Part shown: positions 1-64,000 of the stretch, piece after piece | Layout: each line of letters starts with the position of its first letter | Numbering within the stretch: position 1 is the stretch's first letter | DNA from: Puccinia triticina | Taxonomy: Eukaryota > Basidiomycota > Pucciniomycetes > Pucciniales > Pucciniaceae | Assembly: GCF_026914185.1 (NCBI RefSeq) | Contig: NC_070560.1 | Coordinates: 6,687,501 to 6,751,500, forward strand | Reading direction: 5' to 3' | DNA length: 64,000 bases | The notes under the pieces: model-generated | The model's database searches: none | What the model was told of the DNA's origin: nothing | The model's input: the letters and a program-made list of their open reading frames with translations, nothing else | Translations under genes and position numbers: made by a program

Positions 1-1
1 C

Positions 2-2251
2 ATCTCAGGAAAGAAGTTTGCGTGTTGTGTACCGGCTTTGGACATTGTTGGACATGTGGTTTGCAGAGAAGGAAGGCGTGTGTCATCCCAGAAGAAAAAC
101 AAAATCTCAACCTGGCCTACTCCAAATAATGTCACAGAACTCCGAGGCTTCATGGGAATAGTAACCTATGTCAGAATTTTTATTAAAAATCTGTCAGAGA
201 TTGCTGCACCTCTCAGGAAACTCACACGAAAGGATGTCGAATGGGCCTGGGACAAGGACTGTGATCAAGCTTTCAACCTTCTCAAAAAGATCATTGGAGA
301 AGACATCACCTTGAAAAGCCTTGACTATTCTGAAGATGCCGGACTTATTATCTTAGCCGTGGATTCCAGCTTCATCGCGGCAGGAGGAGTACTTTCTCAG
401 CAAGAACTACAAACAGGACTTATTCGACCAGTGCTCTACGAATCAGTTGTCTTCTCACCGGTGGAATCGAAATATTCCCAGCCAAAGTTAGAGCTCTGTG
501 GCGTAGCTAGGATCCTCAAGAAATTACAGACACTTCTTTGGGGTCAACACTTTGAGTTACAAGTCGATGCTCAATCCCTAATCCAAATGATCAACTCTCC
601 TTCGCTTCCCAATGCACCTATGACCAGATGGGTGGCTTTCATTCAGCTATTCTCATTTGATATGGTACATAAGCCAGGGAAGACATTTACTTTACCAGAT
701 GCATTGTCGAGAAGACCTATAAGCGATGACAAGGACGAGTTTTATAACGATTCAGACGACTTTGATGAAGAGGAACCACTGATTAAAGTCTGCTCCCGAT
801 TTAGAACATGCTCAATGTCCACAAGTATTCTAGAATGGGAATCATCTGGATTTTGGAAAGATCTCAAGGACTATTTACAAACCCTGCGTAAACCACAAGG
901 ATTGGATCCTGAAGAATTTCAGAAACTCAAACGAAAATCAGCAAATTATTTTATTCAGGATGGACGACTGATGCGCCGGCACTCTCCAATGGCGCAACTA
1001 GTAATTTCTAACATCTCGTATCAAAGTAAGCTCTTACGGAAGGTTCACGAGGAACTCGGTCATCGAGGACTTGAAGAAACATACCAACGCCTAGTCTGCC
1101 GATTTTGGTGGCCAAGTCTGAAGAAAAAGGTTCGCTTATGGGTAAAAAGCTGTGAACCATGTCAAAAAAGGGACCCACTGGTACCTAGGGAAATTCAAAA
1201 CCCAACTGGTGAAAACACTTTATTCGGACGAGTAGCGTTGGATGTCTGCCACATCAAGGCTGGAAGATATAAATATTTACTTGTGGCTTGAGATGACTTA
1301 TCAGGATGGGTAGAGGCAGCTCCTTTGGTCAAACTCACAGCGGCAACAATTGGAAAATTTCTCTTGGAGGAATGGGTTTATCGGTATGGGGTAATCAAGA
1401 CGGTTACGGCGGACAATGGACCCGAATTCAAAAATGAATTTATCAAAGCTGTGGAAAAGATTGGTGCAACTTTCAAACCGCCTACACCTTATTATCCGGA
1501 GGCCAACGGCATGATAGAAAGAGGACACCGGCCAATTAAAGACACATTGATCAAGATGTGCGGCGAGTCTGGAGGAAAATGGAGAGAATATCTACCTCTA
1601 GTGCTTTTTTCAGACAGGATTTCGACAAAACGTACAACAGGTTACTCACCATTTGAACTTGTTTTTGGACAAAAAGCGGTGCTACCTGTGGATCTAGAAA
1701 TGGACACCTATCTAGGAATTGATTGGACGGAAATCAAAACTACAGAACAGCTGTTAGAAGCTTGAACAAAGCAATTAGAAAGGAGGGACGAAATTCTGGA
1801 AATAGCTCACGAGAAACTAATGAAAGCTAGAGAATCCTCTGTTCGGTACTGGGACCGAAAAATGGCAGCAAGACTCCGAAACCCTCTTGATCCTGGCGAA
1901 CTAGTTTTAATTTACAATAAAAGCTTGGAGGACCAATGGGGAAAGCTTTTTCTTAACCGATGGAATGGTCCTTTTAGAATCACTAAACAACTACCAAAGG
2001 GGTCGTATATCTTGGAGGAATTGGATGGTGTGGAAATTAAAAGGGCTTACGGAGCTTCTCATATCAAACGCTTTTACCCACGTGGACGTGAACTTGAGGA
2101 GATCCAACAAGACAAGGATCCAGATCAACCTGATTTGTCGGATGAGGACGACACTGGTGAAAATTTGCATGAAGATTCTGATGAAGAACTGGACAACAAT
2201 CTGAATTGGTGCCCATCTCCAAGTTGGGGGAGAAAACAACATTCTATTTGA
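2..2251 (+). pseudogene. Ty3/gypsy retrotransposon polyprotein, 3' half, two in-frame TGA stops
   Basis: One reading frame stays open from the left window edge to 2251 apart from TGA codons at 1289-1291 and 1763-1765. It encodes the end of reverse transcriptase (connection region with TPNNVTELRGFMG), RNase H (AVDSSFIAAGGVLSQ near 105; KLELCG; PDALSRRP at the end), the integrase HHCC finger (H-E-E-L-G-H then CEPCQKR) and the DDE core (D in ALDVCH, D in TADNGPEF, E in GMIERGHRP). A GPY/F-type C-terminus follows (WNGPF near 1965, HIKRFYP near 2060). Ty3 polyproteins are normally uninterrupted here, so the element is dead in this copy. At both stops the family would be expected to carry arginine (CGA), so each fits a C-to-T change at CpG. 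The 5' half of the element lies outside the window. Confidence 0.92.
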
Positions 2252-2393
2252 GAATGTTTTTCTCCCTAGCAAAAGTATTATATTTAAAATTGAAATTTTT
2301 CTTTTTGGGTTATTCTTGAACAACACATTTTCTCTATGTTGAAGTCATTCAGAACATTAAAAACTCACTTCTCAAGCAAGGTTGAGGACAACC

Positions 2394-2600
2394 TGTTTAA
2401 GTTGGGGGAGGGGTGTTGGTATATATATTTCAGGCTAATAATCAAAAGATAAAAAGAGACTAGCCTACTGTACAAGAGATAAAAAGAAAAGAATAATACA
2501 TTTTTTATTTTTACCTCATATAAGTTTTTTTTATTTTTTTTTCTATTATCTATTGATTTTTTTGGTTTTGTGACGATTTTACCCCAGGAAACACGCAGCA
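2394..2600 (+). repeat. Polypurine tract and start of the 3' LTR of the Ty3 element
   Basis: About 140 bp after the polyprotein stop, a purine run (AAGTTGGGGGAGGGG, ending at 2413) precedes TGTTGGTATATATA at 2414. This is the usual junction of polypurine tract and LTR, starting with TG. The LTR end is not clear; AT-rich sequence continues to about 2660. No duplicate LTR is visible because the 5' end is outside the window. Confidence 0.6.
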
Positions 2601-2693
2601 TAGGCGACTAAAAGAAAAAGCAAAGCAAAAATAATTAGTATAAAAATAATAATGCATAAAAAAAAAAAAAGAAAGATAGAAACTCACTTTTGG

Positions 2694-4225
2694 TCAATTG
2701 GCTTGACGAACAAGATGGTCGGTGGTCAGATATCGATGGGCCCAGGCCTGAAAAAGGTCGATACGTTCCATGTGGTCAAATCCATTTGGAGAAGGGTTGC
2801 GGTTAGAGAACGCAACAAAGTCCTCGACCATTCCGACATAGAAATGAAAAAGGATAGCTGGTTCAACCGTGGCGGGAGTCGTTGGGACAATACCGTGTCG
2901 GCGGGTAAGAAGCGCTTCGATTTGATGAGGGCGAAGGAAGGGAAATTCCGTTATACCATAATCACCGCGAACAGACGGCGAAGGGATGCGCGGGAAGCCC
3001 TCAATGGGTTCATTATCGTGGTCAGAAAGTTCATCGATTTCGGATCTGGGATGGGCCGGCTCGTTCTCAGTAGAAGCCAACTCATCCACCTCGATAGCCT
3101 GCTGAGTTTTGGGCTGCAATGGAAGGCCGCGAGGACGAACTGTCCAAGCGGGTAGCGGTGTCCAGGAGTCTTCAAGAGCAACTCGGTTGGACGATAAGAC
3201 CTATGTAGATATACAACTCAATGGGCATCAGCACAGTTCTGCGCTGAGAAAAGAATCAAAAGAGTAACTTACCGGCGCTGGGGAACTGTCAGGGGCTCTT
3301 GGATGGAAGATGGGCGAGTCAGGGTTAGGCAAGCGATCTGGGGTTCGAGGGCAGTAGACCGGCGATCCGGCAACAGGATTAATACCCTCAGGCGGGCTAG
3401 AAGTTGGATACGGTGTTGGAGTTCTGAATCGGGGGTGAAGCCCAACCAAACCGGGAGGGATTGCCGGGGCTGCGACCTCAGCTGCAGAGGAAGTCAAGCC
3501 AAGGAGAGTTTGGACGTTCGGAGGGGCCCGATAACTGTTATTAGAACCCAAGAACTACACAAGATAGGGTCAGATGGCAGTATGGGCAAAGATGACTAAA
3601 GAAAATACCTTACCGTCTCTAAAGTCTGCATGGTTGCATCGCCAACAATGAACGGTTGAAGAGCCACCGGGGACTCAAGACAGATGTCAGACATCATCAG
3701 CGAGTTTGAGAGATAGTCACGCTGGTCCTGGGTCCAGTTCATGTGATCAAGTGAAGAATGGGTTGGCGGCTCAGCAGGCGCATCAGCACGAGGCGTCTGG
3801 CGAACACAACGATCAGTTTCCCTTGAAATAATAAAACATCAGAGATACAGGGAAAGAAAACCTACCTTGGGGAATGGCTGCCCAAGAGGGTGGTGGTTTA
3901 AGAGGTTTCGATCGAAACCCATGGTATCAAGGACCGAGGAATTCATCTACAGAAGAGAGCATCGTTAGCAAGGATGAAAGTTGAATCTGAAGAAGGGAGG
4001 ACGCACCTGTTTTGCAGCAGAACTCACACGAGGACGTAAATAATAAGGGTGTGAAGGTTGGCTAGAGGAGGTAGTCATAACAGGGTCAATGGGGATTGAA
4101 GGAACTAATGCAAAAGGGTGGTTGGACGCTGAGGAGATGATGGGGAGGAAACCTGAATCAACGGAGAGAAGGCTTGTTTTATACCCTTCAGAGAGCCTAT
4201 CAGCCTTGCCCGTATGGCCGGACAT
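2694..4225 (-). CDS. Unrecognised five-exon gene, about 423 aa
   Basis: Reading the minus strand, five exons join in phase 0 with consensus splice sites: 4225-4007, 3946-3866, 3796-3614, 3554-3273 and 3200-2694. The introns are about 53-70 nt. The product is about 423 aa if the ATG at 4225 is used; an in-frame ATG at 4078 is an alternative. The N-terminal part is serine-rich with HPYYLRPR, the middle is proline-rich (about residues 195-245), and an acidic stretch precedes a more ordered C-terminus with AILFHFYVGMVEDF. I recognise no domain. The gene lies between two Ty3 LTRs, so it could be a transposon-carried gag-like or captured gene. The splicing model is well supported by phase, but function is unknown. 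Confidence 0.55.
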
Positions 4226-5444
4226 CACCAGGAATCAGGATGCGAGTAGACGACTTACCTGGCTGCCTGGCGACAACAAAGGCTTGAGGGCCCTGCCTCA
4301 TTATTCGGATCCTTTGATCACGGCTCGGCGGGCGATGGCCGAGGTAATATAACCAAACGCACCCGTCATGAAGCCGGTCATGACCCGGACGTCCCAACCA
4401 GAGCATAACGTACTGAGTAAAGGATGAAAGGGCTTCAGCTGGAAGACAATGCAGCTGAAGCAATATAAACTTAATATAAACAAATAACATTACATACCTT
4501 ATGGGCTCAGCTTTGGCTGTCCGGAAGAACGAAGCGGGGATCGAATTCCTGCAGCTCAAGGCCGCAGAAGCAAGCTCGAGTTCAATCCTGAAGGCTGGTG
4601 ACGGCGGCAGGAGGCGGCGAAATCGACGGATTGGCTCTGAGGCACTGAGTGCGCCTCAAAGGAATCCGCCCCGGGAGATGGAGGAGGTGGTCGGCGAAGT
4701 TGGCTTGTGAGTTGTTTGGAGGTCGTTTGGATCGAGAAGACGCCGGAAGGTCGCGAAGTTTGGTCCCATGCAGCTCGAGACTGCAGAAGCGAGCTCGAAT
4801 TCGTTCCTGAGGCTAGCGGTGGTGGAGGCGAAGACAGCTTGATGAATCGTGGGCAACGAACTATGTGTCGGGAGGATTATCTATGATCCGAGTCGGACCT
4901 CAGGTATGGTCGGAGCCAAACACGATCGGCCGGCATCGCAGACGGGGGGATCAGACAGACTGGACGGGTAGCGCGCGCCCCCGATCACTACTCGACAACA
5001 GAACGGGCGGGCGCGATCAACACAGAGCACCCGGGCCCATGGCCCGTTTACTCAGGAACAGCGTACGGGTCCCCGATCAATACTCGTTGATCCGGGCTTG
5101 CGGCTTCAAGCGCGCGCACTCTGGAGCTCTAGCGCGGCAACTACGTACAACGGCGACACGAAGTCACATGCTGCGGCGCTGCGCAACTGCGCAGCTGCGG
5201 ACTGCGCGCAGCACTTTGACTCCCAGACATGAAAAATTTTCCAGCTCACAAAGCACCTCAAAAATCACAAAATCCAATTTTTGTGCAAACTTCACTCCAT
5301 GGTACTCCAGCGACAAAAGAAAGCCAATATTCCAGAATTCTGGAATGACAGCTGTGCAAACTCAACTTTCAAGCTTTCAAAAATCTAAACGGGGCACTTT
5401 TTCACGGCGAATTGTCTGGGGACAGACAATAAGTTGGGGGAGAA
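4226..5444. other. Region without a convincing gene; contains a diverged duplication
   Basis: No convincing reading frame is present. A segment at 4548-4620 (core GCAGCTCAAGGCCGCAGAAG) recurs in diverged form at 4767-4832 (core GCAGCTCGAGACTGCAGAAG), both on the plus strand. The 3' part (5220-5444) ends in a polypurine-like run directly before an LTR, so it is probably the 3' untranslated part of the next retrotransposon. Confidence 0.4.
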
Positions 5445-6118
5445 TGTGGTATACAAAATGGGAAAAATCAAAAGTTTTTCTCTCATTTGCGTAATTAGTC
5501 ATAGAATGCCTCATGGTACGACCATATGGACCCCAGAAATGGAATCTACGGCCAAATTACCCCCTAGTCTCCACTGAAAGTGTAACTGTAGCCCCACTGC
5601 ACTGGAAGTTAGACCCTCCGGACAACCTGTAGCACCCTGTTGACCCCTGTCACGCACCTCAAGCCACCTTTCCCTACTCCATGGTATCTCCACTGCATAT
5701 ATTATTTTGCCTTTGTTTTCTAGCTGCATGACATCATCCAGCACTGCCACTGCAGTCTCTGCCATTGTTCTCTGCATTCTAGAACTTTCACCTCCACTTT
5801 TGTTTGGTTTTATTGCATCACATGCCATTGTTCCCTGCATCATGCATGCACCCCTCGCATAAATTGTACACAGCGCAGGCCAGCTAAAATCCCTCACTGG
5901 GGCTGCCCTGGAGCTAAAATCCCTCACATTTGTCTATATAAGGGGCTCTCTCCCCCTCATTTGTAGCTCCTCAGTTTATTACTCATCAGTGATTCACTCA
6001 CCACCTTGTACTCTCAACACTTACAACTATACTCATAACAACCCTTATATATCAATAACAAATCTTTATAAAGTGTATCGAATAAACTCATCTTGAGCAT
6101 TCACTCCTATCACCTAAT

Positions 6119-6152
<34 letters not shown>

Positions 6153-6242
6153 AGCTGGTAGTATAGAAGGGCAGAGCTTGCAACTCCTTCATCCCCTTCT
6201 CCATTCAGCAAAAGGGTTTCACAACCACTTTTGAGTCTTACA
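5445..6242 (+). repeat. LTR of a second Ty3-like retrotransposon, about 0.8 kb
   Basis: The segment begins TGTGGTATAC at 5445, directly after a polypurine run (AAGTTGGGGGAGAA). It carries a TATA box (TATATAAG, 5935-5942) and an AATAAA at 6081-6086, the normal order of U3, R and U5. The right boundary is either 6223 (TTTCACA) or, more likely, 6242 (CTTACA), where Copia coding sequence resumes. Because the polypurine tract is on the left, this should be the 3' LTR of an element whose internal region was lost or replaced. I see no matching target duplication. Confidence 0.65.
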
Positions 6243-7655
6243 CCGTTGAAGAGGAAATTGAACGGGAGAAAAATGACTGGGAAAAGGGATAAGAGTCATC
6301 TTGGAGCAAGCACATACCTCGCATAACGAGTTTATTTTTGAAGAAGGAAGTCCCATCGTTTTCATAACCTGATCACTAGGATGTCCAAGACGATGATGCC
6401 ATAGCTTGTGGTCTGAATCTTTGATATTGACAAGAGCCTTTGGGCATCGAATGTATTGAGCATGAAGGAGATTATCGACAATCTCTCCGGAAAACAAAGA
6501 ACCGGTGTCATCGGAAATATCAAAAAATTGAGTGTTTTTCATGATCTTGATGCTTTTATTGATGAGGCGAACAAGAGAGATTAATTGTTGCGAAATGTTT
6601 GGCACGAACAAGCAGTCGAGTAATTTGATAACTTGACCATTAGTGAAGATTTCCGCAGTGCCGTGTCCAGTAGCGATAAGAGGAGTGTCCGGATTACCAG
6701 TCTTGATAACAACCTTCTCATGAGTAAAGGAGGTGAAGAGATTTCTATTGCGAAGCATGTGATGTGACGCAGCCGAATCGATGACGACATCTTCAGTAGG
6801 TTGTCCGGATACAAACGACACAAAGACGGACGCATGGGCAAAACTTGCACTTGCATTTGAGTTCTTCTTGTTGGTCTTGGGTGGATTGGCATTTCGAAGA
6901 TGAGGATATTTCTCGAAACAACGAGATTCTTGATGGTTGGTAACTTCAGGATTATGCTCTTGATTTGCGCAATAATGAATAACTTTGAAGGGAAATTTAC
7001 CGCCGGAAGGTTGATTGGAGGTGGTGATGAGAGCAGTGCCTTGATCAGATTCCTTTTTAGAGCTTTTATGAGTCAACCACGTCTGAAGAGCATCAAGAAC
7101 AAGGTACGGGGATGATGTACAGTCTTTGGATAAAGCACAATTGTCAATGATTTTATCGAGAGCGTCATCGTGCATAAGCTTCCCAAAAACCAGATAGGAA
7201 ATAATATCGGGAGGAAGTGTGATACCAACTGCGTCAATATCGAGAAGATGAATTCTGGTTTTGTCGATATATGCTTGAAGATTTCCTTTATAGATCTCTG
7301 CCGACCAACCCATAAAGACCCGACCGCGATTGATGACGGAGTGAGAAGCATATTGAGCAGCAATTTTCTTCCATAAGAGGATCGAGTCAGACATGGTAAC
7401 CGAATTTACAACCTTGTTATAACATCTTGAATCAAGACAAGAAGTGATAATGGAAATTGCTTTGTTGCTAGCTTCTTCATAGGCCACCTTCTGAGCGTCG
7501 GAGGCGTCATCTTCGATTGGAATCAAGCAGCAGTTCCATAACTTCTTGCCTCGAAGATAAATGAACATGCGAGTGTGCCAATTAGTGTAGTTGGAACCAT
7601 CAAGCATGGGAACGCCGTTCGAAGCCGCGGTATCGCCTTTATCGGTCCCCGACAT
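6243..7655 (-). pseudogene. Copia retrotransposon gag-protease, truncated in pre-integrase
   Basis: The reading frame starts with ATG at 7655 (MSGTDKGDTAASNG). It shows the Copia gag core (LDGSNYTNWHTRMFIYLRG, about residues 18-36), then a degenerate zinc-knuckle-like region with HNPEVTNHQESRCFEKYP, in which the usual CCHC spacing is broken. The aspartic protease follows (VIDSAASHHML; the family has D-S/T-A/G) and then the pre-integrase motif LWHHRLGHPSDQ with C-x2-C. The frame runs into the LTR at about 6242, so the integrase core, reverse transcriptase and RNase H are missing. Either the neighbouring LTR element inserted here or a rearrangement joined them. The copy cannot move by itself. 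Confidence 0.9.
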
Positions 7656-8409
7656 GATGTCCTTGCCCTAGTTTGAAATTTGAGAGTTTGGTCGTAGGTG
7701 AGCCAAACGAGACTGTAAATCTGTGAAGTGACAAACTAAAGTTGTATTTCGTAAGTTTAACATGATGATAATGAGAAATACACAAAGGAAAAATAAAAGT
7801 ACCTAAAGGCAAGAGACAACGAGAGGTCAGTGGACAATGAGAAGAAAGGACAACACAGGACACGAAGGAGGAAAAGAAGCAGAACTGAAAAGAACAAATG
7901 TCAATGTCGGTCAGTCGAGAAGGATCTTCTGAGATAAACATACTGGGCTTTTGAGCTACTTGAGGCGGATCGTCTTGATGGTCGGCGGCTTGTTGATAGG
8001 AAGGGAAAGAGACTTCGCGAATAGATTGCTTGAGGACGTTGATGGAAAAGAGACCTCTGAAGATCGGGAGCGGAGCAAATGAGAAAAGGAGATCGAAAGA
8101 TGATGATATCGATAATGGAGGAACAGCTTAATATTGTGATGATGTGATAAAGAAGCTATAAGGCAACAAATGTTGTTGCAGGTTCCCCAAAGGAAAAAGT
8201 CGAAGGTGTGAATAAGCGACGAGTTTATATATGGGAAGAGGATCGAGCGGAGTTCTTGCAGGAGAGAAGCAAGAGTCATAGCGAGGGTTCGATTGAAATG
8301 ATGTCACTTTGAAGGAACAAGATTTGAAGTATGAGGACCGAGCTTTGGAGTATGAGGTCGAGCTTTGGAGCTTTGGAGTACTAGAGGGATGAAGCACTAA
8401 TATCAACAG
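7656..8409 (-). repeat. Copia 5' leader and LTR
   Basis: On the minus strand an LTR-like start, TGTTGATATTAGTGC, lies at 8409. It is followed by a TATA motif (TATATAAA, 8231-8224) and about 570 nt of leader to the gag ATG. The inner LTR boundary and primer-binding site could not be placed. The second LTR would be beyond the truncation and is absent. Confidence 0.5.
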
Positions 8410-8767
8410 TTTCACCGTTGAAACTAGTACTAATGTATGTTATTCCAAGGATGCTGACATAAGAGATGTCTTCCTGAATAATAGAGATGGCACTTTGTAC
8501 CTGGGTACCCGCTGCGGGTGCGGGTACTACCCTAAAATTTGACTCAATCTGATACCCACACCCACTAAAGCAGGTCAAAGCAGGTACCTGGGTGCAGATG
8601 ACGGGTACCCATTGTTTTGTTTATTTTTTCTCACATGTGAAGAAACTGGTTGGAACTTTGGACCTTGCAGCCTGTCCGTTTGCATGCAAACAGACAGGAC
8701 ACAGCCTCATAAGAGCAATCCCCCAGAGGGGTTTCTAAGCTAGCCGGAGTGGTATCTGTTATAAAAG
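8410..8767. other. Intergenic repeat-derived sequence, no gene
   Basis: Between 8500 and 8615 the sequence repeats GGGTACC/GGTACCC-like blocks (ACCTGGGTACCC at 8500, CAGGTACCTGGGT near 8581, ACGGGTACCC near 8601), giving an imperfect foldback. No gene is seen. Confidence 0.35.
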
Positions 8768-8900
8768 GGCTTGACTTAGGGGAGGCAGCTAAACCTTGTT
8801 TGCTGGTGAAAACTTGACATCAATCAATTTTCACCAGCCAGTAAGGTTGAGCCTGTCCCTCTAGATTAAGCATTTTAGCCAACAGGAAGTCCTCCATTAG
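8768..8900. repeat. Dispersed inverted-repeat element, copy 1
   Basis: This stretch (GCTTGACTTAGGGGAGGCAG ... GGAAGTCCTCCATTAG) closely matches 23791-23930. Its core is a foldback in which AAACCTTGTTTGCTGGTGAAAA is mirrored by TTTTCACCAGCCAGTAAGG. It is a partial copy of the element annotated at 23791-24468. Confidence 0.65.
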
Positions 8901-9713
8901 GGGGTTTCAAAGTCGGCCCCAGTGCCCCTGGCATGCCCTTTTTGCAAGTTGACATTTAAGTCAGATTTTGAACACCGATTTGCAAAAGGACATGCAAGTC
9001 ACATTGTACTTCACCTGGATGTGTTTTTGGAAGTGAGGTGTCCAAGAAAAGCCTTGAACATCAACTTTCAAAAGTGTATACAAGTTGCAACCAGCCAAAT
9101 TTGATCAGTCCTCCTGGACATTGAAGGGATTTCATGCTAGATCATGCCAGTCAAGATACCAAATCTCAGTCTCTCAAATGTGGTACATAATTTGAGCAAG
9201 ACAGATGGGAGTTATCCCAAATGTGAGAGAGACCAGCAAGCAAACAGATAAATATTTCATTGGCACTGCCACAAAGATTTCTTAGTCAAATACTTGATTG
9301 ATTGTCACATATTGTGTTTTTACTAATGCTTGGACTTTCCAAGCATTTTTGGATAGTAAGGTTATGGACTTCGGGCCCAGAATTGGCGCACAGCAGGCCA
9401 CAGCACCTGTTTAATCCCCAGGTTTCTGCCATACACAGCTCCGGGGGGATCAATCTCACGCTGTGATTGGATGACCGGCTGAAGGCAGCTGTGCGGTCAG
9501 GAGCCGGCACCCATCATCCATCCCACCCAATATCCATCATCAATCCCACCCAATATCACGTATTCCAAGCGACACCACCCAAATCAACATGGATTACCAA
9601 CGCCCCCACGGATCAATACCAACCATACCATGGTTTATTGCTATGCCGAGGAATCCAAAATTGCCCTGGTAGGCCGTGGTCCGTATGGCACAACAAGGTC
9701 TGTGTGTTTTGTT
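8901..9713. other. Region without recognisable gene
   Basis: Several short ORFs below 85 codons occur, with no recognisable protein motif or supported splice structure. I see nothing further. Confidence 0.4.
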
Positions 9714-9949
9714 TTTTATAGGGAGTTGAAAAATCGACTCCCATAAATTAATTTATTGATTCCCAAAACGTGTTTACGTTGCGGGGACCGTCTCACGACG
9801 TCCACCCCGGGTCCACGGCACCAAATTTTGACGCGCGCGGATTTTGGGAGTCGGAAAATTGATTCCGCTACCCAGAATGGGAGTCGGAATTTTAATTTCA
9901 CAAAAAATGCCCAAAAATAAAGAGAAATTTATACCTCCTCACTGGGGCG

Positions 9950-10410
9950 CCCAAAGCCCCCCAAAATTTTAAAGCAGTCAGAAAGTTCTCTTAAGATCAC
10001 ATGGTGAGCTGCATGGCAGTAGAAAGCCCCAGGAAATGGGTGTGCTACTGTGGCTCTAATTTTGGGGATTTCCTACTAAGGAAATCCGCCAAAGCATTAG
10101 CTATGGTGCCCAAAAGCCCCCCAAAATTTTACAGTGGGCAGAAATACCGCTGAAAAGCACCTTGTGAGCTTCTTGGCAGTAGCACACCCCAGGCAAGTCA
10201 CGTGCAACTGGGGGTCTAATTTGGCGGATTTCCTACTAAGGAAATCCGCCAGAGCCAGCTATGCCCCAAAGCCCCCCAAAGTTTTACAGTGGGCAGAAAT
10301 ACCGCTGAAAAGCACCTTGTGAGCTTCTTGGCAGTATCACACCCCAGGCAAGTCACGTGCAACTGAGGGCCTAATTTGGCGGATTTCCTACTAAGGATAT
10401 CCGCCAGAAC
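9950..10410. repeat. Tandem repeat of about 150 bp within the left foldback arm
   Basis: Three units follow each other at about 9955-10100, 10108-10255 and 10263-10407. Each contains GCCCCCCAAA, a stretch with GCAGAAATACCGCTGAAAAG in units 2 and 3, CACCCCAGG and then the short hairpin GGCGGATTTCCTACTAAGG followed by its complement. The right arm carries mirrored units between about 11090 and 11590. Confidence 0.75.
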
Positions 10411-10535
10411 CAGCTACTGTGCTGCAAAGTGCACCAAATTTTTGATCATCAAGTTAAATAATCTGGACTAAAACATTTAGCTGCAAGGCAGTAGCCCACC
10501 AACAGAAATAATTTTGAGTCAGCTGGGGCTTTTGG

Positions 10536-10985
10536 TCATATCTACGAGTAATTGCCTCCGCCATAGTTATTAGTCCCTCCGCCACAGTTATTGGTCCCTC
10601 TGCCACAGCAATTTGTCCCTCTGCCACAGTTAGTAGTCCCTCCTCCAAATTGAATAGTGCCTCTGACACAGTTATTAGTCCCTCTGCCACAGTTATTAGT
10701 CCCCCCGCCACATTTATTGGTCCCTCCACCAGCTATTAGTCCCTCTGCCTATTAAATGTGGCAGAGGGACTAATATCTGTGGCAGACACACTATTAACTG
10801 TGGTTGAGGGACTAATAACTGTAGCGGAGGGACTAATAACTGTGGCGGAGGGACTAATAACTGCAGCGGGGGACTATTAAATTTGGCGGAGGGACTACGA
10901 GCTGTGGCATAGGGACAAATTACTGTAGCAGAGGGACCAATAACTATGGCGGAGGGACTAATAACTATGGCGGAGGCAATTAGTC
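10536..10985. repeat. Central minisatellite, about 21-bp unit, switching strand near 10750
   Basis: Left of about 10750 the unit reads as GTCCCTCYGCCACAGTTATTA; right of it the reverse complement (GGGACTAATAACTGTGGCGGA type) repeats. There are roughly ten imperfect units on each side. The 21-bp period keeps a reading frame open, so a 91-codon ORF with a VAEGLIT repeat appears by chance. Confidence 0.8.
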
Positions 10986-11822
10986 GTAGATATGACCAAA
11001 AGCCCCAGCTGGCTCAAACTTATTCCTGTTGGTGGGTTACCGCCTTGCAGCTAAACTTTTAGTACAGATGATTTAACTTGATGATCAAAAATTTGATGCA
11101 CTTTGCAGCACAGTAGCTGGTTCTGGCGGATATCCTTAGTAGGAAATCTGCCAAATTGGGCCCCCAGTTGCACGTGACTTGCCTGGGGTGTGATACTTCC
11201 AAGAAGCTCACAAGGTGCTTTTCAGCGGTATTTCTGCCCACTGTAAAATTTTGGGGGGCTTTTGGGCACCATAGCTAATGCTTTGGCGGATTTCCTTAGT
11301 AGGAAATCCCCAAAATTAGAGCCACAGTAGCACACCCATTTCCTGGGGCTTTCTACTGCCATGCAGCTCACCATGTGCTCTTAAGAGAACTTTCTGACTG
11401 CTTTAAAATTTTGGGGGGCTTTGGGGCACCATAGCTAATGCTTTGGCGGAATTCCTTAGTAGGAAATCCCCAAAATTAGAGCCACAATAGCACACCCATT
11501 TCCTGGGGTGTGCTACTGCTGTGCAGCTCACCATGTGCTCCTAAGATCACTTTCTGACTGCTGTAAAATTTTGGGGGGCTTTGGGCGCCCCAGTGAGGAG
11601 GTATAAATTTTTCTTTATTTTTGGGCATTTTTTGTGAAATTAAAATTCCGACTCCCATTCTGGATAGCGGAATTAATTTTCCGACTCCCAAAATCCGCGC
11701 GCGTCAAAATTTGGTGCCGCGGACCCGGGGTGGACGTCGTGAGACAGTCCCCGCAACGTAAACACATTTTGGGAGTCGATAAATTAATTTGTGGGAGTCA
11801 ATTTTTCAACTCCCATTTTATA

Positions 11823-14800
11823 TTTTCACTTTGTGGATCCTGGCCGCTACGTTATCCAATTCTTATTACTGCAAAACCATGACTGGAACTTGAGTGGACC
11901 AATCTGATATTTGTTGATTTTTTTTTAAAAAAAAGTGAATGTTGCAGGTGTCTTGATGCTCAACAGCCTTGTAGCTGGAGATATATGGGTCCCCCGGTCA
12001 GGCAAAACTCATTAAGAGCATGATTGGAGCACTTGACTATGTCAAATACTGATGGTCCAGCAATACAACAATGGATGACGAGCCGGACGCTTTCCCAATG
12101 GGCTCGTTGACTTCGGACTGTTTGACGCGGTTGCCTCAGCAGCCCAGTGCACGCTGACTTCCCACCCTAGCGGCCGACAGACACGATCAACTCATCTCCG
12201 GCTTGCAGCGTAGTCATCCCCGTTTGCGCGCTTGGTAGCAGCCCGGCTCCTCTTGACAAAGCTCACACTCTTTGGCCAGCGTTACTCCGCTTAGCTCACC
12301 CACCCTGCTCTCCCGGTAATATACCTCCAACCCTGGCGAGTACAACCGCTTTCCCTCTCAACCCTGCCTCCAGGCAGCCAGCAGGCTGCGGGCTAAATGC
12401 CTTCTTGGCCGGCTCTCGACGCGCAAACGACGAGATCATCTCTGGGAAGGAGGAGATGATGACCGTAGAGCTTGGAGGTGTCACATGAAGAAGGATATGC
12501 CGTTTTGATTCTCCTTTTGGAGATGGATAGTTTTTTTTAGATTGCAGCCTATCAAAGCCCTTCGAATCAGCAAGAAAAAAAACCAGTAATATAATTGATA
12601 TTGATAGATTTGTGATGTAGCTCAATGTATATGGATAAGAAGCAATGAGCCAAAGAAATACAAACCATCTTGATAATGTGTGATAGATCTGAGCAGTACA
12701 AGATAGAAAAAAACTTAAGGCGATCTAATTTAACTCATCAATACATTCTGTAAACTGGGGTAAGATACTGTTGATAAGATGCAGAGGCAAAAATTTAGGC
12801 AGCACAGATGAAAAAAAGATCTGGCTATTGATGTAGGAATACAGCGGAGGACCCGCAGCAACCAGCCAAAAAGCTAGCGCGGCTAAGCCAAGACCCAGAC
12901 CCAGTTGCAAAGAAAGGTAAGCCCTTTTGCAACCCAGGCACAGACAGCTAAAGTATATCGCTCCGTCGATTACGCAAGCAGAACTAGCGAGAACCTTCAA
13001 GGTCAAAGCCCAGCAAGAAGAGCGAACAAGCTCAAAAACCTTGTACGTCCCGAGGTCAGGTGATAGCAGATCCTCCACAGAGACTGACTGATACTTCTTT
13101 TGTTAAAGAACACTCGCGGAACGTCTCGGACCCCAGACCAACTCAGACCTGCTTGACAGGATCACGGAAGCAACAGCTACCCGTAAGCCAAGTGGATTCT
13201 TCCATAAAAACAGACAAAGAAGCTCTAAGCTAACCCAGACGAACCTTGCTCGTTAAGCAGCCCAAGACCCAGTGGACTTATTCCGCCAGAACAAAACCAA
13301 GCTCCTCAGATAGCCAACTCATACCCGTGAGTTAAAGCAGCAAAAAACAACTAAGAAAGGAAAGAGAAGCTAAATGTGTGAGGACCGATGCTGGCTACAC
13401 AGGATCGTCTCTTGCGCTTGGATCGCCGCACATCCCACCTTCAACACTTTTCTTTCTTTGTCCAAAACCAAAAAACAACAACAATCATCCCCCTAGCCCA
13501 GGCAGATCTTGTTCTGCTTTCAGGTACACTTAGCTTTGTTCTATTACTGTCTATTACTTAGGCGCTTGTAGTTACAACTCTAACAAGCAATAAATCTTTC
13601 AGTTGTGTCAATTCTTTTAATTGAGAGGCCAAATGTTCTTCAAACTTGAATACAATATCTTCTAATTGACCAATGATTATGCTTAAGCCCCATTGACTCC
13701 TCTGCTTGCAAGTACCTAGGATGATTGACATCCTTTACATCAAGGATTGTAATTGCTTCTCTGTGTTTTTTGGGACAAAATATAATGGCACATGAGAGGC
13801 ACCACCAGCAGGATATGAAAACGAGCGACCCACAGAGAGGCAGGAGAGCTTTGAGGGAAGCTTAGAGGCGGAGAACATTCACCAATCGATAGCCTGTAAA
13901 TCCCAAGCCTGAACCAACAAAAGCAGTCAAGAACCAACAAAAGCACACAGTCAAGGGGTTGAGCGTCTCCTGAACGAGATGAAAATTTCTCGGGAAGCTG
14001 GCTCGGAGTTGATAAAAGATAAACCAATCAGCGGAGTTGATGGTGACAGTGTACTGTTCCGTTGACAATGTTTCCATCGAAGGTAGCAGAGGTGTTGGGC
14101 ATTCAGACTGGCTTCATGGTAGCTGCATGAAGAATTAGAGCAAAATAATAAGCAACAATCACAATCCGGTCAATAATGAGCTTGTGAGAATTAAGAAAAA
14201 AAGACCAACCGGCAAGGCGCGAATCGGATAAAATTGACTGGAGGCAGGTCCTCCCTGGCAAAAAGATTGTGACCAAGGAACACTGGAAACCGGTATTGAT
14301 GGGACTTGTTTTGGCCAGGGAATGGTGGCGGATGAGAGGAGCTGTTGACCAGGCGGGTGATCGAAGCACAGGATTGGTGGCTGCTGTGGCCGCCATGATT
14401 GTTGATGTTGATGACAACAGATCATGGCTTTTGAGGGAAGACAAAAATTTGGAACCTAAAATTCATATTTGATGATTTCGGTGAACCTTGCTGAAAATCA
14501 GTCCAACCATTCATAAAAACACAATAATTCACTGAGCACCAGTGCTGAATGTTGTTACAGCAGCAGTTGATTCCAGATCCATCAAATAAATTACTTAGCA
14601 CTTAACAACAACAATTGGACAAGGGTTTATGAACCTCTTACACAAAATTATAAAAATGTGCCACCAACACTACACTAACTCAAACAAAATGGCCCTCGTG
14701 AGTGCAATTATCCGAAGCTATATCAGATTCCCAACAGTTCATACAAAGATGATACAGCTTTCTAATGTACAACTCGTTATGAATGTTAAATGTCCATTTT

Positions 14801-14902
14801 CCTTCAGGAAATCTCTAGATGCTGTAAGTAGAAAATAATAAAAACACTTCAAAAGGCCAAATAAAGAAACGGATAACGCATATATGCTGTGACCCAAAAC
14901 AA
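11823..14902. other. About 3 kb with no confident gene
   Basis: Minus-strand ORFs of 109 codons (12625-12296), 117 codons (13078-12725) and 113 codons (14444-14103) exist. The second contains a hydrophobic stretch, but none shows a known motif, a convincing start context or in-phase exons. A spliced gene around 14444-13862 cannot be excluded. I see no RNA gene here. Confidence 0.35.
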
Positions 14903-16298
14903 TTACTCCGAGTATTCGACTTTCAAATCTGCTTTGAATTTCTCAATGAGTCCTTTGATCTTTTCATATACCTGATTGGGTTTCGTGCATACCATAACGC
15001 TCTAATCAGCCAGCCATGAGCAAAGATAGGGTCAAAAGAATCTAGTACTTACAGTGAATACGACTGCTTGACCGGGTGCGACTCTCATTACTCGCGGAGT
15101 GATCCCCTTATAGAATGCCTTTGGGCCTTCTTGGACAAACATCTCCGTAGCGACCACTCTGAGCCTCGTCCAGGCAGTTTCACCCATCGTTGCGGTCGAT
15201 TTCTGGATACGGGTTTTGATGGTGTCGATCGGCGCATTGGTGAAAGGGCCGACAGCGCCGGAAATCAGCCCGAGGACAAGAGTCTGATACGACGGTAGCT
15301 CGTTGCCCTTGATTTCGGGCTGGAGACGTTGGCAAAGAGCTTTTAGCTCAGTGTATGCTGTGAAGTTCGCCGCTTGGTTGGTCGCTTGCCGGAGAGCCGT
15401 TAAGGCCACCCCGCGATAAAGCGTACCCGGGCCTTCTTCCTTGAGGATTAGATACAAGGCATGGCCGGCATTGCGATCTGGGATTCATGCATGGCATTGA
15501 GCTCGTTTTTTCCGCTCTATCCGATCATCGTAAGAAAGAGGCGACTCACACTTAGGAATGTCCAATGGATCGGACATCGAATGCATCTGGGCTTGTAGTC
15601 TAATTTTCACCACCTCCATTGGACAAACAATCGCCACTGCTTCGGTGACACCGGCTCCTAAGCCCGCTGTTGTTTTGATTGATCAAAATGGACACATAGA
15701 GCATTAGAAAATAGGACTTGCAGGACCTTTCGAGAAACCGGATCTTACACAGAAATATTGCGCTGGAAGACACTTTTCCGCTGTCTTTGTTAGTCAACCA
15801 GCCTTTGTAGGTTTCAAATGAAGCGAATCTGATGGACATCTTGGGAACAATGCCTGTGGTATTTAGAAGTTGGCATCAGATATTACTCAATTACAGGTTC
15901 AGAAAGATCAACTTGCCAGAAATTACGGCTCCTAAACCTTTGTAAAGTCCCAAGAAACTCTCTTTTTGAGCGATCATGACGCCCGTCTTTACGAAACCTC
16001 TTCCTCTACCCTATTTAAAAAATCCAATTGACGGTGATTAAAGATTGAATATCTGGCATTTTGGGTGTTTGAAATACCTGCTTGCTCCTGCTCAATTGCA
16101 TTCGAACCTTGATCGTGTCCAAGGGGTGACAAGTGCATGCCTGATTCAGGGGAATGATGGGAAGGATTAATTCGAGTGCTGGTTTTACGGACTGAGTTGA
16201 ACAAGATAAGAAAAGTTAAAGTGACTTACTTCGGCAAAGCCGGCTGTACCGCCTGCGATAAGATGAATACCCAAGGGGGTCGAAGTCTTTTGAGACAT
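14903..16298 (-). CDS. SFC1: Mitochondrial succinate/fumarate carrier (SFC1/ACR1 type)
   Basis: Seven exons join in phase to a 313-aa protein: 16298-16230, 16140-16078, 16010-15917, 15853-15749, 15666-15550, 15477-15053 and 14971-14903. It has the three repeats of the mitochondrial carrier family, with signature motifs HPLDTIKVRMQ, CPMEVVKIRLQ and APIDTIKTRIQ. Length and segments such as LTALRQATNQAANF and GLISGAVGPF match the yeast Sfc1 (ACR1) group, which exchanges cytosolic succinate for mitochondrial fumarate across the inner membrane and is needed for growth on C2 carbon. Assignment to that group rather than another dicarboxylate or tricarboxylate carrier is by motif memory. The third intron begins with GC (TCTG/GCAAGT), and only this junction gives the conserved GAVISGIVPKM. 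The last acceptor was chosen at 14971 because it yields VVFTVYEK. Confidence 0.9.
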
Positions 16299-17469
16299 GA
16301 CGGCTTCTTTGTTGAAGTGGGTTCAAAGAGAAGTTTCGTGGTTTGTTTGCATGCGAGTTAATGGAAAGATGTTTTAGCGGCTCACGAGGTAGGTTGAGGA
16401 TGAGAACACGGTGTGAGGTTGCTGCTCGAGGTCATGAGGCAGCTATGTGCATTTAGCTGATTGCGAAGGTTTGAGGGCTGGGTCACTCGATGACGTCATG
16501 AAACCTTCTCTCTCGGGCTGTGATCGATCGGCGGCTGAAAGTCTCTCTTATGTACACCCAAGTCACTCAGCTTAGCTGTTTGTCGGACTCGAGGGCGGAC
16601 GCCGTCATTCTGGATTGGATCAAGGAGCTTTGCTGGAAATGGAACCTATTCCCAATCAAACGCGCCGCTTGGTTAAGAATGCCGCCTTGGATGCCCTCGC
16701 AATTACCTCTATCCGCACCTCGAATATGCAATCTATTTAAATATCTGAGCTTGGTCAGATGTGCTCTTGGCTTTGAAGAAGTAAGTCCACAGCTCAAAGC
16801 TCAAACTTATTGATTAAAAGAAAAGTTTCCGATTGCGCTCAAGAATATATCCTGCAGGTTCCCTTCCGGGCAAGTCAAAGCCTCAGTCATCCTGGACGTG
16901 AGCCACATGATCAAAAGCCCTCGACCACCTGCGGGTCATCCCACCCGCGCTAGCCAGGCGCCATGATAATGTCGGCAACCGCTTGCCCCTCTGCAACGCG
17001 CCATTTGTAATAGGGATGAATATGGTTCAGAATGTGGGGTAATGATATTCAGGCTTGAGACAAAGTTTGTAACTCCCCTTCCTTGGCCTATTCTTTCACC
17101 ATCACAAAGCTACATATCACCACTGAAATCGCTAAGACTGGTAGCTTTGCCGGAAAAGTGTTTTAACTGAATCATTGATTGCTTGATTACATCTGATTAC
17201 GTGCATGTATCTTTTTTAAAAATGTATCTTCCGAAAATAACGAGTAACAAGTTGGAAATAAAGCGATGGTACTATGAAAGTCGTCATGAGTAAGGTATAT
17301 CAGGAAATGGAGCGGAAAAACAACTGCCAACAGCTTCCATTTTACTTTTGTTGAAGGAGAGAGAAACAGAGGGTATAGGAGATTCATGTCTATATACGAC
17401 TACTACTCTGAGTAGCTTGGTACATATTTCCAGTGACATAAAATGTTCAACACCGAGGCATCAGCCAGT
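16299..17469. other. Intergenic region
   Basis: A plus-strand ORF of 97 codons (16520-16813) and its minus-strand shadow are present. Neither shows recognisable motifs. The segment separates the carrier start from the end of the pectinesterase gene and probably holds the carrier promoter. No clear TATA box was identified. Confidence 0.35.
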
Positions 17470-19371
17470 TCAATTGGCCCAGGTAGCGTAATCCTACAAA
17501 TGCAAAGGGACGAGCAAGTTATGAGCACGGGGATCATTCTTACTGCAAACATTTTGGAAAGAGAACACGAGGAATGCTTACAGGTCCTAAAACCTCGGCA
17601 ATTTCTACCTGAGGGGACCTCTGAGTACCTATTTGACGCTTTGAGCTTGCACCAGGGCCGACGTTCTTGTATTCTTGAAATCTCACGTGGGCAGTACGTG
17701 GATCGCTTGGAGGGTTCCATGATGACCAGCCCGCCGGGATGATGATGTCACTCAGGGTGCAGAATTGGAATACTACGCTGGCGTATTCGGACCATGGCCT
17801 GCCCAAATAGGTCGACCCTGCTCGGGCACCAGCAGATATGACTTGGGACTTGTCGATTACAATCGAAGTCTTCCCTCCTGGACTGGCCCTTTGCGCAGTG
17901 ATCCTTTATTTGATTCAGAAATAAATGTAAAAAAAGGAGAGGGGTAAGCACATTTGGTTTCTTTTATTATGCGGATGTAACTGTCAAATCAATCCAATGA
18001 TTTCGTCATCTGGAGGAACTACATCACACTTACACCGGCTTGGACGCAGCCTTGACAGCCACGATGCTGGATGTAAACCAAGCAGACCCGGGACCAAATA
18101 TAAAATCTGTATCACATCAGTGGCAAGGAAGAAACGCGCGCATGAGTAAGAAATATAGCGAGCTGGAATGGTGACAATTTCCACGAGGAGAGAAAAGCAT
18201 ATCCACCGACCAACACCACCTTCTATGCGGCAGCCTTCGAAATAAGAGAGCCCCTCAAGCTCAACGGTATCCTGAAAGCTACTGAAAGTACAATATTTGA
18301 AAACTAATTGATAAAGCCCAATCAAGATATTGATTGCACACCGGGAAGACATGATTAAAGATACTTATAATGCTGAAGCAGATATATGTCTCACCTTGTT
18401 TGCTCCCCGTGGATGCTAGAGCAAGTGCCTGAGTATCGGTTCCTGATCCAAAGGAGTTGATGATGTTCCTATTTGGCATGTCAAGATAATATTTCACAAT
18501 AGAGTGTCAGCGGGATGGTCAAAAAGGAATGCAAATGAAAATAAACTCACAAGTTTAAGATACGGATACTGAAGGTAAAAAAGTAGCACCGTTGCGTCAG
18601 TTCATGGGATGGAGGTAACGGGCCAAAAGAAAGCCTTCAACTGATTGTGTTGAAACTCATTTCAAAAGCCATTCGAGAGAACTAACCCAGCACTTTGAGC
18701 CCAAATCGTCGCGCTTTTAGAATTGCTACCGGCCTGTGCTGCACTGATAGCCACCTTAACATTCACCTGATTGCTGGTCGCGGATGTGGGATTGGTGGTG
18801 TAGCCTTGCAAAGTCAACCCCTATTAGGTTCAAGTTTTGAGTACCAGGCAAGGGGACACTATCGTCAGTTGGCAGTATAGATGATGATGCTCTACAATTA
18901 TTCATCCAAATTATATTGAGAGCATGATTCATCCTGGTAGTTTTGACTTACATAGGCATATTTTAACCTAAGCTGCTCGGAATAAGTACCTTCAAAATTT
19001 AATGTAAAACCTGTTAAATTTATTCTTTTCCGTCACACGAAAAGTGCCGATTTTTGCCTAGCCTTGTTAATAACTAACCAGGGTAGACAAAGATAGTTTT
19101 TGGGCCGGTGAGGCCTTTCAAAGCATCCACAGCGTCCGCGATAGTGCTAAGTCATGTTACGAATAAGAATGAGAGTGTGTCATTTTCAGCATCCCGTTGC
19201 AGAGCACCCTACTCGTCAAGTTCGAAGAACGTACGCGTATTCTCCCTTTCCAGCCTTTCCCTGTCTAACAATCAGCGCGCCAGATGCAGCAGCGTTGCTC
19301 TGGGCCCAGGTAAAGAGCGATAAGAAGGCCACTGCCAGGATATTGAGTCGGATCTGCGAGTAAGTAAACAT
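17470..19371 (-). CDS. Pectinesterase (CE8), secreted, copy A
   Basis: Ten exons join in phase to 326 aa: 19371-19235, 19146-19079, 18989-18952, 18820-18687, 18568-18551, 18468-18395, 18303-18211, 18106-18034, 17903-17582 and 17493-17470. A signal peptide is visible (residues about 1-24, hydrophobic LNILAVAFLSLFTWA). The CE8 motifs are in order: GTYSEQ, TDTQALAL (about 143), FQDTV (about 167), DFIFG (about 188) and LGRPW (about 246). So the two catalytic aspartates and the arginine are present. The family removes methyl groups from pectin outside the cell; in a plant parasite the likely target is the host wall. The upstream in-frame ATG at 19407 would bury the signal, so 19371 is preferred. 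Its paralogue B lies upstream on the same strand. Confidence 0.93.
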
Positions 19372-20873
19372 CTCCAGATGATGTTTTAATGAAGGAATTC
19401 TAATCAAAGTCTAGTCTAATCTCAGGTGGAAGATGCTGGGAGCATTGATCAGTTCGGTCGCTTGGAGAGGCCCTTTATCCTCTCGCGAAGTGATGCGTAC
19501 GACCATCCTAGGAGATTGAGGACACAATGCAATGTGAGGACTTTCCAGGAGAACACTTGGGGCAGAATTTCGGGATAAAATAAGCAGTGAAGCTTGATCA
19601 AGCATGCATTGCACAGCGCAAACGATGGTTTCAACTTGCAGGTCCAGTTAAGCTCAATGCGGCGAACTCCTTTGACACCGACACACTCACACAACCTTGA
19701 GTAAACGATCAAAAAAGAAGCAGGATATGCAACAAAACCGAGCGCGGTATGTATTGCTCTCTACAGGGCAGTGCACTTGTGAAGCCGAGCAGCTTCGCGC
19801 TGCCTTGGGGCGGCAGGTTTGCAGGCTTCTAGTTCATATGGACACAGCCACACCGCAAACTCTAGGTGTAGAAGGTCACCTGCTTGACCCATGCGGATTC
19901 ACACCGAGCCGGAGACCTGACTCAAAAAGGCATTGTGGTGACTAATCAAAATATAACTCTTATATATCTATTTTCCTTTATCCTGACCAATAAACTCTTT
20001 GAATGTCAAGGTGGGTGGAGAGCGTGGCTCCATATGCACTAGCCCCAGCTTGCCCATCGCAAAAGCAACCAGTTCTTGATATTTAAATATTTATGGTTGG
20101 AAAAAGACAATTGAACAGTTAAACACATGTATATCAATCGAATCATAGGAAAGCTGAGGTTTTGACGTATAAAAGCGAGGATGTTCGGGTTGATGATTTT
20201 TCTGTATAGTGTATATGATCATGGTATCAAAATTGACTTTCTTGCGAGTATGACCCAGAGTAGGAATCTACGAAGCTTTGGAGTAAAATTTGAAAATGAC
20301 AACCAAGATGAATCTCAGTCCGCTATACGGGAAAATATATTTCCGCTTGGAGGTACCGTTCTAAGCATCCTTGCAGCGAGCTCAACTGCCGCGCCGCCGA
20401 CTCACTCTCAGCTGATATGTGGCGAATTTCAGACATATACGCGAAGGGGCATTACTAATGCGGACCTACTATGGACCCCACATGCGCTAGTGGTCAATCG
20501 CAGCGATTTCTCGGTGCTTGATTTTAACGGGGAAATTGAGCTCCTGGTATGTGACCACCGCCCGCCGTCAATTTGAGACAAAGGCAGAATTCGCGAATCT
20601 AGGAACGCGTCGCATGAATTTCGAAACGGAATACCATGCATGTACGTACCACACGAAATTAGATCATCAACAAAGTAAATTTGTTCCGTGAGGATTTATC
20701 AACGTTACGAGAAGTTGCTTGTCTGCTAACTAGAAACAAATTATAAACGGGCAATAAAGTAACTAGGGTAGATTCAGGAAACCAAGGAAACCTAAAAAAG
20801 AATCAGCGCATTCGCCTTCACAGATGTTAAATTGGCGGTGCAAAAAGGCAGCTTGATGGCGTGCCCGTCCAGC
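19372..20873. other. Spacer between the two pectinesterase genes
   Basis: A plus-strand ORF of 131 codons (20181-20576) has no recognised motif and is left unannotated as a gene. This 1.5 kb must hold the promoter of copy A and the 3' region of copy B. No clear TATA box was found near 19400. Confidence 0.35.
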
Positions 20874-22797
20874 TTATTGCGCCCAAGTGCTATAATCCTA
20901 TATTTTGAAAGTAATGCAAAGTCGTGCGCGATAATCGAGTCAGCAATTTAATATCAAGCCAAAAGAATGAAAATTGACAATTGCATTGGACTGGACTAGT
21001 TATCAGAAAAATGGAAAGATTACTCACAGATCCTAAAATAGAACTGATTTCTACTTGAGAAGACATCTGAGTACCAAGTTGACGAGCCCTTGTGCTTGCA
21101 CCAGGACCACTGTTTCGATATTCTTGAAATTTCGCGCGGGCAGTGTTTGGTTGACTGGGGGCCCAAATCCTCCAACCTGCTGGATTGATGACATCACTCA
21201 AGGAACAGAATTGGAAAATTACGGTGGCATCTTCGGACCATGGTCTACCCAGATAGGCCGAACCTGCTGAAGCGCCTGCCGAGATTACTTGTGCTCTGTT
21301 GAATACAAATGCCGTTATACCACCCGGACTGTTTCTTTGCGCAGTGATGCTTTATTCATACCAGGCATTCATAAAGGCGGGGTGCGGTGATTTCCAAGTT
21401 ATTTTGCGTACTCGCAATATTAAAAAAGTAAACAAACGTTCAAGTAAATCGCACTCACACAGGGGAGGACGCGGGCTTGATAGCCAAGATGACAGCTTCA
21501 AACCAAGCTGAACCGGAACCAAATACGAAATCTGAATCGTGACGGTGCAACAGAAATACGTGCGTTTCGAGAGAAACGATTTGGTTTGGTTAAGAATGTG
21601 TCCTTGTCTCGCTGAAATTTCAATATGTTTTAAGTTTGCAGGTATATTTGGCTACCGACCTACTGCACCTTCAATACGAGATTCGAAGAAATAAGAGGTT
21701 CCTTCAATTGAAACAGTATCCTGAAAGCTACTGAAAACGCAATGTTTGAAGACTGATGGGCAATAAAAGCAACATAGGTAGTTTTGTTTGGTAAGATAAT
21801 GGAATAAAAAGGTCAGCTTGCTGTAATCTGTGGGCCAGTCCTCATTCGAGTCTTGAATAGAGCGGTAGGAAATCAATCTGCTACATCAATTACCTTGTCT
21901 CCTCCCCGTTGCCGCTAGAGCGAGTGCCTGAGTGTCTGTGCCTGTCCCAAATGAATTGATGACGTTTCTAATTCGCACCAGAAGTGAACAGCAATTAGTA
22001 AAATTATCAGCAAATGATTCAATCAGACAACCTAAGCTTGCAGATTTGAAATACGAATCCTTGAAAAACCGAGACCATGAGTAATCAGTGGAAATGAAGA
22101 TTCATATTTCAACCGAAAAAACAAAAAGCTTACCCCGGACTGTAAGCCCAGATTGTTGCACTTTTGGAATTGCTCCCAGCCTGAGCTGCACTCACAGCCG
22201 CCCTCACGGTTACTTGATTGCTGGCCGAAGAGGTGGGATTGCTGGAGTACCCCTGCAAGCTCAAAGACTAGATGGCGGCGAATCAATATACATGTAAAAT
22301 TCAACATGTGTTGGTTCAGTGGCTTATCATTAGTGGAAGATAGATATCGCAAGCTCACTGACATAAGGGTAACTTATTTTAACTTGTTCAGTGTAAGTAC
22401 CTTGAAGATTCAATGAAAATCAATGCCAATAGACAACTCTTGGTCAGCCCTACCCAGCTTATTGCAGTCTCGACTGTTGGAGAGAATTTTTGGGATAGAT
22501 GGGAAATGCGTACCGGGATAGATGAATATGGTTTGTGGTCCAGTGAGTCTGGACAAGGCCGCCACGGCAGACGAAATCGTGCTACCATTGGAGAAGTTAT
22601 TTTTTCATGATAAGTTCCACATCCTTACAAATAGACTTCACTAGACTTATTTACGTGAATTCTGCTCCGCTTGTACCAGAGTTGGTTTGCCTCACAATCA
22701 ACGCGCCCGCTGGAGGACTGCTCTGAGCCCAGGCAGATAGCGAAAAGAAGGCTGCCACCAAGATGTTCTTGAGTATTGGATTGTGATTAACTATCAT
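20874..22797 (-). CDS. Pectinesterase (CE8), secreted, copy B
   Basis: Ten exons join in phase to 328 aa: 22797-22655, 22581-22514, 22400-22363, 22267-22134, 22059-22042, 21967-21894, 21752-21660, 21531-21459, 21349-21028 and 20897-20874. Exons 2 to 10 have exactly the same lengths as in copy A; only exon 1 differs (143 versus 137 nt). A signal peptide (NILVAAFFSLSAWAQ) is followed by GTYTEQ, TDTQALAL, FQDTV, DFVFG and LGRPW, so the catalytic set is complete. Intron 5 starts with GC (CT/GCAAGC), which is needed to keep the conserved NLNVINSFG-type reading. It is a tandem duplicate of copy A in the same orientation and likely has the same role in pectin demethylation, though substrate preference may differ. 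Confidence 0.93.
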
Positions 22798-22875
22798 AAA
22801 GAATGACGAAAATTTCCAAAGGGAGGGATACGATGTAGGAGATGATTCTTCTCAACGGCCGGCAACTCTAGCTTG

Positions 22876-22883
22876 TATTTATA
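22876..22883 (-). promoter_or_regulatory. TATA box of pectinesterase copy B
   Basis: TATAAATA on the minus strand lies about 80 nt upstream of the ATG at 22797, a normal distance for a fungal core promoter. No experimental start site is known. Confidence 0.5.
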
Positions 22884-23374
22884 ACATGGACTGTTCCGGC
22901 GCGGTGGTATGGGCAGTTACGACGAGCGCATACCACAACTACGTGGCCTGAAGATGCCCTCGAAGGGTTGGGAGCTAGAGAAAATCTGAATGAGGCAGTC
23001 ATAAATTTCACACGGGCTGAACTTGCAATTATTCGACGGGCTTGTTTCAAACCGAGTCTGAGTAGAGTGAGTTTCCCAACTCCGTTTCTCATTGTCAGGA
23101 TCTGGTCTTTCAGCTTTTGGCCACACAGCAGCACTACTGCCGGCGACCCCGCGTTAACCTGACAGTGACAGCTACCAGTCGGATTGAGTTGCTGGGAAAC
23201 TTGCATGTGACCTCTGCCCAAGCCTGATCACCAGGTTGGCAGATGGAGAGAACAGGGGAGGACTGGTCCCGCTATTTTCCTACTCCAAGAGGTCCCAAGT
23301 CATCGATCCAGCGGACTCGGGAGGCGGAGGGATAGCTTGGAAGTTGGAAGGGTTAAGCCCAAACATATGCTCTT
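22884..23374. other. Upstream region of pectinesterase copy B, no gene
   Basis: A minus-strand ORF of 117 codons (23221-22868) overlaps the likely promoter of copy B and shows no motif. It is treated as chance. Confidence 0.35.
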
Positions 23375-23377
23375 TCA

Positions 23378-23700
23378 GAGCATTCGCATTCGTCGGGTTA
23401 AGTTGACGATTTTGGGCAACTTAACCCGAGCGGCAATCGCATCGGTCCGGGCTAACCCCGGGTCAACAAGCCTCAGGTTTGATTTCAGGCTAAGGTCAGC
23501 TAAATTTAGCGAGCCTTAACCTGAAATCTAGCCTCAGGCTAGGGCGGTCTGCGACTCATTTCAGCTCACTTTAGCCTGAAACTGACCTGAAACTGACCGA
23601 ACGAATGCGTTTGCCCACTTGAAGGCAACCTCGTCAGCTAACCTGCCCACAAACCCGGGCTTATTTAACCCGAAAACTTAGCGAACGAATGTGAATGCTC
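23378..23700. mobile_element. MITE with GAGCATTC termini, 323 bp
   Basis: The ends are GAGCATTCGCATTCGT and its imperfect complement CGAATGTGAATGCTC, flanked on both sides by TCA (23375-23377 and 23701-23703). There is no coding capacity. Terminal GAGCATYC plus a 3-bp duplication is shared with the element at 34195-35096, which suggests one Harbinger-like family. Confidence 0.75.
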
Positions 23701-23790
23701 TCAGAAAAAAAGGTGTTACTGCAAATGTAGAGAGAGCTGCCCTCGAGATCAAGTGCTTTGTGAGAATGGAGGACTTCCCGTCGCCTAAAA

Positions 23791-24468
23791 GCCTTGATTT
23801 AGAGGAGGCCGCTAAACCTTGTTTGCTGGTGAAAACTTGATATCAATCAATTTTCACCAGCCAGTAAGGTTTAGCCTGTCCCTCTAGATATGCATTTTAG
23901 CCAACGGGAAGTCCTAGGAAGTCCTCCATTGATCTAGAGGGACAGGCCAAACCTTACTGGCTGGTGAAAATTGGAGGAATTCCTGTCGAGATCTACAGAC
24001 CCCTCAGAAACAGATCTGCAGCCCCTGGGACAGAATTTCCCTGAAAAAATTAAGGCTTTCTGGCTGGAGATCTGGTTGTGCAGGGGGCAGCAGATTGACC
24101 GGAACTGCCTTTTGACTTCAAATAAATCTGGAATTCCAGATTTTGCAGGGGAATCTGGAATCTGGAACTCTGGATCACTTTGGGGAGCTTTGGGGAGCAA
24201 GATTTCACTGGAGGACTCCCCGTCAATCTGGGAACTCAGATTTTTCTAGATTTTGCGGGGAAATCTGGGCTCAATCATCCCAAATCCTATATCTGCCTAG
24301 ATTTCCCTGGGAAAATCTGGGTTTTCAGATTGGTGGGAAGTCCTCCACTGCGAAATCTGAAATCTGTTGGCTTAGATCTGGATTTCCATATTGACAGGCA
24401 GTCCTCCATTGATTGATATCAAGGTTTCAACAGCAAACAAGGTTTAGCAGCCTCTCTAAATCAAGCCT
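23791..24468. mobile_element. Inverted-repeat element with a nested inner palindrome
   Basis: Left arm 23791-23850 (begins GCCTTGATTTAGAGGAGGCC) and right arm 24409-24468 are about 60-bp terminal inverted repeats. Inside lies a second inverted repeat: 23849-23889 and 23932-23972, 41 bp each, nearly identical, around a 42-bp loop. The rest is rich in GGAAGTCCTCC and GATCTGCAG-type blocks, also found at 46590-46930. No protein is encoded, and I saw no target duplication. Confidence 0.75.
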
Positions 24469-25010
24469 GACCTGTGCAATCTGGGACCCCCACAGATGTT
24501 GGTTGAGACCCAAAAAGCCTAAATTTTTGCAGGGAAATCCAGCTTTTTGGGCTCTAGATCACTTCTGGGAGGCCCTCAGATCTTGACAGGAAGGCATCCA
24601 CTCTAAGGATTAATAAAGACACGGATTGGGGGTTACCAGAGTTTACAGTTGCGTATGTCACAGAGCTGTACACCCCAGGGCTTGGGCTCAATCCTTCTGT
24701 CACAAGACAGAACCTTCCCTGCAACAACATATGGCCAAGGTACGTGCCCCGTGCCAGGCCTACTGAAGGGGGGTCACACCAGACCAAAAGCTTCCAGGTG
24801 GTCAAGGACACATGGCCTGAGGTCATACAACTCAACACACGCTATTCATGGTATGAAACAGCCCTGACCACGTGTGGCAAGCCAAATGCAGCCAGCGCAG
24901 AAACATGGGCTTGGATTTTGTCTGCCTGGCACATGCATTGATGCAGAAAGTGGCACATAGAACAGTCAAAAAATAGTAGGGGTTTTATTGTGCACAAATA
25001 TGGGAAATAC
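24469..25010. other. Non-coding repeat-rich spacer
   Basis: Only small ORFs (below 95 codons) with no motif. The first 130 bp continue the AAATCTGG/GATCTGGG-like composition of the preceding element. Confidence 0.3.
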
Positions 25011-25013
25011 AAA

Positions 25014-25173
25014 AGCCCCAATTGGCTGCTGCGTTATACGTCATAAATGGTTGAATTTATGACGCTGCAACCCAAAGTTTGCCCCCCGTTGCCGCCAAAA
25101 CTTTGAAACCCCCGGGGGTTGCGCGTCATAAATTTGACCATTTATGTTGTATAACGCGGCAGCCAAACGGGCC
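25014..25173. mobile_element. Palindromic MITE (160 bp), GGCCC-TTTGGCTGC family, copy 1
   Basis: The ends AGCCCCAATTGGCTGCTGCG and CGCGGCAGCCAAACGGGCC are inverted repeats, and the interior folds (CGTCATAAATGGTTGAATTT versus AAATTTGACCATTTATG). It is flanked by AAA on both sides. A second copy in inverted orientation lies at 44983-45143. Confidence 0.8.
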
Positions 25174-25816
25174 AAAGTAATATGCACACATTTAAAGTGA
25201 GAGAAGAAATTATGTCCAGTACAATTTACAAACAAAAACAGAAGACATGGAGAAAAGAATAGCTTGGAAGCAGAGTTCACTAACAAGTTCCAGAGAGGGC
25301 AGTCACCTTGGTGATGTACAATATTTGCCAAAGTAGCCATCTTTGCCGCCACTTTGAGCTTGGTGGTAGCAAGATGCTATCCAGATTTGGCTGAGGTAAA
25401 AGATTTTCTGCAAAGGAGGCATCACCAAAAGTGGGCCAGCTATGCTAACATTAGCGCTAGCATAGCGTAGTGTTAGCTTTTTTAAGATACACCACATTGG
25501 CGCCAGTGTTAGCGGCCAGATTTGCCGGCTAACACTACTAACTAGAAAAAAGTGCTGGTGCAGCGCTAGCAGTTGTTTTTTTATGGCCGCTAACACTGTT
25601 TTTTTTTCTGGATAGTGTTAGCTTAAAAGAAAGCTACACTAAATTTTAGCCTAGCTTTTGTGTATGCTAGCGCCGCGTGAGGAAAAAACTGGGCAGAAAC
25701 AGCCCAATTTTGTCCTTGTGCAACTCCAGGCATTAAACTGGGCAGGAATAACACCCCAGTTTTTTGCTGCAGTCATGCAAATACAGGAACAAAACTAGAC
25801 TTTTGTTTCTGCCCAG
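25174..25816. repeat. GCTAACAC/GTTAGCG-rich hairpin region
   Basis: From about 25440 to 25690 the words GTTAGC, GCTAAC and GCTAGC recur on both strands, forming many short hairpins. A similar block lies at 32535-32760. The two blocks bracket the DIRS-like element, so that element may have inserted into such a repeat, but I could not align the flanks base by base. Confidence 0.45.
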
Positions 25817-26285
25817 TTCTCCCACCCTAGCGCAGCAGGATTTTATTCAGCTACTGGACGGAGACCGGACCCGCAGGGGGAGGTCGCCCAGGTCCAAGCA
25901 CGCGAGCGAGAGCGCCCAGTCTGGAGACTAGGGAGTCGAAGCTAGATTAAGATTTATTAGGTTTAGGACCGGGCTCATGCACCTGCCACGACAACCTTCA
26001 TAATCTAGCTCCCCGCGACTCTCCTAGCCCTGCATCATCCCTAGCGCTCTCCGCCACCTCTCTACTGCTCATCGGATTGCGCATTTTCTCAGTTTTTACG
26101 ATTTTTTAGGTTTACGCATTTGCATAGTAACCTTACAACATCCATCGTACACCCTTGCATCCATCAGCTCTTTACTCACAATAGCTCCTTACTTGCACGA
26201 CTCAATTCTCAGTCACTCGCAAATCCTCAGTCACTCGCACGACTCAATCTCCAGTCACACGATCTCACATTCGATATAATTGGAC

Positions 26286-28083
26286 ATGGTTGAAGAAATG
26301 GCAAAGCAATCGGCCAAGAGACTCAACAAGTCGGCAGATATTCCAAGTGCACCAGAGGCACCTGTCGAAGGAGCATTAGGACGTGGTATCCAACATCCAG
26401 GGGCGGGCGCGGCAGATCAAGAAGCGGTTCGTGAGATAGGGACGGAGAACTTAAGTGGTTAGTTCTCCTTCGATGGGGTGAAGCAACCAAAGTAGCTGGT
26501 TAGCTGATTCAAATCTTCATGCGGATTCTTTCTGTAAAGGTGACGCTATGACGAAGGGCAAGGATGCGTCAAATGACACCAAAAGTGAAGATAGTTTCAA
26601 GGGTTAGTCATCGCTATCTTATAGCTCCCAAAGTCGCTGGGTAGCATAAAGATCAATTATAATATCAATCGTATTTTGCTTGATATTGATTCTCGTCATT
26701 TTATATTTAAATAATGAATCGTATTTTGCTCGATGTCATTTAGAGATTCCGAATCCTTCAAAAGATAGTCAAAATCAAGATATGGCATCCCGTTACAAGG
26801 CCATCTTGTCTAATTTACCGTTAATAGTTGATCCGGACGTGGTGACTGTGACCGATCCCTCCCTAGTCGGCAAAACGACTGTGACCGATCCCTCCAATCT
26901 AGTTGGCAACACCGCTAGCACCATCAGTAACATGGCTGCTCAAGACAAGACGGATCGTCAAGAGATTTGGGAGCGAGCTAGAGAAGCCTTCGATAAAGGA
27001 GATAAAAAGTCTACCGACTTCTTCTTGAGATTATACAGAAAGATGGATAACAATACTTCTCTATTGGCCCCAGATAAACCAGATCTCTTAAGATCTTGTT
27101 CAAACGACGCGGTCAACCCGGCAGTTAACGCGGTGAAGAGACCTGTCGACAAAACGACAATTGTGTTCATCAAGGGGTCTCTACCTAATCACTTTGATGT
27201 CGGATTTACTCCATACTTTGATCGCAACATCCGGGAGTTCCGTGGACCCATTCCTTTAACAATTTTCGATAAGAATTGGCAACAAGACGCTATTCACTAT
27301 TACACTAATCGAAGATCGAGAGGGGATGAGAAGGATGGGAATTACATCGGTTACGAGTATCCAAACGAATGGACGCAGACGTTCAGTAAATGGACGACAA
27401 ATCATCGTAATTTCTACATAACTTTCAGAGATATGTATGGTTATACGGAATTTGCGAAATGGATCTTGGTTCATAAAGAAAATGTGGACAAGATTGTTGG
27501 GGAGGAAGGATTCATGACGGCCTTTCGATACGATATGATCGTGCGACAAAATGCCTTTTCCTATCAAGTAAAGACCGATTCAGGTGAAATATCAGCCGTG
27601 GATATTTCTATGTATCGGGACGATGTCAAGCGGGAGGCTTGGCGGATCACTTTGTCCCTCGGGGAGAATGACAAAACGGACAATCCCTATGCGATTGGTG
27701 CTAAGAAATTCGGTTTTGATCCGAATACGGGCAAGCAACGCGTTAAAGCTCAGAAAGTAGGAGAAGATCAACCAAGGAACAAATCTGTCTCTGGACGCGG
27801 GAGGGGCGGCCATCGTAGTAGAGGGTTTGGCGAAAGGTGGGGTCAAGAAAGACGCAACTCAGATTACGGAGGTTATCATGATTACCACCAAGAAGAAAAT
27901 TTTTACAAACGACCGAGAGACCATGGATATGGAGAAGGCCAAGGGGGTAGAGGAAACAATTATGGAGGTTATCATGGCGCCTATAATAGGGATCGTGGCG
28001 GCTATGGAAAGGATCAAGGAACCTCCAGGGGTTTTAAGAAGAAAGACAATTCCTCTTCTTCAGCTAAAGACAAAGAGAACTAG
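26286..28083 (+). CDS. ORF1 (gag-like) of the DIRS-like element, two introns
   Basis: Three exons join in phase to about 524 aa: 26286-26457, 26540-26602 and 26744-28083. Both introns have GT donors of the form G/GTTAGT and AG acceptors, and each junction keeps the frame, which argues for real splicing. The second exon and start of the third give DSFKEIPNPSKDSQNQ. The C-terminal 110 residues are rich in Gly, Arg and Tyr (GRGRGGHRSRGFG, NNYGGYHGAYN), as expected for RNA binding by a gag-like protein. The central part, with FTPYFDRNIREFRGPIPL, is not a domain I recognise. If splicing is wrong, translation could start within exon 3 and give a protein of about 430 aa or more. Confidence 0.7.
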
Positions 28084-28268
28084 TGGGCCTTTTTCTCCCA
28101 TCCTTTTTAAAGAATTTTTTGACTTCCTGTTGTTACCTTGTGGTTGAAATTGCACGGTTTGCGGGGCGCCTCATTGTTAGCCGTCATTCCTGACGTTGGT
28201 TGCATTTTTCATCTCTGGTTATTTTTAATTTTTGTTCTAAAAATAGTGTAGAGACTGTAAAATGAAGA

Positions 28269-28354
28269 TGTGTCTGGTGAGAGTCGAACTCACAACCTCA
28301 GCTATGCTGAGACACATACTAGAGTGCTGCCTTTACCAACTAGGCTACAGACGC
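28269..28354 (-). tRNA. Class II tRNA-like sequence inside LTR1
   Basis: This is the reverse-orientation copy of the 86-nt unit described for 28762-28847, with the same arms. It probably does not act as a normal tRNA gene because its anticodon stem is poorly paired. Confidence 0.5.
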
Positions 28355-28761
28355 TTGTGGCTGCCAGCTGGGTGGTTGGTTTGTAGTGCTCATGGGTCGA
28401 TCCAACAGCCCTCCATACTGTGGTGATACATCATGGTAGCAGACTAACAGACAACTCAACAAGCTACCTGAGCGCAACTCGCTTACAATAGAGACTTGAT
28501 GAATTTGTGAATGCTTACTTGTAAGACCACACAAACCCCTATAAGCCTACATCTAGATCACGGGTTCAATCCCTACACTGATCATCTTTCCTGGGTCTCA
28601 TTCCCACTCTCTCTTGGGGTCAATCCCCACTTCCCATCATGTAGCAAGGGGGGGTGTTGAGTTGTCTGTTAGTCTGCTACCATGATGTATCACCACAGTA
28701 TGGAGGGCTGTCGGATTGACCCATGAGCACTACCAACCAACCACCCATCTGGCAGCCACAA

Positions 28762-28847
28762 GCGTCTGTAGCCTAGTTGGTAAAGGCAGCACTCTAGTAT
28801 GTGTCTCAGCATAGCTGAGGTTGTGAGTTCGACTCTCACCAGACACA
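28762..28847 (+). tRNA. Class II tRNA-like sequence inside LTR2
   Basis: The acceptor strands GCGTCTG and CAGACAC pair with one mismatch. The D arm contains an A-box-like TAGCCTAGTTGG. A perfect variable arm (CTCAGC-ATA-GCTGAG) marks class II (Leu/Ser type), and the T arm GTGAG-TTCGACT-CTCAC gives a B box. The discriminator base is A, as in tRNA-Leu. The anticodon stem around CTCTAGTATG is weak, so no anticodon is assigned. A T4 run follows at 28854-28857, suitable as an RNA polymerase III stop. It is probably a tRNA-derived internal promoter captured by the LTR rather than a working tRNA. Confidence 0.55.
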
Positions 28848-29183
28848 TCTTCATTTTACAGCCTCTACAGGTTATGAGCCCAGAGCTACCTGAGCGCTAC
28901 TTGCTTACAATAGAGACTTGATGAATTTGTGAATGCTTACTTGTAAGACCACGCAAACCCCTATAAGCCTACATCTAGATCACGGGTTCAATCCCTACGC
29001 TGATCATCTTTCCTGGGTCTCATTCCCACTCTCTCTTGGGGTCAATCCCCACTTCCCATCATGTAGCAAGGGGGGGTGTTGAGTTGTCTGTTAGTCTGCT
29101 ACCATGATGTATCACCACAGTATGGAGGGCTGTTGGATCGACCCATGAGCACTACCAACCAACCACCCAGCTGGCAGCCACAA

Positions 29184-29270
29184 GCGTCTGTAGCCTAGTT
29201 GGTAAAAGGCAGCACTCTAGTATGTGTCTCAGCATAGCTGAGGTTGTGAGTTCGACTCTCACCAGACACA
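29184..29270 (+). tRNA. Class II tRNA-like sequence inside LTR3
   Basis: This is the same unit as in LTR2 with one extra A in the D loop (GGTAAAAGGC), giving 87 nt. All other arms and the downstream T4 run are kept. Confidence 0.5.
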
Positions 29271-29334
29271 TCTTCATTTTACAGTCTCTACAAATAGCTG
29301 GCAGGACAATGTAACATTGGTTAAAGACACATGT

Positions 29335-30981
29335 ATGATTGACGGGATAGTCCCGAAATTACCTGTTGCGGTTAAGTGTGAGATGAACTTGTCCGAGTGG
29401 GAGACCGCTCTCAAGGAGAGCAATCTACTCCCGGAATACAAAGACATTTTACATGGTTTTGAATTCGGATTCAACCAAGGAATCCCAGAACACAGATTAG
29501 GTGAACTTGATTGCTTTACTCCGGACAATCATGCATCATCGGAGAAAGCCAAACCTAAGATTGAGGAATCCATCGCAAAGGAGTTAGCAGCTCAGCAAAT
29601 GTTTGGTCCGTTCTCAAAACAACAGATGATAAACGCCTTCGGATTCTTCAGGTCGAACCCTCTGGGAGCCGTGGTTAACGGGGACGGGGCAATTCGTCCA
29701 ATCAATGATTTGTCCTTTCCAAGGAATGATCCGTCCATCTCTTCCGTGAACTCTTTCGTAAATAAGGCGGACTTTGAAACGACGTGGGACGACTTCAATT
29801 GGGTTTCAAAATTTTTCGCCGAAGATGCTAGACCGCTTGAATTGGCGCTGTTTGACTGGGAAAAAGCCTACCGGCAGATTCCAACTCCCTTGTGCCAATG
29901 GAAGTATTTGACCGTTAAGGACTTCAACGGCAATTTCCTCGTCGACACGCGCATTACTTTTGGCGGAGTCGCAGGATGTGGATCCTTCGGCCGACCCGCA
30001 GATGCTTGGAAGCAGATTATGAAGAACCACTTCGATTTGGTAACGATTTTTAGATGGGTGGACGATAATTTGTTCATTAGAATTCAAGGAAGCGCCGTAA
30101 CCATGGAAGAAGTGGTAGAAAAGTCCACGAAACTAGGAGTTCTGACAAACAAATCAAAGTATTCTCCTTTCAGTAACGAACAGAAGTTCATTGGGTTTGT
30201 GTGGAACGGTGTTGACAAAACGGTACGGCTCCCAGACGGGAAAATCCAAAAGCACCTACAACAGATCCAACCGTATCTATCTAAAGGCGCGCGGTTCGAT
30301 CATGAAGATGTCGAGGTCCTAGTTGGACGGCTCAATCATGTCTCTTATATACTACCGCACTTGCGGTGCCATCTAAACTCACTGTATAGATGGCTGATGT
30401 CCTGGCAATACAGAAGGGCATTACGGGAAACACCCCCTGATGTTTTGGCTGACCTTGAAGTGTGGAAGTCAACACTCGAGAACTTCGAAAACACCAGAAT
30501 AATCAATTACGGACCTCCTCTTGATATTGGTTGGGTAGGAGACGCTTCGACGTCATTCGGGATCGGTGTGCTGGTGGGGAAACACTGGGCACAGTTTAAG
30601 CTTCACAACCCTGGAGACGGTAAGACCCGAATCTCCTATCTGGAGACGGTTGCAATTCGCCTCGGCCTCCTTATGGTCCTCAAGCTACGAAGCCAGAGGG
30701 GGAAGTCGTTAGTAGTATGGACTGACAATACAACAACCAAAAATGGAATCAACAATAAGAAATCGCGCGATATACACTCAAACGGGGAGTGGATTGAGAT
30801 TCAGAAACTCCTGATCAGGGAGGGTATAAACTTAATAGCTAAAAGAGTCACATCAAAGGATAATAAAGCGGACGCCCTGTCGCGAGGGATACGCTTGGGT
30901 CAGAATGTGAAACATCAATTGGTTGTTCCCATCCCATCGGATCTTGACCACATCTTGTCCCAAGTTGTCTTCTTAATCTGA
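29335..30981 (+). CDS. Reverse transcriptase-RNase H (ORF2) of the DIRS-like element
   Basis: The frame is open from the insertion edge (29293) to 30981; the first ATG is at 29335. Reverse transcriptase motifs are RPINDLSFPRNDPSISSVN, then LFDWEKAYRQIP (motif A), FGGVAGCGSFGRPADAW (motif B) and RWVDDNLF (motif C, with V in place of the usual M/A before DD). RNase H follows (GDASTSFGIGVLVG; YLETVAI; WTDNTTTKNG; KADALSRG). This order and the divergent FxDD/WVDD-type box are usual in DIRS-order elements, which copy RNA and integrate as circles with a tyrosine recombinase. Before the TRIM inserted, the frame ran upstream to at least 28194 without an ATG, so its translation may need reinitiation or splicing. 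No stop or frameshift is seen. Confidence 0.9.
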   Translation: MIDGIVPKLPVAVKCEMNLSEWETALKESNLLPEYKDILHGFEFGFNQGIPEHRLGELDCFTPDNHASSEKAKPKIEESIAKELAAQQMFGPFSKQQMINAFGFFRSNPLGAVVNGDGAIRPINDLSFPRNDPSISSVNSFVNKADFETTWDDFNWVSKFFAEDARPLELALFDWEKAYRQIPTPLCQWKYLTVKDFNGNFLVDTRITFGGVAGCGSFGRPADAWKQIMKNHFDLVTIFRWVDDNLFIRIQGSAVTMEEVVEKSTKLGVLTNKSKYSPFSNEQKFIGFVWNGVDKTVRLPDGKIQKHLQQIQPYLSKGARFDHEDVEVLVGRLNHVSYILPHLRCHLNSLYRWLMSWQYRRALRETPPDVLADLEVWKSTLENFENTRIINYGPPLDIGWVGDASTSFGIGVLVGKHWAQFKLHNPGDGKTRISYLETVAIRLGLLMVLKLRSQRGKSLVVWTDNTTTKNGINNKKSRDIHSNGEWIEIQKLLIREGINLIAKRVTSKDNKADALSRGIRLGQNVKHQLVVPIPSDLDHILSQVVFLI

Positions 30982-31052
30982 ATCCATTTCCTGTATTTTC
31001 CGGCTTGTTGTTGCAGCTACGTTACTTTTGATTCACTTTACTCGCTACAATC

Positions 31053-32099
31053 ATGGGCAGATTGGCCTCTGTTAATTTGAAAGACTTCACGTCCACTGGC
31101 CATACCTTAAAGAAGCCTTCGGATTTGGACCTCTTGGTATTACAAGGGTGGGACGCAGGCACACTACGTAGCTACAATTCGGCGGTAAGGAAGTTCCTCC
31201 TCTTTAAGCGGGCGTCTGGCGACACTCGTTTCGAGCTCCCGGCCACGACTGAAGACATCTACCTGTTCTGCCTATGGGCAGGAAGAAAACCAGATACAAT
31301 TGATTCACACGAAATCTCCTCCACTACGATAGAGAAATATTTGCACGGCCTGAAAGCCTGGCACCTTTTCCACGACGTGAAGTACCCACAAACGGCGGAG
31401 AAGAAAATCAAACTCATGTTAAAAGGCTTGGCTAAAAGAGACGCCTTGCGCCCAGCGACCAAAAAGAAGAAAGCCGTCATGATATACGACCTCATTGCGT
31501 TAGTCAGGGAACTATTGAGTGGCGACGCGTTCGATTCGGCACTCATAGACCTGTGCGTGGTGGCCTTTTGGGGCTTGGCGAGGTTAGGAGAATTAACATA
31601 TACGTCAAAATCGGGAATTCCGAGTTTGGACGGAGGAATTCGAAAATCAGACGTGGTTTTTGCGGGTGACGGATCCACAGCAGCCATATCCTTACGGTTC
31701 GCTAAAACCGCCGACACGCGCGAAGTCCAACACTTGCGGCTGACGGCAACCGGTAACCTGCTCTGTCCGCTGAAGGCGATCAAGAGGAGGCTAGAAAACG
31801 GAAGCTCGCGCGATGAATCCTTATTCGGCTTCAACTCATCCATTGGCCGGGTCAACCTGACCAAAAATATGGTGCGAACACGTTTGACGCGGGCGTGGGT
31901 GACAATAGGAAGAAGCGGAATATCGGGTCACTCTTTTAGGGTAGGGGGGGCTTCGATTAGGAACGCACTGGGCGTGGACATCAAGACCATCTGCGGTTTA
32001 GGCCGGTGGAAGTCTTGCAGTTACAAACTCTATATCAGGTCCTACTCCGCTGCCGAGCTCTCCGCGACTATCGCCGCCCTGGAATTGTTGGATAAATGA
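31053..32099 (+). CDS. Tyrosine recombinase (ORF3) of the DIRS-like element
   Basis: The protein has 348 aa and starts 71 nt after ORF2. An N-terminal helical, core-binding-like part (DAGTLRSYNSAVRKFLLF) is followed by the catalytic part: Arg177 in GLARLGEL, His293 and Arg296 in GHSFRVGGAS, Trp319 in GLGRWKS, and Tyr327 or Tyr331 in YKLYIRSY. This is the R-H-x-x-R-Y set of tyrosine recombinases. The enzyme would integrate circular cDNA, replacing the DDE integrase of LTR elements. The reading frame is intact. A Crypton would carry such an enzyme alone, but here the linked reverse transcriptase settles the DIRS order. Confidence 0.92.
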   Translation: MGRLASVNLKDFTSTGHTLKKPSDLDLLVLQGWDAGTLRSYNSAVRKFLLFKRASGDTRFELPATTEDIYLFCLWAGRKPDTIDSHEISSTTIEKYLHGLKAWHLFHDVKYPQTAEKKIKLMLKGLAKRDALRPATKKKKAVMIYDLIALVRELLSGDAFDSALIDLCVVAFWGLARLGELTYTSKSGIPSLDGGIRKSDVVFAGDGSTAAISLRFAKTADTREVQHLRLTATGNLLCPLKAIKRRLENGSSRDESLFGFNSSIGRVNLTKNMVRTRLTRAWVTIGRSGISGHSFRVGGASIRNALGVDIKTICGLGRWKSCSYKLYIRSYSAAELSATIAALELLDK

Positions 32100-32534
32100 C
32101 GTATGATATCAGATGGAATATTAGTAGTAATTTCGGGTCTCTGCAGCATAAACTAGGTCGAAGTGTGGGGGTTCGTGAAGGCTCAGGCTTCTCCCTGAGT
32201 TAAGGGTATAGCCCAAACCCCCTCTCCACTCCGGCCAGGGTAGCCAATCCCATTCTTTCCTCTCTGCTTCAGGAGGAGAGGCTCCGAGTTGTTGGCGACC
32301 CTCCCTAGGGATCCTTCCTAGACAGGATGTGACACCCCGAAGGAAGCGAGGCCATAGCAAACTCGGGGCTCTCCGCCGAGACCCGAACACTGGCCCCGGT
32401 GAAAACCTACCGACAGGTAGGGACCACAAGGGCCTACGGGGTTACCTTAAACTACTGCGGCAGCAGTGAAGGTCATCCCGGAAACGTGTGCAGAAGATGA
32501 ACGAGAGGAGACGGCTTGGATCTACAGGGAGAGA
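32100..32534. other. 3' non-coding region of the DIRS-like element
   Basis: GC-rich sequence with a small hairpin CCTACCGACAGGTAGG near 32408. A terminal repeat matching the 5' end was looked for and not found by eye. Confidence 0.4.
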
Positions 32535-32760
32535 AAAATCAGTTAGCGCCTATCCCACTGCGCTAACCGTTGGTGTAGCGGTTTTTTTCTGCGCTAACAC
32601 ATTTTTTAGCGTTAACACAGGAAAAAAAGCTACGCTAAAACTCAGTGATAGCGTAATAAAATACCGCTAACACTACAGGAAAACGGGGCCTCTGTTACTG
32701 CCGCTACGCTAACGCTAAGTCGCTCTGTAGCGTAGTGAAGTGTAGCGGCCCACTGTCACC
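32535..32760. repeat. GCTAAC/GTTAGC hairpin repeat, second block
   Basis: CAGTTAGCGCC, GCGCTAACACA, GCTACGCTAA, CCGCTAACACT and CTACGCTAACGCTAAG recur over about 220 bp and fold on themselves, as in the block at 25440-25690. Confidence 0.5.
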
Positions 32761-34111
32761 AAGCTCCAATATGAGCTTCAAAAATCAGCTTGTTTGCCTC
32801 ACTCAGTACAGGTACACTATACACCCATGCAAAATACAATTCTTCTCACTCATGCTTGCCTATCCAACATATCCCAGGCACAAAATTCCTGCAGTTGCTT
32901 GCCCACTAAGGCCCAATAGGAGACTGGAAAGGTTGGTTGAGGCTGCAGGAGTGGGGATTGTTATCATGGCCTGACTGAATGGTTGTTGAAATCTTGTCTG
33001 CTGTTGTTGATGGACAATCAAAAAGCTGATAAAGGTGCAATGGAATCCAGAGGAGGCAGAAACTGGATTATACAGTGCAATTGAGATACAGGACCTATTC
33101 ATAGGAAGCTTTTGTAATACATTGAGTTAGGTGCTCAAGTTGTAATGTGCTGGATGGGGAGCATTTCCCCCCATGTGGTAACATAGCTTATATTTGGCTG
33201 TGTGATGATCACTGCCCTCTTTAGGAAATTCAAACCAAGATTCTGGATAGGCCAGGACAACTATTTATAACACCTTGGATCAGATGATGCAAAAAATACT
33301 GCAAGCTCCAAATCCAAAGCCAGTCAGCACCTTATATGTGGTAGGTGGTTCCAGAACCCAAGATGTTCTGAATTGTATATAAAATCTTCCCCCCCATCAC
33401 TGAACTGTTTTCAGAGTAAATATTGATACAAAAGAAAATGGATTACAATGAAATCACCCACCTCAATGGGTGGCAATAAGCATTTCCCTTCAATTGAGTA
33501 AATATGAACCTACAACAAACAAAAAGGCATTGGTCTCAGAGTTGTTACAGAGTCATCTAACCAGCTGTTAAGTTTTTACAGCTCATGAAAATATGCTGTA
33601 GTGTACCTCTCATAAGACACTCAAGACCCTGCATGTATAGAGCTCTAATTTCCTTTTGGGTTTGCAAGACAGAAGAAAAACCTTCAGATGGTCTTCATTT
33701 GATCATGTCCTGCTGGGGGTATGTGGGCATTACTGCCAGGATCCTGTGAAACTGTTTTGGGGATCTATAGTTATAGTTTAGATATAGTCTTACTAATGGA
33801 ATTACATAGGTTGTTGGGTTGGACAGTAGGGTGGCACTATCTTGCAACAAAGTTGAAAGGTTGCAAATCCACCACCTCTCTGAAAGCAGTGTGTGCCTGA
33901 AGGGGCTTGGCCTGGATTGGCTGTTGTGGTATTCATTCCCGTATTTCCATACAGAGAATACAGTCACCCGCTGGAAAGACCTGCATATCTCCAGCTGTTT
34001 AGGAGTCACATGGATTTCAACCTGTCAAAGGGATTGTTTCTCTTGCTTATTTATTTTATTCAAGCTGACTTTGCATTACATATGCATAATGAATATGCAT
34101 AATTTTGCATG
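32761..34111. other. Region without recognisable gene
   Basis: ORFs are short and overlap on both strands (for example 33695-34009 minus, 33819-34235 plus) without motifs. Low-complexity C runs occur at 33390. Nothing else is supported. Confidence 0.35.
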
Positions 34112-34194
34112 TACAGTGGTTTATCCAAAGTTTTCACCTCCACAATTTTCAATGCAGAAGCCAGGCCACAGACTTCAAGTCATGAGATTGGTTA

Positions 34195-35096
34195 GAGCAT
34201 CCACCCTCGTCTCTGTAAACCCGCTCTTTAAGTAAGATTTACAGAGTATGTAAGGGATTTTCCACCCCCGTGCCCTCTTTAGGGCTCATTAGCTAAATAA
34301 TATTTAGGTAACTCTCTAAGCCTTGCTAGATTTACCATTGACTACAGAGCCTCTGTAAGGAAAAATTTGACGAGCCTCCCGACCCTTGCCAAACACAAGT
34401 ACATACTACACAAACATGCCAACACCCACCCCCCACCCCCCACCAAAGAAAAAATAAAAAACGACAATATACAATATACATAACACTTTGACTCACCGGT
34501 CATGGATCAACCGGTCATTGATCGACCGGTCATCAATGGGATGACCGGTCATTGATCAACCGGTCATCAATGGGATGGCCGGTCATCAATCAACCGGCCA
34601 ATGATAGGATGGCCAGACCGGTCCTTGATCGACCGGTCCTTAATCAAGCGGTCATTGGTCAACCGGTCATCAATGGGATGACCGGTCATTGATCAACCGG
34701 TCAATGATAGCAATCAACCGGTCAATGATAGGATGGCCAGACATTGATAGACCGGTCATTGGAATATAGGATGACCGGACATTGATATGATGACTGGTCA
34801 TTGAATGATCCATCATCAATAGACCCGTCCTCAATGGGATGACCGGTCATCGGATAGTACGACCGGTCATCAGGATGACCTAGTTGAAATGATGACTGGT
34901 CTTCAGTAGACCGGGCATTGGGTCATTGGCCTATATTCTTATGAATATGTGGGCTGTTTTGTGCTTAAATACATACATACATATTTATGTAGACACGAGG
35001 GTGGCGGCGGTGTCTTTATCTAAATATGTGTAGCCTACCGAGCCTTGCGGGACTCGCTGGCTACCTAAAGATTTACCGCAACGAGGGTGGATGCTC
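34195..35096. mobile_element. Harbinger-like MITE, 902 bp, TTA duplication
   Basis: The ends GAGCATCCACCCTCGT and ACGAGGGTGGATGCTC are a perfect 16-bp inverted repeat, flanked by TTA (34192-34194 and 35097-35099). The other arm of the host element (36141-36160) carries the uninterrupted sequence with CTA at the same point, so the insertion is directly visible. A 3-bp TWA-type duplication is typical of PIF/Harbinger. There is no coding capacity; half of it is a minisatellite. Confidence 0.88.
34494..34925. repeat. ACCGGTCATTGATC minisatellite
   Basis: About 25 imperfect units based on GACCGGTCATYGATCAACC alternate with GGGATGACCGGTCAT. ACCGGT itself is palindromic, so the array can form many hairpins. 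Confidence 0.8.
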
Positions 35097-36232
35097 TTAC
35101 AGGGGTGGAAAAGAAGTTCCCAAGAATGAATATGAAATAAAAAAAAATGAAAAATGTGAAAAACATTTAATTTCTTGCAAATTTCTCAGAATGTTCATTA
35201 CTGTTCCAACCAAGGAGGGAAAATTGGAGAGCACAGTATGGCATGCAACAAGAATGATAAAAAATGAAAATTTTTGAATCCATTTTCAATATTTTTTTGG
35301 GTGGATGGGCTAACTTAACACAAGTCCCCCCTGGTGGGAGCGCTGTGGCTGGCGGCAAAGCCGCCCCTCCTGCAGGGAGGGACTTGCGCATTATCCCAAA
35401 TTTTACGCGGGAGCAGAAAGTTCATTTGGCTGAGAGGTTTTTAAAATTTTTATAGCTCCTCCCCCAGCCTCTCCACCAATATGCCCTATCTGTACCCTAT
35501 GCTACTTTTCTTTCTCTACAATTTGGTCTACTCAGATTTTTTCTATCCCAATCTGTTGACCTTTTCAAAAGATCAAAAATGCACAAGTCTTCCAAATGAG
35601 GCTCCACTTGTTTGGGACTCCAGGAGTTGTTTTTCTGGCTACAAGATAAATGAGTGGCTCAAATTCCTTGCAAGAACAGAACCTAAAACTCTGTGTATTC
35701 AGTTTTTCTATATTGGTTGGGATTTTTAGTGTAGCAGATCCTTTCTGCTCCTGCTTAAATCAAGACATAACTCATAAGCCTCTCCTGCGGAGAGCCCTCT
35801 GGGCAGGGTTCCCCGGACCCTCCGCTCGAGAGGCTTTGTTAAGCTAGGTGGATGGGCTATCCACCAATTTCAAATTGAACTCGGGGACTGTAGCCCAAAT
35901 AACCACTAATTTGACTCAATTTATTTGATCCAATAAAAGTCATTGGGAACGGTTTCAAAAATTTTCATACTTTATCTTTCTTGTTGCATGCCATACCGTG
36001 CTCTCCAATTTTCCCTCCTTGGTTGGAACAGTAATGAACATTCTGAGAAATTTGCAAGAAATTAAATGTTTTTCACATTTTTCATTTTTTAATTTTAATT
36101 TTTTTTTATATTTCATATTCATTCTTGGGAACTTCTTTTCCACCCCTGTAGCCAATCTCATGACTTGAAGTATGTTGCCTGAGCTTCTGCATTGAAAATT
36201 GTGGAGGTGAAAACTTTGGATAACCCACTGTA

Positions 36233-36743
36233 CATATAATATCCTGTGGGATAGGACCCTTTCTGTTGTAGGTAGCACCCTTTTTCTTTAGGGCATGTCC
36301 CCTTGAGGCTGTGCTCCTGTCAAACTCACTTTGGGTTATGTGGTCCAGTTCAGTTCCAACTGAGTTACAGATGAGTTTTAGCTGAGTTTTGGACAAAGTC
36401 TAGATAAGTTCCAATATCATTCACATTTTTTTACGTTAATGACATAGTAGACATTTGGCACAGTTATAGAAGAAGTTGCAGATCAGACACTTCCCAGTGA
36501 GGTACTTCCTGGGGAGTTCCTCCAAATCTCCCCTGGTGGTTGTTGTTGGCTTTTGGTCTCAGAAGCATTCCATATCTACAAATGAAGATGGAATAGAGTT
36601 TTTGATGGATTATTTATTTTAGTTTTTTTTTCTGGTGAGGAGGGGCCTGTAATTAGAGTAATGATTAATATTTTTTATGCCGGAGGGAAAAGAAATGATC
36701 AAGAATGTGTGTGGAATGTGAAGAAAGGCTTCGCATGAAAAGG
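36233..36743. other. Short intergenic region, 3' side of NPL4
   Basis: No gene is seen. The last 150 bp probably hold the NPL4 3' untranslated region. Confidence 0.3.
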
Positions 36744-39482
36744 TTAAGACAAGGGTAAGCCGCAAACAGAGCAATCGACCGTACCAGCAGGATTAGAAAA
36801 GGTACAATGAGGGCAATTAAGTGGGTCAGATCCCCCGGAGATATGTGGATCGTTGAGATCAAAATCATTAGGGTTTTGGATCGAGGAAGTAGGATAGGAT
36901 TCTTCATTACCACCTGAGACTCTTGTCTCTCCAATCGATGATTGGTTAACACCATTTGTGGGCGCTGAATCTACATCACCAGATGATGATCAACAATCCA
37001 TTACATTGCATCTGACATAAGGAGCGTGACAAGAACACTTACTAGATCCCGACTCCTGGACAATTGCTAGCAATGTTTGCCAAGAGTTGGTTTGAAATAG
37101 TGCTTGAGCCGTCGAATGGAGCCGTTCGGGGTCACGACAAAGGGCAAAGTTGATTAAATGAGCCATATCCGACTGATTGAGCAGGCCATGGGGGAAATAG
37201 CAAAATACAAACATTAACAGAGATGTCTTGCTTTGAAGCTCCTGTGGAAACAAATCTCACCCGGTCGAAGATTCCAATTGAATCAATAAATGAAAGCAAA
37301 TGCCAATCGCATAGATATATCTGCAATTTAGATAGATGATCGTCTTCGTTATCTTGTTCTCGACTCTTTCCTTTAGCATCACTGGAAGCTTGCGAGTCTG
37401 AAAAAGAATTAGTGAAGTTTTGAAGGACGGGTCGGATTTTGTTCGTGACAAGTTCCATGGATTGGTCGTGTAGCCCCGCTCGATTTTCGATAGGAAATGG
37501 AGTTGGGGAACAAAATAGTGGAGACGGTGCATCTGGGAATCCGTGAGTCAACTGGAGGAGACGGTAGATGCTTAGCGTGAGCGTATTGTACTAGGTTGAG
37601 CTGACAGTTCATCTCACTTACAGAAACCAGCAAATAATCAACCGGGAAGCATGGTTTGGCATTCTCTTTGATATCAATGCCATACTTGTTCTTGTACCTG
37701 TAAAATACATCGGGTATGTATCTTGCTCGGGTTGATAACTTTCCTTCCTGCGATTCATCATCTTTTAACCTCACAGTCCCAGGATCCACACTAGCTTCAA
37801 TCATATCCGCTTTTACCATGGCGACAGCCTGATCACTTGCTTGGTACGCGCTAACATCGATCCCGCCTTCCTGATTGCCCGTAATAGCACAAGTGACGAA
37901 TTTGCTCGAGAATTTTCCAGACGCCGAAAACCGCGAAGGGTTAGATCGATTGGCTTGTTGATGTGCTGCAAAGATCGTTTCTAATGAGGAGAGGAAGAAT
38001 GACTGGGCATGTCTCTTGTACATCACTTTTCCGGCCGCCTTGGCCTCTTCTGAGGTATCATCCGGCGTCAGGTCCGTATAAATCATTCCGACGACATGCA
38101 AGCCAGAAGTAGAAGCCAATTCTTCCACTCTTCGCTCATCATCCCATGGTAAACCGATCTGGATTCCGTCTAGCTCTCCCTGTTGAGGCGGTTCGTGAAT
38201 GGCTTCGACCACGGCCTTTATTCCGAGTGGAACTTGATCATACCGCTCGTATCTTCCCAGCATGTAACCGAACCTTTGGCACCCGGTCCTCCTCCAAAAC
38301 ACTAGCATATTTTCGATCAAAGCTGGAGTGGCGAACTCGACATGATCCACCATTCGGTATGGCTGTAGCTGCAACGTGATGGCGCTCGGTTGACATTTAC
38401 TGCAAATCCCGGCCGGGAATGGGGCATGGCTAGCAGAAGGACACGGAATGGTAACTTTGTAATCCAGTTCTTCGAGTGGAGGGATATAGCTTGCCCCGGT
38501 TTCTGGCTTGTTGGTTGCGGCGTTCAGTTTTCGAAGGAAGGAGTGGAAGGACAGATGTTTGATTCCGCGCTCGGTGTGAAACGACGGGTCATATGGCTTT
38601 GGAAGAAAATCGATTAGTTTGCACGTTCTGATTTTACATGATGTAATCAAATGTACTTTTCGAAAGAATTCCGAATATCAAAAAAGCAAAAAGCACACCT
38701 CTAATGGCATACAATAGTCACACATGCTTTTGTCACCGTGCCTGCAAAACTTTCCATCACGATTCCGAGGAATCTTGCCATCTTCCTTTTCTAAAATCTG
38801 GTCAATCTCTAGTTCTTTAACATCCTTCCATGTTTGGTTGCTGGGCTTGGGTTGGTCTAGACTCGATGATGCCGGAAGTTGGTCTCCATCTGCGCTACTC
38901 GTTTTGGCTAACACCTGAGCTGAGAATCCTATTTCTCCTGTAGACTTGTAAGAGGCGAAAAGTAGATCACCGTGTCTGCGCAATTGAGAGATTTTCTATT
39001 ATTTTCTGGTACTTTTGACATCATAGAGAGGGAAAAGGGAAGCAAAGAAGAACAGCTGACATGTAATCAGTACTTACTTGATGCCTAGTTGAGAACACGA
39101 TCCCGAAATATTAGTAACTAGCTTCTCGCCACCTCGGGGTTGGTTGGATAAGGCCAATGTACTAGGGTCGGCTTCCGGGCAGTCGATCATAATCTAGATC
39201 AACATTACGCATAGGCTTGGTTAGAGTTTTTTTTTCGGATGGGTTGTTTCTATACTCAGGTTTTAGCCCAGTTTTGATGCTTTGGCGACTGAGGTTAGTT
39301 TTTTTTTACCTTTCCAATTAGTTTTTCCAGGTCATCTGTCGGAGAGACTTCATAGCGATGAGTTCCATTAGGGGATCTAATACGAACCAGCTGATAGGGC
39401 GGCAAGACGAAATCAAAATTAGATTGAGGTACAATTTCCAAATCACAATCGAGAGCTTTCTTGGAGGTGAAATGCTAACCAT
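36744..39482 (-). CDS. NPL4: NPL4, ubiquitin-recognition adaptor of Cdc48/p97
   Basis: Eight exons join in phase to 722 aa: 39482-39480 (ATG only), 39390-39310, 39193-39078, 38975-38699, 38596-37622, 37551-37261, 37241-37043 and 36970-36744. An N-terminal UBX-like domain (LVRIRSPNGTHRYEVSP) is followed by the NPL4 zinc-binding region (GKFCRHGDKSMCDYCMPLE) and the conserved HLSFHSFLRKLNAATNK. The catalytically inactive MPN domain comes next (QRFGYMLGRYERYDQVPLGI, then EAIHEPPQ). The last exon encodes an NZF/RanBP2-type finger (C-P-H-C ... C-S-V-C). With Ufd1, the family delivers ubiquitinated proteins to the Cdc48 ATPase in ER-associated and nuclear degradation. The one-codon first exon is the weakest part of the model, but it yields the conserved start MLVRIRSP. 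Confidence 0.95.
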
Positions 39483-39550
39483 CTTTGAGGGCTTGACGGT
39501 TTAAATTAACCTTTCGTGTGTGGGTGCTTGCTATCGTTTTTCGTATTTTT

Positions 39551-39990
39551 TCAGTTGTTGTTGACCGTCTTCCAGCGACCTCTCACTTGCACCACACCGA
39601 GTAGCACAGCACAGCACAACTTACGTACACGGCTGTTTGAAGGGGAACCCCCGGGGGGTGAGCCGGCCGGGCAGAACATGTAGGAAACAACACTTGCGCT
39701 ATGATTGACCGATGGCCGGACATCAACATCACTGGTGGGTACAGTGAGTATGGCAAGAGGGAAAGCCTGCAAGCACCGTACCAAGCTCTGAAGCTGACCA
39801 TGATTATCCTGTTTATGTTTTCCGTAGAGGTCGACCACCAATGTTGCTTCCAGTGGAACGTACACCAGAGCCAGGCAACGCGTGGCTCAAAGTGGGATCG
39901 ATGGACGATGTAAATAAGTTTACCTGCTACTTCTATACCTGAAGATATACCATGCGAAACGAACGTTTCTAAAATCTGCTCAGCATTCAT
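39551..39990 (-). CDS. Possible small gene, unrecognised
   Basis: Minus-strand exons 39990-39924 (MNAEQILETF...) and 39885-39551 can be joined in phase across a 38-nt intron, giving about 133 aa with LEATLVVDLYGKHKQDNHG. The reading looks protein-like but matches nothing I know. The intron would be unusually short, and the end lies only 68 bp from the NPL4 start codon. It could be a partial or mis-joined gene, or belong to the NPL4 leader. Confidence 0.3.
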
Positions 39991-40013
39991 GACAGCCTTT
40001 GACGATCGAAACA

Positions 40014-41766
40014 ATGGTACACGTTATACATGCTTCTCATCGATTTGAATACCGCTAAAACTAAAAATATCAAAAATTATTCCCCAGTGGAACGATGTCA
40101 AGTTTTTTCCATTCGGTCATATGGCTCCGATTCTACAAGATATGAAAAACGTCGCAGCTGTTTGCGGTGGGAACAAGGCAAGCCTTGACCCCTCTTAGTT
40201 GTTATTTTTTCTTAATAGGTTTGCTGATCGTTGCACCTACCATACTTTTGAAGAACAGATTAGAGTCATCAAGCTCGATCCGATCGAGGAAAAATGCCAT
40301 CTCCTCTACGAGATCGTAGATAAATCCAACACAGTAACAGTCAGTCACTCCAGCCTCAGCGGCATACATACATGCCACATTCAAGACCCTTTCTTGGATA
40401 AAATAGCTGAACTAATAAACAGGGGGGTCGAGCAGAAATCTTCAATTCAATATCATGGTCCATCGATCCTGTCTCCCTCCAACCGATTCTAGCCGCTGGA
40501 GGTGTCAGAGGAGTCATTAAACTGTTTGATGCACGTACTGCCAACGAATTAGGTATGCTTTATGGACATGGTGGAGTGAGTTAGTCCGCTTGAATGGATA
40601 CCAAAATGTTTTACGTCTCTCTCTCCTAGTGACTCGATTGATTTTCATTTTCTAGACAATATTTGCCTTATCCTTCTCGCCTACGCATCCTCACGTGCTT
40701 GCATCCGCTTCGATAGATCACACTGTCCGGATTTGGAATACCGCTCTGCCTCTAAAGTCTTCACAGACTAGATCTGGCTCCGAATCACAATCTTTACTGT
40801 CAAATTGGGACAATCCCCCTGGTCAACTGGTAACGATCTTAGCCGGGGTAGGTGGTCATGTTGCACCGGTATGCTCTGTTGTAAGTTTCAGTTTGGTGTA
40901 CATTATGTGTAAAGAGCAAATTGATTTTAACAACCCAGCAGGCTTGGCATCCAATCCATCCACTTCTAGCAACGGGCGGTATGGATAATCATGTAAAGAT
41001 TTGGTACTTGTCCAAACTGCCCGGATTTCCCATTAATTCGCCGCTTCAAGATATACAACTCCCTGAAACTCTTCAAACCGTCGACCAAAAGGATTCCGTC
41101 AGCTTACCAGCACCTATCACATCTCTACCCATCTTTAACAGCAAGCATGTTCATTCTCATTGGGTTGATCAAATTATGTGGGCTAGCCGGCTCACTCCCA
41201 TTCTTGTTAGCAAATCCTCAACTATTTCGAAGCGTAGTCGCCATCCTCTCGCCGCATACGCTTTCGAAGAGGACCTTGAACCCGCGACAAGGGTCTGTAT
41301 CTGGCAGCCTAGTATTCTTGAAGATGTTTTCCTAGGTGAAAGCGCTCCCAGTACGCCTCAAGACGATGAAGCAAATGTAGGCGGAGTTGATTTCGACATG
41401 TACTTGTCTTTCAAGGTTCGTAAACCAGGATTGGACCAAGAGCAAGAAAGTGTAGAATGGGGACTCGGAATGTGTTTGCTCGAAGCGAGTGGAGAAATTC
41501 ATCTGGCCATATTGCTTGGAAATCATCCTCATGGAATCGCTGAATTCATGCTCTCCTCACTTGACAACGCTCCGGACTCATCTACGCCAAGCATTAATCT
41601 TCATCCTTCAGGTCAGCACAAAACCAACAAGTCTGAAGAAATCTTTAGAGCGATCGATGCGACCCCCATTTCCCTTGAAGATAATCCTGCCTTCGTACTC
41701 CGGGTCGGACAAAAGGGTTCAATCGAATTATGGAAGCGGAAGTTTTCAATATCAAGCAAAAATTGA
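40014..41766 (+). CDS. EED/ESC-like WD40 protein (candidate PRC2 subunit)
   Basis: Exons 40088-40177, 40259-40333, 40423-40575, 40656-40880 and 40939-41766 join in phase; an ATG-only first exon at 40014-40016 is possible, giving about 457 aa. WD40 repeats are visible: AAGGVRGVIKLFD, then YGHGGTIFALSFSPTHPHVL with SIDHTVRIWN, then LAGVGGHVAPV with AWHPIHPLLATGGMDNHVKIW, and a later HVHSHWVDQIMWASRL. The order and linkers follow EED/ESC, the histone-H3K27me3-reading subunit of Polycomb complex 2, including the GVxGH segment. EED assignment is inference from motif order; a generic WD40 protein is the alternative. Intron 2 starts with GC (AAG/GCAAGC) and has a good CTGAT branch site. The true start is uncertain. 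Confidence 0.72.
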
Positions 41767-44700
41767 TTTTATTTCAACTGGACTTTTCTTCTCTCAATAT
41801 ACCGGCCATGATGCGGAATGCATAAATTATTAAATCTCTTTTGCTCTTTCAAATAGTAATATTTCCTCGCAATCAATCCAAGATCAGCACGGAATTTCAA
41901 CACGCTCTACCACGTCACCACCGCTTCACTCACTTCCCGGGTTGTGGTGCACCGATAGTCAGCTCACCACTCAAACATTCACTCTTCATGCCAGTTGGTT
42001 GATTGAACTCTCCTACATCCGATCCTACTCAACGCATACCAACTTTGACAAAGCATCCACACCCAAATCAACAACTGAAGTTAACTCGCATCACTCATCG
42101 TTCTGAATCCCCACTGGCACGGTGCCATTAAGAAACCTCATGCATCCAAGAATGCTGTGGCTATCCAAGTGACGGAGATGCGCAAACTGTCTTACTGGGA
42201 CCCAGCCGGCCTCAAGCCGATTTCGGATAGACATGTCGGACGTTAGGCCGGGTAAAAATGAGTGACTCCGCAATCGCTGGGCTCAGATTTGCAATCAAAA
42301 GATTGGGTTTCTGATATAATTTGAGACCACCTCCCCTCTATCTTCACACTTGTTTTATTTTTTTAACACTCAGATTTCTGAAGAAATCATCTGGATAACA
42401 TAGTACAGGTCCAAGCGCGCTCATCCAAAGCGCTGTGTTTTCCTTTTTATTTTATGTTCTTAAATAAAATGTTTAAAAACTTTCCTTCAAGAAACAGACA
42501 ATCTTTGATTATGTGAAATAGGTGAAGAACAATCTAGAAAAAGTTGGTCTTGTGGATAAGACTTGAATTTTACATGAGTTGGGAGTGATGTAACAAAATG
42601 AGGGAACAAGTATCTGGTGTTGAGATCTACACTCCATCCCTCTAGAACTCAACTCTAGAACTCAACTCTAGCAGTTGGATCCTTCAAAGCAGTCATTTTG
42701 TCAATAACATCATCTTGGTCCATTTGTCAATGACATCACCTTGCTTCCACTTGACCTCTTTCTCACACAAACATATAGAGTTATATTCCTTGCTCCTGTT
42801 TCCTTTCTTCCCTCGTGAATCCTACAACAAACATAGTTTCCCCTAAAGCTTATTACAATTACATCATCTACATTAGCTTTGGATTAACCACTGTTGTCCA
42901 TCTCACTAAGATAATCATATGGATTTGATCTCTACATCTCATTCTATTGGAGCACCCTCTGTAAGGACTCAAGGAAGAGTCCTTCACTGGTATTCAAAAA
43001 GGGGCACAAAGAGCAGAGCAAGAGGCCTCTGAGAGAAAGTCTAGTTCACAGGTGGGCTTCTTTGCATGTGAGGGAAAGAGAGGCTAGCTGGGAGAGATGT
43101 GGAAGACAGGATCTCTCAGTATTTACAACTAGGAATCAGAAGGAAAGGTGAGAGAAGAAGCAAAAGGGAAAAGCTTACCTAGCCAGGAGAGATGTGGAAA
43201 ACAGGATCTCTACCAGCTAGGACATGCAAGGAAACATGGACTAATATCAGACGACAAAAGGCTTGGGATACTTTTTGTGAAACCTTGCCGGCACCAGGGG
43301 CTTCACACCCTCTTTGACCATCAAGACTTCTAACACAATCATTTTCTTTCCCTGGTCAAGCTTCCTCTGCAATCATTTTATTTCCTTCCTTCTGACTCTT
43401 TTCTGTTGTCATCCGTATTTCCCTTCCATTCAACCATTTGCCAATCCAAGTACACCAGCTTCATTGCCATTGTGGGTTATCACTTGGCACCTCTTTACTT
43501 TTGCTCTCTCAACTGGCTCATAAAAATAACATCCATCTTAGTTTGTATCTTGTGTTTAGTTACTTCCTTGTCATTGTATTACCGTGTCCTTTCCTGTTGC
43601 TGATCTTTGAAAGATTTCAAGTGACTAAGAGTTTTATATCTTTTATTAGACTCTGTAGCTGAAGTGACAACTTAAATAATAATAGGCAAGTAAAAAGAGA
43701 TTTAGGATTTACCTAAGAGCAGGCGGCAGGCCGCTCTTTAAATTTATTGATGAAATAGAAAAGATGCAAGATGACAAAGATTTCTTGAGTTAAATTGAGG
43801 CAGTATTTTTTCCAATGAGGATTTTCAGTTCTTGCTTCAAACATCTTTCTTAAGTTGTGACTCTGAGTTCCTTACTCTCAAAGAGCCTTAGGCCCTTAGG
43901 GTCTGTTTGGTTTAGTCTTGGAGAAGCGGCAAAGAAGCATTGCTACATTGTCTGTAGTGATAGCTAGCTCTTCTTAAGTCTTTCATTTCTGCTGCCTTGA
44001 TTCAGACTCTCTACTCACCAATTATCTTCCCTTCTCTTTGCAAGGGATTGGTTTGCTTGGTCTTTTTCCTTTCAATGTTATATAAGGAAGTTTGGATATG
44101 GCATTAGCTCACATCTAGTCAGTTCAGAGAAGAATAAGAATCAGCTGCTCACCTTTGGTGCTGGCTGATATTCTTTCTCTTAATGACTGGGGACCGGGAA
44201 CTTCCACAAGTCTGATTTTGCTATAATGCGCTGGAGCCAGACCTGCATGCATCAGAGTTTGATGAGTCAGTTTTACGGCCCTGTGGAGCAGGTTTTGGAC
44301 TGCAGAAGATGGTTTGCTTTGCTTACCATTTTCCGCAGCTAGTGGAGCTTCTGACCGCTTTCTCAATTTATGAGTGCTAAGCCATTTGCCTGGTTGTGAA
44401 TTCCCACAATCTTGCCTTTAGGTACTTTTCTTTTCTTTTATATTTTTTATTTCTTTCTTCATGTTACTGACTCAAAATACACAACCTTTATTTTGTCAAT
44501 TAAAATCTGGCTCTCTCACACAATCATTCCTAAAGTCATAAGTCCCAGACAGCCTGGGCAAGGTCAAAGGAGGCATTGGCAGTCAAGACCAAATGGTTGG
44601 GCATAAAGATTTATATACACACCAAAAAATCAGCATGAGCCACATGTCTCTGAAAATGTGTGCATAGTGTGTTTTACCTGTGTGACAAGGTTGAGGATGG

Positions 44701-44979
44701 CTTGTTTTGTCAAGCCGCTCAGGTAAGCCATGGATCCTACCTCTGAATTTCAGAATCTGGGACATGTTCTTCTCCATTATTGTACCTGAGAGTTTCTTCT
44801 TAGATGATGAATTCAGTTTTATTCACCAGGGGATATTTTGATGCACTCTCCAGAGAGTGCCATACTGTACCCTTTTTCTGTAGCTGTACTGGATGCCTTT
44901 GATGAAACTAGTGTAAGAATTAATGAATGAATCTGGAACTTATCCACAAATTATCAGAAACTGATCCTGGATCCATGCA
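41767..44979. other. About 3.2 kb without a confident gene; LTR-like and short direct repeats
   Basis: TGTTGAGATCTACACTCC at 42617 resembles an LTR start. A related CTAGAACTCAACT motif repeats at 42643 and 42656, and CCTACA at 42823 could be the LTR end, but there is no target duplication. GAGAGATGTGGAAGACAGGA (43093) is nearly repeated at 43185. ORFs here are below 85 codons and overlap in several frames. Confidence 0.35.
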
Positions 44980-44982
44980 TAA

Positions 44983-45143
44983 GGCCCCATTTGGCTGCTG
45001 TGTTATACATCATAAATGGTCAAATTTATGACACGCAACCCCCGGGGGTTTCAAAGTTTTTGTGGCAAAGGGGGGCAAACTTTGGGTTGCAGCGTCATAA
45101 ATTCAACCATTTATGATGTATAACGCGGCAGCCAAACGGGGCC
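44983..45143. mobile_element. Palindromic MITE (161 bp), copy 2, TAA duplication
   Basis: The ends GGCCCCATTTGGCTGCTGTG and CGGCAGCCAAACGGGGCC are inverted repeats. TAA flanks both sides (44980-44982 and 45144-45146). Compared with the copy at 25014-25173 the interior is inverted. A 3-bp TAA duplication suggests Harbinger-type mobilisation. Confidence 0.85.
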
Positions 45144-45146
45144 TAA

Positions 45147-45852
45147 ATCATCCAGAATTCATTCAGAAGTCAACTGAGTGGAAGGCAACTGGCACCAGGA
45201 AAAATAAATCTTCACCAGAAATCAGGTGACATCAAGTAACAATGGCTGTTGCTTTGTTCCTGCTCTGGTGTTACCAGAACTAGGCTACAATGGCCCCTTT
45301 GTTTCCTACAGGGGGCTGTCCATGCGGCCAGCTGTGCAACTGGCAGGTAGTTCATTGGAATTAGGCTGATGTCACCTGTAGTCTAGTGACAGTTTATTTT
45401 TCATGGTGTGGAAAGCAGTTGAAACCACTAAGACACAATGGAAAATATCAAATCATGATTCAATTTGAACTGTTTGTTGATTGAGATGAATTCTTGGGGT
45501 TCAATTCATATCATTTACACACACATGAAGGTGGTCATTGTTTTCACTTTGCTAATGTAACCCTCATGTGCGCGCGTACAAGGTTGTCACAAATTGCAGG
45601 TTGGGCCTCCTGCAGATCAACAACATGTACACCCCTGTTAGAATGATGTGGAAGGCCCATCTGAATTGGCATATTTTCTTAAAGAAGGCTGGTATCATCT
45701 AGAATTGAGCCCAAAAATGATGAAAGTAGGGTGAAAATATGAGTCAAGTCAAGCTTGGAGGTGTGTGGTACCACATTTCAGCTAGAAATCCTGGCCTCTT
45801 AACACATATAAGCTTGTGAGTTGTTTGTTTTCCAATGTCTCCATGCACATGC
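45147..45852. other. Intergenic, nothing recognised
   Basis: No ORF or repeat of note is seen. Confidence 0.3.
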
Positions 45853-45859
45853 ATGTGAG

Positions 45860-46225
45860 CAACGGTGAAACAAATACAATACATGTATCTGTATCTGCCT
45901 GTATTTGTATCTGTTTTGCACCCAATACTATTTATTTATATTGTATTCAAAGACCAATACTATACAAATGTATTCAAACTTTGGTATCTTGTTGCAAATA
46001 CAGCCCAATACAAGATACTGTATTTTTATGTTTTTTGATATTTTTTCTGTATACAGTCCACAGTGGCCAAAAACAAGAAAATCAAGTTTTAATAATTTAT
46101 TGATACAATACTATGTTATTGTATCTTCAGGCAGATACAATACATTTGTATTTACAATTTTGTAAACAGATACAATACACAAGTATATGAAGATACTGTA
46201 TTGTATAGTATCTGTTTCACCGTTG
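45860..46225. mobile_element. MITE with CAACGGTGAAAC termini, 366 bp, 7-bp duplication
   Basis: CAACGGTGAAACAAATAC at the left end is mirrored by GTATCTGTTTCACCGTTG at the right end. ATGTGAG lies directly on both sides (45853-45859 and 46226-46232). The interior is made of GATACAATAC-like repeats on both strands. No gene is present. The superfamily is unclear. Confidence 0.82.
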
Positions 46226-46589
46226 ATGTGAGCTGTTTTCCACTTCACAACTTTCACCTCCATGTACGCACATACATTAGGGTGACAGATTACTTGAGGG
46301 GCCTTTCACAGCTCCATTACAAGTACAAATGGGTGAGAAAGCCATTAAATCCCCCACAATTCAAATTTATGTTGTGTGAAACCCCTTGCACATAGAGAAA
46401 TTGATCAACAGAAATTCACCATAAATGATGAATAATTGGGCACTAAGTAACTATCATTCATTAAATTGTTAAAATTCTATTGTGAACCCCCCTATAAATG
46501 GATCTTTGGATCTGATCCTCAATCCAATTCCCCTATTTTAATTTGCAATTATTTGTTTTTTTCCCGCGTAAAATATTAAATTTTCCCAT

Positions 46590-46930
46590 ATAAGATTGTC
46601 AAATATCTACTCATGGTGGATTTCCTGTCAAGATCTGCAGACACTGGGTGACTTCCCATAAAGATCTACAGGCACTAGGTGACTTCACATCAACATCTGA
46701 GGATCTCCCAGAACTGATCTGGAGCCCAAAAAGTAGATTTCCCTGCAAAAATCTAGACTCTTTGCTTTGGGGTTATATCCACAACTGTGAGGGTCCCTGA
46801 TGTGACAGGAAGTCATCCCCTGTAGGATCTGCAGCCTATGAGACTGCATTTGCCCCAAAAAATTGAAGTTTTGCGGCTGTAAATCAACTTTTGTAGGGGC
46901 TGCAGATTTGACAGGAAGTCCTCTACTGGG
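46590..46930. repeat. Fragment of the GGAAGTCCTC/GATCTGCAG repeat family
   Basis: TCCTGTCAAGATCTGCAGAC, GACAGGAAGTC (twice) and GTAGGATCTGCAGCC resemble the interior of 23970-24600. The termini were not found. Confidence 0.5.
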
Positions 46931-47194
46931 ACACCAGAAAAACTCAAAATAGGTGGCACCGAGCTCGCCGGGGCGCCACCAGCCAAGGGCGACATGCTTT
47001 GGCCGCGCGGCAGGCGCCCCTAGGCGCGCACCTTGCGAAAATGTGGCGCATACAACCCTATCCATCGACCACTTTTAGATGTACAGCTTTCCGGGGGAAA
47101 AACTGTTTTTTTCCCGGCTATGGTACAGGCCCTTAGTTGAGAGAGTGAGAAGTTGATTTTGATGTCCAGTCTGAGTGTACTTAACAACTGTCCC

Positions 47195-47420
47195 TCAGGG
47201 ATACGCTCGGTCACCTGAGAGCGTCCCGCGGGGACACCGCCGTCTGAGATCACTGCAGAAATTAACTGCTCGGACCAGGCTGTCCGAGCAGTTGACGGAC
47301 AGAGTTTGTCCGACAAGTTCCGCAATTTTCCAGGTCTGGATTGCGAAGGTCGTCGGACAGAGTCTGTCCGACGACTCTGTCCGACGACTGGTCCGACAGT
47401 CTTGTCTGACCAATTAGTTT
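47195..47420. repeat. GTCCGAC/GTCGGAC palindrome cluster
   Basis: CTGTCCGAGCAGTT, GTCGTCGGACAGAGTCTGTC and CCGACGACTCTGTCCGACGA give several overlapping perfect or near-perfect palindromes. The ORFs on both strands here are by-products of the symmetry. Confidence 0.6.
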
Positions 47421-47918
47421 ACGCAGTTGCGAATTGGTTTCAGAGAGCGGCTGGATATCTGACAAAAATATTGGCAGACTGTTCAATTTTTTGTAGTTGC
47501 ACAGTTGATTCAGCTCCATTGCTTTTTTCAGAGCTCAATCGGCCGGGCATAACCATAATGTAGGAACCTGCGTGAAGAGACTGCGGCAAAAATTTCATCG
47601 CATTATGCAACGTGCCGATAAGACCCACCTGTGTGAGGGGCTCAACTTCACCAGGGCAATAAATGGCAACAGATCAGCGGGAATACATGTAGGTCCACTT
47701 CCCGTGGTCCGATTAGCACATCACGTCAAAGACAAGGGCAGTGCAAAGTGGGAAACTGCGCTTTTTTGAGTCATGACTCATCATATAAACATTGGAATTT
47801 TGATACAAAACGTGCAGACGGGGAAAATTTCATGAAGAACTTCCCATCAATGAGGTTGCAAAGGGTTGAACCATATCTATCACTGGTACATCTGAGAACG
47901 TGGTTCAAATCTATTTAA

Positions 47919-47939
47919 CCCCCCCCCCCCCCCCCCCCC
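47919..47939. repeat. Poly-C tract, 21 nt
   Basis: An uninterrupted run of 21 C. The length may be unreliable in assembly. Confidence 0.9.
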
Positions 47940-48279
47940 TCCAAGTGTGCTCTGTCAATCTCAAACCACAGTTGAGCCTCAGAGGATTGTGCCTTTCAAA
48001 ATCTCACTGTTGGTGTGAATTCTCATTTATCACTTGACCATTCCAATATATTTGATCAAAAATACCTTATAGGCATGCTTTACAATTTCCATATATGTAT
48101 TCTCCTGGCCGTTCTCCTGCAAGGATGCTTGCATTGCAGGAGATTAGAAAAAAGAATGCATGGAGAGATTTCAAAATTATGTCAGTTAGTTCTCCTGAAA
48201 TTGGTGGTATATAAATTATTATTAAATCAAATTTTATCCATCCCATAGATACTCCATCTAAGTCTTGCACAGCAAGAGT

Positions 48280-48730
48280 GAGAGGCTAGTTTCTATCCAA
48301 CTTCATGGAAGGGGAATAGAACAAGGCTAATAATTAAAAAAAATTGAATCAAATTACTCAGGCGCTCAAACTGATGAAATTGAAAAGCATACACAGAAAA
48401 TCAATGACCTGGGTTCTGACTTGAAGAATGAAGGATTTTGTAGTTAGTTTTTTTATCTCTCCTGTGTTTTTTTCTCTTAACTTACCTCTGTCATTTGATA
48501 CACAAAGATTCCTCATCTGAGTTGGGTAGTTCTGGGTCTCCTGCAGCAGGTTTGAGAGGCTAGTTTATATCCCCTCTTATTTGTAGGGAGTTGAATAGGG
48601 CTAACAGTTAAAATAATTAAATTGAATTACTTAGCCACCCAAACTGACAATAATTCACAAGACATACAAATTCACTCGCTAGGTGATTATTTGAATAGTG
48701 AAGGATTTCCAAGTTAGTGTTTCTCTGTTT
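48280..48730. repeat. Diverged tandem duplication, two copies of about 180 bp
   Basis: The copies at about 48280-48465 and 48554-48730 share GAGAGGCTAGTTT at the start, GGGGAATAGAACAAGGCTAA versus GGAGTTGAATAGGGCTAA, and GAAGGATTTTGTAGTTAG versus GAAGGATTTCCAAGTTAG near the end. They lie directly upstream of the gene at 48780 on. Confidence 0.65.
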
Positions 48731-48779
48731 CATGGCTTGATTATCCTTAATAAACCACTGTCAATTGTGAAATTTCAAG

Positions 48780-50331
48780 CTCAATTTTGCTCCTTTATAT
48801 CCCAATTCAGATGAATTATTTGGTCATCTTGGCCGTTGTAAGTTTTCATTTTGTGAATTGATGTAACAGACATAGGCAATTTGCAAGAAGAATAGCTGCT
48901 AATAATATTTTGTGTATTTAGTAAATCATGATGAAGAAAAACAGTGGAGAATCACAATGACCATGCGAACAGCAAATGATTTAAAGTCACAACTTTTAGA
49001 CATTTCTCCACCATTCCACCCACCTGGTAATGGCATGGAACAATCAATTTCAATGTTGTATAAGCTTTATGTAGATGAGCTTATGTCAGTTGTTTGTGCA
49101 GAAAGTGTAGAAAAACGTTCCCACCTGCTCATTGATATTTATGGAGAAGAAGCAGCACAGTTTGCCAAAGGAGCAGCTTGTCTTCAAACATTGAGACAAT
49201 GCCTCAAAATTGCATCAGAGAATCATGGAGAGCTGTTTGCACAGGCAGAGTACAGCTTAGTTGGGGCAGCTCTGCATGCACTTTTTATCCTGCACAAACA
49301 AGGCTTGATCACCCAAGAGCAAGTAGTCCAATTTTTCAAAGCTGAAGAAGCAATAAAATTGGTGGGAAAGCACCTGGTTTACATCTATGGGAGATCCCCT
49401 AACATGACAGATTATGTAGTCTTTGTGCCTGACATGGATTTCTTGAAGCATAATTTTGAAACAAGAAACATGCATTGGTGGCTAAAAAGTGAGCAGTGGA
49501 TATGACCATATTAAGAATCAGATGGCTGATAAACATCTGTTTTTCACATTTTTATCCTATTCCTGTGTATCAGTGCTTGACAGACCTACTGAAGGAAAAA
49601 TTCTTTATAGATCAATGCAAACATTTTATGCAGAAATGGTACCTGGCATTGGCGGTAAAATTCAGAACTACATCTCAGCAAACCTCCTTCATGATGAGTT
49701 GTATCATGTATTCCAATGGAAGGGCTCTCACTCAGGCTCTGAGGTGCAAACAAGATTTCTCAAGGGTCATTTATCTTTTGTTTTGAGCCTTGCATGCATG
49801 TCCAACAAAAATGATTTTTTGTCAAACTTCTGGATTACCCACTTTATGCGCACCTACAATGCAAACACAATAGATTTATCCATTGTGGATAAAAGTTTCC
49901 TGATCCAACATAACTTGACTGAAAAACTCCTGAAAATGCAAGCAACTCTGAACAGGTCTTTGGTGAAGCAGTGGTGGTTTTCACACAATGATCGAGCTGT
50001 CTATCTTCAAGATTTAAGTTGGATCAGTGACTTTAAAGAACCATCTGTTACAGAAGAAGCCAAACATTACAGGAAACTAAAAAATGATTCTCATGATTTA
50101 TACAAAGAATTAGATGATTTCCAAAGCAACTTGAATGGGATTCATTCTATTCTGAATATCCTGTCAGATCCACAGCCCAAAGTACTCAATGGATGGCTAG
50201 AACCAGTGAAACTTTTGATTGAACCCTCAATGTTTCAAACTGTGAAGACTAAAAGTGATGGAATTCATTCAATCTACCCTGATATAAAAAGAAGAAAATC
50301 TCTGCGTGAGCTTATCAATAAAAAAAAGTGA
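48780..50331 (+). CDS. Unrecognised multi-exon gene, 3' part
   Basis: Three exon segments join in phase: about 48780-48837 (beginning not fixed), 48922-49488 and 49574-50331, with introns of 84 and 85 nt and normal GT-AG borders. This gives at least 460 aa with frequent short hydrophobic and charged segments, for example EEAAQFAKGAACLQTL and DLYKELDDFQSNLNGIHS, and a lysine-rich end (LRELINKKK). I recognise no domain. The coding sequence is AT-rich compared with NPL4 or EED. No ATG is found in the first segment, so upstream exons are likely missing from the model. It may be lineage-specific or transposon-related, since similar long AT-rich genes often accompany mobile DNA in rusts. Confidence 0.55.
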
Positions 50332-51600
50332 GAGTTCTAGCAATTTGTTGCAGAAATCTTCACAGTAGAATAAAAATCTATATTCAGAAAAGGGTTTGAA
50401 GTAATATTCATGTCTGTAGCAAAGGCCTAAAGGAATGAACAACATTCCTAGCTTCTTCTTACCTTATTATCCTCCTGTTACACATTGAATATATTTCTGG
50501 TGATTATTTGTGTCCATCTATATTTTTTTCCTTATCAAACATGGGAATTATCTGGTTTTGTGCTGCAACATCATCTCTTTCAAAAAATCAAAAAAGACAA
50601 GAAGAAGATAAAAAAAGTAGACAAGAAAATCAGAAACCAAAGGGAAAAAGAATATCTTCATTAGAATCATATATTATTATTCTTTTTCCATTTAAAGTTA
50701 CTCTGAAATGGCAGCAGTTTTGAAGACTCCTCAAAGCTTTCTTTACCTATTTTCAATATTCATTCTTGTGTTTTGCACTCTTTTGTCTCCGGCTATCCAT
50801 ATGTTCCTTCAAATCTCCAACATTGTCATTTGCTTCCATCTGTTTGTCCGCTCCAGAGAAAATCTGTTGAAAAATTTGTTATGCATCTTGGAAGTCAATT
50901 GTCTTTCACAGTTTCAGTGTACTGTCAAGCGGATAGCCAGGGGAACGATGCGTGCATCGGCTCGTCCAACGAGTCTCTAACATTCATGATTATCTATCAA
51001 AGGTATGTTAAGCAAGGTCAATTATCTATAACAACCGAAAAGTCCAATCTCTTCACTCTATGCATATGTGTGGACATTTTTTTCTTCCATCTCTGATATG
51101 TAAAGATAGATGAGGAGAATTACAGGGATATACAACCATACATACATATATGAATGAAAATAACCGATAAAAATGAAACATCACTGGGAATCTATTGACT
51201 TAAGGCTAGTATACATAAAACAAGTGGAAGAGGCTATCAGGAACAATAACTACCAACAACGACAGGGGAAACCCGAATACAGGTTGTGAAGATGAATGAG
51301 TTGAAGGAAAGATTTGACCTGCTTGACTGATGACTGAAGTAGAGGATGACTATAAATACTGATGAGGAAGATATGAATCTGTACCAAGTTCTACTACAGT
51401 TTCTTGACATGCATATGGAATAGTCGAGTGTCTATCTTTAAAGAAGGGATATCCAATGAAGACCGCACAAAATTTAAACAAAGAAAACCAGCTGGAACCA
51501 AAAAGCATAGCACCGATCGCGTATTTTTCGATCATTTGAACACAATGATGGCCAATGATGATGGTGGAAAGTAAGGAGCGACGGCAATGGTAGGTAGAGA
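50332..51600. other. Intergenic; possible isolated exon at 50861-51001
   Basis: A plus-strand stretch with CQADSQGNDACIGSSNES is bounded by a CTCCAG acceptor near 50860 and an AAAG/GTATGT donor at 51001/51002, but I could not attach other exons. The remainder is non-coding. Confidence 0.25.
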
Positions 51601-52949
51601 TTACAGAGCAGGCGATGAGATCTTGGCTTGGGTCTTCGTCGGGCTGATATGAGATGAACCTTGTTGACGATGAACAGTTTCCTCTTCTTCGTCTTCATAG
51701 CTGACTACTTCATCGGTTGGCGTAGGTGCGGTCGGTGGTTCAATCCATCTTTGGGAAAAATGTCATTTTTTTTTTTTTTGAAAACATCGCGATGAAAGAA
51801 CGTCAGCACCAACAAGAAGGCCGATGGAATCATGAGAACTTGGAGGATAGGATGACGTACTCCGCGGGGACCAAGCAGGGCAAAGAAGATCCGACGCTAG
51901 CGGCACGATTGATCCATTTGGGCGCGCCTTTACCGGTCAACAGCATGCAGAGTTCATTGCTAAAAGTGTTACAATTTCTCTTGAGAAGATCGTAAGAGGT
52001 GCCATGCCAATCGGGAGAGCGATCCAACTGGTCTAAGATAAACGCGAGAGTCTCGAGCTGAGTGGGCGGCGAGTAAGAGGGGGTGGAAGGAGGAAGCGGG
52101 GCGGGAGGGGACGACTTGTGGGAATCCGAGCTGGTTGATGAAGAGGCATATGAGCGATAGTTTCGGTCCATAGCGTAGGGTGGACTCGTTGGGATCTCGG
52201 GCATCGATGTTGGGGGATAGGCGGGCGATGGTGGGGAGTGGTACTTGTTGATGAGTTTGGCAGCTGAGGGGGGAGGCCGAATGAGCCTTCTAGATTCTTC
52301 ATCTTCGTGAGGGAAGTGGATGGAAGATGCAAATGAGGCTTGGGATCGAAGCTGGCAGCTGTCGCCGGCTGTCGGCTGGAGACCAGGCTTGACGTATCCC
52401 ATATCGATCTCGCATATCCATCGTAGGCCTGGCATGCTCGGCTGTCCATCGTCTCGGATCGGCAGCGAGAATATTCCGGAGGTCTGCGGATGTGCGTGCC
52501 CTCCAAAGGCTATCTCTCTGCCGAGAGCGGGTATCTTGACGGCTGTGTGATACAAGCCAACGCCAAAGAGCCAAGCCAAGTCTGATAACTTCCCGGATGG
52601 AAGCTACGCGCATTTATAAACCACAAAAAAAAAGTTAGCTTTTTTTTTCGATAGCTGGCCAAGAATTTACGTCGTGCCGACTCACAAGATCGTAGACCAC
52701 CAGGATAACCTGGACAGGTTTATTGTCATTCGAAGGATATACGTCTGGGATAGGGGGTTGAAAGAAGGTGGGTGACAAGCTGACCAAGGCGGGTTGGACA
52801 TGGCAGTGATCAGTCTGGATGCCTGCTGAGGATGGCGATGGTGGCTGGCGTGTTGTTCTGGTGGGCGCTGGGGGTGTTCTTAAGCTGCTTGGTGGCGGTG
52901 GCTTGGTTCTTGGGGACTGCACAGATGGAGATGGGTCTGATGGAAACAT
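51601..52949 (-). CDS. PPPDE thiol peptidase (DeSI-type desumoylating/deubiquitinating)
   Basis: Three exons join in phase to 384 aa: 52949-52686, 52603-51861 and 51748-51601. After a Pro/Ser-rich N-terminus of about 75 residues, the PPPDE fold is evident: QVILVVYDL, PSGKLSDL, GVGLYHTAV with the catalytic His107, EIAFGG, then YDLLKRNCNTFSNEL with the catalytic Cys299 and FLTG-like LLTGKGAPKWI. The family cleaves SUMO or ubiquitin from proteins. Unusually, about 110 residues of low complexity (Pro/Ser-rich) separate the His and Cys halves; typical DeSI proteins are about 170-220 aa. The last exon restores the conserved VPAEWIEPPTAPTP, confirming the splice at 51861/51748. The C-terminus has an acidic DEEEE patch. 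Confidence 0.9.
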
Positions 52950-53189
52950 TTGGGATGTGTGCCGATATGGTCAGATGGGGTCGTGGGGTGGGTGGGTGTG
53001 AGCTGGGCTGTCTATATCTAGCGGATGCAGATCATCTGACTTTCAATGCCAACCACCAAAACTCAAACTTTCCCCAACTAAACCCAACATCTACTCTATC
53101 GTCTATGGCACTTGATTGGGAGGCACATCATTGTATCCACATCCATTCCACCCTATTCCACATCCAATCATTAACCTACACCACGGGCC
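52950..53189. other. Upstream region of the PPPDE gene
   Basis: No gene is seen. The plus-strand ORFs around 52820-53350 are shadows or chance readings of this GC-rich stretch. Confidence 0.3.
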
Positions 53190-54005
53190 ATCCAGGACAT
53201 TCATTGGTTGGACCGATGGTCGCACCTGCGGCTGTCCGGCTCTTGCGCGGGGGAGTCCATCCTTTGGACGGACATTGTACTTGCCTCGCGTCGGATGGTT
53301 CGGACAAACCATCCCATGTGACCAGGGAACGTTCAGCGGATGATTGAAGGACCATCCGCTGGATGGCTCCACACTCCAGCGGGCATCAAAAAATGATTGG
53401 CCCGGCTAGCCAACGCACATCGTTGCTCGCAAGGGGTGTCGAACATGCGGCCTGTGGAACAGTTGACCTCAGGACCATGAATCTCCCGGCTACGCCATGT
53501 CGACAGCACCTTGCAGTAGCCCCACCTTCATCACACATAGACTACAGCCAACGATACCCCTTCGCCGTCCAACAGTCTATTGGACACTCAGATCAATTGC
53601 ACAGTCTTGATCAAGGGTGTCCAAGGGTTTTTTTAATTGGTGTCCATTGGACACCCTCATGAATGGAGGGCGATGCACATTGTTTCTTGCGATCATTGGA
53701 CACTCAACCGAGAGTGTCCGCTGGGCAACTTGTTTGGTGTCCATCGGACACTCCGGCTGGAGTGTCCGATTGTTGGAGCGCACGCTTGCGTGAAAAGCGT
53801 CCATTGGACACTTCTGGAGGAGAGTGTCCGATGGATGCTATTTTTCGGGCGTCCAAATGACGCTTTGGCCAGCAAAGCGGCACTTGGACGCTTTTTGAAA
53901 CCGTCCAAGTGATTCTTTTGCCCCGTAGCGTCCATCGGATGCTCTGGGAGCATCCTCTGGACGCTTCCAGGGCAAAAGCGTCCATTGGATGGGGCGGTTT
54001 CCCAG
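53190..54005. repeat. Array of GTCCAATGGAC-type palindromes
   Basis: Palindromic words such as GTCCATTGGAC, GTCCATCGGACAC and GTGTCCGATGGA recur every 40-60 bp for about 800 bp, interspersed with GGATGG/CCATCC blocks. Many pairs can fold (for example GTGTCCATCGGACACTCCGG followed by GGAGTGTCCGAT). ORFs on both strands are by-products. Confidence 0.65.
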
Positions 54006-56167
54006 AAACCCGCCCCGTGGTGTAAAAGACTCACCAAATCAATCAATAGAAATAATCACACGAGAAGGGTGCTGCTTGTTTTGGAGTAGCTGTTTCTATT
54101 GGTGGGCCCTCTTCACCAACATTGACTTCGGTTGCAGACAGCGTTGGTGGTGCAGTTGCCATCAAATATTTTGCAAACAATTTCACTGTAGCTGCTCGGA
54201 CAAAGTGTTTGTGTAGTTTGTCCAACAAGTTCTGCAGCCGGGGCAGAGCAAAATGGTTGGTCTCGTGTGTCTGCCTCAAAGTTCAAACCATGTCTAATCC
54301 ATTTCACCTCCTGTGACATCTCAGTTGTGTAGTCACCTGGAGTAGCAGATGTGGAAATGATTTTTCCTCATCCTTCCACAACCATCATCTTCATATCTGC
54401 TGTTCCAGGACTATTCATCGCAACAACTTCTTGGACAAGGTAGTCCCAGCAGTTAATATTTGCAGTGTTTGCTAGAAATTACCCAGAATTACCCATTAAA
54501 ATGGATTGAAAACAGGCCAAAGATGGTGTAAACCATTTTTAACCAAGAATGTTTGAAAATGGTTTTAAATAACTTTCATTCCGTTGCGGTGGTCAAGTCT
54601 GGCGCAAGGCGCCTAAGTTTCCAAAAGAGTTTCCGGGCGCGCGGTGCTGCAGGGCACAAGGGCGGCGCAGGATCTTCAAACGGTGGAGGCGGAGAGGTGG
54701 AACGCATATGCTGGGCGCAGAGCGTGCGGTCAAAGGCGGCGGAGCTGCGGCGTGCGGAGCGGAGTGGACTTGCTGAGTTCAGGCAGTCCAGCACAGACTA
54801 TCTAGAGCGGCACAATGATTGGGGGAAGCCGTGGGAGATGAAGCAGGCAACATCTGCGGACGTAGCTGGGGCAGAGGTGGCAAGTGGGATCCCAACACCA
54901 GAGGCTAGATAGGGGCATGGATGATGGATGATCAGGAGTTTGGCGGCTGTCTACGGCAAGTGGTGGAGGTGCAGATGACAACGTGGGGGCGGAGGCAGGC
55001 GGTGTGCGTGGGATGGGAGGAGGATTTCTATTGGGGTTATGACATTTGGTGGATCTTTACCTTGGTTTATTATCTACAGGGGAGTGGTGGAGATTTGTCT
55101 ATATACAGGGGGGGTGTTACTTCCTGCAGATTCTCATCTCATTATGCTATTCTTATACGGACTCTTGGATTAATTTACGTATTCTTACTCTTTTCTGTGT
55201 GATTGTGATTGTGGAGGGTCTTGATTATTGTTTCTTGTGGCTATTACTTGTCCCCGCAAGCACAGAAAAACTTATGTTAGGCTTACAGATGAAGTTTATG
55301 TTGAGTGGAGGAATCCTTGTGGTCTAAAATTTTATATTTAACAGGAATGGAAGGAAGGACTAAATCTTACTTGTGGTTTAAAATTGATTGAAACCAATTT
55401 TTCACTATAAAACAAGGCTTAGAGCTGCCTTCTAAATCAAGCCTTTAAGGCTAACTTAGATAATTCCATCATTGGGAGAGCAAAGCAAAATCTGAAGAAG
55501 GTACTTGGGTGCTATTTCAACCCTGTGGCCTGAGAGCATTTCAACTTTTGGTGGGTAGTTTTTCATAATCAACCTCACACACTATCCTTGGACGCTTTTC
55601 ATTCTAGTTTTCATTTCTGGGACTACCTAAGCTGAACTGATCTATTAACTATCCTCATCTGCTCCTAACCCTTCTACTTAATCTGCAATATCCTTTGAAA
55701 CATCATATTTTTGGATTGTGCACAGTGCAAGATGTGTAATGCAGGATGAAGCACACCCTATGGTGTCACAAAAAAGGAAGTTGAGCGCCTCTCAAGGCCC
55801 CAACTAAGTTAAAAAAAATATTTAGCAAGATTCTCCATGATCTTGTGCATCTTTTGTCTCCCTATTGCCTAATCACCCAATGAGGAATGGTGCTGCTATG
55901 ACAAGCTGAAAAATTCTGTTTTGAAATTCTCTCAGGCCACAGGGTCGACTTGGTGCATAAGTCCCTCTTTTGGAGGGTCACTGTGGGACGGCTTCCCCAC
56001 TCCACACATAGAGGGGCTTATTTACACGGCGGACGCACTTTTAAGGTTTTTTGCCGAAAAACCTTTGAAGTGAGGGTTCTCACTTGGAGGACCTCCGAAG
56101 TCGCCGTCCTTTGGATGATCTTTGAAGAAAATCCGAAGATTTTCCAAAGGTGGGGCAAAAACTTTGA
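54006..56167. other. About 2.1 kb without a confident gene
   Basis: A GC-rich island (about 54590-55020) holds a plus-strand ORF of 119 codons (54553-54912), rich in Gly and Ala, without known motif. The part from 55380 to 55480 contains a fragment resembling the inverted-repeat family (AAACAAGGCTTAGAGCTGCC). Nothing more is supported. Confidence 0.3.
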
Positions 56168-57242
56168 ATGACATTCAAAGGTGACAGAAATATCCGTCCG
56201 ACCACCGGGTTGGACCGGATAAAACCTTATTTTTTGACATCTCACTCTACTCCGAAGTCCATTGGGAGGAAGGACCCTCCCCTCCCAATATTCTTCGGAG
56301 GACCTTTGAATGCCTGTGACTTCGAAGGATCTTCAGAGGTGGAGCCCTCCCCTCCCAATATTCTTTGGAGGACCTCCGGAGGCCCTTCAAATGCCTGTGA
56401 CTTCAAAGGATCTTCGGAGGCGGAGCCCTCCCCTCCCAATATTCTTTGGAGGACCTCCGGAGGCCCTTTGAATGTCAACCCGTTCAATGGAGGCGAGTGG
56501 TGCCAACATCCATGGCAAAGGGCATCGCTCACCTGGACCAGTCTCCTCGACATCCCCCACCAGCTCCCCTCCGCCAACAAAGCCACCGATGTCGTCTCAG
56601 CAGGAGGGCACCCACCCAACGGTAAGCGGGTAGTTTTTTCTTCCCTCCTTGCTGACAAGAAAGAACACACATTGACCACATGATTTGACCCGATAGGCTC
56701 GCAAGGAGTCCTGCAACAGGTCGCCGCCTATCGGCCCCCAACAAGACGGTGTGGCGTTGCAAGAAGACAACCCCAACCCCCCCCCCCCCCGGCCACCAAA
56801 ACGCAAGTCATTCTTGGAGACGTTCGTCAAACAGACGGACAAGTTCTTCTCCGGCGACTTTGGTGACAACAACGCCCACTCGCCAAAGGAGGAGCGGTTG
56901 TCACGGGTTGATCAACTAGCTTCGTCCGGTTTGTCGGCTCATTTGACTCAATCTCCCCCAACACCGAAGCGAGTGAAGACCGACAGTCAACCCAAACCTG
57001 CAACCCCAACCCCTCCAACCTCACCACGCGACCTGTCAATGGACCAGTATCTCAAATTGTGCCACATCAAGGCCAAGGACAAGGTGACTCGAGCTGTGAT
57101 CAAGAATCATTTGCTCTACCACTGGTCTATCTTCAAGACCACCTCTGTCAAGACCCTCTGCGACCTCGGGATGCGCTACGGGCCTGCGGTTTTGCTTACA
57201 GACAGTGTCCCCGAGGCCATGAAACGACTCAACCAGACCTGA
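56168..57242 (+). CDS. Proline-rich gene of unknown type, at least two exons
   Basis: A first open segment (from about 56168 to a donor CAACG/GTAAGC at 56621) contains the 27-residue repeat. A second runs from an acceptor near 56698 to the stop at 57242. The second part (from ATG 56751, 163 aa) goes from PNPPPPRPPKRKS to an ordered end with HLLYHWSIFKTTSVKTLCDLG and YGPAVLLTDSVPEAMKRL. I recall similar reading frames as repeated, lineage-specific proteins in rust genomes, but no function is known to me. It is next to the CACTA-like transposase, so it may be element-encoded. The joining phase of the two segments is not settled. Confidence 0.45.
56266..56475 (+). repeat. 81-bp tandem repeat, in frame
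   Basis: AATGCCTGTGACTTC recurs at 56309 and 56390, and CCCTCCCCTCCCAATATTCT at three points, giving two full units and two partial ones. The period of 81 bp (27 codons) keeps the frame, encoding NILWRTSGGP and EPSPP blocks. Confidence 0.8.
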
Positions 57243-58007
57243 CGTGTTCCCTCCCGCACCTGCCACCTCCCCCACTCCTCACTTGCTTGTTTAAATTGGC
57301 CTGTTACCCCTACCCCTGTGACCCACCCCCTGCAATTCCTCTTTGGTCCCATAAGCTCATGCCCCTACCAATCCTGCTCACTCTTGGTTTGACCTGCAAT
57401 CTCCTGCAAGCTGATGCAATGTCTGTTGAGATGGTGAAGCCCGTATGTAGTTCTTGTATGCTTGTACATAGATATGCTTCTACCAAGCAGCCCATTACTA
57501 CAGTCTACCGGTTCCTCACTATTGAGACTTTTACTCACTGAATCCAATCCTTATCTTCACTGTCAACCCCCCTGCCCGTGAGCACCGGTAGCCCCTCAGT
57601 TTCAGTCCCTGGTGTCCCTCAACAATGCCTTTGTCTTATTTATTGTTTTCTTGTGATTTACTCTGATGGGAATATCATGCTTATACAATTTCCCTCTCAA
57701 GAATACTTATCCAAATTACCTCTGATGAAAAATAAAGAAGTCAACCAAAAAAACTAAGTTCAATTGGGCTATACTGCACATAACTCAACAAGCATGCAGA
57801 CTTGCTTGCACAACAATGATGGAGAGAAATTCCCAAGCTAGCTTCATAAATAATGATTGACATAAAACATGCTACACCCATTAATGAAATGTATGTGGTG
57901 AACAGCTACATCCTTTGGATGAAATGGTTGGGGTCCCTTGTATGAAATGGATGGGGTGAAAAATTCTACATAGTAGAGGAACATCCATTCAAATAAACAA
58001 AGACATT
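57243..58007. other. Spacer between the proline-rich gene and the transposase
   Basis: Pyrimidine-rich then AT-rich non-coding sequence. AAATGGATGGGGTGAA-like words repeat near 57920-57950. No terminal inverted repeat was identified. Confidence 0.3.
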
Positions 58008-61000
58008 TTAATCACTGAGATCATCAGGCTCATTTTCTCCGCGCCACTTCTGGAGTCCCTCATGTAATGCGTTCATCATGAGTGATTCAGGAATGTATTG
58101 TGGTTGCAAAGAAGATTCATGGCGGTGGATCTGACCCTCATGATGTGCAAAGGAATTCAGCAGATAACTGTTATAGTTTGTGTGTTGGATGTGATGACAC
58201 ACAGATGTTCCCTCCTGTCGCTTGTTGACTGGCACTGCGCCTTCAAACATATTGCAGCCTCCATCAAAGCAGTTATGCTGTACATTGAGACAACACTTGA
58301 CCATCTGTTCGTAATTGTCAGGAATCAGCTTTCTCTTGAACTTCTTGATTATTTTCAGTGGATCCTCATGTGTTTTTTATATCAGAGGGACTTACAGGGA
58401 CAGGTAAAATGGTTGATGTGGAACTTTTGGCCAGCGTCCACATTTGTGTATGATGATTTATCTGCCCACGTGTGCATTCCACTCGACGCAAATAGAATCG
58501 ATTCCCTGGAGTGACCTCCCAAACTGATTGAACACACGCTATCACATGGCTATTTTGGGATCCTTGCTCCTATTAGCCACATAAAATGGATAGTGTTGTT
58601 ATTACTGGTTATCAGTGGTAGTATTTTATGAGTGTTTTGCATCTTTGCTCACCAAATAAAACATTCCCTTGTAAATGGTTTCCTTTGAATTAAGTTTGAT
58701 TGAAGAAACTTGCCTAGTTCTACTGTTTGGGAAGTTTAACCTCAGTGCGGATGGGATTTGCTCTTCATCATATGGATTCACTTTGGGATTGTGTAAGTAA
58801 GGGTATGAAATCATGGGGTTCACTGATTTTGAGTTGTAACAAAAAGAGCGTTGAATATGTTCACTCTGTGCAAATATGTTTGTAATTTCCAATGATGCTT
58901 GGAAGTATTCTCCTGTTTGACAATCATAAAGATAGGCACCAGAGAATAAGAGCCTCTCTACATGATAATTGCTGAATGTGAGAGCCAGATCATGACTGGG
59001 AGCTTGTCTGTTGGAATGAATAGACGCAGTGCGGACTATGCCATTGTAACTCTCAAATTTCTTTGTGGCAAACAGTATTGGTGGTCCAAATCGCCTGATT
59101 GATTGAGGGAGGTGTAGTAGCATGTGAATCTTTGGTTTATTTGACCATCTGCCTGACATTTTAGATATGTGATACATAAACTGCCGAATAACAGCTGTCA
59201 GTTCTTGTAAATAATCTTCCATATCTTGGATGGTGGTCTGAAACACCAAGGGTGGGCAGTTACGTTATCAAGTTATCCATTAATTTCATTTGTAAGTTAG
59301 ATTTTGGTGGCCTATATCTTGGTTTATTGGCAATTCAAATAAAACAAAGCTTTATGTGGTTATAATGAATCATTTTTTCAACTTTGGAGACACAGGCTTT
59401 ACCTCTGCAAAAAATTATCCCCAAAAAAAAACCTGAAATTAGTTATCCAACCAAATAGTTACGGATAACTGAATTTTTGACCTAGATTTAATGATTAAAA
59501 ATCAGCCAGTGAGCCAATATGTAAATACAATGAATATATGTTAGGAGGACTATCAAGCAACACAAAGATACAATAAAAACTCTATTGCAAATCTCTACAG
59601 CTTTTTACAGTCAGTTGCAGCCAGATTTTCATCTGGATAACTGCCCACCCTTGGAAACACCATACTTGCTATGTAGCACATTGAGAACCATAGATCCTTC
59701 ATGTCTTCTGTCATATATGGGAAAAAGACAAATGAGGCCACCTGCAATATTATTCAAAAATCTTTCCCAATGAAGGATGCATGGTGAGCCATCATGTAAG
59801 TGGCCTGAAGAGGTGGGAAATTGAGTGCATCAGTATTGAATGATCGTAATCTGGCTTCCACTTCTTTGAGGTGCCTCTTGCTTAGCCGATTTTTCATGAA
59901 GTCTGCCAAAAGGTATTTCACACAACCAAGTAGGACTACATGTAGTATTTCCACTGGTGTGTCATTACAACCATCAAAGGAGGCAAGTTCTAGGTATGAA
60001 TTGAATATTCGTGGTCATGCATTTGTTGCAAGTTCATTGATTCTTATCCTTTCATGTACCTTCTGTGTGTGCAATTCAATCAATCTATGGTTGATTTGGT
60101 CTTTCAACCCATACTGTGCAGTTTTGGTTAGGAATTCATTCTTGGTCTTTGTATAATATGTTTCCCAAAGATCATGAGATCGAGATCTAGTTTCATTCCA
60201 CTGTCTGGAAACTGGTAATTCTGGGAGGCCAAAGAAAGATCGTAGAAATTCCAATGTGCACCTCTGGCTTTTGGATTGCACGCTCAGATGGCACATTCTG
60301 CAAGGATTATTTGCTTGGCCAGGATTGGGTGTGCTGGTAATTTCAGCTGCCATTGGTGAGTCCGCCAGGAATGCCAGAGGGACAATCATATACATCACCT
60401 CCTGTTTCATACCGGCGTCATATGCAATGCCACCTGCATTTGCCAATGTGCTATGTGCATTTGGTATAATTTCAGATTCAGATGTCCTTCCTGAAAAGCC
60501 TTCAACATTTCAACATATATTGGACTTACTTTATTTCTGCTACAATTGGCTCCCCAATTTCCAAGGCTGATGCAACATTAGAGGTGGCAACAAAATGACA
60601 ATTATACTCCATATTGGTCATTTCTGGAGGCAGGCCACCTAATGTGAAGTAGTATGAAACATGCTTGTTCCATCATTTGGACTGGTTACCTGAGGTGTCA
60701 TCCAAATATAGGGTGATGGGAACATGGCGGATGACCCTGTTGTCAGCCCTATTTCTCCATTCATTGGGAACTGGGATTGGTTTGGAATAAGTTGGCATTC
60801 CATGTTCTGTCATTAGATACAGATTCAAATGAGGTGATTAGTGAACATGAACAACCATGTGAAGCATGATATGTGAAAGGCAGCTTACCCCATATCACAT
60901 TGCCACACTTGTACATCAACAATTCTCCATCAATATGAAAGATCTCCTGGTAAGTCTTGTTGAATAATCTGACAGGTATCTCCTGTAAATCTTGGTCATG

Positions 61001-62279
61001 ATACCCGATTTCTGGCCGTATGTAGCAATGGAATTTTCCTTCTTCATCTGGATGAGTGAATTTGGGCCTAATACACTTTGCGTATAAATCATTTTCTACC
61101 TCCTCAGTGACCTTCTGGTAGAAAAATATTGGCACCAAAATGTAACTATCTGGTGATCCAATCAATGTGATGGGCTCAAAAATATAGTAGTGTTGGTTTC
61201 CTACTGCAGCCATCTGCACACGGTGTTGTCAGGGGAGGTGTTCACGCCATTTTGCACTTTGGTACAATGCTCTGATGTTCTTACCATTGGTGTCATGTGG
61301 GTAGAATTGTAAATGTGGGTGTACTATTGGATTAGCCAATTCCTGGAAGATGAGACAAGGCAGGTCAGCACTAGGTCACTATTTCAGAACTCATCAACAG
61401 TCAACAGTAATAAATCAAAAGAGGCCCACGTGTCCAATAATATCCCTCAGACTCAGATAATAGCAGGTGTTATTGAACACTGACACATGCTGTTTTAATT
61501 GAACATCTAACGCTTTCCTAATCAATTCCCGGTTTCTCTTGATGCTATCCCAGTGTGGGAGTTCTATGCCACACACAGTCAATATGATACGTATCTGATT
61601 GTACATTGTCCGTGACAATTGATTATGAAGGTGCCCAAGCATGAGAGCAGAGACTGCATACTGGTGAAATGTATTGATATATATGGCCATGCCAAGCAAA
61701 AAATCAGCCATTATCTATTGAATCTATTGATGATGATGAGACATAGCTGTGAAATGGACAGCTTACCTCCTTGGATCTGAAAGGGAACCAAGGGGAATTT
61801 TTGCATGCTTCTGCAAATTGTTGATCAGGGAGAGGTGCATCTTGACTAGGGAATAAAACCTCTTCATCCATCAATCCAGCCGCCAATGCATTGTTGACCC
61901 AGCGTTCCATTTCTTGGGGTCCACAAACAACTTCATGTCTTGCATCCGATCCAAAACCAAAAGCATCTGAATTATCCATATCCACCTCCACCCTTTGGGA
62001 ATGGCCAGGTGGAGAGCCCTCAGGCAGAGGTGGAGGCAGAAACTCTGGACCAATTTCAACATGCAGCTCGGGGGGGTCCTGGGTCCAAGTGTGCGGTATT
62101 GATGAGGCAGGTTGTTGTGAAATTTGTGAAGAATGTGCCATCTGATTACGGAAAGCCTGTACTTCATTGAACTTTCTTATATGTGTGGAGGCTTTAAGAT
62201 GTAATGGAATATTTTCCTCCTTGGCCCATTTTGATTTACACATAATGCATCGGTATCTGTATGTACCATCAGGATACAT
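58008..62279 (-). pseudogene. CACTA-like transposase gene (Tnp2/Transposase_21 type), decayed
   Basis: Minus-strand coding segments in order: 62279-61704 (zinc-finger-like YRCIMCKSKWAKE and HLKAS; acidic, Pro-rich linker), 61711-61415, about 61345-61287 (ELANPIVHPHLQFYPHD), 61219-60890 (HYYIFEPITL), about 60780-60590 (ITLYLDDTSGNQSK, GGLPPEMTNMEYNCHF), 60446-60015 (ADSPMAAEIT, CRMCHLSV), 59954-59754 (EILHVVLLGCVKYL), 59249-58626 (KPKIHMLLHLPQSIRRFG, FESYNG) and 58304-58008 (VQHNCFDGGC). Several junctions have good splice sites. The order follows the large basidiomycete transposases I remember as Tnp2-like. A TGA at 60675-60673 interrupts SGNQSK/WNKHV, where arginine is expected, so this copy is inactive. 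The CACTA termini were not found. Confidence 0.75.
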
Positions 62280-62667
62280 GTGATGCTCAAAACCTGATCA
62301 TAAACCAGAAAATATCAGCAAGTTCACCCAATTGGTGCAATCAGACCCAACCCTGCTTACCAGTGTGAATGTTTGGGGGGGCTGTGGGACGACCCCAGGG
62401 ACTTTGTGGTAGCATGGCAAAAACAGAACTAGGATATTCCCAAGCAAGCTTTACTTATATGCAAATTTGATAGCGGAAATGGGGCAAATGTTATACGGTA
62501 TTTCTTTGGGGAAATGGGAGGAATGAATGCCTTTATTTTGACTGTGTTTTTGAATGTGTTTTGTGTGCCTTTATTTTATGAAAGTGTGCTTTGAAAATTT
62601 TATTTTATCATTATCATAATTCAGACAGAGCTTGCTTTTATAAGAAAGGGAAGCCCCTGGACTTCAG
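62280..62667. other. 5' side of the transposase, non-coding
   Basis: AT-rich, with no ORF of note. The region lies between the divergent start of the transposase and the next plus-strand gene and could hold a shared promoter. Confidence 0.3.
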
Positions 62668-63952
62668 TTGATGCACAATCCGCCCCTCTTAGCCGCGCAG
62701 TCCGCAGCGCAGCGCCGCCATGAAACCCCGACTCCATCGGACTCAAGGAGTCCAAACACTGCCACGTCACCAGGGGACCCATCACCGCCACTCGAACTCG
62801 ATCGGACTCCACAACGCCCCTCGGACTCCATGGCACCGACACCATCCCAGACCCTTGGGCCTCGCCCACACTAGTCTTCCCGATGGCGCAACCGAATCTG
62901 ATGGCGCAACAGATGGCGCAACAGATGGCGCAACCAAATCCGATGGCGCCACAACCAAACCCAATCCAATGCCCCACCCAAGCGGTTTGGCGCAGCCCAA
63001 CTCAATGGCGGAACCGCTTTCGATGTTGCAGGCAACACCAGTGTCGCAGCCCCTTGGTGGGCAGCAATCCTGGGACAAGTTTCAAGGTAATTACGACCCT
63101 TTGGGCACCCATCAAGACTACAGCTTAACCCCCGGACATGACCCACGCCTCATCCCTGGTAACAACCTCTCCGGACACCCAGGCCCCCCATTTGGAAGCA
63201 ACCCCGCCTCCTCCTTTGGAAACAACTCCCTTGCCCTCAGAGGGCCCAATCATCCTCCTGGTGAGTATTCTTCCACTCACTCACTCCTTCCCCCATCTCA
63301 TCTCCAACCCCCTCCCCTTCAGCTGAAAGCCTGTCAGGTTCCAACCCCCCAGACGTGCACAACCGACCGAGCAAGGCAGGACCCCAACGCACGCCCACAG
63401 TGGCCCGAACTGGCGCGCCGGCGTCCCCTTACGCCATGAATCCGTTACCACCCAAACCCCATCAAGCGTGGTCGCCAAGCAGCGCCAACTCGAGGCAACT
63501 GAGTCGATCCTTGCAATCGAGTGCCGGACGGTCTTCGGCCCTTTCGCCCGAAGACCTTGAGGAGATGCAGGTGGCCCTACAAGCCATTGAGGGCACCTTT
63601 TCCCTCAGTCCAGAGCTGAGGAACGGGCCCAGCCCCTATTTCAGGTGAGTGATCGACCTTCTTACTTGGGTCAGGTAGTGTGTTGAAGCCTCCCAGATTT
63701 GCAGATGACGCCAGAAGCCCGCAACATGGCCCTCCATAATGGCCTCAATCCGCGCTTGACATCCGTTGGCTTGATCACTATTCCGGACAAAACCGCTTCC
63801 CCCTTTGAGTTCAGCAACCTCTTCAAGACCCATCTCCGCGAGACCGTCCGACGAGTGTTACTCCGTGAGGACCTTTGATCTTACGGCAGCCGCGCCGCCA
63901 CTCGGTTGCGTGTCAATGAGACCCCGGTCTCTAAAGCCATTGTAAGTCTATC
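62668..63952 (+). pseudogene. Second proline-rich gene, interrupted, runs towards the window edge
   Basis: Exon-like segments: 62720-63262 (Pro/Gln-rich, with an in-frame 12-bp GATGGCGCAACA repeat at 62882-62933), 63310-63643 (ending SPYF before a GTGAGT donor), and 63704-63940 (TPEARNMALHNGLNPRLT; FKTHLRETVRRVLLREDL). A TGA at 63878-63880 cuts the last segment, and readable sequence (SYGSRAATRLRVNETPVSKAI) continues to a GTAAGT donor at about 63941. The phase across 63643/63704 also does not fit exactly. So this copy is probably broken, or one more intron is missing. It is of the same general style as the gene at 56168-57242. Function unknown. Confidence 0.45.
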
Positions 63953-64000
63953 TAGTGTCCCTCTGTGTATCACAGGAAATTTGCTCACCTATCTCTCAAC

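What the first reader, a model, noticed from the sequence alone, without database searches (positions are those of the whole stretch)
28247..29292. TRIM-like LTR element whose LTRs each carry a tRNA-like gene
Each 215-bp LTR contains an 86-nt class II tRNA-like unit with A box, perfect variable arm, B box and a T4 stop, starting 107 nt into the LTR. Cassandra TRIMs in plants carry a 5S rRNA promoter in their LTRs; a tRNA-derived counterpart in a fungal TRIM is something I do not know as described. It could allow RNA polymerase III transcription of the element. All three copies keep the unit.
Basis: partly seen in the sequence, partly recalled or inferred. Interest (0 to 1): 0.9.

Follow-up and report, generated by a model that had tools for sequence, protein, structure and literature searches.

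The report
Rearranged tRNA-bearing mini retrotransposon (Helenus)
This is a tiny non-coding retrotransposon of a known type (Helenus), in what is likely a rust fungus, whose terminal repeats carry a tRNA-like unit that is predicted to act as its promoter; this copy has one repeat flipped, likely by a reverse-transcription accident, and a hybrid copy elsewhere in the genome likely points to the Copia element that helps it move.

Summary
At 28247-29292 there are three ~215-bp LTRs, each with an 86-87-nt class II tRNA-like unit, A box, B box and T4. The idea is not new: TRIMs with tRNA-like LTRs were published as Helenus (Kojima 2024, PMC10886601), with 113 families in rusts. Our family fits: 637-bp unit, 5-bp TSDs, iMet anticodon-loop PBS, polypurine tract. 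It may be LTR-1_PTrit itself, which I could not check.

The whole went in as one unit: TSD AATAG, with two empty sites elsewhere. A genomic tRNA-Met pairs with those 14 nt. The join thus lies between the U3 start and the nucleotide where minus-strand synthesis would meet the primer tRNA. That suggests two reverse-transcription termini joined head to head and integrated through two U5 ends.

Elsewhere, L091 has a Copia LTR at its 5' end, TRIM internal region and LTR behind it, and TSD CAATT: the expected product of intermolecular plus-strand transfer at the PBS. TRIM and Copia were likely reverse-transcribed in one particle.

Pol III transcription is predicted, not tested. The tRNA-like unit shows no extra conservation across copies.

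The parts
28242..28246 (.). left target-site duplication AATAG
   Evidence: single copy at two empty sites L093, L094
28247..28461 (-). LTR 'L', inverted; U5 end faces the flank, U3 start (TGTTGAG) faces inward
28269..28354 (-). tRNA-like unit of LTR L
   Evidence: RF00005 42.8 bits, ARAGORN
28259..28262 (-). T4 (AAAA on +) of LTR L
28461..28462 (.). head-to-head junction CAACTCAACA|AGCTACCTGAG: U3 start joined to internal position 15; found once in the genome
   Evidence: (1 place, up to 2 mismatches)
28462..28654 (+). internal region 'a', positions 15-207, lacking exactly the 14-nt PBS
28643..28654 (+). polypurine tract AGCAAGGGGGGG of region a
   Evidence: the same tract before LTR d shares a 21-nt run with Copia L095
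28655..28869 (+). LTR 'b' (middle)
28762..28847 (+). tRNA-like unit of LTR b (class II, A and B boxes)
28854..28857 (+). T4, possible Pol III stop
28870..28883 (+). primer-binding site GGTTATGAGCCCAG, 14 consecutive pairs with the anticodon arm of a genomic tRNA-Met(CAT)
   Evidence: tRNA gene in L101
28884..29076 (+). internal region 'c' (rest), no TTTT, ends in polypurine tract 29065-29076
29077..29292 (+). LTR 'd' (right)
29184..29270 (+). tRNA-like unit of LTR d (one extra A)
   Evidence: RF00005 40.8 bits
29277..29280 (+). T4 of LTR d
29293..29297 (.). right target-site duplication AATAG

Best explanation
This is a Helenus-type TRIM (a non-coding LTR retrotransposon with a tRNA-like unit in each LTR) whose RNA is predicted to be made by RNA polymerase III and which is likely copied and inserted by the enzymes of a Copia element, and the copy in this window is a three-LTR complex, likely formed when two incomplete cDNAs were joined head to head. 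Predicted life cycle: Pol III would start at the tRNA-like unit of the 5' LTR, read through its T4 and stop at the T4 of the 3' LTR, giving an RNA with repeated ends. Initiator tRNA-Met, held by its anticodon arm on the 14-nt PBS, would prime the minus strand, and the polypurine tract the plus strand; a Copia integrase would insert the cDNA with a 5-bp duplication. Shown: anatomy, TSDs, PBS complementarity to a genomic tRNA-Met, polypurine tract, empty sites, junction positions, and the TRIM/Copia hybrid L091. Inferred: in the window copy, minus-strand synthesis stopped at the primer tRNA (internal position 15); that end was joined to the U3 start of an LTR-length duplex (plus-strand strong-stop), and integrase used the two remaining U5 ends. 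Inferred: L091 arose when plus-strand strong-stop DNA of the Copia was transferred at the shared PBS to TRIM minus-strand DNA in one particle.
For: Family anatomy: 82 distinct insertions in 89 fetched loci; 48 are LTR-internal-LTR (44 of 48 with exact 5-bp TSD), 14 are solo LTRs (12 of 14 with TSD). Chance 5-bp match between flanks of different insertions: 7 of 6642. PBS: a tRNA-Met(CAT) gene with a 10-nt intron (L101); its spliced form pairs with internal positions 1-14 and not 15, and the window junction begins at position 15. One-unit insertion: TSD AATAG and two copies of the host element with a single AATAG. Outer LTRs L and d differ by one substitution, L-b by five, b-d by four. A second head-to-head complex, L042, has two U5 ends and no substitutions among its three LTRs. 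Hybrid L091: CAATT-Copia LTR (196 bp)-PBS-TRIM internal-TRIM LTR-CAATT. Its 5' LTR matches LTRs found in pairs about 5 kb apart at 93% over 196 of 196 nt or 99-100% over 179 of 196 nt. One such element (L095) has TSD GAAGA, a PBS sharing 12 nt, an identical 21-nt polypurine tract/U3 run, and gag, integrase and RVT_2 domains.
Against: No transcript data: Pol III use is untested. The tRNA-like unit is not more conserved across copies than U3 (mean per-site diversity 0.0147 against 0.0158), and 44 of 128 LTRs lack a strict B box, 36 of these 44 reading GTTTGACTC, a C-to-T change at its CpG. A T4 also lies in the 5' LTR, so read-through is required. Absence of T4 from U3 and internal region is not significant (29% of mononucleotide shuffles have none). 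The unit's folding is only modestly better than shuffles (19 of 200 fold as well). Outer-LTR similarity is weak evidence: 7.6% of between-element pairs differ by at most one substitution. Internal regions a and c are different haplotypes (4 differences), so one uniform template is excluded. L042 lacks a perfect TSD. Two other three-LTR copies, L022 and L069, do not show outer LTRs more alike than the rest. TRIM and L095 share no clear similarity outside the PBS and polypurine tract/U3 start, and other LTR elements share the PBS, so the partner may be a lineage rather than one element.
Confidence: 0.75

Rival explanations
1. The inverted LTR arose after integration: a normal three-LTR tandem copy inserted, and its 5' LTR was later flipped and the PBS lost by recombination or repair.
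For: Three-LTR tandem copies with TSDs exist (L022, L069; 2 of 82 insertions).
Against: It needs breakpoints exactly at TSD|U5, at the U3 start and at the PBS edge, all of which are natural reverse-transcription or integrase boundaries. L042 shows the same head-to-head topology independently.
Confidence: 0.15
2. Autointegration: integrase joined the U3 end of a tandem cDNA to a site inside the same cDNA, and the resulting molecule then integrated.
For: The junction starts exactly after the CA of the U3 end (CAACA|AGCTA), as a strand-transfer product would.
Against: A strand transfer at internal position 15 would leave PBS sequence outside the flipped LTR, but the left end is exactly at U5. Hitting the PBS edge would be a coincidence.
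Confidence: 0.2
3. The unit is a passenger: the TRIM is transcribed by RNA polymerase II from U3, and the tRNA-like sequence is a SINE or tRNA relic without function.
For: No excess conservation, 44 of 128 LTRs lack a strict B box, defective anticodon loop.
Against: A box in 127 of 128 and T4 in 125 of 128 copies; the same design occurs in Helenus families of many lineages (PMC10886601); the related Cassandra is transcribed from its 5S unit (as stated in that paper).
Confidence: 0.2
4. A true tRNA gene recombined into one LTR by chance.
For: None.
Against: 117 of 128 full-length LTRs elsewhere in the genome carry the unit.
Confidence: 0.01

Closest known systems
Helenus (TRIMp3), Kojima 2024, PMC10886601; possibly LTR-1_PTrit or a close relative
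   Same: tRNA-like unit in LTR, <1000 bp, iMet anticodon-loop PBS, polypurine tract, 5-bp TSD, rust host, hundreds of copies. LTR-1_PTrit has an internal region of 198+12 bp (ours 207) and 529 LTRs. The genome here (122.8 Mb in 18 contigs) matches P. triticina haplotypes (121.6-123.9 Mb, 18 chromosomes; PMC10627818, passages read).
   Different: Identity with a named family not checked (supplementary files not available). The window copy is a head-to-head three-LTR complex; the words 'inverted', 'chimer', 'template switch' and 'three LTRs' do not occur in the Helenus paper's main text.
Cassandra TRIM (plants)
   Same: Pol III-type small-RNA gene inside the LTR.
   Different: 5S rRNA instead of a tRNA-like unit.
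Template-switching complexes, Sabot & Schulman 2007, PMC1950507
   Same: Three LTRs, shared flanking TSD, alike outer LTRs.
   Different: Here the left LTR is inverted and its PBS is missing. The word 'inverted' does not occur in that paper.
LTR swapping / chimeric nonautonomous elements of plants (VejuL, BARE2 as cited in PMC1950507; LTR swapping seen only in a search listing)
   Same: Two co-packaged RNAs giving a hybrid element, as proposed for L091.
   Different: Here the partner pair is a tRNA-bearing TRIM and a Copia in a fungus, with crossover at the PBS.

Membership tests
Helenus (TRIMp3) | tRNA-like sequence inside the LTR | tested here: met
   117 of 128 LTRs
Helenus (TRIMp3) | TRIM: two short LTRs, non-coding internal region, under 1000 bp | tested here: met
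   typical copy 637 bp, 48 of 82 insertions LTR-internal-LTR
Helenus (TRIMp3) | PBS to tRNA (rust families: mostly iMet anticodon loop) and polypurine tract | tested here: met
   14 consecutive pairs with a genomic tRNA-Met(CAT) (initiator type by its T loop, a recalled feature); AGCAAGGGGGGG before U3
Helenus (TRIMp3) | 5-bp TSD (fungal Helenus) | tested here: met
   59 of 82 insertions, 44 of 48 complete ones
Helenus (TRIMp3) | transcription by RNA polymerase III | not testable with these tools
   also unvalidated in PMC10886601
Helenus LTR-1_PTrit | sequence identity to the published consensus | not testable with these tools
   Repbase and supplementary files not available
Cassandra | 5S rRNA-derived unit in LTR | tested here: not met
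   only RF00005 at gathering threshold in the window
Template-switching complex (Sabot & Schulman) | flanking TSD around three LTRs | tested here: met
   AATAG, empty sites
Template-switching complex (Sabot & Schulman) | outer LTRs alike | tested here: met
   1 substitution against 4-5 to the middle LTR; chance about 8%
Template-switching complex (Sabot & Schulman) | two complete cores, internal LTR shared by two elements in one orientation | tested here: not met
   left LTR inverted, left core lacks the PBS

The most novel reading that the evidence does not exclude
The rust genome holds fossils of individual reverse-transcription steps of a Pol III-driven TRIM. L091 is a Copia-to-TRIM plus-strand transfer caught at the shared primer site, which names the helper lineage of a Helenus element from a single integrated molecule. 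The window copy and L042 show that cDNAs lacking a 5' LTR can be rescued by head-to-head joining, because the integrase accepts two U5 ends. Helenus would thus be a Pol III transcript packaged and copied inside Pol II-made Copia particles.
Probability: 0.5. Interest if true: 0.6.

Novelty: new member of a known kind. Interest (0 to 1): 0.42.

Why it matters
Kojima 2024 states that it is not known how TRIMs' dependence on their autonomous partner is maintained, and that there is no indication of the element that mobilises Cassandra. A TRIM/Copia hybrid with its own TSD is physical evidence for co-reverse transcription, and the approach (search for foreign LTR + PBS + TRIM internal region) can be applied to any TRIM. 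The window copy maps the PBS edge and the U3 start from a natural accident and suggests that two U5 ends suffice for integration. It is also a warning for annotation: units like this are counted as tRNA genes (PMC10886601, its Table 2), and inverted ends could be taken for those of a DNA transposon.

Tried and rejected
Rejected: chance tRNA insertion (unit in 117 of 128 LTRs); Cassandra (no 5S hit); fold-back DNA transposon (5-bp TSD, PBS, polypurine tract and PBS-edge junction fit an LTR element; 48 of 82 copies are plain LTR-internal-LTR); two nested insertions (one TSD, two empty sites).

Led nowhere: a Copia carrying the TRIM's internal leader (one exact pattern: no match; a diverged leader would be missed). 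Reciprocal hybrids, TRIM LTR + foreign internal region: 27 places matched. I fetched 4 of 27: two GCGCTGT-type (of 22 such places) and one TTAAGGT-type (of 3) are LTRs unrelated to the TRIM and without a tRNA match; one (L099) is a TRIM LTR + PBS running into unrelated DNA, undecided (neither ARAGORN nor Rfam at gathering score finds a tRNA in L099, although its LTR is 96% identical). Two iMet patterns found nothing before one search found one gene. Among the 128 LTR copies only the solo LTR L003 carries both rare alleles of LTR b, so no tandem donor was identified. Other weak Rfam matches around the internal region lie far below their gathering scores. Selection on the unit: none seen. The protein search was used only to place the organism (Puccinia-like); the species is inferred, not named by a tool.

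Full report
What is there. The best matches of one window gene (NPL4 type) are an unnamed protein at 99% and a Puccinia striiformis protein at 94%, each over 79% of the query. Size and chromosome number match Puccinia triticina haplotypes (121.6-123.9 Mb, 18 chromosomes; PMC10627818, passages), so the species is inferred. At 28247-29292 three repeats of 215-216 bp were found, each with an 86-87-nt tRNA-like unit scoring 42.8, 42.8 and 40.8 bits against RF00005. The unit folds into acceptor, D, anticodon, 6-bp variable and T arms, with only modest stability against shuffles (z -1.52, 19 of 200 fold as well). ARAGORN gives it a two-letter anticodon, so a working tRNA is unlikely. The loop reads TCTAGTAT; PMC10886601 lists 426 tRNA-Thr-AGT calls that are LTR-1_PTrit copies, which would fit, but that is inference.

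A family of hundreds. A search with the LTR gave 698 first-look candidates, of which the best 40 were scored; U5 end plus PBS gives 253 places with up to 2 mismatches. From 89 fetched loci I obtained 82 distinct insertions. The loci were the best LTR matches and listed PBS places, not a random sample: of the 253 PBS places 100 were listed, and 42 of those were not fetched in their own right. Of the 82 insertions, 48 are LTR-internal-LTR (44 of 48 with exact 5-bp TSD) and 14 are complete solo LTRs (12 of 14 with TSD). Two are direct three-LTR tandems (both with TSD), one is the window complex (TSD), one is L042 (no TSD), and 16 are incomplete (none with TSD). A typical copy is 637 bp: LTR 215, internal 207, LTR 215.

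Known kind. Kojima 2024 (PMC10886601; abstract, introduction, methods, results to the start of section 3.7 and discussion read, passages of the rest) named such TRIMs Helenus. It found 113 families in Pucciniales, reports 5-bp TSDs in fungi, and finds that most fungal PBSs match the anticodon loop of a mature, intron-spliced tRNA, chiefly iMet. I found one tRNA-Met(CAT) gene with a 10-nt intron in this genome; that it is the initiator rests on its T loop, a recalled feature. Its spliced anticodon arm pairs with internal positions 1-14 and fails at 15. Whether the family is LTR-1_PTrit itself (internal 198+12 bp, 529 LTRs in the paper) could not be checked.

The window copy is a head-to-head complex. 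Left to right it reads: AATAG, inverted LTR L, internal region a from position 15, LTR b, PBS, internal region c, LTR d, AATAG. The two copies of the host element at 95% identity (of 26 matches including the window itself) were fetched; both carry a single AATAG and no insert, so the complex entered as one unit. The junction CAACTCAACA|AGCTACCTGAG occurs once in the genome. Its two sides are the U3 start, where plus-strand synthesis begins, and the first nucleotide beyond the 14-nt tRNA pairing, where minus-strand synthesis would stop against the primer. Both outer ends are U5 ends. The simplest reading, which is inference, is joining of two reverse-transcription termini followed by integration through two U5 ends. 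Outer LTRs L and d differ by one substitution and differ from b by five and four. LTR b shares two rare alleles with one solo LTR, L003, and regions a and c are different haplotypes, so more than one template or a mixed tandem donor contributed. This support is modest: 7.6% of between-element LTR pairs are as close, and tandems L022 and L069 do not show the pattern.

A second case. L042 (C2:3370260) reads LTR-internal-LTR inverted, joined at LTR position 10 to internal position 80 of a 5'-incomplete copy. It again has two U5 ends and no substitutions among the three LTRs. Its flanks, TTGTT and TTGAG, are not a perfect TSD, which counts against a clean single integration.

The helper. A pattern for an LTR end other than ACA in front of the TRIM PBS found 3 places. 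L091 is complete: CAATT, a 196-bp LTR starting TGTTGAGTT and ending CTCATCA, PBS, TRIM internal region, TRIM LTR, CAATT. The foreign LTR matches LTRs found in pairs about 5 kb apart, at 93% over its full length or 99-100% over its first 179 nt. One such element, L095, has TSD GAAGA, LTRs with 3 differences, a PBS sharing 12 nt, the identical 21-nt run AGCAAGGGGGGGTGTTGAGTT across polypurine tract and U3 start, and Copia gag, integrase and RVT_2 domains in three separate open pieces. Its LTR and leader are otherwise unrelated to the TRIM and hold no tRNA match at gathering score. In normal reverse transcription both LTRs of one element come out the same; two different LTRs within one TSD are what transfer of Copia plus-strand strong-stop DNA onto TRIM minus-strand DNA at the PBS would give. 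L092 has another foreign LTR-like stretch (305 bp) in the same place but a truncated 3' LTR, so no TSD test is possible. L090 is a Copia with an inverted LTR-PBS junction and is not a TRIM hybrid.

Promoter. In the window's unit the sense strand of LTR b plus internal region has one TTTT, just behind the tRNA-like unit. Among copies, 59 of 60 internal regions and 125 of 128 LTRs (first 185 nt) have none elsewhere, but 29% of shuffles would show none either. A box 127, T4 125 and strict B box 84 of 128; of the 44 without it, 36 read GTTTGACTC. Per-site diversity in the unit is close to that in U3 (0.0147 against 0.0158). So the sequence permits Pol III transcription but does not demonstrate it.

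Literature limits. Searches for Helenus (only the 2024 paper and a 2026 meeting report, the latter seen in the listing alone), for complex or inverted LTR insertions (listings) and for LTR swapping (listing) turned up template-switching complexes in grasses (PMC1950507; abstract, results section and passages read), described without inverted LTRs. I found no description of a U5-U5 head-to-head complex or of a Helenus/Copia hybrid in these searches; the library lacks most subscription journals.

Verdict. Observation confirmed; kind already known; this copy is an unusual, probably reverse-transcription-born product, and the hybrid L091 is the most useful new piece.

Noticed in passing
window 26680-28083, 29317-30981, 31053-32099: The TRIM sits between the ORFs of a host element whose third ORF looks by eye like a tyrosine recombinase (DIRS/Ngaro type, recalled); none of the three ORFs has a Pfam match at E 0.001.
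   Followed up: partly
L096 31-383, L090 and L092 left of the PBS: LTRs of the Copia helper lineage carry a ~105-nt insert starting GT, followed by a second copy of a ~52-nt repeat ending CAG, like an intron in the LTR; L091 lacks it and L095 has only a 14-nt duplication there.
   Followed up: partly
L090 (C9:2722330): Copia-like gag/protease reading frame (by eye) fused to an oppositely oriented LTR plus PBS: another inverted retroelement junction.
   Followed up: no
L042 1095-2064 (C2:3370260): Second head-to-head TRIM complex with three LTRs free of substitutions but without a perfect TSD.
   Followed up: partly
window 9721-11814: 2.1-kb palindromic repeat (89% self-complementary) with internal direct repeats about 160 nt apart.
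   Followed up: no
L099 (C15:1423800-1424500): TRIM LTR and PBS that run into unrelated sequence 15 nt after the PBS start, with a CACCAGGGGGGG just behind; reciprocal hybrid or truncated relic.
   Followed up: partly
L097, L098 and 20 further places with the same 26-nt string: Another LTR element family with U5 end CTCTACA and the same iMet PBS; in the two copies read the LTR is unrelated and has no tRNA unit.
   Followed up: partly
LTR positions 176-177 across 128 copies: The CpG inside the B box is among the most variable sites (C to T in 39 of 128, G to A in 11 of 128), suggesting methylation-driven decay of the promoter box.
   Followed up: partly
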